Source: Methanocalculus alkaliphilus (GTDB lineage Archaea > Halobacteriota > Methanomicrobia > Methanomicrobiales > Methanocorpusculaceae). From it: DNA of 64,000 nt. Each line of letters starts with the position of its first letter. Position 1 is the first letter of the stretch. The position numbers and the translations under genes are program-made. Below, piece after piece: positions 1 through 64,000 of the stretch. The notes under the pieces are model-generated. The model was not told where the DNA came from, did no database searches, and saw only the letters and a program-made list of their open reading frames with translations. The stretch lies in NCBI RefSeq assembly GCF_024170505.1, contig NZ_JALJYG010000003.1, forward strand, positions 124,001 through 188,000, given 5' to 3'.

Positions 1-812
1 GTAGTAATCCTGCCACGGACAGAGTAGACGCCTTTATCCATCACCTCGTGAGGTGGTGTCAGGAGGACGCCGATCTCGTGATCGAGCGGAATGATTCCTG
101 ATCCCTCTTCAAGGAGGTACTCGACACCGGTATCTGTCGAGCGGCGCTTTGCCCCGGTTATCCGGACGGATGCCCCCTCACTGAGGGTATCGAAGAGGGG
201 GGAATCCCATCCAAGAAGCCGGGCTGAACCTGTCGGGTCCCCGATGATCGCCTCATAGATGGTTCCTTCACCCCCGTCTCTCCGGGAGAAGTGCCGTGGA
301 GGCTGGATTGCGAGGATCCGTGCATCAATATCAGCCTCCGAGGGGAGGGATGACTCTTTCTGCACCGGAATCTGGATCTCAACACCGGTCACACGGACGG
401 CAAGGCCATGAATTTCGGTTCTTCTCCCCTCCTTCGGGCGACCTATCACCTCAAGGACAGTACCGGTCTCAACTTCATGAATACCCGCTGCTTTCTCATC
501 CCAGAGGATGAGGATGATACTTCCGGTCTCGTCAGCCAGCTCCACCCGTGCAACACAGCCCACTGATCCGTCATCACGCGTGAACTCTCTTGGTTCGGTG
601 AGGCGCATCACCCTGCCATAAAGGGAGACAAGAGAGGGGGAGGGGGTGATCGCCCCTATCTTCTGGTGAGCCCTGCCGATATCCTCAACCACGAGGAGTG
701 CGGCAGCAGTCTCATCAATGGCACCACCAAATGAAGCGGCCTTCTCCTCAACCCGGCGATCGAACTCCTCCCTGGTGAGGATATCATCAACAAGGGCGTA
801 GTGAAACCTCAC
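1..812 (-). CDS. RPA-like single-stranded DNA-binding protein (OB-fold), 3' end cut by window edge
   Basis: I translated this stretch directly because it runs off the left edge. About 270 residues are visible, opening with MRFHYALVDDILTREEF. A helical N-terminal part containing LVVEDIGRAH is followed by OB-fold-like strands (LYGRVMRLTEPREF, VARVELADETGSI) and at least one further OB-like unit. This matches archaeal replication protein A in family style; such proteins protect single-stranded DNA in replication and repair. The start is GTG at 812, preceded by GAGGT at five bases. It lies 10 bases after the lysA stop, so it is probably co-transcribed with dapL-lysA. The C-terminus, where a zinc finger may lie, is outside the window. 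Confidence 0.8.
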   Translation of the reverse strand, partial: MRFHYALVDDILTREEFDRRVEEKAASFGGAIDETAAALLVVEDIGRAHQKIGAITPSPSLVSLYGRVMRLTEPREFTRDDGSVGCVARVELADETGSIILILWDEKAAGIHEVETGTVLEVIGRPKEGRRTEIHGLAVRVTGVEIQIPVQKESSLPSEADIDARILAIQPPRHFSRRDGGEGTIYEAIIGDPTGSARLLGWDSPLFDTLSEGASVRITGAKRRSTDTGVEYLLEEGSGIIPLDHEIGVLLTPPHEVMDKGVYSVRGRIT

Positions 813-822
813 AGGGAACCTC

Positions 823-2124
823 TCACTCCTGCTGCCATGATGGCGTCAGCATCGTCGAGCAGAGATCATCGATCGTCTCGCCCCGTCGGACAAGCTCGGC
901 GTTATCCCCTTTCACCAGCACCTCGGGAGATCGCGGCCGTCCGTTATACTGGGATGCCATCGCATACCCGTATGCCCCGGTATCAAGGATAGCGATGAGA
1001 TCACCAGCAACCGGTTTTGGAAGGAGCCGATCCTCCGCAATGATATCTCCGGTCTCACAGATGGGGCCTGCGACCGTCACCTTCTCTTCACCAGGCTGAT
1101 CCGCCTTGTTTGCCATGATCACCTCATGCCATGAGTCATACATGGCAGGCCGGAGGAGGAGGTTGAATCCTGCATCGACGTTCGCAAACGTCTTAAAGGC
1201 ACGTTTCACCGAGTTGACCCTGGTGAGCAGAACCGTCGACTCGGCAAGGAGCCAGCGGCCAGGCTCGACCCAGAGCTGTGGTGAGATCCCGTGTTTCTTC
1301 ATCCCTTCGACAAAGACGGGCATGACAGCTGCGGCATACTCTTCCGGTGTCGGAGCAACGTCGGTCTCCCGGTGATACGGCACACCAAGGCCGCCGCCGA
1401 GATCGATGAACTCAAGCGTGACACCCAGTGCCGTTATTTCACCTGCAAGATCCGCCATGACAGCCGCGGCCCTGGCAAATGGTTCGACATCAAGGATCTG
1501 TGATCCGATATGGCAGTGCATCCCGACAGGGATGACATAGGGTGCATCACGTGCTGCGGTGTATGCGGCGATGATCTCACCGGCAGGTATCCCGAACTTC
1601 GTCGTTGCAAGACCTGTTGCGATCTTTGGGTGTGTCGGCACCTCAAGTGCAGGGTTCACCCGAAATGCGATAGGAACCGTCTTCTTCGCTTCAGATGCGA
1701 TTTTTGAGAGCTGGTTGAGCTCATCAATAGAGTCGATAGAAACACGGACACCGGTCTCGACCGCAAGCCTGAGATCATCCGTTGACTTTGAGGTTCCATT
1801 GAAAAGCAGGCGCTCAGGCTTCATCCCTGCACGGAGGGCGAGGGTCAGTTCACCTGCGGAGAAGACATCGGCACCCGCACCCTTCCGGGCAAGTGCACGG
1901 AGAACAGCAAGATTGCCGTTTGCTTTTGCGGCATAGAGGATCTGAACTCCGGGATAGTATGCTGACAGCGCGGACTGGAACCGTTCGAAGTTTGAGACGA
2001 TATGATCTTCATTAATGACATACAGGGGTGTTCCGTACCGTGCTGCGAGATCGACGAGATCATGCGTCCCGGTCGCCAGATGGCCATTTCTGATGGAAAG
2101 ATGGGCGGGGAGCCGGAGGGTCAT
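823..2124 (-). CDS. lysA: diaminopimelate decarboxylase
   Basis: Decarboxylates meso-diaminopimelate to L-lysine, the last step of the pathway, using pyridoxal phosphate. The 433-residue protein has the fold-type III alanine-racemase barrel with the PLP lysine in YAAKANGN (K67), then HIGSQI, the phosphate-binding GGGLGVPY, EPGRWLLA, and the C-terminal GAYGYAMASQYN region that completes the active site in the dimer. Length is normal for the family. Its ATG overlaps the dapL stop codon (ATGA), so translation is probably coupled to the preceding aminotransferase gene. Cytosolic. Confidence 0.97.
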   Translation of the reverse strand: MTLRLPAHLSIRNGHLATGTHDLVDLAARYGTPLYVINEDHIVSNFERFQSALSAYYPGVQILYAAKANGNLAVLRALARKGAGADVFSAGELTLALRAGMKPERLLFNGTSKSTDDLRLAVETGVRVSIDSIDELNQLSKIASEAKKTVPIAFRVNPALEVPTHPKIATGLATTKFGIPAGEIIAAYTAARDAPYVIPVGMHCHIGSQILDVEPFARAAAVMADLAGEITALGVTLEFIDLGGGLGVPYHRETDVAPTPEEYAAAVMPVFVEGMKKHGISPQLWVEPGRWLLAESTVLLTRVNSVKRAFKTFANVDAGFNLLLRPAMYDSWHEVIMANKADQPGEEKVTVAGPICETGDIIAEDRLLPKPVAGDLIAILDTGAYGYAMASQYNGRPRSPEVLVKGDNAELVRRGETIDDLCSTMLTPSWQQE

Positions 2125-3269
2125 CGCCTCATCCCCTCCATACGTGAAACCGCCTCGGTGATCCGCTCCACGGACCGGGTGATGGCAAACCTGACATAGC
2201 CCTCACCACTTGCCCCGAACCCGACACCGGGTGTTGCGACGATCCCGGCCTCATTCAGGAGGCGGGCGGCAAACGCCATCGAGTCATCCACCTTCAGCCA
2301 GACATAGAAGGTCGCCTTTGGAGCCAAAACCTCATACCCGAGACTGCGAAGTCCCTTCACAAGGACGTCACGCCGCTCCTGGTAGATGCTGCATGCCTCA
2401 GCAATACAGGTCTGGGGTCCGGTGAGGGCAGTGACACCGGCAAGCTGGACCGCATCGAAGGCACCCGAGTCGATATTTGTCTTGACCCTGCCAAGGCCCG
2501 CGATGATCTCCTTGTTTCCAACCGCCATTCCAAGGCGCCATCCTGTCATATTATAGGTCTTTGAGAGCGAATGCATCTCGATACCCACTTCAAATGCACC
2601 ATCCGCCTCAAGGAACGAGGGGGCGGTATATCCATCAAAGGTGATCTCAGAGTAGGCATTGTCATGAACGGCAACGATGTTATGCTCCCGGGCAAACTCG
2701 ACCACCTCGTTGAAGAACGAGAGGGGGGCGATGGCTGATGTCGGGTTGTTTGGATAGCCGAAGAAGAAGAGTTTCGTCTTCTTAAGAATATCCTTTGGAA
2801 TTGATGCAAGATCCGGGAGGAAGTTGTTCTCTTCACGGAGGGGGAGGGGATGGCAGATGCCTTCCGCAAAGAGGGTCGAGGTCTTATAGACCGGATATCC
2901 TGGATCGGTCGCAAGGACGACGTCGCCCGGATTGACGAAGGCCTCAGGCACATGGGCGATACCTTCTTTTGAACCGATGAGGGTGATCACTTCACTCTTC
3001 GGATCGGCGGTGACACCAAATCGCCCTTTATACCATGAAGCCACTGCTTCCCGGTACGTCGGAAGACCAAGGTATGACGGGTAATGGTGGTTCGCGGGGT
3101 CACGGGCAGCTGTGCAGAGGGTCTCGACGATATGCGGCGGTGTCGGGAGATCGGGATCACCAACACCGAGATCGATGACATCTACACCGGCACGCCTCTT
3201 TTCATCTTTCATCTCATCAATGCGTGCGAACAGATAGGGTGGAAGGTTGTCAAGGCGTTTTGCGTACAT
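2121..3269 (-). CDS. dapL: LL-diaminopimelate aminotransferase
   Basis: A 382-residue fold-type I PLP aminotransferase. The cofactor lysine is in SLSKTYNMTGWRLG (K237); DLGVGDPDLPTPPHI near residue 35 and FFGYPNNPT near 170 are class I/II aminotransferase signatures. It is assigned as DapL, which converts tetrahydrodipicolinate directly to LL-diaminopimelate, because lysA follows with a 4-base overlap and DapL is the usual methanogen route. Other aminotransferases of this class look similar, so substrate assignment rests on context. A TATA-like TTAAGTAC about 27 bases before the ATG suggests a leaderless or very short-leader transcript, divergent from nifS. Confidence 0.9.
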   Translation of the reverse strand: MYAKRLDNLPPYLFARIDEMKDEKRRAGVDVIDLGVGDPDLPTPPHIVETLCTAARDPANHHYPSYLGLPTYREAVASWYKGRFGVTADPKSEVITLIGSKEGIAHVPEAFVNPGDVVLATDPGYPVYKTSTLFAEGICHPLPLREENNFLPDLASIPKDILKKTKLFFFGYPNNPTSAIAPLSFFNEVVEFAREHNIVAVHDNAYSEITFDGYTAPSFLEADGAFEVGIEMHSLSKTYNMTGWRLGMAVGNKEIIAGLGRVKTNIDSGAFDAVQLAGVTALTGPQTCIAEACSIYQERRDVLVKGLRSLGYEVLAPKATFYVWLKVDDSMAFAARLLNEAGIVATPGVGFGASGEGYVRFAITRSVERITEAVSRMEGMRR

Positions 3270-3380
3270 ACGAGGTACTGTTCTTTTTTGGTGTACTTAA
3301 GAATCACGGATGTGGAAGGTATATTCCTCTTGACAAAAGGTTATTGCATCAACAGAAGATACTATGATACGAGGGCTGAG
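3270..3380. promoter_or_regulatory. divergent promoter region dapL / nifS
   Basis: This AT-rich gap separates two divergent operons. On the minus strand TTAAGTAC (3293-3300) sits about 27 bases from the dapL ATG. On the plus strand GGTATATTCC (3318-3327) is a TATA candidate for the nifS operon, which would leave a leader of about 30 bases carrying the GAGGG ribosome site at 3371-3375. Assignment is by motif and spacing only. Confidence 0.4.
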
Positions 3381-4562
3381 ATGGAAAATAAAGATGTAAT
3401 TTACCTGGATAACGCAGCTACGACCAGAACACACCCTGATGTGGTTTCTGCAATGCTCCCGTACTTCTCTTTGCATTTCGGGAACCCCTCATCGATCTAT
3501 CGGATTGCCCAAACCTCGCGCACCGCGATCGATGAGGCACGCCGCAAGGTCGCGGCAGCTCTTGGAGCAGATGAACGGGAGATATTCTTCACATCCGGAG
3601 GGACGGAATCTGATAACTGGGCGATACGGGGGATAGCGTCAGCGCATAAGAAGAAGGGGCGCCATATAATAACAACCGCAATTGAACACCATGCCGTCCT
3701 GCATACCGTCGAGGCACTCGGAAAGGAGGGTTTTGAGATTACGTACCTTCCTGTGGATGAGTATGGGATGGTATCCCCGGAGAGTGTCGGGGAGGCAATC
3801 AGGCCGGATACCATTCTCATCTCGGTGATGCTTGCAAACAATGAGATCGGAACCATCCAGCCAATACAGAAGATCGGGGAGATTGCACAAGCGCATAAGG
3901 TATTCTTCCATACCGATGCGGTCCAGGCAATCGGGCAGATCCCTGTCGATGTCAGGGAGCTGGGCGTCGATCTCCTCTCCATCTCAGCACACAAATTCGG
4001 GGGTCCAAAAGGGGTGGGTGCACTCTTTATCAGGCGTGGTCTCCGGATCGATCCCCTTCTGTATGGAGGTGCGCAGGAGCAGAGGCGGCGGGCGGGTACC
4101 GAAAATGTTCCCGGAATTGTCGGCCTCGGTGCTGCCATCGAGCGTGCAACAGCCCTGATGCCTGAGAAGGCAGAGAGGATGAAGAGACTTCGGCAGAGAC
4201 TGACTGACGGGCTTCTGAGCATCCCAAAGAGCAGGCAAAACGGCCATCCCACCGAGAGGCTCCCAAACAATGTCAATATCATCTTCGATTATATCGAGGG
4301 AGAATCGATCCTCCTCCTCCTTGATGCCAACGGGATCGCGGCATCAACAGGGAGCGCCTGCACCTCGGCCTCCCTTGACCCCTCCCATGTGCTCCTCGCC
4401 TGCGGCCTCCCTCATGAACAGGCCCATGGCTCACTTCGGCTGACCCTTGGCGAGGAGACGACCGAAGAAGATATTACCTATGTCCTTGAGATCGTGCCAA
4501 AGGTCGTCCAGCGACTCAGGGATATGTCACCATTAACTCCAAAAGAACTGCGAACAAGGTGA
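3381..4562 (+). CDS. nifS: cysteine desulfurase (NifS/IscS family)
   Basis: PLP enzyme that takes sulfur from cysteine for iron-sulfur cluster assembly. The 393-residue product starts MENKDVIYLDNAATT; an upstream in-frame extension to 3084 is rejected because the family begins at this motif and GAGGG lies five bases ahead of ATG 3381. The PLP lysine is in SISAHKFGGPKG (K205). The catalytic cysteine is in STGSACTSA (C327), on the longer loop typical of the IscS/NifS group. The stop lies 5 bases before nifU, giving a desulfurase-scaffold pair. Confidence 0.96.
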   Translation: MENKDVIYLDNAATTRTHPDVVSAMLPYFSLHFGNPSSIYRIAQTSRTAIDEARRKVAAALGADEREIFFTSGGTESDNWAIRGIASAHKKKGRHIITTAIEHHAVLHTVEALGKEGFEITYLPVDEYGMVSPESVGEAIRPDTILISVMLANNEIGTIQPIQKIGEIAQAHKVFFHTDAVQAIGQIPVDVRELGVDLLSISAHKFGGPKGVGALFIRRGLRIDPLLYGGAQEQRRRAGTENVPGIVGLGAAIERATALMPEKAERMKRLRQRLTDGLLSIPKSRQNGHPTERLPNNVNIIFDYIEGESILLLLDANGIAASTGSACTSASLDPSHVLLACGLPHEQAHGSLRLTLGEETTEEDITYVLEIVPKVVQRLRDMSPLTPKELRTR

Positions 4563-4567
4563 AGCAT

Positions 4568-4996
4568 ATGTACTCAGAAACATTGATGGATCATTTCAAC
4601 AATCCCCGGAACCAGCGGGAGATCCCCGATGCCGACGGCATCGGTGAGGTAGGCAACCAGAAGTGTGGCGATATCATGCGGATATTCCTCAAAATCCGTG
4701 ATAATGTCATTGAGGATGCATCGTTTCAGACCTTCGGGTGCGGGGCAGCTGTTGCATCCTCATCGATGGCAACCGAGATGATCAAGGGAAAGACCCTCGA
4801 GGAGGCATGGGAGATCTCAAATAAAGCGGTTGCTGAGGCACTTGAAGGGCTTCCCCCGCAGAAACTCCACTGCTCGGTTCTTGCTGAAGAGGCGATACAT
4901 GCCGCAATCAACAATTATCTCGAGAAGATGGGGCTTGAGCCCTGGGACGAGGGTGAGGGGAGCTGCGCCGGGTGCAGCGGCTGCGGGACTGACTGA
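4568..4996 (+). CDS. nifU: iron-sulfur cluster scaffold protein (NifU/IscU N-terminal type)
   Basis: A 142-residue scaffold on which Fe-S clusters are built with sulfur from the adjacent NifS. The three cluster-binding cysteines are C33 (NQKCGD), C58 (FGCGAAVASSSM) and C102 (LHCSVLAEEA), with the usual Asp at D35. After the scaffold domain comes a short acidic tail with three more cysteines in SCAGCSGCG. Start: ATG 4568 is five bases after AAGGTGA, which itself spans the nifS stop; a GTG at 4559 is in frame but less well placed. Confidence 0.95.
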   Translation: MYSETLMDHFNNPRNQREIPDADGIGEVGNQKCGDIMRIFLKIRDNVIEDASFQTFGCGAAVASSSMATEMIKGKTLEEAWEISNKAVAEALEGLPPQKLHCSVLAEEAIHAAINNYLEKMGLEPWDEGEGSCAGCSGCGTD

Positions 4997-5000
4997 TTCC

Positions 5001-5015
5001 GAATCTTTTTTAACC
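5001..5015 (+). promoter_or_regulatory. T-run between nifU and cutA: terminator and/or TATA box
   Basis: CTTTTTTAA lies 9-16 bases after the nifU stop and about 25 bases before the first ATG of cutA. The position fits a TATA-like element giving a leaderless cutA transcript; the T-run could equally end the nifSU message. Low specificity. Confidence 0.3.
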
Positions 5016-5033
5016 CCGCCGGCATCTTTTGGT

Positions 5034-5363
5034 ATGATGCACGTGAATGGAGATGATATCGAACTGGTACTCTGCACTGCTCCTGCCGGGAAGGCTGATC
5101 ATATAGCACGGATACTCGTTGATGAACGGTATGTTGCATGTGTCAACATCCAGGAGGTCCGCTCAGTCTTCAGATGGGAGGGTGAAGTACAGGTTGAAGA
5201 TGAGATGCTGCTCATCTGCAAGACGGCGGCGGGCAGGAGAGAGGAGCTATTCAGGCGGCTCAGGGAGATACACCCCTATGATGTACCGGAGATACTTGCC
5301 ATTCCGGTGCAGGACGGAGATCCGGAGTATTGTTCCTGGGTCAGAACGGAGGTTTCAGGATGA
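5034..5363 (+). CDS. cutA: CutA1-like protein
   Basis: A small trimeric cytosolic protein of the CutA1 family, historically linked to divalent metal tolerance but without a settled biochemical role. The product (about 109 residues) begins MMHVNGDDIELVLCTAP, and continues with AGKADHIARILVDERYVACVNIQEVRSVF and the characteristic YDVPEILAIPV. Two adjacent ATGs (5034, 5037) are possible starts; neither has a clear Shine-Dalgarno, consistent with a leaderless message. A longer upstream frame overlaps nifU and is rejected. The stop overlaps the fdhD ATG (ATGA). Confidence 0.9.
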   Translation: MMHVNGDDIELVLCTAPAGKADHIARILVDERYVACVNIQEVRSVFRWEGEVQVEDEMLLICKTAAGRREELFRRLREIHPYDVPEILAIPVQDGDPEYCSWVRTEVSG

Positions 5364-6097
5364 GACTCATCAACCATACCGGCATTCTCTACAGGAACGA
5401 TGTATTCACCACAATTGAGGATCAGGTCGTCTGTGAAGACAGCTTTACACTTTATCTGAACAATGAGCAGCTCCTGACGATGGTTGCATCCGATGATCAC
5501 CTCAGGGAACTTGGGGCCGGATTCATCATCTGCTCAGGAATTGCGGATCGTATCAAAGAGGTGACCGTCTGTGATGACAGGATCTATGTCGAGGCCCCGG
5601 TGACCGGCGAGTACGAAGCAACCCTCGAGTCCTCAGGCGGATACTCAAACAGGCTCACCCCACGCAGGGTCGAATCCGGCCAGCAGATCACCCCGCAGAA
5701 GATCCTTGATGTCAGGGCTGCAATCGACTCGGATGTCTGGTTGAAGACAGGGGCACTCCATGCCTCGGTTCTCTTTTATGAGGGCGAGATGGCGATCCGC
5801 TGTGAGGATATCGGGAGGCATAACTCTGTTGACAAGGTCGTTGGACACGCGATCTTAAACAAGCTCCCGCTATCCCGCTGTGTCATCGGCTGTACAGGGA
5901 GGCAGCCATCGGGTATGGTTGGCAAAGTGGCAAATGCCGGGATACCAATCATTGTATCAAGGGCGGCATCCACGGATCAGGGGATTGCGACTGCGGAGGC
6001 GGCTGGTATTACGCTTGTCTGCTTCACCAGGGAAGGACGGTTTACGGTCTATACGCATCCTGAACGGGTCAGCGGTCTTGAAGAGAGGAGGAAATAA
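5360..6097 (+). CDS. fdhD: FdhD-family sulfurtransferase homologue lacking the CxxC motif
   Basis: FdhD passes sulfur from a cysteine desulfurase to the Mo/W-bis-MGD cofactor of formate dehydrogenase. This 245-residue protein has the family core: LGAGFIICSG near 51, TGALHASVLF, CEDIGRHNSVDKVVGHAI, and GIPIIVSRAAS. The mobile loop that in E. coli FdhD carries the two essential cysteines reads ESSGGYSNRLT here (about residues 90-100), without CxxC. The protein may therefore bind cofactor without persulfide transfer, or use another cysteine. The start ATG overlaps cutA (ATGA) and the end overlaps korA (TAATG). Proximity to nifS is suggestive because a desulfurase is the known sulfur donor for FdhD. 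Confidence 0.88.
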   Translation: MRLINHTGILYRNDVFTTIEDQVVCEDSFTLYLNNEQLLTMVASDDHLRELGAGFIICSGIADRIKEVTVCDDRIYVEAPVTGEYEATLESSGGYSNRLTPRRVESGQQITPQKILDVRAAIDSDVWLKTGALHASVLFYEGEMAIRCEDIGRHNSVDKVVGHAILNKLPLSRCVIGCTGRQPSGMVGKVANAGIPIIVSRAASTDQGIATAEAAGITLVCFTREGRFTVYTHPERVSGLEERRK

Positions 6098-7731
6098 TGT
6101 CAGAATTTTCCGTATGTATCGGTGGCCAGGCAGGGGAGGGGATCAACAAAGGTGGTCTTCTCATCGCAAGGATCGCCGGCCTGCTTGGATACCGGGTGTA
6201 TATGTACTATGATTACCCGTCGCTCATCCGCGGAGGGCATAATTTTGCGACGATACGTGCAGCTGAGAAGGATTGCGGAGGCATTACTCATCGGCCAGAC
6301 TTCCTCTGTGCCATGGATCAGGAGACGATCCAACGCCATACGGGTATAGAAGTCATCGTGTATGACGCGGATGTTGCCAAAGCCGACGGAATAGGAGTGC
6401 CTGCATCCAGCATTGTCAAAGAGGAGAACGCACCGGCAATAGCTCGAAATACGGTTATCGTCGGTGCATTCTGTCGTGCGGCCGGGGTCCCACGGGAGAT
6501 CATGGAAGAGGCGATCCGGCGTGAGTTTGGATCGCGGGCGGACGCAAACATCTGCCTCGCCCTTCGTGGCTACCATGAGAGCAAAGAGGAGAGATCCATA
6601 GAGATAAAAACACCTCAGGAGTCACCGATCATGACCGGAAACGATGCGATTGCCCTCGGTCTGATCCGCGGCGGACTGGACGCATACGTATCCTATCCGA
6701 TGACCCCCTCCTCCTCGATCCTCCATACCATGGCCGATCTCGCCCGGGAGAGTCCGCTCATCGTCATCCATCCGGAGAATGAGATCGCCGTCATCACGAT
6801 GGCGCTTGGCCTGTCATATGCCGGGAAGCGGGTTGCTGTTGGAACCTCGGGTGGAGGGTTCTGCCTGATGAATGAAGGGGTATCGCTTGCAGGAATGGCC
6901 GAAGTCCCGGTTGTCATCGTGATGGCGATGCGGCCGGGACCCTCGACCGGGATGCCGACCTATTCGTCACAGGGGGATCTCAGCTTTGTCCTTCATGCCG
7001 GCCATGGCGAGTTCCCCCGGATCGTCATCGCTCCGGGGACGACGAACGAGGCATATGAGTGGTCTGCACGTGCCGTCCACCTCGCATGGCAGTTCCAGTG
7101 CCCGACATTCATCCTCTCGGACAAAAACCTCGGGGAGCACCCGGCATCAACCGATATCGACCCGGAATTTCCGATACCGTCACCATCAACACACTACCGG
7201 GAGGGGATATACCGGCGGTACTGTATCACGGATAATGGCATCTCACCATTCCGTCCCCCGCCGGTTCCGGGAAATGTCGTCAAGGTGAACTCCTATACAC
7301 ATGATGAGGATGGAATCACAACAGAGGAGCCGAGGAAAGCCTCAGCTGCGATGGTCAAGCTGATACGAAAAGGGGCAACCCTGGATAACGAGATGGGGCT
7401 GTATGGCTGTGTCAGGGTCGATGGTATCCCGGATGCACCGGTTGCCATCGTCTGCTTCGGATCAACAGGGGAGGCCTGCCGGGAGGTGGGTGAACGCCTC
7501 TCCCTCCGGGTTGTCCGGCCAATCGTCCTTGAACCATTCCCGATCATGCAGTTTGCAGAATCACTCTATAAGGCTGAAATGATCATCGTCGTGGAGGAGA
7601 ATGCAACCGGCCAGCTTGCATCGCTTATCCAGCGATTTGGTTATCCAGCGGATCGGAACATCCGATCGGTCAATGGACGGCCGTTTACGATTGATGAGCT
7701 TGAGGCTGCCATCAGGGAGGTGATAGAATGA
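6097..7731 (+). CDS. korA: 2-oxoacid:ferredoxin oxidoreductase, fused gamma-alpha subunit
   Basis: The 544-residue protein joins two pieces. Residues 1 to about 170 are a gamma subunit (VCIGGQAGEGINKGG, YDYPSLIRGGHNF), the domain that accommodates CoA. From about 175 on is the alpha/pyrimidine domain with YPMTPSSSI, the equivalent of the YPITPSS signature, and WSARAVHLAWQFQCP. With KorB it should oxidatively decarboxylate a 2-oxoacid, or run in the carboxylating direction with reduced ferredoxin, probably at the 2-oxoglutarate step. Substrate specificity is inferred. The gamma-alpha fusion resembles two-subunit enzymes such as that of Sulfolobus. No delta ferredoxin subunit is nearby. It overlaps korB by ATGA. 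Confidence 0.92.
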   Translation: MSEFSVCIGGQAGEGINKGGLLIARIAGLLGYRVYMYYDYPSLIRGGHNFATIRAAEKDCGGITHRPDFLCAMDQETIQRHTGIEVIVYDADVAKADGIGVPASSIVKEENAPAIARNTVIVGAFCRAAGVPREIMEEAIRREFGSRADANICLALRGYHESKEERSIEIKTPQESPIMTGNDAIALGLIRGGLDAYVSYPMTPSSSILHTMADLARESPLIVIHPENEIAVITMALGLSYAGKRVAVGTSGGGFCLMNEGVSLAGMAEVPVVIVMAMRPGPSTGMPTYSSQGDLSFVLHAGHGEFPRIVIAPGTTNEAYEWSARAVHLAWQFQCPTFILSDKNLGEHPASTDIDPEFPIPSPSTHYREGIYRRYCITDNGISPFRPPPVPGNVVKVNSYTHDEDGITTEEPRKASAAMVKLIRKGATLDNEMGLYGCVRVDGIPDAPVAIVCFGSTGEACREVGERLSLRVVRPIVLEPFPIMQFAESLYKAEMIIVVEENATGQLASLIQRFGYPADRNIRSVNGRPFTIDELEAAIREVIE

Positions 7732-8567
7732 AGGGAGCAGAATATATCAGCCAGGCACAGAACACCTGGTGCCCAGGATGCGGGAACTTCACCATACAGC
7801 ATTCAATTAAGAGTGTCCTCTCCGATCTGGGGGTTCCTCGCGAAGAGGCGGTCATCGTCTCCGGTATCGGATGCCATGCAAAGATCGCTGATTATATGCA
7901 GACAAACAGCTTCTATGGGATCCATGGAAGGGGTATTCCGGTCGCAACCGGAATATCGCTGGGCAACCCGGCCCTCACCATCATCTGTTCCGCAGGGGAT
8001 GGCGATGCGTATGCAGAAGGGCTGGACCACCTGATATTCGCTGCGAAGAGGAATGTTGACATCACCGTCATCATCCATGACAACAGGGTGTACGGCCTGA
8101 CAACCGGCCAGTACACCCCGACATCTCCACCGGGTTTTGCCGGGAAGTCAACACCTGAAGGGGTGAAGGAAGATCCCTTTAATCCCCTTGATCTGATGCT
8201 CTCCGCAGGAGCCACGTTCATCGCCCGCTCATATTCACGGGATAAGAAGGGGATGGAAGAGGTTCTGAAAGCCGCAATTCAGCACAAGGGCTTCTCATTT
8301 GTCGAGGTGCTGCAGGTCTGCGCCAGCTTCTATGATGTTCATGCCTGTTATGACGAACATGTCTACCAGGCAGAAGGGCATGACCCAAAAGACCAGGATG
8401 CAGCCCGGATGCGCATCAGGGAGTGGAATTATTCCGGAGAGGGAAGAATACCCCTGGGCATTCTCTATTCACGAGATGCACCGACATTTGAAGAGAGGGT
8501 CCTTGCGGGGAAAGAGGGCGTATTCGATAGAACCGGACTCATCCAGCGAGCAATTGAAAAGAGATAG
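7728..8567 (+). CDS. korB: 2-oxoacid:ferredoxin oxidoreductase beta subunit
   Basis: The 279-residue thiamine-pyrophosphate and Fe-S subunit. The TPP/Mg site is GDGDAYAEG (about 90-98) followed by HDNRVYGLTTGQ. Candidate cluster cysteines are C15 and C18 (WCPGCGN), C49 (GIGCHAK) and C198 (LQVCASF), the four positions seen in two-subunit enzymes. It forms the catalytic complex with the fused KorA encoded immediately upstream, with stop-start overlap. Acts in the cytosol, exchanging electrons with ferredoxin. Confidence 0.94.
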   Translation: MKGAEYISQAQNTWCPGCGNFTIQHSIKSVLSDLGVPREEAVIVSGIGCHAKIADYMQTNSFYGIHGRGIPVATGISLGNPALTIICSAGDGDAYAEGLDHLIFAAKRNVDITVIIHDNRVYGLTTGQYTPTSPPGFAGKSTPEGVKEDPFNPLDLMLSAGATFIARSYSRDKKGMEEVLKAAIQHKGFSFVEVLQVCASFYDVHACYDEHVYQAEGHDPKDQDAARMRIREWNYSGEGRIPLGILYSRDAPTFEERVLAGKEGVFDRTGLIQRAIEKR

Positions 8568-8579
8568 CAGGATGGCATC

Positions 8580-8637
8580 CCCTCATCTGAGGGTGTAAAA
8601 AGAAAGCCTATCCATAATCACTTTTTTGGATCAGACA
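8580..8637 (+). terminator. hairpin and T-run after korB
   Basis: CCCTCA-TC-TGAGGG (8580-8593) is a short perfect inverted repeat 13 bases after the korB stop. A separate run of six Ts follows around 8630-8637. Together they are a plausible end for the nifS-korB transcript before the HEAT-repeat gene. Confidence 0.4.
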
Positions 8638-8685
8638 GACTTTTGTGGCAGAATAGCCAACTAATGATCACGGGAAGAGGCAGCC

Positions 8686-11600
8686 ATGGGATTATTCGAC
8701 ATTTTTCGCCCTAATATTGAAAAACTCAAAGAACGCGGAGATGTTGACGGGCTGATCAGGGCATGTGAATCGCAGGATACGCAGATACGGGAAGATGCCG
8801 TCTCTGCCCTGAGGACCCTGATGCCCGGAGCGCTGCCTGACGTCATAGCTGCGGCTGTGGATCGGGATGAGAAGAAGCGTGCCTGTGCTGCCCTTGTCCT
8901 CAATCGGATCGGAGCCCCCGCCATTCCACACCTGATGAAGATCCTGGTAAAGCAGGACGGGCGGGAGAGAGAATATGCCGCCGCAGCACTCGCCTCGATC
9001 GGGACGCCTGCTGCTGCACCTCTTATTACCTGCCTCAGGCATATTGAGGAGGAGAAGAGCGATCTCATCATCGCGACCCTCGCCCATATCGGATCAGAGG
9101 GTGTACCATTCCTCAGGGAGGGTCTCTTCAGCCCGTCATGCCGATCCCGGCGGGGTGCTGCACAGGCACTTGATGCGATACGATCCCCTCCGGAGAATGA
9201 GCAGGAAGCGGCTGCACGGCTTATCGCACTTGGGCGCTGGAAGGATCTCCAGCGATTCCGTCGGTCAGCAGTACCAATCCTGATCAGGCTCCTTGAGGAT
9301 GAATACTATGTATCAAGAGTCAATGCCGCACGGACACTGGGTACTCTTGGTGACAGCGAGGCTATCTCCCCGCTCCTTGAAACACTCCGGGATAAGGATG
9401 GCAATGTCAGGACAGCGGCTGCCGAGGCGCTCGGTGCAATCGGGGACGTGCGTGCAACTCCACACCTCCTCACCGCATTGGAGGATGAGTACTATAACGT
9501 CAGGATGGAGGCAGCATCAAGCCTCGACCGGCTCGGATGGCATCCTGCCAACGATACCGAACGTGCGAGATACTTTATCGCAACCGAGCAGTGGGAGAAG
9601 GTCGTTGCCCTCGGAAGACCTGCAATCCCCCCGTTAATCGATACGCTCAGGGATGATTATTACAGCGTCAGAAAAGGTATCTCAGAATCGCTCAGGAGTC
9701 TCGCCAGGTATTCAGTCGGACCCCTTGAGGAGGCACTCGGCAACCCGGATATCAGGATACGAAATGGTGCAGGAGATATCCTCACCTCGCTTGGAAAGAG
9801 CGACCGGGTCTTCCGTCCGCTCAGGCCCGGAAACCCTGATGAAAGAGCGGATGCAAAACAGGAAAAAAGCCAGGGAGCCGGGTCAATCGATCTCTCAAAG
9901 AAGAGAAGAGATAATGAAAAGGTTCAGCTGAAGAGGCTGAATGACGAGAAGGGAGAGAGAGGCGAGGCAGCGAGCGAGGAGAAGGAAGAGAAGAAGCCTG
10001 ATGAGAATGCCGATCATGACGATGCGGGGAGGACGGCACTCTTCCCGGAGAAGAAGTTTGAAAAAATTCAGAGAGTGATCCAAAGGGTCGATCCGGCAGT
10101 CCATGAGAAGCTCGCGGGCATCCGGTCAGCCACCCCAAAAGAGATCGATGAGCAGGCAGAGCCGCTTATCACTGCCCTGCTCCGTGCACTCAGCGATGGA
10201 GATGAGGAGAGCCGTCTCATCGCCCTTGATGCCCTCCTCACCATCGGTCCAAAAGCCCTCCCGGTTCTGATCGAGGCACTCAGAGACAGCTCCCCACCTG
10301 TCCGTGCTGCAGCGGCAGAGATGATCGGTGAGATTGGAGAAGCATCTGCCGCCGGGTATCTGCTCCCTCTCCTTACAGATGGTGACGGAACAGTGCGTGC
10401 CATGGCGGCACGGTCACTTGGAAAGCTACGAAGTACCGATGCACTACCCTCCCTGATCACCTGCCTCCTTGATCTGAAGGCCGACGTCAGGAGGGAGGCC
10501 GTTACCGCTCTTGGACGGATAGGAAGCCCTGCAGTTGATGATCTGATCGCCACCCTCACCGGACCCTCAGACGAGATCCGGCGGGGAGCGGCAGAAGCAC
10601 TCGGAGAGATACGGGATCCAAGGGCGGTTCCACATCTGGTCCGGCTCCTTGGGAGTGATAATGCAGGGATCAGAGCCGCAGCAATCGATGCACTCAGGCG
10701 GTTCGATGTCGCCGCCATCCGCCCTCTTGAGGAGATCCTTGCCACCGGCAGCCGTGAAGAGAAGCTCGCGGCTCTTGCCATCCTTGCGGACCTCGGGGAG
10801 AATGCGAGATATCTCATCGAGCGGGCCGCTCAGGACCCGGATCACGTCATCGCTGAAAAGGCCGGGATACTGCTTGGAGGAGAAGAGAGTGATACTGCTG
10901 ATGAGTTATCCCAAACCCAGACACCCACACAGCCGGATACCAGGATATCAGAGGATATCACACCTCTTATACGGGATCTCCTCAGTGGGAATAAGGAGGC
11001 ACAGATCCGATCCGCACAGGAGCTCGTCCTGAAGGGATCAGCCGCCGTCCCACCGCTGATCGAGATCCTCCTGAAAGGAAACCGTGAGCAGCGTGCAACA
11101 GCCGCCGAGATCCTCGCAGAGATCAGAGGCCCGGCAGTCGAGGAACTGCTTTCTTTATTACAAAATGGCACCAGGGATACCAGAATCACCGTCGCACTCC
11201 TTCTTGGAAAGATCGGAGATCCCCAGACAATAGATCCCCTCATCCGGATGCTCACCGATCAGGACTACCGTATCCGGAAGGCCGCGGCTGAGTCGCTTGG
11301 GATCTCAATGGATCCAAAGGCAGTCCCGGCACTTGCCGGGCTTCTCACAGATGATGATCCCGATGTCGTGGTTGCGGCTATCCGGGCGATAGGGTATATC
11401 GGCGATCCGGATGCGGTGGAGCCACTCATTCAGAAACTCGGTGATGAAGATTTCAGTGTCCGTTCCGCATCAGCAGAGGCTCTCGCAGGAATGGAGGATG
11501 CAGCAATCGGACCGCTCGTCTCCGCACTCTCAAATCCCGTGAAGGATCTCCGGTCAGGGGCTGCCGATGCATTGAAGGAGATCGGGTGGAATCCGGGGGA

Positions 11601-11958
11601 TGGAGAGGTGCGGGCACGATTCCTCTTTGCCCAGGGGCGATGGAACGAGCTGGCGGCAGAGGGATCGGTTGCGGTGCCGGTTCTCATCAACGCACTTGCT
11701 GATCCGGATGAGGATATCAGAATGGGTGCGGCCCGGGCACTCGGCAGAACCGGAGATCCCGCTGCGATCACCCCGCTCATCAGGGGCCTTTCCGATGAAT
11801 ATACCCTGATCAGAAAGGTCTGTGCAGATGCACTCTTTGAGATGGGGGAGGAGGCGCTTCCCCCCCTGAAGGATGAGGCCGCAGCAGCAGATCCGATGAG
11901 CAGGAAGATGATCCAGGGGGTCTGCGATCGGATCCTGCGCAAAGGAAACCATCTGTGA
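8686..11958 (+). CDS. large HEAT-repeat (PBS-lyase-like) protein
   Basis: A 1090-residue protein made almost entirely of HEAT-like helical repeats of about 31 residues (for example AVPHLVRLLGSDNAGIRAAA). Array one covers roughly residues 1-375; a highly charged Lys/Glu/Asp linker covers about 375-460; array two runs to the C-terminus. Three places carry an insertion with W in ARLIALGRWKDL, ARYFIATEQWEKV and ARFLFAQGRWNEL, two of them preceded by GW(H/N)P. There is no signal peptide or membrane segment and no catalytic motif. Such proteins are usually scaffolds; PBS-lyase-type repeats also occur in cofactor-handling proteins. The partner is unknown. It overlaps the MntP-like gene by GTGA. Confidence 0.85.
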   Translation: MGLFDIFRPNIEKLKERGDVDGLIRACESQDTQIREDAVSALRTLMPGALPDVIAAAVDRDEKKRACAALVLNRIGAPAIPHLMKILVKQDGREREYAAAALASIGTPAAAPLITCLRHIEEEKSDLIIATLAHIGSEGVPFLREGLFSPSCRSRRGAAQALDAIRSPPENEQEAAARLIALGRWKDLQRFRRSAVPILIRLLEDEYYVSRVNAARTLGTLGDSEAISPLLETLRDKDGNVRTAAAEALGAIGDVRATPHLLTALEDEYYNVRMEAASSLDRLGWHPANDTERARYFIATEQWEKVVALGRPAIPPLIDTLRDDYYSVRKGISESLRSLARYSVGPLEEALGNPDIRIRNGAGDILTSLGKSDRVFRPLRPGNPDERADAKQEKSQGAGSIDLSKKRRDNEKVQLKRLNDEKGERGEAASEEKEEKKPDENADHDDAGRTALFPEKKFEKIQRVIQRVDPAVHEKLAGIRSATPKEIDEQAEPLITALLRALSDGDEESRLIALDALLTIGPKALPVLIEALRDSSPPVRAAAAEMIGEIGEASAAGYLLPLLTDGDGTVRAMAARSLGKLRSTDALPSLITCLLDLKADVRREAVTALGRIGSPAVDDLIATLTGPSDEIRRGAAEALGEIRDPRAVPHLVRLLGSDNAGIRAAAIDALRRFDVAAIRPLEEILATGSREEKLAALAILADLGENARYLIERAAQDPDHVIAEKAGILLGGEESDTADELSQTQTPTQPDTRISEDITPLIRDLLSGNKEAQIRSAQELVLKGSAAVPPLIEILLKGNREQRATAAEILAEIRGPAVEELLSLLQNGTRDTRITVALLLGKIGDPQTIDPLIRMLTDQDYRIRKAAAESLGISMDPKAVPALAGLLTDDDPDVVVAAIRAIGYIGDPDAVEPLIQKLGDEDFSVRSASAEALAGMEDAAIGPLVSALSNPVKDLRSGAADALKEIGWNPGDGEVRARFLFAQGRWNELAAEGSVAVPVLINALADPDEDIRMGAARALGRTGDPAAITPLIRGLSDEYTLIRKVCADALFEMGEEALPPLKDEAAAADPMSRKMIQGVCDRILRKGNHL

Positions 11959-12512
11959 ACGGAATCACCCTCTTCCTCATCGCCATCGCCCTTGCGATGG
12001 ACTCCTGTGCCGTCTCGATAGCAGCCGGTTCCACACTGAAAGAGCATTTCTGGTATTATGGGATCAGGGCGGCCTTCTTCTTTGGACTGTTCCAGGGAGG
12101 GATGCCGATTATCGGGTACCTTATCGGAGAGGCGGGATCTGAGATCATCGCCCCCTTTGATCACTGGGTTGCAGCTCTTCTTCTGGGTGGTATCGGGGGG
12201 AAGATGATCTATGAGGGGGTATATGGAAATGAAGAGGAGAAGAAGGGGGTAGCCTCCCTCTCCATGCTCCTCGTCCTTGCCGTTGCAACGAGCATAGATG
12301 CCCTTGCTGTCGGTGTCACCTTCTCTCTGCTTGAGATCCCCATCCTCGTTGCCGCCCTCGTCATCGGTATCGTCACCTTCGGGGCCTGCATCGCCGGTAT
12401 CATGGCCGGCAGGCATGTCGGGAGGTTCCTTGGCAGACGTGTTGAGCTCCTCGGCGGTATCATCCTCATTGGTATCGGTGCGAGAATTCTCATCGAAGGG
12501 ATCTTCTTCTGA
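11955..12512 (+). CDS. mntP: MntP-like manganese/cation efflux membrane protein
   Basis: A 185-residue, roughly six-helix membrane protein of the MntP (YebN) family, which exports Mn2+ in bacteria. Family signatures are two similar halves with an acidic residue in a helix: IALAMDSCAVSIAAG near residue 10 and VATSIDALAVGVTFSL near 115. The start is GTG 11955, overlapping the stop of the HEAT-repeat gene, so the two are translationally coupled. Substrate in archaea is inferred by homology only. Confidence 0.88.
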   Translation: MNGITLFLIAIALAMDSCAVSIAAGSTLKEHFWYYGIRAAFFFGLFQGGMPIIGYLIGEAGSEIIAPFDHWVAALLLGGIGGKMIYEGVYGNEEEKKGVASLSMLLVLAVATSIDALAVGVTFSLLEIPILVAALVIGIVTFGACIAGIMAGRHVGRFLGRRVELLGGIILIGIGARILIEGIFF

Positions 12513-12595
12513 TTCCTCTGATTACGGCACATCCGAATGATTCAGATACCAATACAAGGGAAACCTTTTTCCTTGAATGGAGAGGAGATATCAGT

Positions 12596-13090
12596 ATGGC
12601 GTTTAATAAGCAGTCTGCACGCGATGCGGCGCTCCTCATCGGATGTATCCTCATTCCCCTCTCGGCGGGGTTCATCGGCAGTATCGCAACAGCAGCCAAT
12701 GTCAGTGGCTGGTATCAGACCATCAACAAACCATGGTTCACCCCACCCGACTGGCTCTTTGGCCCGGCATGGACAACACTCTATATCCTGATGGGGATAT
12801 CGCTCTTTCTCATTCTCAGATTCGGGTGGGAGAGGCGTGATGTCAGGGTTGCTACGGGTATATTTGCGGCCCAGATCTTTTTAAACGGACTCTGGTCCTT
12901 CCTCTTCTTCGGGGTTCCGTCCCCGCTCCTTGGACTGATCGGTATCATCCCTCTCTGGGCCATGATCCTCTGGATGATCATCGCTTTCAACAGAATATCG
13001 CGGACGGCGGCCCTCCTCAACATCCCGTATCTTGGATGGGTCACCTTTGCAACGATATTAAATGCATCAATCTATGTTCTCAACCTCTGA
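12596..13090 (+). CDS. tspO: TspO/MBR family membrane protein
   Basis: A 164-residue five-helix protein of the TspO / mitochondrial benzodiazepine receptor family, which binds tetrapyrroles and lipids. Diagnostic sequence is WYQTINKPWFTPPDWLFGPAW (residues about 40-60), then an internal NGLWSFLFFG and aromatic-rich helices. Probable roles are porphyrin or cobamide-related tetrapyrrole handling or a stress response; the sequence cannot decide. It is separated from mntP by 83 bases. A short CAAGG/CCTTG repeat lies in that gap, and a seven-T run follows the gene. Confidence 0.92.
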   Translation: MAFNKQSARDAALLIGCILIPLSAGFIGSIATAANVSGWYQTINKPWFTPPDWLFGPAWTTLYILMGISLFLILRFGWERRDVRVATGIFAAQIFLNGLWSFLFFGVPSPLLGLIGIIPLWAMILWMIIAFNRISRTAALLNIPYLGWVTFATILNASIYVLNL

Positions 13091-13097
13091 TCTTCAC

Positions 13098-13104
13098 TTT
13101 TTTT
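13098..13104 (+). terminator. T-run terminator after tspO
   Basis: Seven consecutive Ts start 8 bases after the tspO stop. Archaeal termination commonly occurs at such U-tracts without a hairpin. Confidence 0.45.
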
Positions 13105-13145
13105 GAGAGAAAGGTATATCCGGGCTGAATGGAAAGGAGCCGATG

Positions 13146-14381
13146 ATGAGGATACAACGGGTTGCATGCCGAAACTTCAAGAGCTTCTCTGAGCTTGTCG
13201 TTGATCTTGATAATTATAATATCCTGATCGGAACAAATGCCGCGGGAAAGACGAATTTCATCAGGATACTCCGTTTCTTCCGCGATATTGCACGACATGG
13301 CATTGGAAACGCAATATCACTCCAGGGGGGAGCTGAGTTCATCAGAAATGCCAGCTTCCCGGAGGATACCCCGACCGAGCTTGGGGTTATTTTTGAAAAT
13401 AATCTCGGGGTCCTATCCGGGGTCCGTGATACAGAGGGAGGGATGCATACCCTCACCTTTCATCAGATAGAATACCGTTTTGGCCTGCTCATCAGGGATG
13501 GTTCGTATGAGATCGTCTCTGATACGCTCCGGCTCGGATGTTCCTGCACCTCTGAGGCAGATGCAGACACCCGGGGAGAAGGGGAACTCCTGATAACCCG
13601 GAGGGATGACGGTGTCGCCTACGATCTCAGGACACCGGAAGGGATTACCATCGATATCTCTGATATTATCCCTCCATACCTTCAGAACAACACACCACGG
13701 CCCGGAACGCTCCTCATCGAAAACCCTCTCCTTGTTCCGATGCCCGGTTTTCAGCGATTCTTCTCTGATATTGCCATCTATGACTTTGATCCCCGGTCGC
13801 CGAGAAAGGCGATACCACTCACCGGCAGGAGCGATCTCGAGGAGGATGGATCGAACCTCGCACTGGTCCTCCGGACGATCCTTGCTGATCCCACTAAAAA
13901 GAGGAGGCTTGCCAACCTGATGCATGATCTCCTCCCCTTCATCCATGATATCGATGTCAGGAGGTTCATGGACAGCTCGGTATACTTCACCATCACCGAG
14001 AGATATGGAAATGATCTGACCCTCCCCTCCTCGGTGATATCGGATGGGACGATCAATGTCATCAACCTCATCGCAGCCCTCTACTTTGAGGAGAAGCCCT
14101 TCATCGTCATCGAAGAACCTGAGAAGAATATCCATCCTTACCTCATCGCCAGGGTCGTCTCGATGGTGGCAGATGCCGCCGCAGGCAAGCAGATCCTCAT
14201 CACCACCCATAACCCGGGGATCGTCCGGTATGCGGATGTCGAGGATATCCTCCTTATATCCAGGGACAAGGATGGGTTCTCTCAGATTGTGCGGCCTGCC
14301 CTCCGCGAAGAGGTGAGGACCTTCCTCAAAAATGAGGTTGGCATCGAAGAGCTCTACATCCAGAACCTCCTTGGGCTATGA
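13146..14381 (+). CDS. AAA ATPase (AAA_21 / OLD-like, RecF-type head)
   Basis: About 411 residues. The N-terminus MRIQRVACRNFKSFSELVVD followed by LIGTNAAGKTNF (Walker A, about 28-38) is the SMC/RecF/OLD opening. The C-terminal lobe has FIVIEEPEKNIHP (Walker B with following Glu) and ILITTHNPGIVRY (switch His). There is no long coiled coil, and no TOPRIM domain in this polypeptide. The next gene, overlapping by ATGA, supplies a separate TOPRIM-like protein. This ATPase-plus-TOPRIM arrangement is that of OLD-family and PARIS-like anti-phage systems, so defence is the leading guess. Two adjacent ATGs exist; 13146 has the better spacing to AAAGGAG. Confidence 0.85.
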   Translation: MRIQRVACRNFKSFSELVVDLDNYNILIGTNAAGKTNFIRILRFFRDIARHGIGNAISLQGGAEFIRNASFPEDTPTELGVIFENNLGVLSGVRDTEGGMHTLTFHQIEYRFGLLIRDGSYEIVSDTLRLGCSCTSEADADTRGEGELLITRRDDGVAYDLRTPEGITIDISDIIPPYLQNNTPRPGTLLIENPLLVPMPGFQRFFSDIAIYDFDPRSPRKAIPLTGRSDLEEDGSNLALVLRTILADPTKKRRLANLMHDLLPFIHDIDVRRFMDSSVYFTITERYGNDLTLPSSVISDGTINVINLIAALYFEEKPFIVIEEPEKNIHPYLIARVVSMVADAAAGKQILITTHNPGIVRYADVEDILLISRDKDGFSQIVRPALREEVRTFLKNEVGIEELYIQNLLGL

Positions 14382-14896
14382 ACCGCCTGTATGTCTTCTG
14401 TGAGGGGCCCGATGACATCAGGTTCTTTGAAGGTGTTCTCAGGGAGCATCTCCAGGAAGGATATGATGACATCAGGATGATCGGCTATGCCGGTATGAAG
14501 CATATCCGGGTGGACGGATTTATACGGGGAATCGGGGCGATGGGGGATGACTACCTCATGGTCGCCGATATCGATCAGAAGCGGTCGGTCAAGGCGAAGA
14601 AGAGGATGCTGATGGACTGGTATCGCGAACTTGATGAGCAGAAGATCATCATCGTCATTAAGGAGATCGAGGGATGGTATCTTGCCGGGCTTGATAAAAA
14701 AGCCTCATCACTCCTTGGGATCAGGTACAGCCCGTCAACAGATCGGATCACCAAAGAGCGGTTTAACCAGATGATCCCGGAGAAGTATCATTCCCGGATC
14801 GATCTGATGATCGAGATCATCAGGCTCTATACGATAGCAGTTGCCGTCCGGAAGAATCGTTCGTTTAGGTTCTTTCATACGCATTTTCTTGAATAG
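14378..14896 (+). CDS. TOPRIM-like protein paired with the AAA ATPase
   Basis: The 172-residue protein opens with LYVFCEGPDDIRFFEGVL: the Glu of EGPDD matches the TOPRIM catalytic Glu. YLMVADIDQKRS supplies the DxD motif near residues 63-69. IKEIEGWYLAGL resembles the E-x-W-(F/Y)-L segment of DUF4276/DUF3226-like TOPRIM nucleases. Translation is coupled to the ATPase (ATGA). If active, it would be the nuclease or effector triggered by the ATPase. No database search was possible, so the exact family is uncertain; the metal-binding residues are visible. Confidence 0.7.
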   Translation: MNRLYVFCEGPDDIRFFEGVLREHLQEGYDDIRMIGYAGMKHIRVDGFIRGIGAMGDDYLMVADIDQKRSVKAKKRMLMDWYRELDEQKIIIVIKEIEGWYLAGLDKKASSLLGIRYSPSTDRITKERFNQMIPEKYHSRIDLMIEIIRLYTIAVAVRKNRSFRFFHTHFLE

Positions 14897-14922
14897 GAGA
14901 TGTACGATCACAACCATTATCC

Positions 14923-14929
14923 TTTTTTT
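14923..14929 (+). terminator. T-run after the TOPRIM gene
   Basis: Seven Ts lie 27 bases after the TOPRIM stop and about 30 bases before the rubredoxin start. It probably separates the candidate defence pair from the oxidative-stress operon. Confidence 0.4.
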
Positions 14930-14960
14930 CTGCATAAGGTGATACCAAAGGAGAATGATG

Positions 14961-15098
14961 ATGGATTCATGGAAATGTACAATCTGTGGACATGTATATG
15001 ACGCAGAGAAGGAAGGAACGCCATTTGAAGAGCTCCCCGAGACATGGGTCTGTCCGGTCTGTGCAGCACGCAAAGCCCTCTTTGTCAAGAAGGAGTGA
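14961..15098 (+). CDS. short rubredoxin
   Basis: A 45-residue one-iron redox protein: [15 protein letters not shown], then [10 protein letters not shown]. The Fe(Cys)4 ligands are C6, C9, C31 and C34. It is shorter than the usual 52-54 residues because the loop after VYD is cut down to a few residues before GTPFEELP. Three in-frame ATGs occur (14955, 14958, 14961); 14961 is best spaced from AAAGGAG. The stop lies within the Shine-Dalgarno of the flavodiiron gene 6 bases before it, so it is very likely an electron carrier for the neighbouring oxidase or superoxide reductase. Confidence 0.93.
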
Positions 15099-15104
15099 CC
15101 CGCA

Positions 15105-16283
15105 TTGGTCGTCCGAAAGGTAACAGATGGAATCTCCTGGATTGGAGCAATCGACTGGGATCGCCGTCTTTTTGATGCCCTTGTTCCGACACCAAAGGGC
15201 ACCAGCTACAACGCCTATCTGGTACGTGGGGCTGAAAAGACCGCTCTCATCGATACCGTTGATGAAGAGATGGAGATGGAGATGGTCACCAACCTGATGA
15301 CTGAAAAGGTCAATACTCTCGACTACGTCATCATCAACCATGCCGAACAGGATCACTCCGGCTGCCTCCCGCTCATCCTTGATCTCTATCCGGGTTCGAT
15401 GGTGGTGACGAATGCAAAGTGCAGAGAGCTTCTCATCGAGTTCTTCGGGATCGAAGACTGCAGAATCATGGTTATTGAGGATCAGCAGACTCTCGATCTC
15501 GGCGGGAAGACACTTCGCTTCCACCTCACCCCCTGGGTTCACTGGCCGGATACGATGTTGACGCAGGTCATTGAGGATAAGGTCCTCTTCACCGGGGACT
15601 TCCTTGGATCACACCTGGCTACCTCAGATCTCTTCATCCATGATCCCGAACGGCTTTATGAATCGGCAAAGAGGTATTATGCCGAGATTATGATGCCCTT
15701 TGCCGGGAGTATCGGCGGGTACCTTGATCTCATCGAAGGACTTGGCATCTCGATCATCGCACCAAGCCATGGCCCCCTCTATGATGACCCGTCACTGATC
15801 CTCGGGTATTACCGGGAGTGGGCGACAGGTGCACCGAAGAATACCGCTGTCATCGCCTATGTCACGATGCATGGCAGCACCAAAAAGATGGTTGATATCC
15901 TCTCAAACGCCCTTGTTGCAGAAGAAGTCCATGTTGAGCGGTTCGATCTCACCCAGAGCGATACCGGTCTTCTCGCAATGGCTCTTGTTGAAGCCCAGAC
16001 GATCATCATTGCAACACCAACCGTCCTCTTCGGTGCCCATCCGCTGGCAGTACATGCGGCATACCTTACAGCCGCCATCAAGCCGAAGGCGAAGTATGCA
16101 ACCGTCATCGGCTCGTTTGGCTGGGGAGGAAAGACGGTGAAGCAGATCAGCGATATGATCGCCCCACTCAAATGCGAGATCCTCGACCCGGTCTATGTGA
16201 AGGGGCAGGCCGTCGAGAAGGATATCACCGCCCTGAAACAGCTCGCACGGACGATCAGGGAGAAGCATGCAGAGTCCTCATAG
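15105..16283 (+). CDS. fprA: flavodiiron protein, F420H2 oxidase (FprA type)
   Basis: A 392-residue protein: a metallo-beta-lactamase-like diiron domain (about 1-250) followed by a flavodoxin domain (about 255-392). The diiron ligands are visible: H79-x-E81-x-D83-H84, H146, D165 and H222. The FMN loop is in VTMHGSTKKM. In methanogens this enzyme reduces O2 to water with F420H2; in other lineages rubredoxin is the donor, and a rubredoxin gene is directly upstream. The start is TTG at 15105, supported by AAGGAGTGA six bases ahead. It is part of an oxygen-protection operon. Confidence 0.94.
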   Translation: MVVRKVTDGISWIGAIDWDRRLFDALVPTPKGTSYNAYLVRGAEKTALIDTVDEEMEMEMVTNLMTEKVNTLDYVIINHAEQDHSGCLPLILDLYPGSMVVTNAKCRELLIEFFGIEDCRIMVIEDQQTLDLGGKTLRFHLTPWVHWPDTMLTQVIEDKVLFTGDFLGSHLATSDLFIHDPERLYESAKRYYAEIMMPFAGSIGGYLDLIEGLGISIIAPSHGPLYDDPSLILGYYREWATGAPKNTAVIAYVTMHGSTKKMVDILSNALVAEEVHVERFDLTQSDTGLLAMALVEAQTIIIATPTVLFGAHPLAVHAAYLTAAIKPKAKYATVIGSFGWGGKTVKQISDMIAPLKCEILDPVYVKGQAVEKDITALKQLARTIREKHAESS

Positions 16284-16311
16284 AAGGGCTCTCTGATAGA
16301 ATGATGATACC

Positions 16312-16689
16312 ATGACAAATATCCATGAAATATACAAATGCGGCGTCTGTGGAAACATCACCGGCGTGATGCACAGTGGTAACGGAAAGCTCGTCTGCTG
16401 CGGCAAAGAGATGGAACTCCTCTCCGAGCAGACCGCAGACAAAACGAATGAGAAGCATGTGCCGATCATCGAGCGATCCGGAAAAGGATACCTGGTGACC
16501 GTCGGATCGACACCGCATCCGATGGAGGAGAATCACTATGTCGAGTGGATCGAGCTCCAGACAAAAGAGGGTATCCACAGGGCATATCTGACCCCGGGCA
16601 TGGCCCCGGCCGCCTACTTCGAGACGGATGAAGAGCCGGTCAAGGCACGGGAATACTGCAATATCCATCTCCTCTGGGCAGATCGGTAA
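16312..16689 (+). CDS. desulfoferrodoxin (superoxide reductase)
   Basis: The 125-residue two-domain (2Fe) desulfoferrodoxin. The N-terminal desulforedoxin centre has C10, C13, C29 and C30. The superoxide reductase centre has H49 (KHVPI), H69 and H75 (HPMEENHYVEW), and C116 and H119 (CNIHLLW). It reduces superoxide to hydrogen peroxide, with electrons likely from the rubredoxin in the same cluster. It sits 28 bases downstream of fprA, completing the set of rubredoxin, oxygen reductase and superoxide reductase. Confidence 0.95.
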   Translation: MTNIHEIYKCGVCGNITGVMHSGNGKLVCCGKEMELLSEQTADKTNEKHVPIIERSGKGYLVTVGSTPHPMEENHYVEWIELQTKEGIHRAYLTPGMAPAAYFETDEEPVKAREYCNIHLLWADR

Positions 16690-16693
16690 TCCC

Positions 16694-16720
16694 TTTTTTT
16701 CTTTCAGAATTACTTAATAG
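16694..16720 (+). promoter_or_regulatory. T-run after desulfoferrodoxin, then TATA box for the PH-domain gene
   Basis: Seven Ts (16694-16700) start 5 bases after the desulfoferrodoxin stop, a likely terminator. TTACTTAATAG (16710-16720) follows and is centred about 27 bases before the next ATG, consistent with a leaderless promoter. Confidence 0.45.
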
Positions 16721-16741
16721 CGCAGACAACCATCTGATTGT

Positions 16742-17335
16742 ATGCCACAGCAATCATCGTATCGTATCGGAGAGGTATTCTCTCCAATTGATAATCTTAA
16801 AAAGTATTACTATCTCATTTACACAATAGTCGCCATCCCGATCATCTTCTTCTGTATCGGAGCAATAGCCCTCTTTGAAGGAGTGGGTGGGATCGTCATA
16901 TCAATCCCGATCATCGGTACTCTCATATTCGTCCTTTACTGGATACCGCTCTTTTATGAGACCATCAGGTACGAGCTGACCCGGACGGAGATGACCTGGA
17001 GGCGGGGGGTATGGTTCCGCCAGACCGGGATCGTCCCCTATTCACGGATAACGAATATCGATATCATCCAGGGGCCGGTGATGCGGATCTTTGGGATCTC
17101 GTCGCTGAAGATCCAGACTGCCGGGTATTCGGCACAGCCACATGCCGAACTCCAGCTCACCGGGATTGCTGAGCCGGAGGAGCTTCGGGAGCTGATTATG
17201 GGCTTTGTCCGGTCAGGGCCGGGAATTGCAACCGAGTCGGGCGGAGATGGAACGGCAGGAGTGTCATCGGATCCTGTGGTCGATGAGCTCCGGCAGATCC
17301 GTGCGATACTCGGGCGGATCGAAGAGAAGCAGTAA
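16742..17335 (+). CDS. bacterial-type PH (YdbS/DUF304-like) membrane protein
   Basis: A 197-residue protein. Two adjacent transmembrane helices cover about 22-75 (YLIYTIVAIPIIFFCIG; ISIPIIGTLIFVLYW). A bPH2 domain follows, with YELTRTEMTWRRGVWFRQTG, VPYSRITNIDIIQGPVMRIFGISSLKIQTAG, the hallmark pattern of YdbS-type proteins. The C-terminal tail is short and helical. Function of the family is unknown; the domain faces the cytosol and may organise membrane proteins. It is probably monocistronic: a terminator precedes it and a hairpin follows. Confidence 0.88.
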   Translation: MPQQSSYRIGEVFSPIDNLKKYYYLIYTIVAIPIIFFCIGAIALFEGVGGIVISIPIIGTLIFVLYWIPLFYETIRYELTRTEMTWRRGVWFRQTGIVPYSRITNIDIIQGPVMRIFGISSLKIQTAGYSAQPHAELQLTGIAEPEELRELIMGFVRSGPGIATESGGDGTAGVSSDPVVDELRQIRAILGRIEEKQ

Positions 17336-17352
17336 CCTCAAACCTTCACCGA

Positions 17353-17370
17353 AGGGGGGGGATCTCCCCT
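17353..17370 (+). terminator. G/C hairpin after the PH-domain gene
   Basis: AGGGG, an 8-base loop, then CCCCT lies 18 bases after the stop, with a T-rich CCCTTTTCTA some 20 bases further on. A plausible transcript end. Confidence 0.35.
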
Positions 17371-17465
17371 CTGCCGGCTCATCCCTTTTCTATACAGTCC
17401 TTATCCTGACTGCTCCAGAAACCAGAGAGAATGATCTTTATCTTCCATGATAGCGGATCATCTGT

Positions 17466-17603
17466 ATGGTTCAGCGTACGTACCCCGGCCACTGCCTCAT
17501 CGGAAAGAGGGCGACATTGAAGAGGGTTGATGAATGTGAGGAGGAGATGTCCCTGCCGGTGGTCAACTCCCCGCGATCAGGGCAGTGTGGATACGAAGGA
17601 TGA
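17466..17603 (+). CDS. possible 45-residue small protein coupled to the next gene
   Basis: ATG 17466 opens a 45-codon frame (MVQRTYPGHCLIGKRATLKR...) with three cysteines. It ends TGA at 17601-17603, overlapping the ATG at 17600 of the next gene in an ATGA arrangement like the real couplings in this window. There is no convincing Shine-Dalgarno and I recognise no family. It could be chance, or an upstream regulatory ORF. The rest of 17371-17465 shows nothing I can name. Confidence 0.3.
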   Translation: MVQRTYPGHCLIGKRATLKRVDECEEEMSLPVVNSPRSGQCGYEG

Positions 17604-18226
17604 AGACGGACAAGCCGGAGGCCGGGAAGAGCAGTACGAGGATGTACGCACAGTCGGAGCTCCTGAAACGGGGGTGGACAGCAAAACTGATCCAGCTCTT
17701 CGCACCTGAGCCGGATGCGATCAGGAAGAACCCATTCTTTGCAAAGGCCGCCCCGATGAAACTCTATGCCCCTGATCGGATTCATGAGATCGAGGGATCG
17801 GATCTCTTTATCGAGGCTTTTGAGAAGGCACGACGGCGGAAGGCCGGAGCTGCAAAGGCGGCTGCAACAAAGCGATCAGCACTCCTCGATCTCGTCAGCA
17901 GGATCGAGATCCAGATCGATGATGACAGGAATATCCTTGACAACGCCATAGAGTCCTATAATGGCTTTCATTTCATGCGTAGGCATGCAGATTATGAGCC
18001 GGCCTCAACCTTCTCAGATCCCCGTTTTCTTCAGAGGATCATGGTAAATTATGCCCGCCACAATCTCACCAGGTACGATGACCATATCGATGAGCTGTAC
18101 CGGAAGGTTGGAAAAGCGGAGGCATACCGCCTGCTGAAGAAGAAGACGCTCATCGGGGTCGGGAAGAGATATCCGTCACTTCGGGAGGAGTGCAGGCGGC
18201 AGATAGAAGAGATCGGGAAAAAATGA
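17600..18226 (+). CDS. conserved-looking protein of unknown function
   Basis: About 208 basic, helix-rich residues starting MKTDKPEAGKSSTRMYAQSELLKRGWTAKLIQLF. The region around residues 90-115 is Ala/Lys-rich and helical, followed by an acidic helix and ASTFSDPRFLQRIMVNYARHNLTRYDDHIDEL. The early motif SELLKRGWTAKLIQLFAPEPD resembles short segments seen in other proteins of small unknown families and could bind nucleic acid, but that is only an impression. No signal peptide or membrane helix. A GTG at 17585 is an alternative start. It converges with the helicase gene, leaving 13 bases. Confidence 0.65.
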   Translation: MKTDKPEAGKSSTRMYAQSELLKRGWTAKLIQLFAPEPDAIRKNPFFAKAAPMKLYAPDRIHEIEGSDLFIEAFEKARRRKAGAAKAAATKRSALLDLVSRIEIQIDDDRNILDNAIESYNGFHFMRRHADYEPASTFSDPRFLQRIMVNYARHNLTRYDDHIDELYRKVGKAEAYRLLKKKTLIGVGKRYPSLREECRRQIEEIGKK

Positions 18227-18239
18227 AAGAGGATTTGCC

Positions 18240-20264
18240 TTAACGCCTCTTCTTCTCCTCATCATCGGTCTTACATTCGAGATCCGCAAGGATCAACAGG
18301 GGATCCTCAACCTTCCGGACGAGCTTTCTAATCCGCATCAGCCGCTCGATGCCGATGAAATGCTCAGCCATCACCCGTCCAAACGGCGACAGCTCGATCA
18401 CCCCGCCACGGCGATGGACGATGCCATGTTTCTCCATCTCCGGAAGGGCATCCTCAAGGGTACCGACCATCTTCTGGTTCATCGACTCGAGATCACCCTC
18501 AATACCACGGGCGACGACGGCATTGGCGGCATATTCCTCGCTGCTCTCTTCCATCCCATAGAAGGGGGCGACCTCCTCCATAATCCCTTTGAGGAGCCGG
18601 AGTGCGATCTCCTCTTCCGTCGCCTTCGATTCACGGGAGTATGATCCCCCCGGCTCAGCAAGGATGACAACCCTGCCGGCATCATGGAAGTCCGGCCGTC
18701 CGGCCCGGCCCATCATCTGCTGAAACTCCTGGACGGTGAGCCATTCGATCCCCATCGCCAGGGCATCAAAGATCACCTGGGACGCAGGGAAGTCGACACC
18801 GGCGGCGAGGGCAGCCGTTGTGACGACCGCTGCGATCTTCCCCTTTGCAAACTTCGACTCGATATCCCGCCGCTCCTGTGCGGTGAGGCCGGCATGGTAG
18901 GGAGCGGCACGGGGGCCTATCGCCTCGGCGACCTGATGGCATCGTGCACGTGCATTGGTAAAGATGATCGTCTGCCCTTTGTAGCCTTTTGATGACTTCT
19001 TCCCAAACTCCTCAAAGACGAGCCGTTTGATCGTTGGTATCTTCGCGTCCCGTTCAACGAAGAGAAGGTGGCGGTCGAGTGGCACAGGACGTTCAGCATA
19101 GGTGACAAGGTGTGCATTCAGCTTCTTTGCAAGGAGATGGGGGGCTCCGATCGTCGCTGAGAGATAGATGAACTGTGCCTTGGGGGCGACATGCTTCAGC
19201 CGGGCGATCATCCCGTCAAGGCGATGGCCCCGCTCGGGATCTTCAAGCATCTGCACCTCATCGATGACGATGGTTCCTATCGACCGGAGCCGCCGGCCTC
19301 TCCTGAGGATATTATCCACCCCCTCATAGGTCCCGACGATGATATCAGAGCCGGCGTCCCTCCGGGCAACCGATCGCGTCTCAGGGAGGTTGAGCCTGGA
19401 TACCCCCGTCGAGAGGGAGACACTGGCGATATCCTTATACCGATCATTAAACCGTTCGTACTTCTGGTTCGCCAGCGCAACAAGGGGAACAAGGAAGAGA
19501 ACCCGCCCCCTCCCTTCAAGGAGATTCTTAAATCCCGCCATCTCACCGATGAAGGTCTTGCCACTTGCAGTCGCTGCAACAACAAGCTGGTGTTTTCCAA
19601 AGAGGAGACCTCCTTCAACGGCAAGCTGCTGGGCGGGCATCAGGGTCTCCACTCCGGCAACATCAAGGAAGGACCGTGGTACAGGGAGTTCGTCGAGGCG
19701 ATCTGTCTTCCCGACCGGATGTGCCTCGACCCTGTCATAGAGGCTCTTCTTCATATCGGGGCTCTCCGGCTGGATGATCGCAAGCACCGCCTCGAGATCA
19801 CGATGCTCCATCAGGAGATCCTCAATGTAGTTCCGTGTCTTCTTCCCGAGTTTCCGGAGATGGGAAAGTTCCCGGGAGAGCTCTTTCCGGGCACACTCAG
19901 GACAGATCTGCTCGCGGCCACACCGGATGGAGGTCTCCCTGTCAAGCGGGGTGACACGGTCCTCAAGCATGCAGATCCGGCAGAGACTGGTAAACTCAAA
20001 TGATATCTGAAGACTTGCGAGGAACTCCTCCATCTGGGGATCTCGCATGGTCAGATGGACACTCCCCTGACGCAGAGCAATGAGAAGATCTTTTGTTGGT
20101 GTCTTCTGAAGATGGGATGCCCCCGGACGCCGGATCATAAACTCATCCGGGCGAATCCCCTTCGTCGTCCTGGCAAGGGAGACGGTTCCGATATGCCGGA
20201 TTCTCCTATCATCATAAAAGATGATCCGGTATGCCTTCTTCCACGGGAGGATTATGGCGCTCAT
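18240..20264 (-). CDS. Ski2-like superfamily 2 helicase with N-terminal zinc-binding domain
   Basis: A 674-residue protein. The N-terminal 200 residues contain LCRICMLEDRV and CGREQICPECARKEL, a likely Zn site, plus a helical part; I believe this corresponds to the archaeal DUF5814 group but cannot verify it. The helicase core has ATASGKT (motif I), DEVQMLED (motif II), SATIGAP (III), AAGVDFPASQV (V) and QQMMGRAGRP (VI), typical of Ski2/Hel308 relatives. A winged-helix-like and helical end follows. A role in RNA or DNA remodelling is likely, but the substrate is unknown. It starts 6 bases after the upstream regulator gene stops, so it is co-transcribed with it. Confidence 0.88.
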   Translation of the reverse strand: MSAIILPWKKAYRIIFYDDRRIRHIGTVSLARTTKGIRPDEFMIRRPGASHLQKTPTKDLLIALRQGSVHLTMRDPQMEEFLASLQISFEFTSLCRICMLEDRVTPLDRETSIRCGREQICPECARKELSRELSHLRKLGKKTRNYIEDLLMEHRDLEAVLAIIQPESPDMKKSLYDRVEAHPVGKTDRLDELPVPRSFLDVAGVETLMPAQQLAVEGGLLFGKHQLVVAATASGKTFIGEMAGFKNLLEGRGRVLFLVPLVALANQKYERFNDRYKDIASVSLSTGVSRLNLPETRSVARRDAGSDIIVGTYEGVDNILRRGRRLRSIGTIVIDEVQMLEDPERGHRLDGMIARLKHVAPKAQFIYLSATIGAPHLLAKKLNAHLVTYAERPVPLDRHLLFVERDAKIPTIKRLVFEEFGKKSSKGYKGQTIIFTNARARCHQVAEAIGPRAAPYHAGLTAQERRDIESKFAKGKIAAVVTTAALAAGVDFPASQVIFDALAMGIEWLTVQEFQQMMGRAGRPDFHDAGRVVILAEPGGSYSRESKATEEEIALRLLKGIMEEVAPFYGMEESSEEYAANAVVARGIEGDLESMNQKMVGTLEDALPEMEKHGIVHRRGGVIELSPFGRVMAEHFIGIERLMRIRKLVRKVEDPLLILADLECKTDDEEKKRR

Positions 20265-20270
20265 GATAGA

Positions 20271-21080
20271 CTATGGAGCCGCCAGATCATGGATCGCATA
20301 CGAAAGGCCGGCAGTCTCCAGCCGTTTGATGAAATCGGTAAATTCTGAATCGACGATGAGAATAGCACAGGTCAGCCCGTGGAATGCCGCCTCGATCACC
20401 CCTTCCCGGGCTCCATAGAACATATCGGATCTGATACCGGCCTTCTTCAGCGTCATGTATGCCTCAAGTCCGACAGCACCGACGATCTCTGCTTTCTGGA
20501 CTATCCGGAAGAGCTTCTCCTGCTCGATCACAGAAGAGCCCCCACGCTCGATACGGGGGACTTTACAGACACAGATCGATCCCTCGGTATGATCGATGAT
20601 CCCATTTAACCGGGCGACACCGACATCGCTCCCTTTCCGGGCATCCGAGATGACAACACCCATCGCAGCCTGTGGCTCCTTACCGGCGTACAATAGTCCC
20701 TTTTTCATGAAGACGCCGACCTCATCCCCTTTCCTGAGGTCTTCTGCTGCAAGTGCCGCCCAGACAGCGACCTGCTGAATGATATCACGCCGTATATGCC
20801 GGGCGTAGCTCTCGAGCTGTTCCGCACTCTGTAAAACCCACTCGATACCCTTCCGGGTAACAGCATACCGCCCCCGGCCTTCAGCACTGATGAGACCATC
20901 ATCGGAGAGATCACGGATATACTCAGAGATTGCCTGCGGGGTTACCCCGAGCTTTTCAGCAATCTCCTGCTGGCGGACTGATGGCTGATGCTCGGCCACC
21001 TCGACCAGCACCTGGAACCGGGTCGTCTCCCGCTTGCTCCGAAGCAGGGTACTGAGAGGATCGTTATCGGTCCCCTTCAA
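20271..21080 (-). CDS. winged helix-turn-helix regulator with C-terminal sensor-like domain
   Basis: A 269-residue protein. An N-terminal winged HTH (EIAEKLGVTPQAISEYIRDLSDDGLI, about 40-65, then the wing GRGRYAVTRKG) is followed by a helical linker. A larger alpha/beta domain of about 160 residues begins AAEDLRKGDEVGVFMKKGLLYAG, and contains GADV-like and glycine-rich strands. Similar proteins are common in methanogens and are annotated simply as transcriptional regulators; the ligand is unknown. Its first 17 bases lie inside the end of the preceding HTH gene, and the helicase follows within 6 bases. Confidence 0.75.
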   Translation of the reverse strand: MKGTDNDPLSTLLRSKRETTRFQVLVEVAEHQPSVRQQEIAEKLGVTPQAISEYIRDLSDDGLISAEGRGRYAVTRKGIEWVLQSAEQLESYARHIRRDIIQQVAVWAALAAEDLRKGDEVGVFMKKGLLYAGKEPQAAMGVVISDARKGSDVGVARLNGIIDHTEGSICVCKVPRIERGGSSVIEQEKLFRIVQKAEIVGAVGLEAYMTLKKAGIRSDMFYGAREGVIEAAFHGLTCAILIVDSEFTDFIKRLETAGLSYAIHDLAAP

Positions 21081-21579
21081 GAAGAATCAACCCCTGCCCC
21101 CGCACATCAAATACAGGGAGGCGCTTTGCAATTCCCTTGACATAGATGGGTTTGACCCCCACCTTGCGCGCAATCTCTCCAATCGAGGTGTTTCCGGATG
21201 TCACCTCACCCATTATTTTATCCGATAGATCCCTGAGTGATTCGTCGTTTGATGTTGATATATAGAGCATTGAGACGAGATCTTCCATTGAACACTGGAA
21301 GTTCGCCCTGAATTTGAGATAGTTTACCCTGTACTCCTTCTCGGGCTTTTTTCCGGGAACAGTCCGCCATTGTTCCTCGATGAGATTTCCTTTCTTCAGC
21401 ATGCGGAGGCAGCTGTTGATACATGCCTTATCATGATGTTCACATAGCTCCGCTTCTGTCACCCATGACTTTGAGAGCATTTCATACACAACTTTATATC
21501 CAGAGTTGTTAAAAGTAACAAGGAGAGGTACGAGCTCTACCGGGTCACTCACAATTTTTGTCTTCGGATGATCAGTCAC
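21064..21579 (-). CDS. ArsR-like winged-helix protein
   Basis: A 171-residue protein. The N-terminal part (LVTFNNSGYKVVYEMLSKSWVTEAELCEHHDKACINSCLRMLKKGNLIEEQW) has the layout of a winged HTH reading gene state in monomers or dimers. The C-terminus (NTSIGEIARKVGVKPIYVKGIAKRL) looks like a second HTH. It contains a CEHHDKAC cluster that might bind metal or sense redox, which is speculative. The start is GTG 21579. It is first of three minus-strand genes and divergent from hypF, so it could regulate either side. Confidence 0.7.
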   Translation of the reverse strand: MTDHPKTKIVSDPVELVPLLVTFNNSGYKVVYEMLSKSWVTEAELCEHHDKACINSCLRMLKKGNLIEEQWRTVPGKKPEKEYRVNYLKFRANFQCSMEDLVSMLYISTSNDESLRDLSDKIMGEVTSGNTSIGEIARKVGVKPIYVKGIAKRLPVFDVRGQGLILLEGDR

Positions 21580-21635
21580 TGCAAAAACCCTGTGTACTAT
21601 ATTGCCCTGTAATTCTATAACCTTATTGATAATCC
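21580..21635. promoter_or_regulatory. divergent promoter region, HTH regulator / hypF
   Basis: A 56-base AT-rich gap with GTACTATATTG (21594-21604) and TTCTATAACC (21611-21620) as TATA candidates for opposite strands. There is no obvious Shine-Dalgarno for hypF, so its transcript may have little or no leader. Confidence 0.35.
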
Positions 21636-23867
21636 ATGCGGAGATCGGGCACCATAATTATCCGCGGGATCGTTCAGGGAGTCGGATTCCGCCCTTTCGT
21701 GTATGCTGCTGCACAATCGCTTGGCATACATGGAACAGTGACGAACCTCGGCAGCGAAGTCATCATTCATGCCGGGGGAGAGAGGTTCGATGAGTTTCTC
21801 CAGAAGATTCAGATCGGACCGAGGCTCTCGGTTATCGACGATTTTCTTGTGTATCCACTCGAAGGGGTGATACCTGATGGTTTTCATATTCTTGAGAGCG
21901 GACCTGGCAACCTGACAGGCCTCATCCCCCCTGATGTTGCCATATGCGACCATTGTATCGAAGATATATACGAGAGAGGGGGGCACTATTTTGGGTACTG
22001 GGCGACATCCTGCGTCGATTGCGGCCCCCGGTACAGCATCATCCGCGCGCTCCCGTATGATCGAATACGGACGACAATGGACCATTTTCCCCCCTGCACA
22101 ATCTGCGAAGGCGATTACACGAATCCACTCTCAAGGCGCCACCATGCCCAGACAATCGCCTGTGCAGAATGTGGGCCGACGCTTGCGCTCATGGATCGGG
22201 ATGGGAACACCCCCCCTGATACCGATACCATACAGCGAGCGGCAGAGCTCCTTGATGCCGGGAAGATCCTTGCGATCCGGGGTATTGGCGGTTTTCATAT
22301 CGCATGTATCGAGTCTGCTGCGGAACGGCTCAAATCACTCCTTGGCAGAACAGAGCAGCCGCTTGCCATCATGGCTGAGTATGATGTCGCCGATGAGATG
22401 ACCATCATCCATCCCGAAGATGCAGAGAGCCTCAGGAGCCCTGCCCGGCCGATCGTCGTCCTCGAAAAGAGGGATCACTCAGCCCATGAGACGATCTCAA
22501 ACCTCCATACCATCGGGGTGATGCTCCCCTACACCGGCCTGCACCATCTCCTCTTCTCCCACCTCAGATCCCCTCTCCTCGTGATGACGAGCGCCAATAC
22601 GCCAGGCGACCCGATGATCACCGAGATAGATCAGGCGATGTCCCGTCTTCGCGGCACAGTTGATTATTTCCTCACGCATAACCGGGAGATTATGAACCGG
22701 TGTGACGATTCGGTCGTTCGTGACGGACTCATCATCCGCCTCTCACGCGGCATGGCCCCGAAGAGGAGCAGAATTGATCTTGGAGAGAAGGCGATCCTTG
22801 CTGTCGGCCCTGAACTGAATGCCAATGCGACAATCTACAAAGACGGTATCTGTATCACCTCGCCGCATATCGGGAATATCAGAAATCCACCAACTCTCCG
22901 ATACCTTGAGGAGACCGTCGACCGACTCCGTACTCTCACCGGGATCACCCCTGAGATCATCGCCTGTGATGCCCATCCCCAGTTCCTCTCAACACGGTAT
23001 GCAAAGAACCTTGCAGAAGAGCTTGGAGCAGATCTCATCCCCGTCCAGCACCACCGGGCACATATCGCGGCAGCGACGTCGGAGGAGTGCATAGGTATCG
23101 CCATCGACGGGGTCGGATACGGGGATGACGGGACGGTCTGGGGCGGAGAGATCTTTGCAGGGAAGGCCCCGGAGTATGCACGGGTCGGACATCTTGAGGA
23201 GGTCCTGATGCCCGGAGGCGATGCAGCGACACGCCATCCGGAACGGATGCTCTATGGCATCATCCAGAGGGATGAGATCCTTGATCTCCTCAGCGACCGT
23301 GGCTGGAATGATGTTGCCCTCTCAGCCCTCGCCCACCAGGTCAGCAGGCGGTTTAACACCACCACGACAACAAGCACCGGAAGGGTTCTCGATGCCGCCT
23401 CTGCCCTTCTCGGCCTCTGCCGTGAACGAACCTATGATGGCGAACCTGCGATGCGGCTCGAGGCGGCAGCCGCCCATGGATCCCCAACAGACTGGGAGAT
23501 CACCATCCATGATTCCGGAGGTACAGCAACACTCCTGACAACCCATCTCATGGAGAGGGCATTAGCAGAATATCTGCCATATACCAGTGAGCCGCCAATG
23601 GTACGCAGACGTGCTGTTGCAGATATCGCAGCGTCGTTTCAGTATAACCTGGCACGCGGGATCGCCCGTCTCGCCATTCTGGCAGCAGAAGAGACCGGGA
23701 TCATGACGGCTGCCCTCTCCGGAGGCGTCTGCTATAACGGGATGATACGGAGTACCATCTGCTCTGAACTGAGCGACCATGGCGTCCGACCAATCATCAA
23801 TAGCGACTATCCTCTTGGGGATGGTTGTATCTCGTATGGCCAGACAATAATGGCCGGGAGACGTTGA
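21636..23867 (+). CDS. hypF: carbamoyltransferase HypF, [NiFe]-hydrogenase maturation
   Basis: A 743-residue protein that makes the thiocarbamate on HypE from carbamoyl phosphate, the source of the CN ligands of [NiFe]-hydrogenases. Domain order is as expected: acylphosphatase (GIVQGVGFRPFVY, 1-90); two zinc fingers of the C-x2-C-x18-C-x2-C type (CDHCIEDIYE...CVDCGPRY and CTICEGDYTN...CAECGP); a YrdC-like domain (about 195-370, LAIRGIGGFHIAC); and a Kae1-like domain with VQHHRAHIAAA (about 380-743). Length is normal. Methanogens need it for F420-reducing and other hydrogenases; none is in the window. Confidence 0.97.
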   Translation: MRRSGTIIIRGIVQGVGFRPFVYAAAQSLGIHGTVTNLGSEVIIHAGGERFDEFLQKIQIGPRLSVIDDFLVYPLEGVIPDGFHILESGPGNLTGLIPPDVAICDHCIEDIYERGGHYFGYWATSCVDCGPRYSIIRALPYDRIRTTMDHFPPCTICEGDYTNPLSRRHHAQTIACAECGPTLALMDRDGNTPPDTDTIQRAAELLDAGKILAIRGIGGFHIACIESAAERLKSLLGRTEQPLAIMAEYDVADEMTIIHPEDAESLRSPARPIVVLEKRDHSAHETISNLHTIGVMLPYTGLHHLLFSHLRSPLLVMTSANTPGDPMITEIDQAMSRLRGTVDYFLTHNREIMNRCDDSVVRDGLIIRLSRGMAPKRSRIDLGEKAILAVGPELNANATIYKDGICITSPHIGNIRNPPTLRYLEETVDRLRTLTGITPEIIACDAHPQFLSTRYAKNLAEELGADLIPVQHHRAHIAAATSEECIGIAIDGVGYGDDGTVWGGEIFAGKAPEYARVGHLEEVLMPGGDAATRHPERMLYGIIQRDEILDLLSDRGWNDVALSALAHQVSRRFNTTTTTSTGRVLDAASALLGLCRERTYDGEPAMRLEAAAAHGSPTDWEITIHDSGGTATLLTTHLMERALAEYLPYTSEPPMVRRRAVADIAASFQYNLARGIARLAILAAEETGIMTAALSGGVCYNGMIRSTICSELSDHGVRPIINSDYPLGDGCISYGQTIMAGRR

Positions 23868-23872
23868 GATGT

Positions 23873-24475
23873 ATGGACCCACGCGAGTATGAGCCGGAGA
23901 TCAGAGAGTTTGGAGATCCTCCGGATAATCCCGATGAGGTAGTACTCGTCGAGCTGAAGCTCACCAAAGTGATGCAGCTCTACAATACCCTTGATCCGGC
24001 TCCATTTTATGAAAAAGAACTCGACCCGGATGCAGAAGAGTACATCTACTCATGGTTTGAGGAGATCCCCTTCGACCAGAAAGTCCGGATCATCATCTAT
24101 CTTCCTGTCGAACTCATCTCCCATGAGGTGACGGAGAATATGAGGAAGGCGGTGAAGAACCATTTCCTCTATCTCAGAGGGCTTGCTGAACACTCCCTCT
24201 CGGTCCAGATGAAGCGGGAACGGAAGAATATGGTGATCGGTATCCTCTTCCTCTTCCTCTGCCTGACGATCAGCCAGCATGCCAATGAGATCTTCGAGCA
24301 GGGATCACTTGCCGAGCTGATCGCCGAGTCGCTGATCATCATCGGGTGGGTCGCACTCTGGAGACCGGTTCAGTTCTTCCTGTACGACTGGTGGCCGGTT
24401 AGAAAGCGAAGAAAACTCTGCAGGAAGATTGCCGAGACGGAACTGATTGTCACATCCCAGAAGGCAGGTATCTGA
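23873..24475 (+). CDS. membrane protein of unknown function
   Basis: A 200-residue protein starting MDPREYEPEIREFGDPPDNPDEVVLVEL, five bases after the hypF stop; a longer frame from 23825 lies inside hypF and is rejected. The N-terminal 130 residues are acidic and soluble. Two transmembrane helices follow (MVIGILFLFLCLTIS and LIIIGWVALWRPVQFFLYDW) and a basic cytosolic tail (KRRKLCRKIAE). No catalytic motif is visible. Co-transcription with hypF is likely from the spacing, but a role in hydrogenase maturation is not implied. Confidence 0.75.
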   Translation: MDPREYEPEIREFGDPPDNPDEVVLVELKLTKVMQLYNTLDPAPFYEKELDPDAEEYIYSWFEEIPFDQKVRIIIYLPVELISHEVTENMRKAVKNHFLYLRGLAEHSLSVQMKRERKNMVIGILFLFLCLTISQHANEIFEQGSLAELIAESLIIIGWVALWRPVQFFLYDWWPVRKRRKLCRKIAETELIVTSQKAGI

Positions 24476-24501
24476 TCTCCTGTAATACAGATACAAGAAC
24501 G

Positions 24502-24515
24502 AGACGATATCGTCT
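24502..24515. repeat. 14-base perfect palindrome between convergent genes
   Basis: AGACGATATCGTCT is self-complementary and lies in the 63-base gap between two convergent genes. It may form a bidirectional transcript-end hairpin or be a protein-binding site. Confidence 0.5.
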
Positions 24516-24529
24516 GTGGATAGAAAATC

Positions 24530-24537
24530 AAAAAAAA
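24530..24537 (-). terminator. U-tract terminator of the ribosomal-protein operon
   Basis: Eight consecutive As on the plus strand give a U8 tract directly after the P1 stop codon on the minus strand. This is a typical archaeal terminator. Confidence 0.6.
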
Positions 24538-24538
24538 T

Positions 24539-24850
24539 TTAGCCGAAGAGGGCACCAAGGCCGGCCATTCCGGACTCTTCTTCCTCTTCCTTCTTCTCTT
24601 CTTCTTCTTCCTCTTCAGCAGGTGCAGCGGCGGCTGCAGCTGCAGGTGCAGCGGCGGCAGCGGCTACTGGTGCAGCAGCTGCCTTGCTGATGGCTTCCTC
24701 AACATCAACGCCATCAAGGGCGGCGACGAGTGCCTTCACACGGGATTCGTTAACAGCGATACCTGCGGCAGAGAGAACTGCCTGGACGGATTCTTCATCG
24801 ATTGATTTTTCTGCAGAGTGCAATAAGAGAGCAGCGTAGATATACTCCAT
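24539..24850 (-). CDS. rpl12: ribosomal protein P1 (archaeal L12)
   Basis: A 103-residue archaeal stalk protein. The N-terminal dimerisation and P0-binding part starts [21 protein letters not shown] long Ala-rich hinge (about 58-80) follows, then a Glu/Lys acidic segment and the conserved C-terminus [11 protein letters not shown] that recruits elongation factors to the ribosome. It is encoded 10 bases after P0 and preceded by GGTGA. It is the last gene of the L11-L1-P0-P1 unit. Confidence 0.97.
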
Positions 24851-24860
24851 AATTCGTCAC

Positions 24861-25709
24861 CTATTCTACTAATGCTTTGATTGTGTTCATCTGTCTGTAT
24901 GCCTTTGAGATGATCTCGTCAATGACGGCCTTCTCATAGATAGCAGCCTCTATACCGAGACCGCGTGCATCACGGACAGCCTTTCCAATGATCGCCTCGA
25001 TGGTAAACGCAGTCGGATAGGCTGCATTAACCGAGAGATTGAATGCCTGCTGGACAGCAAGAACGAGCTTGTTATAATATTCAGTCTCGTCGATGCCAAG
25101 TACGTCGGGGAAGTACAGCTGATCCTGATACAGAGCGACGTGAAGGGAGAGACCAACATCCATCGGTGCAACACCGAGTTTTGCAAGAATTCCGACCTGT
25201 TTACGGTCGACAGGCTCTCCAGCCTTTACAATCGTCTTTGTCTCTCGAATCTTGACCTTTCCGCCTTCGATGGTCGCAGGGATGCCTGCCTGCTGGAGCT
25301 CACTGACAATCGGACCTGGCTTAAAGCTGGTTGGTCCTTTTGCAACAACGATATCCTCAGGAGCGATCTCGCCGGCTTTGGCGGTACGCTTCGTCTTCGT
25401 CTGCTCAAGGGCTTTGAAGAGCTTGAAAGGATTATCATTTGTGAAGATCAGTGCAGAGTGGCCGGTGATATGTTCTTTCAGATCCTCAAAGCTGCCACCA
25501 AGTTCTGTGAACGCATGCTCAATGAGCGTGTTTCGCATCACTTTGATCTCTGTGGTAGCCCGAAGATTCCGACGAATCTGCTGGAACTGTGTAGCGGGAA
25601 TGCCGTATGTGTCAATGAGACCCACAAGGCCATACTCCCCTACGTTCTTCTTCACTTCTTCAATCTCGTCCCGCTTCCACTGAGGAAGGTGGCGTGTGTA
25701 CACTGCCAT
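24861..25709 (-). CDS. rplP0: ribosomal protein P0 (archaeal L10), without acidic tail
   Basis: A 282-residue stalk base protein. Its rRNA-binding domain begins MAVYTRHLPQWKRDEIEE and includes TTEIKVMRNTLIEHAF. The inserted domain follows (about 105-180), then the helical spine for P1 dimers (AYPTAFTIEAIIGKAVRDARGLG...). It ends at MNTIKALVE, with no Ala/Glu-rich linker and no terminal GLGALFG-type tail, both usual in archaeal P0 of about 310-340 residues. The stop is real: P1 begins 10 bases later with its own ribosome site. The ATG directly follows the L1 stop. Confidence 0.95.
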   Translation of the reverse strand: MAVYTRHLPQWKRDEIEEVKKNVGEYGLVGLIDTYGIPATQFQQIRRNLRATTEIKVMRNTLIEHAFTELGGSFEDLKEHITGHSALIFTNDNPFKLFKALEQTKTKRTAKAGEIAPEDIVVAKGPTSFKPGPIVSELQQAGIPATIEGGKVKIRETKTIVKAGEPVDRKQVGILAKLGVAPMDVGLSLHVALYQDQLYFPDVLGIDETEYYNKLVLAVQQAFNLSVNAAYPTAFTIEAIIGKAVRDARGLGIEAAIYEKAVIDEIISKAYRQMNTIKALVE

Positions 25710-26351
25710 CTAGATCACCCTCACTGCAGGGCCCATCGTCGTCTTGACGAAGACCGAGCGGATATTCTGTGGCCCCTGATCAAGGCTTGACTCAACTCTC
25801 TTCAGGATAGTGTTGATATTTTCGGTTATCTGTTCAGGCGACATCTCAGTCGTCCCGACCTTGGCCGAGAAACTCATCTTATCCTTTGTCCGGACCCTGA
25901 TGGAACCACGCAGACGCTCAACAATGGGTCTGATATCCTGTCCCGGTGGGATCGGCATCGGCATCTTGCCGCGTGGACCAAGTCGTGGACCTAACCATCG
26001 GCCAACAAGTGGCATAACGGCAGTCTCTGCAAGGAAGAAGTTGTACTCACATGCAACCTGTCTGGCTTCACGTGGAGCACCTCCCAGGCGTTCGATCTCC
26101 TCGGGGCCGATGATGATATCAACACCCGCTTCTTTCGCCTGTGAAGTTATTTCTCCCTTGCCCAAGACCGCGATCTTTTTGGTGCCTGCACTCTCAGGCA
26201 GAAGAATCGTCTCATCAATACGGTTTTTCGGCTGGGCCATGTCGATGTTCTTGAGGTTGACCGTCAGGTCGACACTCTCACGGAACTTCCGCTCTGGCGC
26301 CAGTTCGATAGCCTCGGATACGGCCTTGAGAATTTGGGTTTTATCAACCAT
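25710..26351 (-). CDS. rpl1: ribosomal protein L1
   Basis: A 213-residue protein of the L1 stalk, which helps release E-site tRNA. It starts MVDKTQILKAVSEAIELAPERKFRESVDL and contains the conserved GRWLGPRLGPRGKMPMPIPP and SFSAKVGTTEMSPEQI. In archaea L1 also represses its own mRNA by binding a site that mimics its rRNA site. The leader of this gene contains such a candidate (see 26364-26398). The Shine-Dalgarno GGAGG overlaps the base of that hairpin. Confidence 0.97.
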   Translation of the reverse strand: MVDKTQILKAVSEAIELAPERKFRESVDLTVNLKNIDMAQPKNRIDETILLPESAGTKKIAVLGKGEITSQAKEAGVDIIIGPEEIERLGGAPREARQVACEYNFFLAETAVMPLVGRWLGPRLGPRGKMPMPIPPGQDIRPIVERLRGSIRVRTKDKMSFSAKVGTTEMSPEQITENINTILKRVESSLDQGPQNIRSVFVKTTMGPAVRVI

Positions 26352-26363
26352 TTGATGATGCCT

Positions 26364-26398
26364 CCATAGTCTTCGACCGCGTATGCGATCTCCTATGG
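26364..26398 (-). promoter_or_regulatory. L1-binding-site-like hairpin in the L1 leader (candidate autoregulatory element)
   Basis: Read on the minus strand as RNA: CCAUAG, then GA, then GAUCGC, loop AUAC, GCGGUC, then GAAGA, then CUAUGG. This gives a 6-bp stem, an asymmetric internal loop of GA opposite GAAGA, and a second 6-bp stem with one G-U pair. The L1 site on rRNA and on Methanococcus vannielii mRNA has the same arrangement, with GA on the 5' side and a purine-rich G-A strand on the 3' side. The final GG of CUAUGG is the start of the GGAGG ribosome site of L1, so L1 binding would block translation. The identification is mine from pattern. Confidence 0.6.
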
Positions 26399-26410
26399 TT
26401 GTCTCTATGT

Positions 26411-26887
26411 CTATGCGTTCAGCTGATCATCGAATTGGCCCGCATCGATCGCGGCAATTGCGTCTTTCGACTTCATGCCTTCGACCGTCACTCCAACGGA
26501 GCGACAGGTACCGATCACTTCCTTGACCGCATTTCTGAGGTCGTAGGAGAGCATCGACTCCTGTTTCATGCGAGCGATCCGGATGATCGCTTCGAGCGGC
26601 AGATTACCAACCGGCTGGGTGTTGGGGCTTGATGACCCCTTCTCGGAACCAACTTCTTTCAGAATCAGTGCTGTCGTCGGCGGGATACCCACCGAGATGG
26701 TGAAGTTCTTCTTATCGTCGACCTCCACCGTAACAGGCACAGTCATTCCGTTGAATTCCTTCGTCTTCAAGTTGATCTCGTCGACGACGGCCTTCACGTT
26801 GATGCCGAGAGGACCCAGCGCAGGGCCCAGTGGCGGGCCTGCGGTCGCTCTACCGCCGGGTACCAGTACCTCGACAGTTTCTGCCAT
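26411..26887 (-). CDS. rpl11: ribosomal protein L11
   Basis: A 158-residue protein of the GTPase-associated centre that holds the P0 base. It starts MAETVEVLVPGGRATAGPPLGPALGPLGIN and contains FTISVGIPPTTALI and, near the end, the C-terminal RNA-binding domain EVIGTCRSVGVTVEGM. The internal ATG at 26887 is chosen over the longer frame because GGTGAT precedes it and the family begins here. It is first of the L11-L1-P0-P1 unit; the 59-base gap to L1 contains the candidate L1-binding hairpin. Confidence 0.97.
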   Translation of the reverse strand: MAETVEVLVPGGRATAGPPLGPALGPLGINVKAVVDEINLKTKEFNGMTVPVTVEVDDKKNFTISVGIPPTTALILKEVGSEKGSSSPNTQPVGNLPLEAIIRIARMKQESMLSYDLRNAVKEVIGTCRSVGVTVEGMKSKDAIAAIDAGQFDDQLNA

Positions 26888-27027
26888 AGTATCACCATGC
26901 CGACAGCCCATACAAGGGCTCTCAGCTGTGGTCTGTATATGTCAACGGCAGATAAGATAAAGATGATGGGATATCATCGGCTGAGATGAGAAGAGAGAGG
27001 AGAAGAGGAACTCCCCGGCGCAGAGAA
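26888..27027 (-). promoter_or_regulatory. leader and promoter region of the L11 operon
   Basis: A 140-base gap on the minus strand between spt5 and L11. It holds AGCCC-loop-GGGCT (26905-26920), a perfect five-base hairpin close to the L11 start, and AT-rich TATA candidates around 26933-26941 (ACATATAC) and 26950-26963. Either TATA would allow an independent L11 transcript. Confidence 0.4.
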
Positions 27028-27501
27028 TTAGTCTTCACCCTTCCGCTCGATGACCCTGACATGGTCTCCGCGGACGGTGATCGGGATTGGAACGATACTC
27101 TCATACAGTTCGACGGTAATCTCCTCTTTGCCGATATCAATCCGTTTGACAACCGCTTTTTCACCCTTAAACGGTCCGGCGATGAGTTCGACGATAGTAC
27201 CCTCTTCGATACCTGATACAACCGGTTTTGGTACGAGATAATGCTGAACCTCTTCAAGGCTCGTCTCGCCAGGAACGACAGAACGGGCACTTGGAATACT
27301 CTCCACCAGCTCCTGTATCCTGCTATGCTTCTCGGGAGACTCGACGATGACGTAGCCTTTCAGTTCTTCGGGGACGATGACCGCACTGACTTTGATATCA
27401 AGAAGCCTCCGCTCAATGGTGCGAAATATCGAGTCCGCAACCGCACGCTCCTGTTTGGAGGTCGTCTTGATGGCGTAGTAATGATTATCTGCCTCGGTCA
27501 T
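27028..27501 (-). CDS. spt5: transcription elongation factor Spt5 (NusG homologue)
   Basis: A 157-residue protein. The NGN domain ([37 protein letters not shown]) binds the RNA polymerase clamp and Spt4. A KOW domain follows ([24 protein letters not shown]). It raises processivity of archaeal RNA polymerase. It is encoded 5 bases after SecE, the usual archaeal secE-spt5 arrangement, and the acidic/basic C-terminus IERKGED is short. Confidence 0.97.
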
Positions 27502-27506
27502 GGTGA

Positions 27507-27716
27507 TCAGGAGGGGAGGATGAGCATGAATTCATAGAGGATAAATCCGATCAGCCCGATGATCAGAATACCAATTCCTGCAACGAGGGCGATCTTTGAA
27601 AACTCTTCCTTGGTCGGGGTCCGTGCCAGTTTCAGGACACGGATATACTTACGAAATAACTCCTCATTCAGGTTAAGACCTTTGAGGCTCGGTTTCTTGA
27701 ATTCAGGCATATCCAT
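27507..27716 (-). CDS. secE: protein translocase SecE / Sec61 gamma
   Basis: A 69-residue single-span membrane protein, the gamma subunit of the SecY translocon. An amphipathic N-terminal helix ([22 protein letters not shown]) precedes one membrane helix ([23 protein letters not shown]). It lies between ftsZ (6-base gap) and spt5, the order known from many euryarchaea. Confidence 0.95.
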
Positions 27717-27722
27717 GGTACA

Positions 27723-28892
27723 TCACTTGAGAAAATCGATATCATACTGTTTGTGGAGGCGCGATGAGCCTGCGGCATAATCGGCCTTTCCATATATCTG
27801 CGGGGACTGGACACCGGTGACGATGAGCATCGTCCTCATCCGGTTCTGCATCGCCGGGTCTATCTGGGCACCCCAGATGATCCTGGCATTTGGATCAATC
27901 CTCTCGTAAATCTCCTGAACCACACCTTCTGCCTCGGACATCGTCATATCCGGTCCACCCACGACATTGACGAGTGCGGCCGTGGCTCCGGATATATCAA
28001 CATCGAGGAGGGGAGAGCGGAGGGCCTTCTTGACCGAGTCGATCGCCTTATCTTCAGAATCGGATTCGCCCATCCCGATCATCGCAATGCCACCCTGCTC
28101 CATGACCGAGCGGACATCTGCAAAGTCGAGATTGACAAGTCCGGGGAGGGTGATCAGCTCGGTGATCCCCTTCACAGCCTTCATCAGGACTTCATCTGCA
28201 ACCTTAAAGGCGGTAGAGAGTGGAAGGCGGGGAACAACCTCGAGGAGCCGGTCGTTTGGAACAACGATGACGGTATCTGCAACCTCCCTCAGGTGTTCAA
28301 GACCAAGCTCCGCATTATCCATACGGTTTGCACCCTCTGCAGTGAACGGGAGTGTCACGACGGCGATCGTCAGGGCACCCTCTTCCCGTGCTGCTTTTGC
28401 AACGATCGGCGCAGAGCCGGTGCCGGTACCCCCGCCAAGGCCGGCGGTGACGAAGACCATGTGGCTTCCGGTGATGTTCTTATGAATATCATCCTCACTT
28501 TCGATGGCGGCCTCCTCACCACGTCGGGGAACAGCGCCTGCACCAAGCCCCTTCGTCGTCTGCCTGCCGATCAGAATTCTCTTGTCAGCACGGGTCATCG
28601 CAAGATGCTGTGCATCGGTGTTGACTGCGATCATCCGTGCACCATGGATATTCTCCTCAAACATCCTGGTGATGGTATTTGACCCGCCGCCGCCACATCC
28701 GACGACGGTGATGATGGTACGGAGACTCTGAAGGATATCATCAAAGTCGTCATCATCCATCTCTCCGACATGCTCTGAGCGCTCGGGAGCGTCTACTACA
28801 GGGGTGCCTTCATATGATGATGGGTGGGAAGCTGCCTCTTCAGCCTCCTCAATCTTCTTCCGTGATAATGCCTCTTCCACGATTGATCTCAT
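27723..28892 (-). CDS. ftsZ: cell division GTPase FtsZ
   Basis: A 389-residue tubulin-like GTPase that forms the division ring. The nucleotide-binding glycines are GCGGGGSNT (65-73) and the tubulin signature is [10 protein letters not shown] (153-162). The T7 catalytic loop region is [13 protein letters not shown]. The N-terminal 55 residues are an acidic extension and the C-terminal tail is short and basic, ending in [11 protein letters not shown]. Its ATG overlaps the stop of dtdA, and secE follows after 6 bases, so division and secretion genes share a transcript. Confidence 0.97.
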
Positions 28893-30211
28893 GTATAACT
28901 CTCCAATCCCGGGATTTGTATCTCCTGTACCTCACAGGAACAGACCATAGCCGGCCTGATGACCCGATCTCCGACAGTGACAGTCTGCCCGTTGGCAAGC
29001 CTGCCGAAGAGCGGGCCAGGTGGTACCCCGAGCTTACGCGCGTACTCAGGGTTGAAACGATCTCTTCTGATGATAAGGCGATCACCCTCCATGACAGAAT
29101 TATGATGTTTCGTAATCTGTTGTACACACAGGGTTATTAAATCACTTGCTAATTGTGATCCGCTCTCACGATACCCGATAAAGTCAGGGAGGGCAGGAGC
29201 CCCCCCTTTCTCAAGCCTGATGCATGGAGTGATGGTATTAAGGGAGGATATGAACTCTTCAGGGTGATACCTGAGCGCCTCGCTGAGGAGGGTATCCGGA
29301 AGAGAGATGATGGTGAGTTCCTCATGTTGATCGATCCCATGATTGCTCATCTTTGAGCCGGGGGCCGCCTTTTCTGCAAGATCTGAGGCGCTACACCAGA
29401 TATTCCATGGAATATCACCCATAGCCCGAAGCGTACCTTCTGAGAGGATGCGGAGATCTGCTTCCCTGAGGAGGGCAGTGATATGATGTGCATCAGATGT
29501 GGAGACCGACTTCCTGTCGATATATCCGGCGACAGCCCCGCTCCTCTCCGCCATCCGACGGACAGTATCAATGGTGAGGCTTCCGGCCTCCCGGGAGTGG
29601 GCGATATGGCCAAATGCCCCGCGTGTCTCCGTGGCGATGGTCGACTGCCGCACCGCATAATGCGTCCCGCCAAACCCGATCATCGGGATTGCATCGGCTC
29701 CGGGTACTGCAGAAAGGACGCTCTTTGCGACGGCCCGTGCAGCCCTGGTATCATGCCACTCCACCTCGGTGCTACCAACCTCAACGAAGAGGGACGGGGT
29801 TGTCAGATCAGACGGGCCATGGTGTGTCACCTCATACCCGGCACGGTAGCCGGGAGGTGCAAATTGGAGAAGGTTCTTCAGTACAGCCTGCATCATCCCG
29901 GGATCAGCAGCGGCAAGTTCGTCGGGTTCTCCCCCATACGCAGCCTCACCGAAGTTCCCGGTCACATGAACCGTCAGGACAGGCTCAGGGCGGGTGCTGG
30001 TATGGCGGGAGAGGAAGATGATCCGATCGGCATCCACCTTCTGATCAAGTCCGCGCTCGTAGATGAGCCGCCCCTCAATCTCATGAATGATGATGCCATC
30101 GGAGAGGAGAGGCCATGCCGCCTCTCCCTCCTCATCGATGAGATCATGAATTGCAGCATGTATCAATACACCTGCCGGATCGATCCGTGAGTAAAGAAGC
30201 GCTGTAACCAT
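28889..30211 (-). CDS. dtdA: archaeal D-aminoacyl-tRNA deacylase with C-terminal extension
   Basis: A 440-residue protein. Residues 1 to about 270 match the archaeal/plant type enzyme (DTD2) that frees tRNA from D-amino acids: [44 protein letters not shown] and IGFGGTHYA. The remaining 170 residues form an extra domain ending in the [16 protein letters not shown] pattern, which also occurs at the end of RNase Z-like proteins. It is first gene of the dtdA-ftsZ-secE-spt5 unit and divergent from the small Cys-rich gene. Confidence 0.92.
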
Positions 30212-30261
30212 ACCGGGAAACGTACGCTCTGCACGGTAATGAGTCCTGCTCTTCCTGTCCG

Positions 30262-30284
30262 ATCTGTAAATGCTATATCATAGG
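30262..30284 (+). promoter_or_regulatory. TATA box for the small Cys protein / moeA operon
   Basis: AATGCTATATCATAGG is centred about 26 bases before ATG 30302, with no Shine-Dalgarno in between. This fits a leaderless archaeal promoter driving the small gene and the two moeA genes. Confidence 0.45.
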
Positions 30285-30301
30285 AACACAACGATACTTG
30301 T

Positions 30302-30478
30302 ATGTCAGCAGATGCAGTAGCAGAGGCATTCAAAGCCGAAGGAATCGAGAAAGAGATCCAGTGTGAGATGGCATTTGCCATCTCCGAGAAGTACGGCATA
30401 GAGAAGTTCGATATCTCCCGGTACTGCAACAAAAACGGGATCAAAATTCGTGGTTGCCAGCTGGGTTGCTTCAAATGA
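30302..30478 (+). CDS. 58-residue four-cysteine protein with CQLGCF motif, upstream of moeA
   Basis: Small protein MSADAVAEAFKAEGIEKEIQ... ending IRGCQLGCFK, with C21, C42, C52 and C56. The middle has a helix-turn-helix-like pattern (AFAISEKYGIEKFDISRYCNKNGIKI), and the end IKIRGCQLGCF resembles a short module I associate with molybdenum/tungsten genes in bacteria and archaea; this is recollection, not a search result. Its stop overlaps the first moeA start (ATGA), so a role in Mo/W cofactor control or metal delivery is plausible. Too short for many gene callers. Confidence 0.75.
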   Translation: MSADAVAEAFKAEGIEKEIQCEMAFAISEKYGIEKFDISRYCNKNGIKIRGCQLGCFK

Positions 30479-31677
30479 GCAGGTTTCTCCGGGTCATTCC
30501 GGTTGCAGAGGCGATCACGTCGCTCCTTGCCATCGCACCGGATCCCGGTGTCGAGATGGTTGGACTGGAAGAGGCCCCGTTTCGCATTCTCGGTTCGGAT
30601 ATCACCGCACCAGATGATATGCCGGGTTTTGCCCGGTCAATCGTCGATGGATATGCCGTCACCGCTTCAGACACCGCCGGAGCAGGTGAGGCACTCCCCT
30701 CAATGCTCCTCAGCACCGGGAGGGTCGAGATGGGATCATCAGATCCGGGGGAGATCGGGCCTGGTTCATGCAGATATGTCCCGACGGGCGGAATGGTGCC
30801 AAAGGGCGCCGATGCCGTCGTCATGATAGAATACACCGAGGAGATGGGAGATCAGGTTCTGGTGAACAGACCAGCGGCCTCAGGTGAGAATATCGTCGCA
30901 CCTGACGAGGACTTTACCAGGGGCGAGGTGATCCTTCAGGCCGGAAGAAGGATTCTCCCCCAGGATGCCGGTGTCCTTGCCGCCGCAGGTATCCTCTCCC
31001 TCCCGGTCAGGCAGGTACCGCGGATCGCGGTCATTGCAACAGGAGACGAACTTATTCCTCCGACCGCAGATCCATTGCCTGGCCAGGTGCGGGATGTCAA
31101 CAGCATCGTCTGCGAGACCTTCATCAGGCAGTGCGGCTGTATCCCGGTCTCATGCGGCATCATCAGGGACAATCCTGCAGACCTCACATCCGCACTTCAG
31201 GAGGCGGTACAACGTGCTGATGCCGTCTTCATCTCCGGCGGGAGCTCAAAAGATGAGCGGGATGCATCAGCACAAGTGATTGCGGCGCTTGGAAAGGTAC
31301 TCGTTCACGGAATCGCCATCTCACCCGGAAAACCAACAATCATCGGCGATGTCGCCGGCCGCCCCGTCATCGGACTCCCCGGGCATCCGTCATCGGCATT
31401 CATCGTCCTCCTTGCGGTTGCCGCACCCCTCCTTGCGGCGATGAGCGGCCGGCAGATGCCACTACGATCAATCCCTGCCACCCTCACGGCAGGCATTCCG
31501 TCTGCGAGGGGGAGAGAGGATTATGTCCGGGTCCGGTTGTATGACGGGGAGGCACACCCCCTCTTCTCAAAGTCCGGGCTGCTCCATACCCTTGTCCAGA
31601 GTGACGGGTATGTGATTGTGCCGGCTTCCTCAGAGGGATATGAGCAGGGGGCAGCTGTGGAGGTGATCCTGTGGTGA
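30475..31677 (+). CDS. moeA: molybdopterin molybdenumtransferase MoeA (first copy)
   Basis: A 400-residue enzyme that inserts molybdate or tungstate into adenylylated molybdopterin. MoeA signatures are SIVDGYAVTASDT near residue 60, MVPKGADAVVMIEYTE near 110, VIATGDELI, SGGSSKDERD, HGIAISPGKPTIIG, and GLPGHPSSAF. The start ATG 30475 overlaps the small Cys gene. The C-terminal domain IV is complete (YVRVRLYDGEAHPLFSKSG...DGYVIVPASSEG). A second, different MoeA follows directly, consistent with separate handling of Mo and W, or of two cofactor forms. Confidence 0.96.
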   Translation: MSRFLRVIPVAEAITSLLAIAPDPGVEMVGLEEAPFRILGSDITAPDDMPGFARSIVDGYAVTASDTAGAGEALPSMLLSTGRVEMGSSDPGEIGPGSCRYVPTGGMVPKGADAVVMIEYTEEMGDQVLVNRPAASGENIVAPDEDFTRGEVILQAGRRILPQDAGVLAAAGILSLPVRQVPRIAVIATGDELIPPTADPLPGQVRDVNSIVCETFIRQCGCIPVSCGIIRDNPADLTSALQEAVQRADAVFISGGSSKDERDASAQVIAALGKVLVHGIAISPGKPTIIGDVAGRPVIGLPGHPSSAFIVLLAVAAPLLAAMSGRQMPLRSIPATLTAGIPSARGREDYVRVRLYDGEAHPLFSKSGLLHTLVQSDGYVIVPASSEGYEQGAAVEVILW

Positions 31678-33524
31678 ACAGGTACCTCTCCCTCGTCTCC
31701 CTCGAAGAGGCGGTAGAGACCATCATGACCCGATGCCCTCCACAGAAGCGGATCACCAGGATCCCGCTCCTTGAGAGTGTCGGGAAGGTTACGGCAGAAC
31801 CGGTCTTTGCATACTATTCGGTGCCGGAGGCCCACCTCTCGGCAATGGACGGGATTGCGGTCCGATCACAGGATACGACGGGAGCAACAGATAAAAAGCC
31901 GGTTGTCCCTGACAATGCCGTCCGGGTCAATACAGGAAATGTCCTCCCTCCGGGATCTGACGCGGTGATCATGATCGAGGATGTCGAAGAGCTGGAAGGG
32001 AAGTATGCCATCCGAAGGCCGGCCGCCCCCTGGCAGCATGTCCGGCCGGTCGGAGAAGATATCGCCGAATCTGAGATGGCCATCCCGCGGGGCCATCGGA
32101 TCCTGTATCATGATGTCGGGGCACTCGCCGCGTACGGGGTCACCGACCTCGCCGTCTCCACCATCCGGGCAGGGCTGATCCCGACCGGGAGCGAGCTTGT
32201 CCCCCATGGAAAGCGCCCCCTACCCGGCCAGGTCGTTGAGAGCAACTGCCTGATGGCGGCAGCCCACCTCAGGTCCCTGGGTATCGACGCGGTCCTCTAT
32301 CCCCCGGTGGCAGATGAGCCGGATGCCATCAGGTCTGCGATCAGCGAGGCCGCGGAGAATTGTGACCTTGTGATAGTATCCGCGGGATCGTCAAAGGGGA
32401 CGAAGGACTATACCGCCCGGATCATCGAAGAGATTGGGGAGGTCCTCATCCATGGTGTCGCGATCAAACCCGGAAAACCGGTGATCATCGGAAGGGTCAA
32501 TGCAACGCCGATCATCGGTCTTCCCGGCTATCCACTCTCCGCCCTGACGATCATCCGTGAGATCATCACCCCCGTCATCAGGATGGCAGGAGGCAGTGCT
32601 CCGGACTATGGGACCATACAAGCCGAACTTACCAGAACACTCGCTTCAGATATCGGTACAGACGAGTTTGTCCTGATGACGGCAGGCGAGGTTGCCGGCA
32701 GGTTGATCGCCACACCCCTCTCCCGGGGTGCCGGTGTCCAGATGAGCGCTGTCCGATCAAACGGAGTACTACGGATTCCCCGGGATAGCGAAGGGGCAGA
32801 GACGGGCCAGGAGGTTGATATAGCGCTCTCTGTCCCTGAAGAGGCGATCCGATCCGGCCTCATTTTTGCAGGAAGCCATGATCCCGCCCTTGACCGGATG
32901 GCTGATCTCCTTGCACCGCTCCCTCTCCACTCGGCACATGTCGGAAGCATGGGCGGGGTGCTGGCATTGAAGCGGCGGCATTGCCATGCGGCACCCATGC
33001 ATCTTCTTGCACCAGATGGAACCTACAACCTCCGGTACCTGGAGCGGTATCTCCCTGGTGAGGAGGTGACACTCATCTGTGTCGCCGAGCGGGAGCAGGG
33101 GATCGCATCGCGGGATGGCCTCTCGTTTGAGGATATCACCACCTCCTCGTTCGTCAACCGGCAGAAGGGATCCGGAACCAGGATGCTCCTTGATCACCTT
33201 CTGAAGGAGAGAGGAATCGATCCCGGATCAATCACGGGATACGACCGTGAGATGACGACACACCTCGCTGTCGCCCTCGCTGTGAAGAGCGGGGAGGCAG
33301 ATACCGGGCTCTGTGTCGCATCTGCAGCAGAGACAGCAGGCCTCTCCTTTGTTCCGATAGGCACCGAACGGTATGAGCTGGCGATCATGACCGAGGATCT
33401 TCTGGACCCCCGGATCTCTGCGCTCATAGAAACCATCGGATCCGACGCCTTCAGATCGATCCTCTCCGGGATGGGAGGGTACAGGACCGGCGAGACCGGT
33501 ACTCTGCAGACCCTCCACCTCTAA
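31674..33524 (+). CDS. moeA: MoeA fused to a periplasmic-binding-protein-like domain
   Basis: About 616 residues. Residues 1-400 are MoeA (AMDGIAVRSQDT, GSDAVIMIEDVEEL, SAGSSKGTKDYT, HGVAIKPGKPVIIG, GLPGYPLSALT). Residues about 405-616 are a PBP/LysR-substrate-like domain (LIFAGSHDPALDRM, HVGSMGGVLALKRRHCHAAPMHLL, NRQKGSGTRMLLDHLL, ATGL-like DTGLCVASAAE) of the type that binds molybdate or tungstate. The fused form is known in archaea and Clostridia; ligand identity here is inferred. GGAGGTGATCC precedes two GTG codons (31671, 31674); 31674 overlaps the previous stop and has the better spacing. The 3' end overlaps the convergent site-2 protease gene by 4 bases. Confidence 0.93.
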   Translation: MNRYLSLVSLEEAVETIMTRCPPQKRITRIPLLESVGKVTAEPVFAYYSVPEAHLSAMDGIAVRSQDTTGATDKKPVVPDNAVRVNTGNVLPPGSDAVIMIEDVEELEGKYAIRRPAAPWQHVRPVGEDIAESEMAIPRGHRILYHDVGALAAYGVTDLAVSTIRAGLIPTGSELVPHGKRPLPGQVVESNCLMAAAHLRSLGIDAVLYPPVADEPDAIRSAISEAAENCDLVIVSAGSSKGTKDYTARIIEEIGEVLIHGVAIKPGKPVIIGRVNATPIIGLPGYPLSALTIIREIITPVIRMAGGSAPDYGTIQAELTRTLASDIGTDEFVLMTAGEVAGRLIATPLSRGAGVQMSAVRSNGVLRIPRDSEGAETGQEVDIALSVPEEAIRSGLIFAGSHDPALDRMADLLAPLPLHSAHVGSMGGVLALKRRHCHAAPMHLLAPDGTYNLRYLERYLPGEEVTLICVAEREQGIASRDGLSFEDITTSSFVNRQKGSGTRMLLDHLLKERGIDPGSITGYDREMTTHLAVALAVKSGEADTGLCVASAAETAGLSFVPIGTERYELAIMTEDLLDPRISALIETIGSDAFRSILSGMGGYRTGETGTLQTLHL

Positions 33525-34660
33525 TTCATCTCTTTTAATTCAAGCACAGTCAGGATATCGGTCCGGGTGACGATACCTATCAGCTGGCCGTCCTCGACGA
33601 CAGGGATCCGGCCGATATTCTGCATCGCCATAATCTTCAGCGCCTCGGTGACGGATGCCGTCGGCGGAAGCGTCGTAACCGGCTGGCGGCTCATGACGTC
33701 GCGGACCTGCATCGCCTCACGGTCGATCTCCCCGGTCCGGTGAATGTCTGCAAGTGCGATGATCCCGATCAGCTCTCCCCTGTCAACAACAGGAAAACCG
33801 AGGTGTTTTGTCGAGTACATCAGCCTGATCACCTCATGCAGGGGCATCGTTGGTTCAACAACGCGGAGATCAGTGGACATGATCTCACCGACACTCACAT
33901 CCTGGAGGAGGAAGTTGGTCGTCACCATCGAGGACTCCTGGCCTGCACCGACATAGATGAAGAAGGCGATGATGATCAGGAGGAAATTAAAGGAGAGAAG
34001 TCCGACGATACCAAAAAGGATGGCAAATCCGCGTCCGATATCTGAGGCGATCCGGGTCGCCTGATGAAGGGGCATCCGTTTTGCGAGCCATGCACGGAGG
34101 ACGCGCCCTCCATCCATCGGGAATGCGGGGAGGAGATTGAACCCGAAGAGGAGGACATTGAGGAGCGCAAGATAGCCAAAACCATAGACGAGGACCCCGG
34201 CGACCGGCGCAGATATGACGACAGCATCGACGACATAGACGAGGATAAAACTGAGAATCCCAAGGCCAAGGCTCGTCAGGGGGCCGGCAAGTGCCATCGG
34301 GAGCTCAACCTTCGGATCAGGGAGGGTCTCCTCCATCGAGGCGACACCGCCGAAGATGATCAGGGTGATCGAGTTGATTTTGATGCCTTTGGCTCGTGCG
34401 ATAAGGGAATGGGCGAGTTCGTGGACAAATACACAGAAGAAGAGTGAGAGCGCAACCAGTGCACCCAGGATATACGGGATATATTCCTGTGTGATAATCG
34501 TCCGATCAATCGGTATTCCGAATAAACCTTCGATCAGGTCAACGGTCAGGCCGATCTGGCTGCCGATGATCCATGCAAAGAGAGGGATGACGAGTAAAAA
34601 TGTGAAATGTAGACGAACAGGTATGCCAAAAACCCTTCCTATCTCCAGCGATCCATCCAT
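33521..34660 (-). CDS. site-2 protease (M50) with paired CBS domains
   Basis: A 379-residue membrane metalloprotease. The zinc site HELAH is at 80-84 in a membrane helix, and the third ligand is in NLLPAFPMDGGRVLRA (about 177-192). About six hydrophobic helices cover residues 15-235. Two CBS domains follow (IMSTDLRVVEPTMPLHEVIRLM and VMSRQPVTTLPPTASVTEALKIM), which probably bind an adenine nucleotide and tune protease activity. Such proteases cut membrane-bound regulators; no substrate gene is evident nearby. It is divergent from the PRC-barrel gene. Confidence 0.95.
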   Translation of the reverse strand: MDGSLEIGRVFGIPVRLHFTFLLVIPLFAWIIGSQIGLTVDLIEGLFGIPIDRTIITQEYIPYILGALVALSLFFCVFVHELAHSLIARAKGIKINSITLIIFGGVASMEETLPDPKVELPMALAGPLTSLGLGILSFILVYVVDAVVISAPVAGVLVYGFGYLALLNVLLFGFNLLPAFPMDGGRVLRAWLAKRMPLHQATRIASDIGRGFAILFGIVGLLSFNFLLIIIAFFIYVGAGQESSMVTTNFLLQDVSVGEIMSTDLRVVEPTMPLHEVIRLMYSTKHLGFPVVDRGELIGIIALADIHRTGEIDREAMQVRDVMSRQPVTTLPPTASVTEALKIMAMQNIGRIPVVEDGQLIGIVTRTDILTVLELKEMN

Positions 34661-34711
34661 GAAAAGGATTATCTTTTTTAAGTATTTAGTATATATCTTG
34701 AACAGATAGCT
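34661..34711. promoter_or_regulatory. divergent promoter, M50 protease / PRC-barrel
   Basis: A 51-base, very AT-rich gap. TTTAGTATATATC (34685-34697) is a TATA element for the plus-strand gene at leaderless spacing. The complementary ATATATACTAAATAC plus a run of As serves the minus-strand gene. Confidence 0.5.
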
Positions 34712-34984
34712 ATGAAGTGGCAGATTACCGATCTCTTTGGCATGAGCGTCTACACCGACAGAGCAGTCTTCATCGGCAATGTCGAGGATGTCATTATTGA
34801 TGTCGATAACAAGAAGATGGCATCACTTGCAATCACAAAGATTAATCCCGATATTATCGATCTGAAGGCGTTTAAGGGTGTCAAGATACCATATCGCCTC
34901 ATAAAGGAAGTATCCGATATTGTTCTGATCCGTCATATTCCTGGGGCATTCAAGACGTCTGCCGCTCGGGACCAGTCTGAATGA
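34712..34984 (+). CDS. PRC-barrel domain protein
   Basis: A 90-residue single-domain PRC-barrel protein: ITDLFGMSVYTDRAVFIGNVEDVIIDVDNKKMASLAI, a pattern with G-x-V-x-D-(V/I)-x-(I/V)-D typical of the fold. Related archaeal proteins act as small adaptor or RNA-processing factors and some take part in cell division (CdpB). Function here is not shown. Its stop overlaps the thg1 ATG by 4 bases. Confidence 0.9.
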   Translation: MKWQITDLFGMSVYTDRAVFIGNVEDVIIDVDNKKMASLAITKINPDIIDLKAFKGVKIPYRLIKEVSDIVLIRHIPGAFKTSAARDQSE

Positions 34985-35706
34985 AGGACCGGGAGATCTT
35001 CTCTGCACTTCGGACGACTGCCCCCTGCTTCATCAGGCTGGACGGGCGATCATTTCGCAGTACAGCCCGGGCTTTGGCGCTCACCAAACCGTTTGATCTG
35101 AGGCTTGCAGAGGCAATGGAGGCGGTTGCATCGCTCCTTCTTGGAAGGAGCGGCCTCTCATTCCAGTTCGCCTATACCTTCTCCGATGAGATCAATCTCT
35201 TTCTCAGAACGCTTCCATTCGAGGGGCGTATCGAGAAGCTCGATTCGGTTGCCGCATCATATGCTGCAAGCGCGCTGACCCTGAGCCTCGGATTAGAAGA
35301 GCCGGTCGCATTTGATGCACGCATCATACCGGTATCTGATGATATTGCCGTTGAGTATCTCATCTGGAGACAGAAGGAGGCGTGGAGAAACCACAATAAT
35401 GCATACTGCCAGTGGGCACTCGGAGAAGAAGGGTACTCACCGGCAGAAGCCCAGGAGAGACTCCACAGGATGAACACACCGGCGATGCATGAGATGATGT
35501 ATTCGCGGGGGATAAACCTTGCAGAGACACCCGCATGGCAGAGGCGGGGGATCATCGTCTGCAGAAGAGAAGAAGAGTATCAGGGGTATAATCCGGTAAC
35601 CGGAGAAGAGACGGTGACAATACGATCACGGATCGTCCCGGACAGAAACCCCCCGGTCTTTCATACGGAAGAGGGGAGGGAGCTCCTCTCTTCACTCCTT
35701 ATCTGA
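34981..35706 (+). CDS. thg1: tRNA(His) guanylyltransferase (Thg1-like 3'-5' polymerase)
   Basis: A 241-residue enzyme of the Thg1/TLP family, which adds nucleotides in the 3'-5' direction to tRNA 5' ends. The palm metal ligands are in FIRLDGRSF (about 18-25) and FSDEINLFL (about 67-75). HNNAYCQWAL near 140 is the conserved segment contacting the nucleotide. Archaeal members often do template-dependent 5' repair as well as, or instead of, G-1 addition. It overlaps the PRC-barrel gene upstream and the convergent ileS gene by 15 bases. Confidence 0.94.
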   Translation: MKDREIFSALRTTAPCFIRLDGRSFRSTARALALTKPFDLRLAEAMEAVASLLLGRSGLSFQFAYTFSDEINLFLRTLPFEGRIEKLDSVAASYAASALTLSLGLEEPVAFDARIIPVSDDIAVEYLIWRQKEAWRNHNNAYCQWALGEEGYSPAEAQERLHRMNTPAMHEMMYSRGINLAETPAWQRRGIIVCRREEEYQGYNPVTGEETVTIRSRIVPDRNPPVFHTEEGRELLSSLLI

Positions 35707-38700
35707 GGGAATAAGGGCTATCCGAACGGGTATCCCTTCAATATCCCATTCTGTTGCGAGACCGCCGGATCCATGATCATCACCCTTCTCCCGGGTAAAG
35801 AGGAGAGATGATGCCCGGATCTCTCCGGCGATCCAGTCCCCGGACCCTTCAAGGAGCCCGAGAATACGCGGTTCTCCGATGAAGATCGTCGCCCTGATCG
35901 TCTCTTCAACGGCAAGATCCATCTGTTTGCGCATCTCCTGAACACGCCGGATCACCTCGCGTGCATATCCTTCCGCCTCGAGATCATCGGTGAGGGTGAC
36001 ATCGATGTAGATCGTCGCATCGGGCATCTGCGCTGAGAATACATTTTCCGGTAGCTTTTCACTGAAGGCAACGTGATCCGGTGTTATTGCAACCTCACGA
36101 TCCCCGATTGGGATCATTGCCGAACCACTTTTTTGTATCTGCGCACGAAGGGCGGTCCCGTCAGCCTCCTCAATGGCACGTTTCAGGAGCGGGCCCTCTT
36201 TCCCAAACTCCGGACCAATCTTCTTCATCTGCGGCTCAGCGGTCCAGAGGATCCGATCCCATGTTCCGGAGACGACGGTGATATCCCTGCAGTTGGCGCG
36301 TGCCTTGCAGAGGGTGAGGAGAGAGTCGATGGCCTCTTTCACCTGATCACTCTCTGTAACGATGATAACCTCCCCGACCGGCCAGCGGAGTTTCCTCTTT
36401 CCGGCCTGCCTCGCATTGGCAATCGCATCATCAAAGGACTGGACGACACGCATCGCCCCTTCGATGTCAGGATTGATGAGAGACGCATCAGGTGCCACCC
36501 AGTCGAGCATATGCACACTCTCCGGATCCCCGGCAAGCTTCAGGTTTCTGTACATCTTCTCGGCGAGGTGCGGGATGATGGGGGCGGCAACCCGGACAAG
36601 CGACCGCATCACATAGTACATCGTCTCATAGGCCTGCTGCTTGCTCTCAGACTCCTCTTCAAGCCACATCCTCTGCCGGACCAGCTGAACATACCAGCGG
36701 GAGAGATCATCGACGATGAAGGTCTGGAGACGGCGTGTTGCCCGGTGAATCTGGTACTCATCCATCGCCTCGCTGAATTCGGAGATGAGTGAGTTCATCC
36801 TGGAGATCAGCCAGCGATCCTCAACCGCACCCGAGGACGCAATCACAGCAATGGCAGAGGGATCATAGACCCCGTCTGCATCAGCCGCCGGTGAAAAGCC
36901 GTCGAGGCGCATATACGGAATCGGGAACCGGTAGACATTCCAGAGGATGTTCAATGCCCGGTGAACCGTCCGGACACCCTCCCAGTTGAACTTCAGATCA
37001 TCCCATGGAGCACTTGCAGAGAGGATATAGAACCGCAGAACATCGACACCGAATTTCCCGATGACCTCTTCGGGAGTGACGACGTTTCCGAAGCTCTTTG
37101 ACATCTTCTTCCCCTGTGCATCGAGGGCAAATCCGTGCATCAGGACCTTTTTGTATGCCGGCTGCCCAAACGCGATCTGAGAGAGGCAGAGTTGCGAATA
37201 GAACCATCCCCTGGTCTGATCCTGCCCTTCCGTGATGAAGTCGGCAGGCCATAGTTTCTCAAATGCCTCTTTCTCACCCGGATAGCTGAGTGTTGCCCAT
37301 GATGCCACTCCTGAATCGAACCAGACATCGAAGATATCCTCGACCCGCCGCATCGTTCCCCCGCAGGTACAGGGTATGGTGATCGCATCGACCATCGGGC
37401 GATGGGGGTCGGTGATGGCCATCCCTGAACGCTCCTCAAGTTCAGAGAATCTCCCGATGACCGTGTATTCATCACAGGAGGGGCAGACCCAGACCGGGAT
37501 CGGAATCCCCCAGTATCTCTGGCGGGAGATACACCAGTCACGCACCCCGTCAATCCAGTCATGGAACCGGGCACTCCCCGCCCAGTCAGGATACCAGGTC
37601 ACATCATCCCTGATAGAGGTGAGCATCTTCTCCTTCGCCTCGCTTGCCCTGATGAACCACTGTGAGGTGGCACGGAAGATGTTTGGAGCCTTGCACCGCC
37701 AGCAGTGGCCGTACCGGTGGGTCAGCTTCTTCTCGGCGATGAGGGCCGGGCCAAGGGCCCTGACAATATCCTTATTCGTCTGGGGCTCCTTGACCGGGCG
37801 GCCGGCAAATGCCCCCGCCTCTTCGGTAAATGACCCTGTCCCATCGACCGGGCAGACGATCGGAAGATTCTCCTTCATTCCGAGGACATAGTCATCCCAT
37901 CCATGGCCGGGAGCGATATGGACCATCCCGGAATGCTCCATCGCAACAAAATCGGCTGCGACAACGCGGTGGGGGATCGAGGCCTGCATCGGGACGGCAT
38001 CAAGGAGCGGAGAGTCATAGGCGGTTCCGACCAGGTCAGACCCCGTCTTTGTCCCGAGTATCTCGTAATCCTGGTATCTGCCTGCCTTCAGGATACCTTC
38101 GACAAGCTCCTCGGCAATCCAGAGAATATCGGATGCCCCGTCCCGTATGGCGCGGACCCGTGCATATACTGCCTCGGCAGAGACGGCGACGGCGACATTG
38201 GCCGGGAGTGTCCATGGTGTCGTCGTCCAGATGACGAGATACTCATCGGTGAGACCCTGTATCGGGAACTTCACATAGATCGACGGATCGGTCTCGTCCC
38301 AGTACTCAACCTCCGCATCGGCGATGGCAGTCTCGCATCGTGGGCACCAGTTGACGACACGGTACCCACGCTCAAGCATCCCTTCTTCACTGACACGCTT
38401 GAGCGTAAACCAGGCAGCCTCAATATAGTCATCCGAGATGGTCTGATACGGGTTCTCAAAGTCAAGCCAGACCCCGAGATCTGAGAACTGCCGGCTCATG
38501 ATCTCTTTATGCGTGACGGCGAAGTCCCTGCATTTTTCAACGAATTTCCCGATCCCGAAGGTCTCAATATCTTTTTTGGATTCAAAACCAAGCTCGTTCT
38601 CGACACGCACCTCAATCGGGAGGCCATGCATATCATACCCTGCGCGGTCGATGACATCGAGGCCATGCATCCGGTGGTACCGCAGGATGGCATCCTTGAG

Positions 38701-38886
38701 GATCTTGTTCCAAGCGGTTCCGAGATGAATGTACCCTGTGGTATAGGGAGGACCATCAACAAAGAAGAATGGGCGTCCGTTTTTCCTCAGTTCCTTTACT
38801 TTTTTGTAGGTATCCTCAGCACTCCAGAATGCCCGTGCCTCCTCCTCAACCCCATGCGGGGTATAGCTGCCTGTGACGTCTTCCAC
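35692..38886 (-). CDS. ileS: isoleucyl-tRNA synthetase
   Basis: A 1064-residue class I synthetase charging tRNA-Ile. The HIGH-type motif is HLGT at 54-57 (PPYTTGYIHLGTAWNK). KMSKS is in GKKMSKSFGN near residue 600. The CP1 editing domain lies between, with TTPWTLPANVAVAV. The anticodon-binding and archaeal-type C-terminal domains complete the length. It starts with GTG 38886, with GAGGGATC a few bases ahead. It lies 69 bases downstream of the P-type ATPase stop. Its 3' end overlaps thg1 by 15 bases on the opposite strand. Confidence 0.97.
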   Translation of the reverse strand: MEDVTGSYTPHGVEEEARAFWSAEDTYKKVKELRKNGRPFFFVDGPPYTTGYIHLGTAWNKILKDAILRYHRMHGLDVIDRAGYDMHGLPIEVRVENELGFESKKDIETFGIGKFVEKCRDFAVTHKEIMSRQFSDLGVWLDFENPYQTISDDYIEAAWFTLKRVSEEGMLERGYRVVNWCPRCETAIADAEVEYWDETDPSIYVKFPIQGLTDEYLVIWTTTPWTLPANVAVAVSAEAVYARVRAIRDGASDILWIAEELVEGILKAGRYQDYEILGTKTGSDLVGTAYDSPLLDAVPMQASIPHRVVAADFVAMEHSGMVHIAPGHGWDDYVLGMKENLPIVCPVDGTGSFTEEAGAFAGRPVKEPQTNKDIVRALGPALIAEKKLTHRYGHCWRCKAPNIFRATSQWFIRASEAKEKMLTSIRDDVTWYPDWAGSARFHDWIDGVRDWCISRQRYWGIPIPVWVCPSCDEYTVIGRFSELEERSGMAITDPHRPMVDAITIPCTCGGTMRRVEDIFDVWFDSGVASWATLSYPGEKEAFEKLWPADFITEGQDQTRGWFYSQLCLSQIAFGQPAYKKVLMHGFALDAQGKKMSKSFGNVVTPEEVIGKFGVDVLRFYILSASAPWDDLKFNWEGVRTVHRALNILWNVYRFPIPYMRLDGFSPAADADGVYDPSAIAVIASSGAVEDRWLISRMNSLISEFSEAMDEYQIHRATRRLQTFIVDDLSRWYVQLVRQRMWLEEESESKQQAYETMYYVMRSLVRVAAPIIPHLAEKMYRNLKLAGDPESVHMLDWVAPDASLINPDIEGAMRVVQSFDDAIANARQAGKRKLRWPVGEVIIVTESDQVKEAIDSLLTLCKARANCRDITVVSGTWDRILWTAEPQMKKIGPEFGKEGPLLKRAIEEADGTALRAQIQKSGSAMIPIGDREVAITPDHVAFSEKLPENVFSAQMPDATIYIDVTLTDDLEAEGYAREVIRRVQEMRKQMDLAVEETIRATIFIGEPRILGLLEGSGDWIAGEIRASSLLFTREKGDDHGSGGLATEWDIEGIPVRIALIPSDKE

Positions 38887-38955
38887 CTGGATCCCTCGAT
38901 CTGCTCTGTTCTCGTATACGTTGGGTGGAGGCAGACAAAGGGTTTTCCACAGTCA

Positions 38956-41685
38956 TCAGGAGGGGGCAAGGTGATCACCCTCCGCCGTCCCCCTCCTGTT
39001 TATGATGAATTTGTAGATCTCCATTACCAGCAGAACGCTGGAGGAGAGGAGGATCACCATCACCCATTCCCAGGCAGAGACGGGGGCGATGCCGAGGACA
39101 TCCTGGAAGAAGGGGGTGTACATGGCGGCGATATGGATCACCTGGGCGGCGACGATCCCACCGAAGAGATAGAGGTTCGTCCATATCGGGATCCGGAAGA
39201 ATGACCGGTACTCCGATCTGCAGTTCAGGACATGGAAGTTCTCAAGCATCACCATCAGGAGGACGATGAGGTTGCGCGCCTCGCTCTCGGAGTACCCGGC
39301 ACCCAGGAGCCAGTACCAGCTCGCAAGGGCAACACCCCCCATCGTGAGGCCTGCAACGACGATCTGGCGCATCATCACATCATTGAAGACCGGTTCGTCG
39401 GGACTGCGCGGAGGCCGCTGCATCGCACCAGCTTCACCGGGCTCAAACGCAAGAGTCACTCCTTTGATCCCGTTTGTCACAAGGTTCAGCCAGAGGAGCT
39501 GGACAGCGAGGAGGGGGAGGGGGAGGCCGATTGCAAGGGCCGCGATGAAGAGGGCAACCTCGGCAAATCCGGTTGAGACGAGGAGGTAGGTCACTTTCCT
39601 GACATTGTCATAGGCATACCGCCCCTCCTCGATTCCGGCGACGATCGAAGAGAAGGAGTCGTCTGTGATGATCATCGAGGCGGTATCCTTGGCAACATCG
39701 GTACCCGATCCCATTGCAACCCCGATATTCGCGGACCGCAGGGCAGGTGCATCATTGACGCCATCACCGGTGACAGCAACAAAATCTCCACCTGCCTTCA
39801 GGGCATTGACGATATGGAGCTTCTGTTCAGGGCTCACCCGTGCAAAGACATGCCGGTTCTGCACCATTGAGAGGAAAGCAGGGCTGTCAGGAGAGCCGAC
39901 CGCTGCAAGATCGCTGCCGGTGATGAGATCCCCTTCATCATCAGCAATGGCAAGCTGCCGTGCAATCGCAAGGGCGGTCTTTGGATGATCACCGGTGATC
40001 ATCACAACATCGACACCAGCCTCCCTGCACTCACGGACGGATGCATAGACATCATGTCTGATGGGATCGATGAAACCGACGAGACCGTAGAGTTCAAGGA
40101 GCGGGGGCGGGCCTCCCTTCACCTCTTCGGGATCAGAGAGCCCCCCGGCTACCGCAAGAACACGGTATCCCCTCCCGGTCAGAGAGTCCATCTGTGCCTC
40201 TATCGCCTCTGTATCGATGGGCAGACTCCCTTCAGCGGTGAGCATCGTCCTGCAGCCAGGGAGGATGACCTCAAGTGCCCCTTTGACGGCAACCCTCCGT
40301 TCATCACCTTCCTGATACCAGACAGAGGTGAACCTGTTCTCTGATGAGAACGGGATCTCTGCAAGTACTGCGATATCATCACGGATTCCGGCCGGATCAA
40401 GGCCTGCCTTGAACCCAAGGGCCAGGAGGGCGATATCCATCGCATCTCCATGTGAGAGCCATCCCTCACCATCACGCTCCCTGAGATCTCCTTCATTTGC
40501 GATGATGGAAGCCTTGGCGAGCGTGAGGAGGGGGTTGGCAGAGGATGCACCGACATCCCCCGGATACGTGATCTCTCCTTCTCCGGTGTATCCCTCACCT
40601 GATACCGTACATTCGGTGCCGTCAGGAAGGATGACGACCTGGGCGGTCTGCTGATTGACCGTCAGTGTTCCGGTCTTGTCACTGGCGATGACTGTGCAGC
40701 TTCCAAGGCTCTCAACCGCCGATAACTGCCGGACGATCACATGCCGCTCAGCCATTCGTCCTGTTGCGATGGCAAGGGCGACGGTCAGGGCAACAGGCAG
40801 GCCTTCCGGTATCGCGGCAACTGCAAGGGCGATTGCCAGGAAGAAGACCTCACGGGGAGGTTCGCCCTGCGAGAGGACAATAACCGCGATGATGGCCGAT
40901 GCAAAGAGGACGGCGATGCTGATCTTCTGTGCAAACGCCTCCATCCGGATGAGGAGGGGGGGTTTCCCCATCGCCGAGCTGCTGACGGAGGCCGCAATCT
41001 TTCCGATCTCGGTCCGTATACCGGTTCCCGTAACGATACCGGTGCCCCGCCCGGATACGACGGTTGTTCCGGCATACGCCATATTGTGACGGTCGGCGAC
41101 TGCTGTATCCTCAGGTAACGTTACCGTCCTCTTCTTCGTCGGCTCGGACTCTCCTGTCAGGAGGGATTCATCGATGGCAAGGGAAGAGGCGGAGATGATC
41201 CGAAGATCAGCAGGAACCCTGCTCCCGGACTCGAGGATGACGAGATCACCGGGAACCAGATCCTCGGCAGAGATCTTCTCTTCATCCCCATCACGCCTGA
41301 CCCGGGCATAAATCCTGAGCATCTGCACAAGGGCGGCGGCACTCTTCTCTGCCTTCCACTCCTGGATGGACCCGATACCTGCATTCAAAAAGATGACGGC
41401 GAAGATGAAGATCGCATCAGTCCAGTCTTCAAATGCTATCGAGAGGACACCAGCGGCGATGAGAACATAAATGAGAGGGCTTGCAAACTGCCTGAAGAAG
41501 ATACGAATTTTTGAGGTTGGTTTCCTCTCAGGGAGGCTGTTTTTGCCATACTCTTCCGATCGTCGCGCCGCTTCCAGTGCGGTGAGGCCGTCATCATCCG
41601 TCTCAAGCCGATCCCGGACCTCCCGGATCCCAAGCGTATGCCATACACCATCAGGTTGATCCTCAGGAACCGGCTTTGAGGGCAT
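38956..41685 (-). CDS. P2-type cation-transporting ATPase
   Basis: A 909-residue P-type ATPase. The N-terminal cation-ATPase domain includes LTALEAARRSEEYGKNSLP. The actuator loop is LLTGESEPT, the transmembrane signature PEGLPV near 294, the phosphorylated Asp in SDKTGTLT (D336), and the hinge VAVTGDGVNDAPAL. This is the P2A/PMR1-like layout, about ten membrane helices. The ion is uncertain: in helix 6, where SERCA has NLVTDG, this protein has NLVTNGIKG. Start: ATG 41685 rather than an in-frame TTG at 41727 that overlaps the upstream gene's stop; neither has a strong ribosome site. Confidence 0.92.
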   Translation of the reverse strand: MPSKPVPEDQPDGVWHTLGIREVRDRLETDDDGLTALEAARRSEEYGKNSLPERKPTSKIRIFFRQFASPLIYVLIAAGVLSIAFEDWTDAIFIFAVIFLNAGIGSIQEWKAEKSAAALVQMLRIYARVRRDGDEEKISAEDLVPGDLVILESGSRVPADLRIISASSLAIDESLLTGESEPTKKRTVTLPEDTAVADRHNMAYAGTTVVSGRGTGIVTGTGIRTEIGKIAASVSSSAMGKPPLLIRMEAFAQKISIAVLFASAIIAVIVLSQGEPPREVFFLAIALAVAAIPEGLPVALTVALAIATGRMAERHVIVRQLSAVESLGSCTVIASDKTGTLTVNQQTAQVVILPDGTECTVSGEGYTGEGEITYPGDVGASSANPLLTLAKASIIANEGDLRERDGEGWLSHGDAMDIALLALGFKAGLDPAGIRDDIAVLAEIPFSSENRFTSVWYQEGDERRVAVKGALEVILPGCRTMLTAEGSLPIDTEAIEAQMDSLTGRGYRVLAVAGGLSDPEEVKGGPPPLLELYGLVGFIDPIRHDVYASVRECREAGVDVVMITGDHPKTALAIARQLAIADDEGDLITGSDLAAVGSPDSPAFLSMVQNRHVFARVSPEQKLHIVNALKAGGDFVAVTGDGVNDAPALRSANIGVAMGSGTDVAKDTASMIITDDSFSSIVAGIEEGRYAYDNVRKVTYLLVSTGFAEVALFIAALAIGLPLPLLAVQLLWLNLVTNGIKGVTLAFEPGEAGAMQRPPRSPDEPVFNDVMMRQIVVAGLTMGGVALASWYWLLGAGYSESEARNLIVLLMVMLENFHVLNCRSEYRSFFRIPIWTNLYLFGGIVAAQVIHIAAMYTPFFQDVLGIAPVSAWEWVMVILLSSSVLLVMEIYKFIINRRGTAEGDHLAPS

Positions 41686-41723
41686 ACTACACAATATGCC
41701 TTCTTCGGATATTCGTTTTATCC

Positions 41724-43373
41724 TCAATCAAAGGCGATCAGATCATCGATCAGAGTACCCCCGGTCACCTTCATCCAGGCGGCGATATCCTGGAACGGGC
41801 GCCGCACCAGGATCGATGCCACGGTCTTCTTCCCGATGCCGGGGAGTGCCTTCAATGCAGATGCCGGGAGCGTGTTGATCATAATTGGGACGGGCAGGGC
41901 GGTGAGTGATCGGCTTCCATATCCGACAATAGCGGCATCAAGGTGGTCGCCCTCCTGAAGCGGCAGTGGAATCCCGGCAAGGATCGGGTAGGTCCCCATC
42001 TGGCGTCCAAACGAGACCTGGCCGGCAACCTCGATTCCCACCCCCCGCAGTATCGTCCCGATGGGAAATACCCGTTCGAGCATAACGGGATCGAAGCTTC
42101 TCCGGGTCCAGTCCTTGAAGGAGCGGAAGAGTGAATGGTGTTGATCAAGCGTGTTCTCCTCATATGCACGTGTCCCTTCAAACGGCATCAGCTGCCGGAT
42201 ATTTACACGCCGGACGAGGAGTCCGGAGGAGAGGAGACCTTCAAGGAAGGCACGGTTGCGCTCGTAGGTCTCTTCGGTCTCGCCAGCAAGCCCGCAGACG
42301 AAGTTCAGTCCGGGAAGGAGATGCGGGACCCCGTCTGCATCGCGGCTGCCCCCCACCTCGTTGACGATCCGGATCGCATCCATCACCTCATCCGGCATTG
42401 CCTTGAGATTATTTGCAGAGATGACGGCTGGATCAGCAGTCTCCATCCCGAATGCGGCGATATCCCCCGGGGTATGGCCTTCGACGATAGCGGCAAGCGC
42501 CGCACGCGACGCATCCTCATGATGAACGATTGTTCCCGGATTGACATTATCGATATGAAGGGTTCGGAGATCCGGCGCAGCCCTGCGGATGGCAGTGAAG
42601 AGCGATCGGATCTTCTCCGGATCCGGGACCGGGAATTCTCCTCCCCCTGTTCCATAGGCGAGGAGATCCGGCTGGCGGCCAAGGCGGAAATGGCGGGCAC
42701 CGGCGGCATACAGCGCAGAGACCTCCTCTTCAATCATCGGTACCGGACGGTACCTGGGTTGCCCATAGAACGGCTCTGTGCAGAAGGAGCAGCCCCCGGT
42801 CCCTGAGCGGGAGCATCCTTTTGCGGTCTCAAGCTCGATGACGATATTCGGATAGAGCGGGTGATCCCTGATGATCTCCGCACCGAGGATGCTCCAGATC
42901 CTGCTCTCATCGTACACCTCGTCACCAGCGGGATCCGAGCCTTCGAGGAACCGCTGAAGTGCGGTAGCTGGATCACCGATAAGGAGCGCCCGGTACCCGG
43001 CCATCAGCTCCTTCACCGCCCGTGTACCCCCGCCTGAGGAGATCCCATGGACAACCGGGCCACCCAGCAACGCATCACTCCCCTCAAAGAGCGATCCGAT
43101 CTGGTGAAGCTCATTTGCGGTTGCAGGAGTTCCTGCAAGATACTTCCCAGGCACCGTCTGGCCGGCGATCACAACGACAAGCGGGATACTTCGAAGGCTC
43201 TGCACCTCCTGCGGTGCGGAACGGATCTCATCGATCGTTCTGTACTGCACCCGGTACCCTGCCTGATACAGAACACCGGCGACCGTCCGGATGTAGGGGG
43301 AGATGTACGGGGGCACCCCGAGACACGCGGGCTCATCGACATACCCGTCGATGATCAGTGCTTCAGAGGTCAT
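41724..43373 (-). CDS. radical SAM protein with C-terminal helix-hairpin-helix
   Basis: A 549-residue protein matching the archaeal group COG1031 in layout. Residues 1-180 are B12-binding-like (GYVDEPACLGVPPYISPYIRT). The cluster motif is CSRSGTGGCSFC, that is C-x7-C-x2-C instead of the canonical C-x3-C-x2-C. The SAM barrel continues with FGMETADPAVISANN and NFVCGLAGETEETYERNR. The C-terminal HhH, LKALPGIGKKTVASILV, suggests nucleic-acid binding. Reaction unknown; a tRNA or DNA modification is a fair guess. It overlaps mptE by 11 bases. Confidence 0.88.
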   Translation of the reverse strand: MTSEALIIDGYVDEPACLGVPPYISPYIRTVAGVLYQAGYRVQYRTIDEIRSAPQEVQSLRSIPLVVVIAGQTVPGKYLAGTPATANELHQIGSLFEGSDALLGGPVVHGISSGGGTRAVKELMAGYRALLIGDPATALQRFLEGSDPAGDEVYDESRIWSILGAEIIRDHPLYPNIVIELETAKGCSRSGTGGCSFCTEPFYGQPRYRPVPMIEEEVSALYAAGARHFRLGRQPDLLAYGTGGGEFPVPDPEKIRSLFTAIRRAAPDLRTLHIDNVNPGTIVHHEDASRAALAAIVEGHTPGDIAAFGMETADPAVISANNLKAMPDEVMDAIRIVNEVGGSRDADGVPHLLPGLNFVCGLAGETEETYERNRAFLEGLLSSGLLVRRVNIRQLMPFEGTRAYEENTLDQHHSLFRSFKDWTRRSFDPVMLERVFPIGTILRGVGIEVAGQVSFGRQMGTYPILAGIPLPLQEGDHLDAAIVGYGSRSLTALPVPIMINTLPASALKALPGIGKKTVASILVRRPFQDIAAWMKVTGGTLIDDLIAFD

Positions 43374-43983
43374 AGCCGATCATCCCAAGCAGCTTCCGTG
43401 CCCAGAGAAGTTTTCCCCGCTTCATCGGATCGACAGAGGTGTCCGAGAGATCGAAGCCGAGGATTGTGATCGTCGCTGCTCCCAGTTCATCTGCGGCAAA
43501 TACGGCACGGTCACCATCGGTGAAGCCGCCAAAGTTATGGATTCCCGGAAGCGGCCGGCTCTGCGTGGTACCGACAAGAGGCCCCGTCAGGCGTGGGACC
43601 CAGCGGGAGAGGAGTTTTGTATTGTCGCCATGGGCATGGACAACGATAAGGGTCCCCTCCTCATTCATCGTGATGAAGGGATCATCGGCACCATCGAGAT
43701 CGGTGAAGATGATGTCAGGGATAATCCCCGCATCATAGAGGACGAGGGCTGCAGCATCTGCGGCGATGACAACACCATCAATCTCACGAAGCTGCTCCCT
43801 GAGGATCTCTGCGTTTCCACAGACTGTCACGGCATTGCCTGAGATCCGATCCCTGAGAAGCGCAAGATCATCACGATCAAGCAGATCGTTGAGGAGGAGG
43901 GCTGCCTCTTCATCATCGGCCCGGTCGAAGCCGAAGTAATCGAGGATCTCACGATAATGAGGTTCGAACTCCTCAAATCTCAT
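43363..43983 (-). CDS. mptE: 6-hydroxymethylpterin diphosphokinase, MptE-like (DUF115)
   Basis: A 206-residue enzyme that phosphorylates 7,8-dihydro-6-hydroxymethylpterin in archaeal (methanopterin) biosynthesis. Family features are AVTVCGNAEILREQL, GVVIAADAAALVLYDAGIIPDIIFTDLDG, and HAHGDN(T)KLL, then the end LGFDLSD...KRGKLLWARKLLG. Start ATG 43983 is chosen because GGGGAT precedes it; it is 11 bases inside the end of the DHH gene. Its presence supports a methanogen or related archaeon. Confidence 0.92.
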   Translation of the reverse strand: MRFEEFEPHYREILDYFGFDRADDEEAALLLNDLLDRDDLALLRDRISGNAVTVCGNAEILREQLREIDGVVIAADAAALVLYDAGIIPDIIFTDLDGADDPFITMNEEGTLIVVHAHGDNTKLLSRWVPRLTGPLVGTTQSRPLPGIHNFGGFTDGDRAVFAADELGAATITILGFDLSDTSVDPMKRGKLLWARKLLGMIGYDL

Positions 43984-45445
43984 TTTTATCCCCATTATCA
44001 TCGATACCAACAATATCAGTGAACCTGTGAAGGATCGGATCGATGATCATCTGAAGGAGGTCTTCCTTGTCACGGACCATTGAGAAGTAGTTTAATGGGA
44101 TCTGTGCAGCTGCCATTGTTCCGTGGCCGCCGGCATCACCGAAGTCCCCGAAGGCTTCCTTCAGAACATTGCCAATATGAACCCGGATATCCTTATTACG
44201 GGCAGATATGATGATATGGGCATCGGAGATACCATAGACGAGCGCCGTCGTCACACCCTCAAGATTCACCAGCATATCAGCCGCCTGCGGAATCGCATCC
44301 CGGTTCCTGATATAGCCGACATTTGAGAAGAGATACCCGTTCTTAATGGAACGGGTGGAGATGGCATTCCCCATCACCTCAAGCGTCTCCTGTGAAAACG
44401 ATGGGGACATGATCTTGTCCAGGAGATCGGTATCAGATAAGGGAAGGAGATATGCTGCATTATACAGATCATTCGGGGTGACATTGCGTCTGAACTCACG
44501 GGTATCTGCGCGAATGCCATAGTAGAGGGCCGTTGCGATCTTCGTATCTATCGGGACATCAAGCTCCTGAAGATACTGGGCGAAGATGCTGGCGGTTGCA
44601 CCGCTCTCAGGACGGATATCAATAAAATCAGGTTTGTAGCTCCGTTCTATCCCCTCCATGCTGTGATGATCGATGATGATATCGACATGGGTGCCGGGAT
44701 GGAGATCATTATTGATTCCCGGCCCGGGGGAGTCAACGAGAGCAAGATGGTTGCATTCTGCCAGCTTCTCCGGGGTCATCCTCTCCATCTGAATGTCAAG
44801 AAGGTTGACGAAGGCACGGTTCTCCTGGTGCCCGACGGTTCCTTCATAGAGGATACGGCAGGCCAGCTGCCCTTTTGCAGCATCCTGGGCAATGGCGCAG
44901 AGGGCCATCGCACTTGATATCGAGTCGGGATCCGGGTTTCTGTGTGTGAGAACACCAAGAGTTCCGGTCCAGTTCTCAAAGATAGAATAGAGACGGTGCG
45001 CACTCCGTGCGGCGGTCAGCGTCTTCATATGATGAACTGCGGACCTGGCCACCACCTGCTGAGGATAGAGGACAACATCAGCTCCGGCTTCAACAAGGGT
45101 ATCAACGGAGAAGAGATCGACCGCCCGTGCTATTGAGAAGGCCTGTGGATGCGTCTTCTTTGTCTGCTCCACGGCATTGAGATTGGCTTCTTTATTGCTT
45201 GAGAGGATGAAGACGATCTCCGGGATCGGAAGGTCTGTAAAGAGATCGGGATCTGAGATATCCCGGACAAGTGCCTGATATTTCTGGTCTTTTAGATCCT
45301 CGACCCTCTTCTCATCCGAATCGATGACAATAATATTCGTCGTCTCTTTCAGGAGCTCTTCGATGACGTTATAGCCGATGCTCCCGCAGCCAAATACCAT
45401 ATACCGAACCCTTGGCTTCGGGTCACCTTTGCCTCCATCCGCCAT
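43973..45445 (-). CDS. DHH-family phosphoesterase with N-terminal Rossmann (TrkA-N/RCK) domain
   Basis: A 490-residue protein. Residues 1-130 form a TrkA-N/RCK-type NAD-binding domain (VRYMVFGCGSIGYNVIEELL, IVIDSDEKRV). A DHH phosphoesterase domain follows with THRNPDPDSISSAMAL and IIDHHSM, the metal-binding residues, then DHHA1 with GGHGTMAAAQIPL. The arrangement is common in euryarchaea; c-di-AMP or nanoRNA hydrolysis is possible, and an RCK link would fit control by K+ signals. Start at ATG 45445 (MADGGKGDPK); the longer frame upstream lies in promoter-like AT-rich sequence. Confidence 0.9.
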   Translation of the reverse strand: MADGGKGDPKPRVRYMVFGCGSIGYNVIEELLKETTNIIVIDSDEKRVEDLKDQKYQALVRDISDPDLFTDLPIPEIVFILSSNKEANLNAVEQTKKTHPQAFSIARAVDLFSVDTLVEAGADVVLYPQQVVARSAVHHMKTLTAARSAHRLYSIFENWTGTLGVLTHRNPDPDSISSAMALCAIAQDAAKGQLACRILYEGTVGHQENRAFVNLLDIQMERMTPEKLAECNHLALVDSPGPGINNDLHPGTHVDIIIDHHSMEGIERSYKPDFIDIRPESGATASIFAQYLQELDVPIDTKIATALYYGIRADTREFRRNVTPNDLYNAAYLLPLSDTDLLDKIMSPSFSQETLEVMGNAISTRSIKNGYLFSNVGYIRNRDAIPQAADMLVNLEGVTTALVYGISDAHIIISARNKDIRVHIGNVLKEAFGDFGDAGGHGTMAAAQIPLNYFSMVRDKEDLLQMIIDPILHRFTDIVGIDDNGDKNEI

Positions 45446-45542
45446 ACATCTAGTTATCGGGGCTCCCAGATAATAATGCTGTTTCAGGAGCAATTCACAA
45501 GTAATATATAGGTATGAAATCAACGGTATTAGGTCAAACAGA
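45446..45542. promoter_or_regulatory. shared AT-rich promoter between the DHH gene and tRNA-Lys
   Basis: GTAATATATAGGT (45501-45513) sits 30-40 bases before the tRNA 5' end, right for a TATA box with a short leader. Its complement ACCTATATATTAC is about 60 bases upstream of the DHH-gene ATG on the other strand. Confidence 0.5.
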
Positions 45543-45616
45543 GGGCCTGTAGCTTAGTTAGGCATAGCGACGGACTCTTAATCCGTAGGTCAGGGGTTCA
45601 AATCCCTTCAGGCCCG
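45543..45616 (+). tRNA. tRNA-Lys (anticodon CTT)
   Basis: A 74-base cloverleaf: acceptor GGGCCTG pairs with CAGGCCC; D stem GCT/AGC with loop TAGTTAGGCAT; anticodon stem ACGGA/TCCGT enclosing CTCTTAA (anticodon CTT, reading AAG); variable AGGTC; T arm AGGGG-TTCAAAT-CCCTT with one G-T pair; discriminator G. There is no intron and CCA is not encoded. A T-rich stretch just downstream (TTTT and CTTTTCTTTTTC, to about 45635) is a probable terminator. Confidence 0.96.
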
Positions 45617-45706
45617 TTTTCATCTTTTCTTTTTCGATTATCATCTTCCCCCCGACCTGGGGCATCTCATCCCGTCACCAGAGCCATGGAGCCCCCTGAT
45701 ACCGGA

Positions 45707-46753
45707 TCAGCGCATACCAGCATTCGTATTCTGATCAGGAACCCCCGGATTGCGGACGATCCCCCTGAAGAGCCGTCCAAGCAGATCAGATCCGGTTATA
45801 ATTCGCCGTTCATCGCCCCAGAGGAGGATGACATCATCTTCGATGAGATCATCTCCATGTCGTGTTGGCTGAACCCTGAGGAGGGGGAGTGCCTCCCCGA
45901 GGGTTGCATTTTTCTTCCGGAAGATGATTGGGCGGTGGCAGTGCCGGTACGGGATGAACCGTCCTTTGCCAAAGAGGAGGTCACGGATGAACCCATCGGC
46001 ATTGAGGAGCATGTGAGGGGTCCCTTCAGAATCGGTGAGGACGATCCAGCTCTTCCCTGAAGACTGAATCTTCTGGAGGAAGGGATCAGAGATCTCCCTG
46101 GTAATCGGGGGGAAGACCGGGAGCGCATCCAGAACATCTAATTGTATGATGCTCTCCGGGTCGACCGGCTCCCCCTCCGCTGCCAGGGGAAGATCATCGA
46201 GCGCGAGGAAATTCAGTGCCCCCTGCCCTTCCATCCGTTCTATCTCGGTCGTTGAGGACTCCATGTGCAGCCTGATCAGCTCCCGGAGATCCCGTTCCCG
46301 GAAGTACCGAATCCCCTCCGGGCCAAGGAGTCGATCCAGAATGAGCGCGGTCGGTTTTGCAACCGGATAGAGGAGGATCTGGTAGAGACGGAGAACCGGG
46401 GACAGGAAAGAGGCGACCCGGAGAGCGTGGCGTGAAAAATACGCCTGGGGGATGATCTCTCCCACGATGGTGATAACGACGGTTGAGAAGAGGAACGCCA
46501 TGACTCCGGCAAGGACTGAGTTTGCAAGGAGGGCGAGGAGGACATTGATAGCAACATTGCCCCAGAGGATCGTGACGAGCAGAAAGTTCGCATCCTCCCT
46601 GAGCGCGAGCACCCGGCGGGCATCCCTGTTGCCACGCCCGGCCTCCATCACCAGCTCAAGCTTGCTGATCGTGAAGAAGGCCAGGTTCAGCCCGGAAAAA
46701 ATCGCAGACTGGGTGATGCAGAGAATGATGCCAGACCAGATGAGAAGAGTCAC
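45707..46753 (-). CDS. CNNM/DUF21 membrane protein with degenerate CBS region
   Basis: A 348-residue protein. Residues 1-135 are a DUF21 (CNNM) transmembrane domain with three to four helices (LLIWSGIILCITQSAIFSGLNLAFF, LLVTILWGNVAINVLLALL, VITIVGEIIPQAYFSRHALR). A cytosolic region resembling a CBS pair but with weak motifs follows. The family includes Mg2+ exporters such as CorC-like and CNNM proteins. It lacks an obvious C-terminal CorC domain. Divalent cation transport is the most likely role. Confidence 0.88.
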   Translation of the reverse strand: MTLLIWSGIILCITQSAIFSGLNLAFFTISKLELVMEAGRGNRDARRVLALREDANFLLVTILWGNVAINVLLALLANSVLAGVMAFLFSTVVITIVGEIIPQAYFSRHALRVASFLSPVLRLYQILLYPVAKPTALILDRLLGPEGIRYFRERDLRELIRLHMESSTTEIERMEGQGALNFLALDDLPLAAEGEPVDPESIIQLDVLDALPVFPPITREISDPFLQKIQSSGKSWIVLTDSEGTPHMLLNADGFIRDLLFGKGRFIPYRHCHRPIIFRKKNATLGEALPLLRVQPTRHGDDLIEDDVILLWGDERRIITGSDLLGRLFRGIVRNPGVPDQNTNAGMR

Positions 46754-46848
46754 GCGTTCAAGCCCTCCGGGAATAGTTCCAGAAGAGGGGATGAACGCCG
46801 GACCTTATCATACCCTCGCCGGAGAGGAGAACCCGTCGGATCGGATCG

Positions 46849-47742
46849 TTATCCTTTCTTCCCCACAGCCATCAGCATCTCTTCAAGGCTTGGATATCGT
46901 GACTCAATCCGCTCAACACGCCCCCCTGATGAAGATATGTGAGCGGTTGCCGCATTCAGCTCCGGAAGGGTCTTGACATTCACCCTGTACATGCCGTCAT
47001 CCTGGATGATACCCCCGATTCCAGGGAGGGAAGCGGGATCATCGATCCGGAAGTGAATAACGTAGGTGATCGAGCCGAACCTCTCCCTGAGCTCATCCAT
47101 GGAGCCGGAGGCGACCTCTTCCCCTTCAGAGAGGATCAGAACCCAGTCTGAGATCTCCTCCACCTGGTAGAGATTATGGGCGGAGATGATGATCGTCTTG
47201 CCCTCATGCTTCAGATTACGGAGATAGCCGGTGATGAACCGTGAGGTCATCGGGTCAAGGCCGGAGGTCGCCTCGTCATAGACCAGGAGATCGGGATCAT
47301 GGAGGAGGGATCGCGCGATGGCGACCTTTCTTCGCATTCCTTTTGAGAGCTCGCCGATCTTCTTCCCGTTATGGTCGAGACTAAGTGAGGAGAGGAGATC
47401 ATCGGAGCGCCGCTGTATCTCCGGCCGGGTCATTCCGTAGATATCCCCAAAGAAGTTCAGATAGGCATCCACCGTCATCGTATCATAGAGGCGTGACTCC
47501 TCCGGAAGGTACCCAAGCCGCATCTTCAGCGCCATCGGGTCTGCAATGGCATCGATCCCGTCGATGACGAGGGTGCCTGTGGTCGGAGTGAGAAGGCCCG
47601 AGATGATCTTCAGGAGCGTCGTCTTTCCGGCGCCATTATGGCCGATGATCCCATAGATACCGCTCTCGGACAGGTCGATATCGACACCCTTCAGTGCAGT
47701 GAATCCGTTAAACTCTTTTCGAATACCCCGGCCATGGATCAT
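46849..47742 (-). CDS. ABC exporter ATP-binding protein
   Basis: A 297-residue ABC ATPase. Walker A is GHNGAGKTT (34-42), the signature LSKGMRRKVAIAR, Walker B LLVYDEATSGLDP, and the switch His in IISAHNL. A C-terminal extension of about 80 residues is typical of DrrA/NatA/CcmA-type exporters. It is encoded divergently from the two permease genes, with which it most likely works. A shared control region of 144 bases separates them. Confidence 0.92.
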   Translation of the reverse strand: MIHGRGIRKEFNGFTALKGVDIDLSESGIYGIIGHNGAGKTTLLKIISGLLTPTTGTLVIDGIDAIADPMALKMRLGYLPEESRLYDTMTVDAYLNFFGDIYGMTRPEIQRRSDDLLSSLSLDHNGKKIGELSKGMRRKVAIARSLLHDPDLLVYDEATSGLDPMTSRFITGYLRNLKHEGKTIIISAHNLYQVEEISDWVLILSEGEEVASGSMDELRERFGSITYVIHFRIDDPASLPGIGGIIQDDGMYRVNVKTLPELNAATAHISSSGGRVERIESRYPSLEEMLMAVGKKG

Positions 47743-47842
47743 AGTTCACAATCGGCACCAGGACGAATAAAACTTCCCGAATATGCATCTTCAGGTCGAG
47801 GATGCGGTTCAATTACGTGGAGGGTGAATATCCTGACTCTGC

Positions 47843-47867
47843 ATCTTTGAAGATCCTTTTATAGGAT
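47843..47867. promoter_or_regulatory. nested inverted repeats around a TATA-like element (candidate operator)
   Basis: ATCTT-TG-AAGAT (47843-47854) is followed, overlapping by two bases, by ATCCT-TTTAT-AGGAT (47853-47867). The second repeat encloses TTTTATA, a TATA-like core about 25-30 bases before the permease ATG. A repressor bound here would block transcription of the permease operon. The gap between the divergent genes (47743-47886) also has two GCATCTT copies (about 47783 and 47841). Confidence 0.4.
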
Positions 47868-47886
47868 AACAACCGAATTTCTGGCT

Positions 47887-49695
47887 ATGCGGATGCATAT
47901 CCTCAGGCAGATCAGCGTCATATCCCGTTGGGAGCTTCGCCGGACCCTCTCGACGATGGGGCGTGGCGTGCTGCCTGCTGCCATCATCCTCTTCATCCTC
48001 CTCATCCTCGCATCGGGGTTTGCGGCCTCGAGCGGGGTGCACCTTCAGGATGGGATCTACCGCCTCGGAACCGATAACCGGGAGGCGGGGGAGATGATCG
48101 CAGCCGACACCCGGTTCACCATCTATCTGGATGGTGGAGGAGCGCTCTGGGAGAACCGCCAGTTCTATGATATCATCATCCTTGGAAGCGAGGTCTATGT
48201 CCGCGATGATGAGAAGGGAAGGGCTGCCCTTGGGGCACTCAGTCAGGTATATGAGAGGTATACCGCTCTCATCAATGCCGGAGAGCCGGACCTGTATGCG
48301 GCATACCCGCTCTGGATAGACCGCCAGTACGAGAGAAGCCTGCTTGACTTTACCGCCACAGAGGCAGGCCGCCGGGTATCGCCGGTTCCGGAAGAGAGGC
48401 CACCTGCTCCGCAGCAGCCCATCGTTCCGGTGGCAACACCTGATGTACAGATCCCCTATGACCCGGAGCAGCTCAGGGCAGAGATCTCAAGGTCCGCGGT
48501 GCAGGACGATCAGATCAGGAGATATGCACAGACCTTCGGGGTTGAATCGGGAACAGGGACATTTCGGACACCTGCACAGCTCGCCCCGCCACTCCCGTTC
48601 GATTCGATCATCCTGATCTTCGTCTTCATCTTCCCCCTCTACTTCACATCCCAGTTCTTCATGATGAGTATTATGAACGAACGGATCGAGCGCCGTGGAG
48701 AGATCCTCCTCTCAACACCTTCTCACCCGTCAGCCATCATCCTCGGAAAGGCACTCCCCTACTTCCTCCTGATGGTCGCCATCTCGGGAGTGATCATCCT
48801 GATCAGCGGCCTCCCTCCGATTGTTATCCTCCCGCTCATCCCGGTGATCCTCTTCTTCCTTGCTGCTGCCCTCGTCATCGGGATGCTTGCCAGGAGCTTT
48901 AAAGAGCTCTCCTTCCTCTCGATCTTCTTCTCAACAGTCGCAACCTCATACCTCTTCTTCCCAAGCATCTTTGCCAATGTGCATGTGATCGCCCTCATCT
49001 CCCCCCTCACCCTGATCGTCCTTGAAATCCAGGGAGATGCATTCACACTCACCGAGTATATCTACTCCACCGCGCTCTTTTACCTCACCAGCGCAATCCT
49101 CCTCTATGCCGGCGTCGTGAATTTCAATGAAGAGCGGCTCTTCTCGTTCCGTAGCCTCATTCCACGGACAATGGAGTTCATATCAGCCGGGATATCGACG
49201 AAGTACACCCTCCTCTCCCTCTTCAGTCTTGGAGCGCTCGTCATCCCCTTCGTCTTCATGGTCCAGATGATGGGGCTTGTCTTCGTCTTCAACCTCCCGA
49301 TGCCGCTCTCCCTTCTCCTCCTGCTCGGCTTTGCCGCAGCAACCGAGGAGATTGCAAAGTCGATCGGGATCTATGCACTTGCGAAGATACTCCCCGGAGG
49401 GCTGAGTTGGCGGCACGTCATCTTCGGCTCAGGAGCGACTGCCCTCGGCTTCCTTGCGGGTGAGAAGCTCCTCCTCTTTGCGACCATCGCCCAGGTGACA
49501 GAGTCGGTCTTTGGGAGCATCCTCTTCCTCTCCCTTGAACTGCTCTGGATGCCCTTCCTCCTCCATGCGGTCTGCCTTGGGATCGTTGCAGTCGCCCTGA
49601 AGGCCGGGGGACTCCGGATGTATATCCCTGCACTCTGTTGTGCAACCGTCGTTCATGTCATCTATAATCTCGCCGTCATCGGGGTGATCCCATGA
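47887..49695 (+). CDS. ABC-2 permease fused to a PrsW-like intramembrane protease
   Basis: A 602-residue protein. Residues 1 to about 410 look like an ABC-2 exporter permease: a helix near 20-45, a large exterior loop, then helices with YFTSQFFMMSIMNERIERRGEILLSTP. Residues about 430-602 match PrsW-type proteases: ATEEIAKS (EExxK), GFLAGEKLLLF (second Glu), FLLHAVCLG and VVHVIYN (histidines). PrsW cuts anti-sigma factors in Bacillus; in archaea the substrate is unknown. Start ATG 47887 gives MHILRQISVISRWELRRTL or, from ATG further upstream, MRMHIL. It overlaps the next permease by ATGA. Confidence 0.82.
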   Translation: MRMHILRQISVISRWELRRTLSTMGRGVLPAAIILFILLILASGFAASSGVHLQDGIYRLGTDNREAGEMIAADTRFTIYLDGGGALWENRQFYDIIILGSEVYVRDDEKGRAALGALSQVYERYTALINAGEPDLYAAYPLWIDRQYERSLLDFTATEAGRRVSPVPEERPPAPQQPIVPVATPDVQIPYDPEQLRAEISRSAVQDDQIRRYAQTFGVESGTGTFRTPAQLAPPLPFDSIILIFVFIFPLYFTSQFFMMSIMNERIERRGEILLSTPSHPSAIILGKALPYFLLMVAISGVIILISGLPPIVILPLIPVILFFLAAALVIGMLARSFKELSFLSIFFSTVATSYLFFPSIFANVHVIALISPLTLIVLEIQGDAFTLTEYIYSTALFYLTSAILLYAGVVNFNEERLFSFRSLIPRTMEFISAGISTKYTLLSLFSLGALVIPFVFMVQMMGLVFVFNLPMPLSLLLLLGFAAATEEIAKSIGIYALAKILPGGLSWRHVIFGSGATALGFLAGEKLLLFATIAQVTESVFGSILFLSLELLWMPFLLHAVCLGIVAVALKAGGLRMYIPALCCATVVHVIYNLAVIGVIP

Positions 49696-50777
49696 TGAAA
49701 AGCCGCAATATTGGAATTATAGCCAGAAAGGAGCTCTCCGGGATCTATGCAGAGAAGACCATCGTCTTTGCCATCCTGCTCCAGCTCTTTATCGCCCTCT
49801 TCTCATCGTTTCTGATGATCGGTCTCACCTCAATGTACGATCCCGACGCTCTTGCCGGATACCGGGGTGTCGAATATGGGATCGGGTATGTCGGTGAGGA
49901 GGGCGATCTCTTCGAGATTATTAACGAGAGGAGGGATCTCGTTGCATACAATCTCGATCTCGATGTTGCAATCGCATCACTGAAGGAACGGCAGCTCTCC
50001 GCCGTCGTCCTGGTCCCGGACATACCTCCTGACGATCCCGGGCCTGTCATCGTCACACTCTACACCCTCCAGAATGATATCCAGGCGGCAGTCGTCGAGG
50101 TGAAGATGAAGGAGGCATTCCTTGTCTATGAGGATGAGCTGCGGAGCGTGCGTGCGGACCGGCTGATAATGGACCCGATCCAGCTGAACTTCCCTGATAC
50201 CGGCGGGCGATCCAGTTACTTCGAGTTTGTCTTTGGCCTCCTCATCCCGCTCCTCATCTTTATGCCGGCGATCATATCCGCCGCGCTGATCATCGACCTC
50301 ATCACCGAGGAGTACCAGTCCAAAACACTCGAGACCCTCCTCTCGACGACGGTGACCTATGGAGAGATGATCTGGGGGAAGATACTCGCCTGTATCCTCA
50401 TCGTTCCATTCCAGTCGGCGGCATGGCTCGCCCTCCTCTGGATCAACGGGATCGCCGTCCAGAACCCGGTGCAGATGCTCCTCCATGTCATCGCCGGATC
50501 GATGGTCCTGATCCAAATCGGCGCTCTCGTCGCCCTCCATTACCGCGAGAGGACGAGTGCCCAGTTCGTCTTCTCAACAGCAGTCGTTGTGGTGATCATC
50601 TTCATTATGTCAGTGCCATACAATCCTCTGAATCTCCTCGTCCGCCTGGCTGTCGGAACGATCGGATCCCTGCACTGGCTCATTCTTGCAGGAGTGGTCG
50701 CAGTTGCAGTAATCCTCTCGGTCCTGCTCAACCGGTATGCAGCATACATCAGCACCCTCCCATTACGGGAAGGGTGA
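49692..50777 (+). CDS. ABC-2 type permease
   Basis: A 361-residue membrane protein. It begins MMKSRNIGIIARKELSGIYAEKTIVFAILLQLFIALFSSF, a leading helix; an external domain of about 150 residues follows, then LLIPLLIFMPAIISAALIIDLITEEYQSKTLETLLSTTVTYGEMIWGKIL, the ABC-2 core, and three or four further helices. NatB/YhaP-like. It is coupled by ATGA to the permease/PrsW gene, so the two probably form a heterodimer with the divergently encoded ATPase. Substrate unknown. Confidence 0.9.
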   Translation: MMKSRNIGIIARKELSGIYAEKTIVFAILLQLFIALFSSFLMIGLTSMYDPDALAGYRGVEYGIGYVGEEGDLFEIINERRDLVAYNLDLDVAIASLKERQLSAVVLVPDIPPDDPGPVIVTLYTLQNDIQAAVVEVKMKEAFLVYEDELRSVRADRLIMDPIQLNFPDTGGRSSYFEFVFGLLIPLLIFMPAIISAALIIDLITEEYQSKTLETLLSTTVTYGEMIWGKILACILIVPFQSAAWLALLWINGIAVQNPVQMLLHVIAGSMVLIQIGALVALHYRERTSAQFVFSTAVVVVIIFIMSVPYNPLNLLVRLAVGTIGSLHWLILAGVVAVAVILSVLLNRYAAYISTLPLREG

Positions 50778-50779
50778 CA

Positions 50780-50812
50780 CCAGGATCAGAGGGTCGCACC
50801 TCTGCATCCTGG
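50780..50812 (+). terminator. strong 13-bp hairpin after the permease gene
   Basis: CCAGGAT-CAGAGG, a six-base loop GTCGCA, then CCTCTG-(bulged C)-ATCCTGG begins 3 bases after the permease stop. No U-tract follows, so it may stabilise or process the mRNA end or attenuate expression of the next genes instead of terminating. Confidence 0.55.
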
Positions 50813-50874
50813 CGGCCGGTAAAAGACAGAGAGAAAACGTTATCGGGTAGTGGTACAATCAGAGATCATCCTAC

Positions 50875-51087
50875 ATGGCCCTCTACCAGACACCCGGTAT
50901 CGTCGCCTACCTCTTCCTGACGGGCGCAATAGCACTCCTCATCTTCTTCACGTACATCTCCATCACCATGATCATCTCCCTTCAGCGCCAGAGAGAGATG
51001 CGGCGAAGAAAGAAGAGCCGGAACAGACCTGCGGTATCACAGTATATGGAGGAGCGGTTCCGGCAGGATATGGGGAGAGAGAGATGA
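50875..51087 (+). CDS. small single-span membrane protein
   Basis: A 70-residue protein: one membrane helix (IVAYLFLTGAIALLIFFTYISITMIISL) and a strongly basic cytosolic tail (RQREMRRRKKSRNRPA). No family recognised. It lies 15 bases before the next gene, whose Shine-Dalgarno GGAGGGGAT overlaps the gap, so the two are probably co-transcribed. It could assist the upstream ABC transporter or anchor the next protein. Confidence 0.65.
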   Translation: MALYQTPGIVAYLFLTGAIALLIFFTYISITMIISLQRQREMRRRKKSRNRPAVSQYMEERFRQDMGRER

Positions 51088-51102
51088 AGAGGAGGGGATA
51101 GC

Positions 51103-51747
51103 GTGCGATCGCGGCAGGAGATTACGTCCATTCTGACAAGACAGAAGGACGAGATGACAGAGATGTTTGGTGTAACAAAACTTGGGACATTCGGCCCGAA
51201 GATCCAGGGTGACGGGGAGGTATCGGTCATCGTCGCCCTCTCGGATGATCGGGATCTCCTCGATATGGCAGGCCTCTCCACCTACATCAGGGAGAAGACC
51301 GGCCAGCATGTCCCGGTCATCTCCATAAATGGCGTACCGGATGAGCTCAGGCCGCTCCTATTTGGGGGAGAGGGGGCAGAGGGGGATCATTCCCGGTTCT
51401 TTCTCAAAGAGATCGCCTCATCATTCTCGGATATCGAGACCTTCTGCCAGGGGATGCAGTATCAGGATTTCCTGCAGGACAGAAGGGCTCAGGCAGGGGT
51501 GCTGGGAAAGCTCAGTGCCATCGGTCTCCTCTCACGCGGTATTTCAGTTGAGATGAAAGCTGCCCACCCTTCCATCCCATGGCATGCACTCAGCGGCCTT
51601 CCGGAGGTGGTCACCTCATGGTATGGGACGGATCTCCAGCTCGTCTGGGCGATGGTCCGGAAGAAGGTACCAGGTATCAGGCGGTCGCTTGGTGCGCAGG
51701 CGGGTGCCGGTAAGACGGAGAAGACCGGGCTCCGCCGGTTCTTTTAA
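51103..51747 (+). CDS. fused MntA/HepT-like protein, catalytic motifs lost
   Basis: A 214-residue protein. The N-terminal 100 residues follow a minimal nucleotidyltransferase (MntA) pattern: FGVTKLGTFGPKI then GEVSVIVAL, where active enzymes have GS...DxD. The C-terminal part follows HepT: RAQAGVLGKLSAIGLLSRGIS, then GLPEVVTSWYGTDLQLVWAMV, where the RNase toxin has R-N-x4-H before a similar YFGVDLEIVW segment. Neither DxD nor RN-x4-H is present. Starts GTG 51103 after GGAGGGGAT. It may be an inert remnant or a structural regulator. It overlaps the convergent YgjP gene by 4 bases. Confidence 0.65.
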   Translation: MRSRQEITSILTRQKDEMTEMFGVTKLGTFGPKIQGDGEVSVIVALSDDRDLLDMAGLSTYIREKTGQHVPVISINGVPDELRPLLFGGEGAEGDHSRFFLKEIASSFSDIETFCQGMQYQDFLQDRRAQAGVLGKLSAIGLLSRGISVEMKAAHPSIPWHALSGLPEVVTSWYGTDLQLVWAMVRKKVPGIRRSLGAQAGAGKTEKTGLRRFF

Positions 51748-52469
51748 AAGGAATACCGCATCCCCTCCTTCCGGAGGTTCGCATGGTGTTCCCTGTACTC
51801 CGGGAGGACGGATTCGACGAGCTCCCAGAACGGCTTCTGATGATGCGCCTCACGGAGATGGCAGACCTCATGCACAACCGCGTATTTCAGGTAGTCGGGA
51901 GGTGCCTGGGCAAGCCGGATGTTAAGGATGATCCCGTTCCTCTGTGTGCATGAGCCAAACCGCCGCTTCTGGTAGCCGAACCTGATACGCGGGATAGGAA
52001 CACCGATTGCTTCGGCCGTCTCTCCCGCTATCTTTTCAGCGAATGGGAGGACTGCAGAGGAGTAGCAGCTGATGACCGCCCGGACGATCCGGTCTCTGTC
52101 GCCCTGAATGTTACCATCCGGAGGGAGGCAGAGGTGCAGCTGATCCCCTGCGATATATGCGAAGTAGTCGTCCCCGGTTCTGTTATGCCGGATCGTGAGG
52201 GGGCGGCCCTGGAAGAGAATCGTTGCCCCGTCCTCATATCCCTGCACCGGTGTCTCCTTGAGAGCCTTCCCTTTTCTCAGGCGTGCCCTGCCGATCCAGC
52301 CTGCTTCAGCCTTCAGTAATGAGACGGCGATCTCCTGGGAAAGGGGGTAGGGAGACCGGATTTCGACTGCCAGATCATCCCGGATAGCAAGGGCTGTACG
52401 CTTCCGCCGCCGGTTGATGGCAATATAAAAGGTGATCTCGTCACCATCAATCCAGCATTGCCCCTTCAT
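51744..52469 (-). CDS. YgjP/SprT-like zinc metalloprotease (DUF45)
   Basis: A 241-residue protein of the YgjP (DUF45/WLM-like) family. The zinc site is HEVCHLREAHHQKPFW near 200-215, an HExxH with a downstream His. The N-terminal half begins MKGQCWIDGDEITFYIAINRRRKRTALAI, a beta-rich region of the family. Substrate unknown; relatives act on DNA-protein crosslinks or are linked to restriction systems. It is on the minus strand, divergent from the JAMM gene (84 bases). Confidence 0.9.
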   Translation of the reverse strand: MKGQCWIDGDEITFYIAINRRRKRTALAIRDDLAVEIRSPYPLSQEIAVSLLKAEAGWIGRARLRKGKALKETPVQGYEDGATILFQGRPLTIRHNRTGDDYFAYIAGDQLHLCLPPDGNIQGDRDRIVRAVISCYSSAVLPFAEKIAGETAEAIGVPIPRIRFGYQKRRFGSCTQRNGIILNIRLAQAPPDYLKYAVVHEVCHLREAHHQKPFWELVESVLPEYREHHANLRKEGMRYSF

Positions 52470-52553
52470 TCATGAAGTACTACGCCTGCCGGATTGATGA
52501 ATTGTATCCTTCCACAAGCTTTCATAGTCAGCGGACGCACATAATTACAGACA

Positions 52554-52925
52554 ATGAAGATTCATGCCATCAGTCGCGATACACTCTCCACACTCCTTGA
52601 GATGGCAAAGAGCCAGCATCCTCTCGAGTTTGTCGCCCTCCTGATCGCCGAGGACGGGGTTCTCTCCGACATCAATCTCCTCCCGGGGACCCGGCTCGAT
52701 GAACGGAGTGCGTCTATATACACCGATATGATCCCACTTGGCATGAGCTTTGCCGGTAGTGCACACAGCCATCCAAACGGTGTTATTCAGCCTTCAGATG
52801 CGGATATCAGTTTTTTTCCGAGGTTTGGAAACTGCCATCTGATCATCGGATACCCATACGGGCAGAACGACTGGCAGGCCTTCTCCCGTGACGGAACGCC
52901 ACGTGGACTGGAGGTTCTGCCATGA
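52554..52925 (+). CDS. JAMM/MPN metallopeptidase
   Basis: A 123-residue single-domain JAMM protease. Zinc and catalytic residues match E-x(n)-H-x-H-x7-S-x2-D: E25, H71, H73, S81 and D84 (HSHPNGVIQPSDAD). Archaeal JAMM proteins remove ubiquitin-like SAMPs from proteins or cofactor enzymes. No SAMP or E1 gene is in the window. It ends with an ATGA overlap with ribL. Confidence 0.93.
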   Translation: MKIHAISRDTLSTLLEMAKSQHPLEFVALLIAEDGVLSDINLLPGTRLDERSASIYTDMIPLGMSFAGSAHSHPNGVIQPSDADISFFPRFGNCHLIIGYPYGQNDWQAFSRDGTPRGLEVLP

Positions 52926-53356
52926 CCCGCGTCGTCGCAACCGGGACATTTGACATCATTCACCCCGGCCATCTCTTCTACCTGGTAGAATCCAGGGCTC
53001 TTGGGGATGAACTCTGGGTGATCGTCGCCCGGGATGAGAATGTCCGGCATAAGCCAAAACCGATCATCCCCGAGGACCAGCGGCTCAGGATGGTTCTCGG
53101 ATTAAAACCGGTCGATCATGCGGTACTTGGAGATAAAACCGATAAATTCCAGCCGATCCGGGATATTGCCCCTGATATCATCACCATCGGATGCAACCAG
53201 CGGTTCACACCGGAGAGCCTCGAAGAAGAGCTCAGACGACATGGGTTTACGATCCCTGTTGTCAGGATCGATGAGTACCGCAGTTGTGAACTCTGTTCAT
53301 CCTCACAGATCATCGAACGTGCCCTGATGCAGCGGGGCCATCCCCCCGTTCGGTGA
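52922..53356 (+). CDS. ribL: archaeal FAD synthase (FMN adenylyltransferase)
   Basis: A 144-residue nucleotidyltransferase that makes FAD from FMN. The HxGH-type motif is HPGH (14-17) after GTFDI. The sequence continues with DELWVIVARDENVRHKPKPIIPEDQR. The two cysteines characteristic of archaeal RibL are in SCELCSSS near 127-130. Its ATG overlaps the JAMM gene stop, so the two are co-translated, although the reason is not obvious. Confidence 0.94.
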   Translation: MTRVVATGTFDIIHPGHLFYLVESRALGDELWVIVARDENVRHKPKPIIPEDQRLRMVLGLKPVDHAVLGDKTDKFQPIRDIAPDIITIGCNQRFTPESLEEELRRHGFTIPVVRIDEYRSCELCSSSQIIERALMQRGHPPVR

Positions 53357-53414
53357 GCCGGCCGGACCAACCTTTATCAGATATCAGGATGAGTCCCCTC
53401 CTGATGTGATAAGG

Positions 53415-54059
53415 ATGGCAAAACGAAATCTCGCTGATGAACTCTCCCTCCTCTCTGCACATGCGGAAGAGAAGGGGGGTGTTCCCGCAATCCTCCCGGT
53501 CGGGGAGATTGTGGTTGCAGAATGGGTCCGGCTGAAATGCCGTTTTGGCTGTAAGGGGTACGGCAAACACTTCAGCTGCCCTCCCCACACCCCGTCACCG
53601 GAGGAGATGCGAAGGGTCCTCTCCGGATACAGGACGGCGATGCTCGTCAGGTTCGACGAGGATCCCGCGCACCCGGAGATCCGACCAGAGGATATCCCGG
53701 CTGATTTCCACTCATTCTATCGCAGGATGATCCTCTGGATCTGGGAGACGATGTGGGAACTGGAGAAGATGGCGTTTTATGACGGGTATTACAAGGCGTT
53801 TGCCTTTGGTGCATACCCATGCATCTTCTGTGAGACCTGTGTGGCAGAAGAGGCAGAAGGATCAGTTGATGAGAGCCTCCGCCGGACCTGCAGGATGATG
53901 GACCGGGTCCGGCCGAGTATGGAGGCGGTGGGGATGGATGTCTTTGCAACAGCACGGCATGTCGGATGGGAGATCGATCCGATCCCATGCGCTGATCTGG
54001 AGTACGGAAGGATCATCCACGGGAATATCCGGTCCGTCGGCCTCCTCCTCATCACCTGA
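53415..54059 (+). CDS. DUF2284 metal-binding protein
   Basis: About 214 residues. Two cysteine-rich regions, VRLKCRFGCKGYGKHFSCPPHTPSP near residues 40-65 and YPCIFCETCVAEEAEG near 135-150, then TCRMMDRVRPSMEAVGMDVF. This is the DUF2284 pattern, found mostly in methanogens and anaerobes and thought to bind Fe-S or another metal. No function is known. GTG 53406 is an alternative start; ATG 53415 is close to AAGG. Its end overlaps the convergent response-regulator gene by 8 bases. Confidence 0.85.
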   Translation: MAKRNLADELSLLSAHAEEKGGVPAILPVGEIVVAEWVRLKCRFGCKGYGKHFSCPPHTPSPEEMRRVLSGYRTAMLVRFDEDPAHPEIRPEDIPADFHSFYRRMILWIWETMWELEKMAFYDGYYKAFAFGAYPCIFCETCVAEEAEGSVDESLRRTCRMMDRVRPSMEAVGMDVFATARHVGWEIDPIPCADLEYGRIIHGNIRSVGLLLIT

Positions 54060-55068
54060 GATCAACGGAATCATCACCAATACGATAATTTCTCCTGAGG
54101 AACTGACGGACATTCTCAGACTCGACCCACCCATGATCAAGCTGCCGGATGATGTCATTTATCCGGTAAACCTGCTCCATGATCTCCTCTGCGGTGGCAT
54201 CATCGGAGAGGATAGAGTAGCCAAGGATCACCTGGAGCGGGTTTCTGATATGATCCGCAAGGATGGCAAACTGTTCGATATTATGGTCTATCTGGAGGAA
54301 TGCCTGAATCTGGCGCCTCTCAAGATCCTTCTTCCCGGAGATGTCACGGATGACTGCAGAAACCCCTTCCGGGCAGTCCCTGATGGAGATTGGGCTGATA
54401 CTCACCTCAAGGTCGATAGACCGGCCTTCGGGTGTCAGGATATCCCCCTCGAAGATCCTGTTCTCATTGAGATTTTGGGGGAAGAAGCCCTCTGCAATCT
54501 CGTCAAGGGTCATTCTGAGGAGAACCTCTTCCGGGTACCCAAGGATCCGGGAACTCATCTCATTCGACTCGATGATTCGGCGGGTATTTCTGTCAATGAG
54601 CAGGATACCTTCTGATATCTGCCTCATCATGCTCCGGTACCGCTCTTCCGAGTCACGCAGGGCATCTTCTGCCCGGCGCCGCTCCTGACGGTCCCGTGCC
54701 TCCGCCAGTGCCCGGTTCACCGACGGGATGAGACGGATAAGATTGTCCTTCATCACATAATCGGCGGCCCCGTCCTTCAGCAGGGAGACGGCAGCCTCTT
54801 CCCCGATTGCGCCGGAGACGATGATGATCGGGATATCATACCCCCGCTCCCAGAGAACCCGGATGAGGCGATCCCCCCCGAACCCGGGCATATGGTAATC
54901 GGTAAGGATGACATCCCACTCTTGCTCTGCAAGTGCAGATACAAGACCCTCTTCAGTCCAGATACGGGTATGTTCCGGATAAAAACCCCCTTTTCTGAGT
55001 GCCCGGAGAAGAAGCAGCGCGTCATCCTCTGTATCTTCCGCAATCAGCACCCGGAGTCTCTCATACAT
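54052..55068 (-). CDS. response regulator: REC-PAS-HisKA-like domain, no ATPase domain
   Basis: A 338-residue protein. The receiver domain (1-125) has its phosphorylated Asp in VILTDYHMPG, with a REC lysine in DGAADYVMKDN. A PAS domain (about 150-265) includes GILLIDRNTRRIIESNE. It ends in a dimerisation-and-phosphotransfer-like helical pair (ADHIRNPLQVILGY, RINDIIRQLDHGWVES). The HATPase domain is absent. The layout with HIRNPL and ending GWVES is one I associate with Methanomicrobiales. Start: ATG 55068, five bases after GAGGTGA. It is third in a kinase-regulator-regulator set. Confidence 0.86.
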   Translation of the reverse strand: MYERLRVLIAEDTEDDALLLLRALRKGGFYPEHTRIWTEEGLVSALAEQEWDVILTDYHMPGFGGDRLIRVLWERGYDIPIIIVSGAIGEEAAVSLLKDGAADYVMKDNLIRLIPSVNRALAEARDRQERRRAEDALRDSEERYRSMMRQISEGILLIDRNTRRIIESNEMSSRILGYPEEVLLRMTLDEIAEGFFPQNLNENRIFEGDILTPEGRSIDLEVSISPISIRDCPEGVSAVIRDISGKKDLERRQIQAFLQIDHNIEQFAILADHIRNPLQVILGYSILSDDATAEEIMEQVYRINDIIRQLDHGWVESENVRQFLRRNYRIGDDSVDLR

Positions 55069-55073
55069 GCATA

Positions 55074-55517
55074 TCACCTCAATCGGGGTTGTTCGTTCAG
55101 GAGGAGCCAGTAGGCGCCGAGCAGTCGGATCGCCTCCATAAACTCGGAGAAGTCAACGGGCTTTCGGATATAGCTGTTTGCACCAAGATCATAGCTCGCC
55201 ATGATATCCTCGTCTTCTGCAGAGGTTGTCAGGATAATGACCGGGATCAGACGGGTTCTATGATCCTGCCGGATTGCCCTGAGCACCTCATGTCCATCAA
55301 GTTTGGGGAGCTTGAGATCCAGGAGGATCAGCACCGGAAACAGATCGGGCTTGCGTTCAGAATATGATCCCCTCGCAAACAGATAATCCAGCGCTTCCTC
55401 ACCATCACGGACGACGACGATCGGATTTGCTATCCTGTTGCGTGCAAATGCCCGCAGCGTCAGGAGTTCGTCATCACGGTTATCCTCGACGAGGAGGATC
55501 GTCTCATCCAAAAACAT
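55074..55517 (-). CDS. Rcp1-like stand-alone response regulator
   Basis: A 147-residue single receiver domain. The acidic pair is EDNRDDE, the phosphorylated Asp is in ILLDLKLPKLDG, and the conserved Lys in YIRKPVDFSEFMEAI. Rcp1-type regulators pass a phosphoryl group from a PAS-linked kinase to another protein, here perhaps the REC-PAS-HisKA protein. The longer frame from 55772 lies within the kinase gene and is rejected; ATG 55517 follows GGAGAA. Confidence 0.92.
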   Translation of the reverse strand: MFLDETILLVEDNRDDELLTLRAFARNRIANPIVVVRDGEEALDYLFARGSYSERKPDLFPVLILLDLKLPKLDGHEVLRAIRQDHRTRLIPVIILTTSAEDEDIMASYDLGANSYIRKPVDFSEFMEAIRLLGAYWLLLNEQPRLR

Positions 55518-55521
55518 GGCT

Positions 55522-57180
55522 TTATTCTCCTGTCTCTGATTTGGAACCCAGAGTGAAATAAAAGGTTGCTCCACCACCAACTGCCGCCTCGGCACGGATG
55601 GTTCCTCCATGCTTCCTGATGATGCGGGATACGGTTGCAAGGCCGACCCCGGTACCCGGGAACTCCTCATGTGCATGAAGCCGGGAGAATGGGATGAAGA
55701 GCTTCTTTGCATACGCCATATCAAAGCCCGCTCCGTTATCGGAGATGATGTAGACGGGGGTGATCCCATCATCCCTCATCCCGATCGATATCACCGTCTT
55801 CTCGTTGCCTCCGGTGAACTTCCAGGCATTTCCAAGGAGATTTTCAAGAGCGATCCGGATCATCCTCCGGTCTGCGGTGACGATCATCCCGTCCTGGATA
55901 TGGACAGAGGCATCGGCTCTTGGTTCTGAGGATGAGATATCGGCAATAACCTCGGCGGCAAGATCAGAGAGTGAGAACTGCTCACGCCGGATCTCCTTTC
56001 GGGAGATTCGTGAGAGGAGGAGGAGATCCTCGATGAGATCACCCATCCTCTGTGAGGCAGCCCGGATGCGGTGGAGATATTCGGAGGCTTCAGGAGGGAG
56101 GGAGGCATCATAATCTTCAAGGAGAGCAAGGGAGAAACCGTCGATACTCCGAAGCGGTGTCCTGAGATCATGGGAGACGGAGTACGTGAAGGCTTCAAGT
56201 TCACTGTTTGCAATGGCAAGCTCTGTCGTTCTACGGCTGACACGCTCTTCCAGCTCAGCGTTCAGCTTTCTGAGGCGTTCCTCAGCCCTCCTCCTGAGGA
56301 TCACCTGCCAGAGGATCTCGCCAAGGTACAATGCCTGCTTGAGATCGAGATCATCATACGGGACGGCCTTCTCAAAGAGGGAGATGATCGCAACGACGGA
56401 TCCACCGTCCGTAATCGGAAGATCCATCCGGGTTCCCCCCTCGATGACGGGCATTCCCCTCCCCATCAGTATCCGTTCCCAGGGACCGTTCTTCCCAATG
56501 GGCGAGAACCCCGTCCTGCTGCCGGATTCAGGACCGGATCTGTATATGGTGAAGAACCGCGTGTCAGGATTCACAACCCCGAGGATTCCGTACCTGCTCT
56601 GCGTCAGTGAGATGGTCTTTTGCAGGGCCTCAGAGAGGATACACCCCTCGGATGCGTCAGGCAGGTGACTCAGCCTGAATGCCGCGGCAAACATATCCTT
56701 CGTTCGGAGAAGGGTATCAGATGCGGCCTTCTGATCGGTGATATCCCGGGTGATGGTGATCAGGTACGCATCCCCACCAAACGAGACCTGATGGAGTGCT
56801 GCTTCAAGATAGCGGGGAGAGGAGCCGGCAGATGGATGATATGGAAGGGTCTCAACCCCGCCGCCTGCCGCCTTCAGCCGTCTGTACCATCCGTGATCAT
56901 GGAGATGGGATTCTATCATTGTGCCGACGAGATCCCGCCTGCTCTTTCCAAAGAGGCGGCAGGTCTCTTCATTACAATCCAGGATGATATCATGATCCAT
57001 CCCGATGATCAGAATCCCGAGATCGATCTGATCCAGAATAAAGCGAAAGCGCTCAAGTTCGAGGAGTCGAACCCGAAGCTCGGGGTAGTGGCTCTTCCGG
57101 AGCGAGCCTTCTCCAAATCCGAGTATCTTCTCCCGGAGCTGCTGCTGTTCATGCAGACCGGGTTCAGAGCGCCGCTTCAT
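55522..57180 (-). CDS. sensor histidine kinase (PAS-GAF-HisKA-HATPase)
   Basis: A 552-residue soluble kinase. A PAS domain (about 40-160; DLGILIIGMDHDIILDCNEE) is followed by a GAF-like domain (about 175-300), a HisKA with SHDLRTPLRSIDGF, and the HATPase_c domain with N box ENLLGNAWKFT, DNGAGFD and GTGVGLATV. There are no membrane helices. The ligand of the GAF domain is unknown; the trio with two response regulators follows. ATG 57180 is used; the preceding TTG frame is weaker. The start is 17 bases inside the alcohol dehydrogenase gene. Confidence 0.92.
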   Translation of the reverse strand: MKRRSEPGLHEQQQLREKILGFGEGSLRKSHYPELRVRLLELERFRFILDQIDLGILIIGMDHDIILDCNEETCRLFGKSRRDLVGTMIESHLHDHGWYRRLKAAGGGVETLPYHPSAGSSPRYLEAALHQVSFGGDAYLITITRDITDQKAASDTLLRTKDMFAAAFRLSHLPDASEGCILSEALQKTISLTQSRYGILGVVNPDTRFFTIYRSGPESGSRTGFSPIGKNGPWERILMGRGMPVIEGGTRMDLPITDGGSVVAIISLFEKAVPYDDLDLKQALYLGEILWQVILRRRAEERLRKLNAELEERVSRRTTELAIANSELEAFTYSVSHDLRTPLRSIDGFSLALLEDYDASLPPEASEYLHRIRAASQRMGDLIEDLLLLSRISRKEIRREQFSLSDLAAEVIADISSSEPRADASVHIQDGMIVTADRRMIRIALENLLGNAWKFTGGNEKTVISIGMRDDGITPVYIISDNGAGFDMAYAKKLFIPFSRLHAHEEFPGTGVGLATVSRIIRKHGGTIRAEAAVGGGATFYFTLGSKSETGE

Positions 57181-58318
57181 AAAGAGCAATAACCTCCTCT
57201 ATCTCAGGAAATACAGGATTTGTGACGAGACAGGGATCGAGAACTGCTGATGCGGCGAGATCAGGGATCTGATCATGCATCATCCCACGGTCTCCAAGCG
57301 TTCCGGTGATCCCAACGTCTCCTCCAAGTCGCCTGATGGCATCGACGATAGCGGATACCCCGCCTTCCTGTATCTCCTCATCAGAAGCACCAAGAATGCG
57401 AGCAATCTGGTTGTATCGTTCCATGGATGCAGGGTAGTTATAGCGGATGACATGCGGAAGAAGGAGTGAGTTCACCTCGCCATGGGGGAGATCATACATG
57501 CCACTGATGGCATGGCCCATTGCATGGACGAGGCCGAGACTCGCATTCGAGAAGGCAAGCCCTGCATGAAGGCTTCCAAGCATCATCGACATTGCGGCAG
57601 ATGCGTCATCCCGGCTCCTGTATGCAGCCGGAAGTGCCCTGTGCAGCAACCGTATCGCCTGAGATGCGTGGAGATCGGTCATTGGTGAGCTTCCGGTCGA
57701 GACATACGCCTCGATGGCATGCGTCAGGGCGTCAAACCCTGAGTATGCGATGAATTCCCGGGGAAGGGTTGACAGGAGGGAGGGATCGATGAGTGAGATG
57801 TCGGGGATGATCATCTTACTGATGATCCCAAATTTCCTCTGTTCTGCCTGATCGGTGATGATCGCAAACTGGGAGACATCGGCTGAACTTCCTGCCGTCG
57901 TCGGGATGCAGATGAGGGGTGGACCCATATGCCTGATCCGGTCAACACCTTCGTATTCACGGATATCCCCGCCGTTGGTGGCAAGGATTGAGATGCCCTT
58001 TGCAGCGTCCATCGGGCTGCCACCCCCGATCGCAAGGATACCGTCACACCCGGCGCGATGGTAGATCTCTGCCCCTGCATGAACCTCATCGGTCCGGGGA
58101 TTTTCCGATATCCCACTGAAGATCATCACAGTGACACCATGATCATCTGCAAGGGCACGGATCTCATCAGCCCATCCGGCCCTGACAATACCGGGATCGG
58201 TGACGAGGAGAAGACGCTGTATACCATAGTTTTCAAGATAGAAACCGGCACGCCGTCGTGCACCGTCCCCGATGATCACCTCGGGCATCACAAACTTTCG
58301 AAGAGTATCCACCGTCAT
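57164..58318 (-). CDS. iron-dependent (group III) alcohol dehydrogenase
   Basis: A 384-residue Fe-ADH. It starts MTVDTLRKFVMPEVIIGDGARRRAG, near the family's usual N-terminus; upstream in-frame ATG 58354 would add a 12-residue extension. NAD-binding GGGSPMDAAKG is near residue 92, and metal ligands include the HAMGHAISGMYDLPHGEVNSLLLPH region. Substrate alcohol is unclear; in a methanogen it could use secondary alcohols or reduce aldehydes. The kinase gene overlaps its end, so expression may be tied to signalling. Confidence 0.92.
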   Translation of the reverse strand: MTVDTLRKFVMPEVIIGDGARRRAGFYLENYGIQRLLLVTDPGIVRAGWADEIRALADDHGVTVMIFSGISENPRTDEVHAGAEIYHRAGCDGILAIGGGSPMDAAKGISILATNGGDIREYEGVDRIRHMGPPLICIPTTAGSSADVSQFAIITDQAEQRKFGIISKMIIPDISLIDPSLLSTLPREFIAYSGFDALTHAIEAYVSTGSSPMTDLHASQAIRLLHRALPAAYRSRDDASAAMSMMLGSLHAGLAFSNASLGLVHAMGHAISGMYDLPHGEVNSLLLPHVIRYNYPASMERYNQIARILGASDEEIQEGGVSAIVDAIRRLGGDVGITGTLGDRGMMHDQIPDLAASAVLDPCLVTNPVFPEIEEVIALYEAAL

Positions 58319-58643
58319 CAGGAAGCCCCGTATGATAACTATTCTCTCCTCCATAGCGATAAATAAACCGCCTTCCGTGAGCCGGAGGATGAGAGAAAGA
58401 AGAGAGGATACCGGGAGCGCTCTGTATACAAGGATGGGGTGATGATCTGCCACCCTGAAGTGGCGGGTAGCAGCATCTCCGGTGCTAAGGTGGAGGACGT
58501 GCCATATTCTGGCGCGCCCGGTCTGGATGGTGTGTCCTTTTTGGACAATATCTATATTAGTGTTTTACTAATTAATACTTTTTGTATAATAGGTAGTATC
58601 AATCCACAGTGCTATCCCGGAGAATCACCATACACTGTATCAG
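58319..58643. promoter_or_regulatory. 325-base intergenic region with several inverted repeats
   Basis: There is no supported gene. Contents: a GC-rich stretch with an interrupted stem CTGC-C-ACCC / GGGT-A-GCAG (58447-58473) and an alternative stem GCCAC-CCTGAA-GTGGC (58449-58464); the palindrome GGCGCGCC (58511-58518); TGTCC-TTTTT-GGACA (58533-58547); and an AT-rich segment with ATTAGT-GTTTT-ACTAAT (58556-58572) and TATA candidates near 58580-58590 for the plus-strand DUF2117 gene. AT-rich TTTATTTATCG near 58360 is a TATA candidate for the alcohol dehydrogenase. Confidence 0.6.
58447..58473. ncRNA. candidate structured RNA element with alternative stems
   Basis: Two mutually exclusive stems are possible over the same bases: a 9-bp stem with one mismatch (58447-58455 with 58465-58473, loop 9) and a perfect 5-bp stem (58449-58453 with 58460-58464). 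Orientation is not known. It could be a switch in the alcohol dehydrogenase leader, a small RNA, or coincidence. Confidence 0.3.
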
Positions 58644-59675
58644 ATGCGACCCCTCACCTGCATATTCCATGGCCCGGCCGTCTTTGATGAAGGGGATGCC
58701 GCCAGAATCAACAGAATTCTTGATCCGGATCGCCTGATCGTTGCAGGAGTGATGGGGCGGACCGCTGCGATCGAGAGTGGTCTAGCAATCACACCTGCTG
58801 ATCTCCCCCCATCAATTGTGATAAACCGGATGGATGGAGATATCATCCTGGTGAACCGGGGGAAGACCCCGGAGTCGGGGCGATGCTTCGGTGAGATCGT
58901 CGCCGGTCGGATCACCGGGGGGAGGGGGCTTGTTCATATTGAATGCTCGGATCAGACCTGTTATCTCTGGAATGAAGGAGACAGGGAGCTTGCAGAACAT
59001 GTCGCTGACCGGATCGGCTGTCGGGTTATCGAGATATCATCAACCTGCCGAAATACTCCTGAAAAACGGATAATCCATGGCTGCCTGCCGGGTGAGCCGG
59101 TCTGTGTGGAAGGGATCACCATCGGCTATGCCACCGCCAGGGAAGTGATCCTCTCCCGTGATAATGGCTCCCTCATCCCGGTATCCGGCATCCGGGTCAA
59201 GCCGCATGGGATGGAGAAGCTTGCTGCCATCGGGTGCCCTCCCCTTGACCGGGCATGGTGTAAGAGCGGGGAGATACGCTCTTCCCTTCCGGAGAGAACA
59301 CTCAGGCGTGCACCGGGGTGTGGAAAGATCGCCGTCATCGACCACGCCGCACTTGATATCTACCGGATCATCACCCCGGATCTCGCCGGTATTGTCACCA
59401 TCGGTGATGACACCACCGCTGTATGTGGCCATATCGGGGCTGTCCAGGGCATCCCCGTGTTTGGGATCACCGATGGAGATGCCGACGGGATCGTCCCTGA
59501 GACGTATGCCCCCGGCTCAGTCGTGGCCCATGTCATCTCAGGAACGGATGACGACGTCGGGCGGGAGATTGCGGGGACGATCCCCCGGGATGAAGAACTC
59601 TGCTGGGACCGACTGGTGCGGGACATTCTCTGCACGTATTCCGGCACGATCCGGATCGTGAGGGATCTGCGGTGA
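58644..59675 (+). CDS. DUF2117 family protein
   Basis: A 343-residue protein of a family I know from methanogens as DUF2117. The N-terminal part starts MRPLTCIFHGPAVFDEGDAARI and contains GVMGRTAAIESGL. A region with several cysteines follows (CSDQTCYLWN, STCRNTPEKR, HGCLPGEPVC). The C-terminal half has GIVTIGDDTTAVCGHIGAV and GIPVFGITDGDADGIV, suggesting a phosphate or nucleotide-binding fold. No function is known. Its stop overlaps the Nre gene's GTG (GTGA). Confidence 0.85.
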   Translation: MRPLTCIFHGPAVFDEGDAARINRILDPDRLIVAGVMGRTAAIESGLAITPADLPPSIVINRMDGDIILVNRGKTPESGRCFGEIVAGRITGGRGLVHIECSDQTCYLWNEGDRELAEHVADRIGCRVIEISSTCRNTPEKRIIHGCLPGEPVCVEGITIGYATAREVILSRDNGSLIPVSGIRVKPHGMEKLAAIGCPPLDRAWCKSGEIRSSLPERTLRRAPGCGKIAVIDHAALDIYRIITPDLAGIVTIGDDTTAVCGHIGAVQGIPVFGITDGDADGIVPETYAPGSVVAHVISGTDDDVGREIAGTIPRDEELCWDRLVRDILCTYSGTIRIVRDLR

Positions 59676-60823
59676 AGCGCTGTGCCGAGTGCAAGGGGAA
59701 GGGGCTCTGTGGCCTGCCAAAGTGCCCGGTTATGCAGCGTTTCTATGCACAGACGAGTGAGAAGCCGGTCTCCGAATATATGGGTCCCGCCCCGTCCGTC
59801 TTCATCGGGAGCGGGAACTACCCAAAGGTCATCGGTGGCCCGCTCCTCCTCCGTGAACCGGATATACCAACCGACTGGATCGCAAAGAATCTCTCGATAG
59901 ATGATATCGTCGCGATCCGTTCACGAACCATACGGGGAACACAGCCGATCGGCTCAGTCCTTGAAAAGTCGCAGGAGGTCGCCCTCTCCCGCCGCCCTCT
60001 GGATGTGGAGGCACACTTTGTCAAACCCATACAGTTCGGACTCTCCTTTGACGGGACCATCGCACCCATCGGCCTCTCCGGCCAGTTGAAGAAGGTCGAT
60101 GTCATCGATAATGCGGTCGTCGAGCCGGCGGTCGACCGATACACCTCCGATACCGATATACGTGCAACCGAGGCGGTCTCTGCGCTTCATCATGATGGGA
60201 TCGATGTCTACCGGATCACCGATCTTCTGACAGCGGGCCTCCTCGGATCGAAGCGGCGGTTCGTTCCGACACGCTGGGCGATCACCGCCGTGGACGATAT
60301 GGTCTCACTTCATCTCAGGAAACAGGTGGAACGCCTCCCCCCGCTTGGCGATATCATGATATACCGATCTCTCCTCCATGGAAACCATCTCGTCATCCTC
60401 CTCATCCCCTCATCGGATTTCCGGTTCGAGATGATAGAGCGGTGGCAGAAGCAGTCCCTCTGGGGAGATACCGGGGATGTCGTCGTGGTGGATGGCGAGG
60501 GGAGAAAGAAGAGGGGATATTCACCGATTGCAGGAGCCTACTATTCAGCCCGTCTTGCTGTTCTGGAACATCTCGCCCTGACAGGGAGATGTGCCCGTGC
60601 CCTCGTCATCCGTGATATCTCAGGTGAGTACTGGGCACCGCTTGGAACCTGGGTCATCCGGGAGGCGTCACGGCAGGCGATGCGATCCGGGGGGATCGTC
60701 GCCCAGGATCTCACCACGGCTGAAGCGATGATCACACGTCTTCTCGGATCATCCTTCTGGCGGCACCAATCTGAGCTGATCCGGGATGTAATGGTCCAGA
60801 GGACGTTTGCCGACTTCTTCTGA
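59672..60823 (+). CDS. nreA: Nre-type archaeal DNA repair protein with C-terminal PIP motif
   Basis: A 383-residue protein. The N-terminal zinc-finger-like CAECKGKGLCGLPKCPV (about 4-20) is followed by the conserved Nre core (SVFIGSGNYPKVIGGPLLL; RGTQPIGSVLEKSQEVALS; KPIQFGLSFDG). It ends in QRTFADFF (376-383), a PCNA-interacting Qxx(h)xxFF box, the known mark of NreA proteins, which act in repair of mitomycin-type damage in Haloferax. GTG start at 59672 overlaps DUF2117. DNA ligase follows 51 bases later, another PCNA client. Confidence 0.9.
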   Translation: MKRCAECKGKGLCGLPKCPVMQRFYAQTSEKPVSEYMGPAPSVFIGSGNYPKVIGGPLLLREPDIPTDWIAKNLSIDDIVAIRSRTIRGTQPIGSVLEKSQEVALSRRPLDVEAHFVKPIQFGLSFDGTIAPIGLSGQLKKVDVIDNAVVEPAVDRYTSDTDIRATEAVSALHHDGIDVYRITDLLTAGLLGSKRRFVPTRWAITAVDDMVSLHLRKQVERLPPLGDIMIYRSLLHGNHLVILLIPSSDFRFEMIERWQKQSLWGDTGDVVVVDGEGRKKRGYSPIAGAYYSARLAVLEHLALTGRCARALVIRDISGEYWAPLGTWVIREASRQAMRSGGIVAQDLTTAEAMITRLLGSSFWRHQSELIRDVMVQRTFADFF

Positions 60824-60874
60824 GAGTTAGATCCATAGATTCATTCATCCCTGGGAAGAGGTATAACCACGTCT

Positions 60875-62560
60875 ATGCTGTTTTCTGAATTTGCCCTCTG
60901 GTGTGAGAGGATCGAACAGCTCTCCGGCCGGCTTGAGATGATCGACCTCATTGCAGGGGTCCTTCCGGACCTCGATGAGGAGGATCTGCCGATCTTCGTC
61001 CGGTTCATCCGGGGTCTCATCTTCCCTGACTGGAGCCCGGCAAATCTTGGTATCGGTCCAAATCTCCTCTATGATGCGGTTGCGTATGTGGGTGGAAAGA
61101 AACGCCAGGATATCGTCATGCTCGTCAACCAGACAGGAGATGCAGGAAGAGCGGTTGAATTGTTTCTCCTCAGGGAGAAGACCCAGCAGGCACGCCTCTT
61201 TCCGGGCGACGAGCTGACACTCGCAGAGGTCTACACGACATTTGAGCGGATGGCAGATACCGGCGGTCTAAAATCCCAAAGGGAGAAGCAACGGAATATT
61301 CAACTCCTCTTCTCAGATGCCTCACCTCTTGACGGCCGGTATCTCACCCGCCTGATGCTTGAGGAGCTCAGGATAGGTGTGGGGGAAGGAAATGTGCGTG
61401 ATGCTATCGCCCGTGCCTTCGGAGTGAGCCCCGCCCTCGTTGATCGTGCACACCAGGTGATCAACGATCTCGGTGAGGTGGCACGTATTGCGAAATCAGA
61501 TCCCGATGCCCTGGAGAAGGTGACGATTGAACTTTTCAGGCCGGTGAAGGTGATGCTCGCTCAGGCAGGAACGATCCAGGATATGATCACCGGCTCCCGC
61601 GAGGTCGCGGCCGAGTATAAATATGATGGCAGCAGGTTCCAGTTTCACCGTTCAGATGAACGGACGGTCATCTACTCCCGGAGGCTTGAGGATCTCACCG
61701 ATGCACTCCCTGATGTAGCAGAGAAGCTTCATGCCGTCTGTTCGGGAGATCTTATCCTTGACGGCGAGGTGATCGCCATCAAAGACGGCCATCCGATGCC
61801 TTTTCAGACAGTTCTGCGGCGGATCCGAAGGAAACATGATGTGGCGGGACATGTCGGTGAGATCGAGATGATCCCCCTCGTCTTTGATATCCTCTATAAG
61901 GATGGCAGAAGCCTCATCGATCTCCCCCTCTCAGAGCGGCGGCTGATCCTTGAGGAGTCGCTCACCGGCTCGGTCGCTCCACAGATTCGATCATCCGATG
62001 AAGAGGAGCTGCTTGCCTTCTACCATGCGGCACTCGATGAAGGCCATGAGGGGATTATGCTGAAGGGCCCGGCATCCCCCTACATTCCGGGGAACCGGGG
62101 GAAGCACTGGATCAAATGCAAACCTGAGGTTGAGACGATGGATCTCGCCGTCATCGGAGGGGAGTGGGGCGAGGGGCGGAGAGCCCGTCACTTCGGATCA
62201 TTCCTCCTCGCATGCCGGGATGATCAGGATAACCTCCTGCCGGTGAGCAGGGTAGCAACCGGGATCAATGATGAGACACTCGGCATCCTCTATGATCTCT
62301 TTAAGGATCGTGTCATCAGCGAATCAGGAAAGGAGGTCACCTTTGAGCCGGGGATCATCTTTGAGATCGGCTACTCGGAGATACAGAAGAGTCCAAACTA
62401 TGCCTCAGGTTATGCACTCAGGTTCCCGAGATTTGTCCGTATCCGGGATGATAAGCGGATGGACGAGATCGAGTCACTCGCCTCGATCACCGGACGGTAC
62501 CATCCCGCGGGTCCGCGACAGACAGAGGAGAACCCTCATAGAAAGAATACATTAATATAA
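60875..62560 (+). CDS. lig: ATP-dependent DNA ligase (archaeal LigI type)
   Basis: A 561-residue replicative ligase. The adenylated lysine is K249 in [13 protein letters not shown]. An N-terminal DNA-binding domain covers about 1-210, and the adenylation and OB-fold domains follow with [19 protein letters not shown] and [25 protein letters not shown]. The OB-fold and C-terminal part are complete. It joins Okazaki fragments and repair nicks with ATP. It is likely co-transcribed with the Nre gene or from its own promoter in the 51-base gap. Confidence 0.97.
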
Positions 62561-62581
62561 GAGGGTCGAACCTTCTTCTGT

Positions 62582-63775
62582 ATGGAAGATCTGATTGTTT
62601 CGGATACATATACCCGGGATCATCTGAAACAGCTGGAGGATCGCCTCTCTGACTATATCGAAAAGAATATTCATTCAATAGACATGGCGATCCCGGCATT
62701 CCTCGCCCATGTCCGATCCACCGTGAACCAGTCGGCTCCACGACTCTCAGAGCCTGAGTATAATCTCTTTATGGATGGGATCGCCTGCCATATCTTCCGG
62801 AGAAGTCCGCATGCAAACGATGCCGCATATAATGAGGAACTTGGAAGAGCCCTCGGAGAGGTGAAGAGAGGAGGGGGGCGGGGAGCTCTCGATCTCGTCT
62901 CCGGGCTGCACCGTATCATGCAGGGGAATTACGAGAGGGCATTAAGCCTCCTGAAGAAATACCAGGTGCATGATCCCCTGATCGGATCTGCACGTGCCTA
63001 CTGTTCTATCAGAATAGATCAGAAGAATCCAAAAGTTCAGTCTCCTGGTGAACCGGATCCCCGCCCCTCGGAGATGATCCTGAATGCACGTGAGCAGTTG
63101 ATGGAGATGGCCCACAACCGCCCCCGCCTCCTCATCCATCCGGTCCTTACGATGGAAGAGAGGAGTCTCCTGCTGGGTATCTTCTGGGAGGTGTATGAAC
63201 AGGCGAGGATCTGGTTTCCCCACGAATCCTGGTTCATCAGCATCGCCCTTTCGATAGCAGAGATGGAAGGGGACCGGCGGCGGCATGATGAGATCGTCAG
63301 GGATGCCATCAGGGATTTTCCAGAGGATATCAGGTTTTTACGAGTCGCATTCCAGGATGCCCTGGCAAATGGATCTATCGAGACGGCAGCACTCATTCTT
63401 AAGACGATGATACGGGTCATGCCGGATGAGGGGGAGCCGATGTACTATGGGCTCAGGATAGCGCTTGTAACAAAAAAAGCCCATATGTATTTCCGGTTCA
63501 GGAAACTGGCGATCATCCGGGGACTTCCTGCCCACCTCCTCCATCTCCTCGATTACGCATTTGAGGCAATTTCAGGCAATGAAAGAGAGGCAATTGCAAA
63601 ACGCAAACTCTTTCTTGAGTATTATCCCAGACTTGACTATCTGATGGAGTCCCTGGCATATCTTGAGGCAGATACATTCTCAAACGATCCGGTGCGGCAG
63701 AGCAGGGGGTCCCGGGCTCTCACCTCGGTCGTTGACAGGTTTGCGATGACGGTATTACAGATAGGAGAGACGTAG
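62582..63775 (+). CDS. helical repeat protein of unknown function
   Basis: A 397-residue, largely helical protein. It contains TPR-like elements (ISIALSIAEMEGDRRRHDEIVRDAIRDFPEDIRFLRVAFQDALANGSIETAALILKTMIRV). There are no catalytic motifs, signal peptide or membrane helices. I do not recognise a family. It lies 21 bases after the ligase stop and 4 bases before the last gene, so it may be in the same transcript. Its own TATA could be ACATTAATATAAG at about 62548-62560. Confidence 0.65.
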   Translation: MEDLIVSDTYTRDHLKQLEDRLSDYIEKNIHSIDMAIPAFLAHVRSTVNQSAPRLSEPEYNLFMDGIACHIFRRSPHANDAAYNEELGRALGEVKRGGGRGALDLVSGLHRIMQGNYERALSLLKKYQVHDPLIGSARAYCSIRIDQKNPKVQSPGEPDPRPSEMILNAREQLMEMAHNRPRLLIHPVLTMEERSLLLGIFWEVYEQARIWFPHESWFISIALSIAEMEGDRRRHDEIVRDAIRDFPEDIRFLRVAFQDALANGSIETAALILKTMIRVMPDEGEPMYYGLRIALVTKKAHMYFRFRKLAIIRGLPAHLLHLLDYAFEAISGNEREAIAKRKLFLEYYPRLDYLMESLAYLEADTFSNDPVRQSRGSRALTSVVDRFAMTVLQIGET

Positions 63776-63779
63776 TTTC

Positions 63780-64000
63780 ATGAGCAAAGAGTTATTTGTT
63801 GAATCATTCCTTCAGTCACCACGAGCGATGCTCATCATGAAGAGGCAGGGTGACGAGGTTGTTGCACTCAACAGGAAGCTCGCGTCGATCACCGGAGTGG
63901 GCGAAGGGGTCGGGCTTCAGATCCCGCTTTCATCCCTTCTTGTCATCCCCGGAGATCCCTCATCAACGAATGGAATGCTGGCACAGCGGATCAGAAATGG
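63780..64000 (+). CDS. partial gene of unknown function, 3' end outside window
   Basis: The first 73 codons are visible: MSKELFVESFLQSPRAMLIM, then RKLASITGVGEGVGLQIPLSSLLVIPGDPSSTNG. ATG 63780 lies 4 bases after the preceding stop, so it is probably co-transcribed. The short piece shows no known domain; the VIPGDPS stretch might be part of a larger enzyme. Nothing more can be said from this piece. Confidence 0.55.
   Translation, partial: MSKELFVESFLQSPRAMLIMKRQGDEVVALNRKLASITGVGEGVGLQIPLSSLLVIPGDPSSTNGMLAQRIRN

Follow-up and report, generated by a model that had tools for sequence, protein, structure and literature searches.

The 59-nt gap between the genes for ribosomal proteins L11 and L1 in Methanocalculus alkaliphilus (L11 end 26411, L1 ATG 26351) holds a conserved RNA hairpin that is very likely an autogenous L1 operator, i.e., a predicted translational repressor site for L1, P0, and P1. 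It was found in a window of 64,000 nucleotides (contig NZ_JALJYG010000003.1, positions 124,001 to 188,000), to which all coordinates below refer. This analysis established the structure of the hairpin, its conservation and covariation, its constant location over the ribosome site of L1, and its resemblance to the rRNA motif.

On the minus strand of the window, the gene order is FtsZ (assigned from its sequence), SecE, Spt5/NusG, L11, L1, P0, and P1. The L1 protein is 99% identical to that of M. chunghsingensis (L062), the closest named record, and is clearly homologous to the L1 of PDB 1u63, an L1-mRNA complex. A separate small hairpin, AGCCC-UUGUAU-GGGCU (minus strand, 26905-26920), is present in the Spt5-L11 gap, upstream of L11 and 17 nt from its likely start (26887).

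Read along the minus strand from 26398 to 26364, the RNA of the L1 hairpin is CCAUAG-GA-GAUCGC-AUAC-GCGGUC-GAAGA-CUAUGG. Its internal loop is asymmetric between the two helices: the 5' side is GA, and the 3' side is longer and rich in purines. The 3' end of the hairpin lies 12 nt upstream of the L1 ATG, and relatives carry the element in the equivalent place. The first two G of the GGAGG sequence preceding L1 are within the closing stem. An earlier note on this DNA had proposed two 6-bp stems around a GA/GAAGA loop at 26364-26398, with the first bases of GGAGG inside the closing stem. Its coordinates, stems, and loop are exact, and the 3' strand of the stem and GGAGG (26365-26361) do overlap, by two bases.

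Features of the L1 operator region in the window, and loci in the rest of the phylum that lack the element or carry variants of its surroundings
Feature	Position or loci	Strand	Remarks
L1-site-like hairpin, two 6-bp stems around asymmetric GA/GAAGA internal loop	26364..26398	-	
Closing stem, 5' strand CCAUAG	26393..26398	-	Invariant in the order except for rare C to U at first/second position; CCGUAG in the rest of the phylum
Internal loop, 5' side GA	26391..26392	-	Second base A in every aligned sequence; first G/A/C/U
Upper stem-loop GAUCGC-AUAC-GCGGUC	26375..26390	-	GAUCGC 26390-26385, AUAC 26384-26381, GCGGUC 26380-26375
Internal loop, 3' side GAAGA	26370..26374	-	
Closing stem, 3' strand CUAUGG	26364..26369	-	
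Shine-Dalgarno-like GGAGG of L1	26361..26365	-	9 nt before ATG at 26351
Ribosomal protein L11 gene	26411..26887	-	NCBIfam NF002232, E 1.8e-69; upstream of hairpin
Ribosomal protein L1 gene	25710..26351	-	NCBIfam NF003244, E 1.6e-87; presumed regulator and target
P0 (L10) gene	24861..25709	-	ATG directly 3' of L1 stop codon (0 nt)
P1 (L12) gene	24539..24850	-	Starts 10 nt past P0
Loci without leader element (f10, f15, f12, one f9)	L188-L198, L178, L179, L186, L155		
Inserted-hairpin loci (f8, f18), upstream of L1	L165-L167, L170, L171, L173, L175, L176		
Loci with second hairpin GAGACAGGC...GCCUGUUUC	L181, L183-L185, L199-L205		

The RNA of the L11-L1 gap folds at -18.3 kcal/mol, compared with -7.6 +/- 2.05 kcal/mol for shuffled sequences (z -5.2; 0 of 200 shuffles as good), and folding of the plus strand gives no signal (z -0.19). 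When both strands of the window were scanned for an xA loop with G-C pairs on both sides and a G...A 3' loop, a single site was returned, which is the L1 hairpin. Likewise, a covariance model built from 19 relatives (R1) scores 61 bits at the hairpin and 10.6 bits at the next best place in the window. Since the window sequence is itself a member of R1, the independent weight rests with the relatives. No Rfam family matches the hairpin, either at the gathering threshold or at E values up to 10.

Within the order Methanomicrobiales, R1 matches at E below 1e-4 in 140 of 150 genomes, and all 35 genera are present among these matches. The assemblies of the remaining 10 lack an L1 gene or, in one case (G112), contain an L1 match that stops at a contig end, so that the hairpin is found in 140 of the 140 sampled genomes with an assembled L1 5' region. 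Direct reading of 110 loci, among which some species may occur twice, gives the same picture: the element precedes L1 in 109, and the last one is cut by a contig end. In six of these loci, as well as in G118, GGAGG is replaced by GGAGCG.

Outside the order, we inspected 64 L1-upstream regions of genomes from other families of the phylum Halobacteriota, and 49 of them carry a homologous element in the same place before L1, with the stem CCGUAG/CUACGG. The precise form is CCGUAG or UCGUAG paired with CUACGG or CUACGA in 47 loci, while the two further loci have the stem around a long insert. A wider model, R2, matches 79 of 118 genomes of the phylum, which is a lower bound because most of the short haloarchaeon-like forms and of the inserted forms, recognizable by eye, escape R2. 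The leader element is absent from all 11 sampled members of family f10, from f15 (two loci) and f12 (one), and from one f9 genome. A site of the Methanococcus kind was sought in the first part of the L1 gene in these lineages and was not found. The earlier note had made its reading depend on conservation of the stems and loop in relatives, and both are conserved, at the counts just given. It had also presented the GA/GAAGA loop and the location in the L11-L1 gap as features of this site. Both descriptions are correct for the window, but the loop is not strict in relatives, where the 5' side is (G/A/C/U)A and the 3' side is usually 4-8 nt of the form G...A, and the leader position is seen across the phylum rather than being peculiar to Methanocalculus.

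Several families show variations around the element. In f8 and f18, the 3' side of the L1 loop contains one inserted extra hairpin, or three in the case of L166 and L167; these forms are multi-branch junctions in which the outer stem is retained. In haloarchaeon-like loci, the L1 element is directly preceded on its 5' side by another conserved hairpin (GAGACAGGC...GCCUGUUUC). A TATA-like sequence, CUUAAAAUA, is common to f9 loci (L145, L147, L149, L153, and L154), about 25-40 nt upstream of the element, which suggests that L1 may have its own promoter in the L11-L1 gap of that family. The L11-L1 gap of the window has no such TATA-like sequence.

Covariation indicates that the hairpin structure is kept by selection. 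The closing stem is 100% paired across 49 aligned sequences, its third pair being G-C in 31 (outside the order) and A-U in 18 (inside the order), and its first pair C-G, U-G, or U-A. In the upper stem-loop, the tip is variable and the first pairs, G-C and then A-U (or G-C), are kept; 33 sequences have A-U as the second pair and 11 have G-C, and two-sided changes are also seen at pairs 3 and 4. At 0.278, the covariation score exceeds both that of shuffled alignments (0.164 +/- 0.011; 0 of 500 as high) and that of slid controls (at most 0.126). In the upper stem, the alignment of the haloarchaeon-like rows is faulty, an effect that counts against the structure and not for it. The compensatory changes for which the earlier note had proposed to look are thus present, in the form of the order-versus-rest switch from G-C to A-U and the A-U/G-C swaps of the upper stem. 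Judged by family code, the closing-stem switch was probably a single event at the base of Methanomicrobiales; the swaps in the upper stem, in contrast, are spread over several families. The letters that never vary in the alignment are UAG-xA-G ... A-CUA-G. Since five of the six closing-stem pairs hardly vary, an invariance beyond what pairing by itself calls for, an additional constraint may be at work on this stem.

The organism's own 23S rRNA offers a direct comparison. Its helix 77 reads GAUGG-GA-GAC...GUC-GCCGUUGAGACA-CCAUC, and it shares with the leader the xA 5' loop, the G-C pairs below and above it, and the A before the closing strand. The likeness to the rRNA site proposed in the earlier note holds as a motif match, not as identity: the xA loop and the flanking G-C pairs correspond, but the 3' loop of the leader (5 nt) is much shorter than that of helix 77 (about 12 nt, with helix 78 above), and the two RNAs differ at closing-stem position 2. 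In most other families, the 23S sequence, GGUAG-GA-GRC...A-CUACC, is closer still to the corresponding leader, GUAG-GA-G...A-CUAC. Helix 77 was located across genomes by DNA search (at about 2424-2490 in L031). Counting from the loop, the fourth pair of the closing stem is A-U in the two RNAs of Methanomicrobiales and G-C in the two RNAs of nearly all others. A strict rule of rRNA-mRNA co-change at this position is broken by the haloarchaeon-like genome G238, with A-U in its 23S and G-C in its mRNA, and the pattern represents at best one event. Run on genomes, the leader models R1 and R2 did not pick out helix 77 of 23S rRNA. Four extra R2 matches in genome G030 (E 0.006) fall in another part of 23S rRNA (about base 1300 of L031) and were treated as chance.

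These features can be combined into a mechanism in which the hairpin would mimic the L1 site of 23S rRNA. Free L1, in surplus once the rRNA sites are filled, would bind the internal loop and the flanking G-C pairs, locking the closing stem, in which the first bases of GGAGG lie, and thereby denying the 30S subunit access to the L1 start. Translational coupling, which is plausible given how closely the three genes follow one another, would bring P0 and P1 down along with L1. L11, which lies upstream of the hairpin, is probably not controlled by the site. Binding, repression, coupling to P0 and P1, and the escape of L11 are steps that we infer. GGAGG would be complementary to the anti-Shine-Dalgarno sequence expected at the 16S 3' end; the matches to GGATCACCTCCT found in the genome are not visibly 16S ends. 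In the fold predicted without L1, the A of GGAGG is mostly free and its last GG is in part paired; about 6 kcal/mol would be needed to open GGAGG. Since AGG is only partly paired, the fold by itself would occlude the site weakly, and L1 should supply the block.

Two other readings start from the overlap with the ribosome site. A chance hairpin might be conserved merely through the ribosome site, the bases of its 3' strand being part of GGAGG, but the 5' strand is outside that site and is nevertheless conserved, changing together with its partner. Covariation already refutes this explanation, to which we give practically no credence. Instead, the hairpin could do no more than determine how strong the L1 ribosome site is at its basal level, either as a passive damper of translation or as a temperature-sensitive hairpin, in both cases without a protein ligand. 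The overlap with GGAGG and the energy needed to open it would suit such a role, which, however, has no need for an invariant xA/...A loop and fixed flanking pairs across many families of the phylum, and we regard it as very improbable.

A very unlikely explanation, too, is that the element controls the same genes but responds to a ligand other than L1, for instance the P0-P1 complex, an Lsm protein, or an RNase. L1 as the ligand is a prediction from sequence, the closing stem is more invariant than the L1 structural motif seems to need, and some lineages have extra hairpins inside the element. Against another ligand, the conserved letters are those common to the 23S L1 site, and the element always abuts L1 itself. 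An L1 operator thus remains the reading that we strongly favor.

Autoregulation by uL1 through rRNA mimicry has been reviewed for bacteria and archaea (PMC10931766). Few cis-regulatory RNAs have been confirmed in archaea, and the r-leader survey of Eckert and Weinberg in 2020 (PMC7247131) names no L1 leader in its set of archaeal motifs. In Methanocalculus, the element stands before L1, and its probable targets are L1, P0, and P1. The leader of the Escherichia coli L11-L1 operon likewise lets L1 repress its own mRNA through 23S mimicry, but that site precedes L11 and controls L11 and L1. The L1 regulatory site of the Methanococcus vannielii L1-L10-L12 mRNA is said to have been described by Mayer in 1998, Koehrer in 1998, and Nevskaya in 2005 (the latter with PDB 1u63). 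It reportedly shares with our element the L1 protein, the gene trio, and an AG-GA-G...C-G...A-CU internal loop, but is located about 30 nt inside the L1 coding region, whereas in Methanocalculus the site is in the L11-L1 gap, over GGAGG. Kraft, in 1999 (Genetics 152:1363), reportedly placed L1 sites inside the L1 gene in Methanococcus, Methanobacterium, and Pyrococcus, and in the leader in Archaeoglobus fulgidus and halophilic archaea, i.e., before L1 as in Methanocalculus. The leader position is thus not new, and such control was already known in other archaea. The elements that we found in other families (CCGUAG-GA...A-CUACGG) are homologous to that of the window, and Methanomicrobiales differ from the Archaeoglobus and halophile leader sites in having CCAUAG/CUAUGG and an upper stem that starts with the paired strands GAUC/GGUC. 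What is added here is fixation throughout the order, homology across the phylum, covariation, losses in particular lineages, and the inserted-hairpin variants.

The present work contributes a covariation-supported model with exact coordinates, and its alignments could found an Rfam family, while the forms with inserted hairpins lend themselves directly to testing what L1 requires of its site. A classical but little-sampled archaeal control, detailed in Methanococcus, is extended to an entire order and to the greater part of a phylum. More tentatively, and with slightly less than even confidence, we suggest that the leader L1 operator might be an ancestral, phylum-wide RNA of Halobacteriota, without an Rfam model, that diversified by a change from a G-C to an A-U closing pair in the Methanomicrobiales mRNA and at the matching position of 23S helix 77, by insertion of one to three hairpins in the 3' side of the L1 loop in some families, and by several lineage losses. 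If this is true, one could trace how an rRNA site and the mRNA element that mimics it evolved together.
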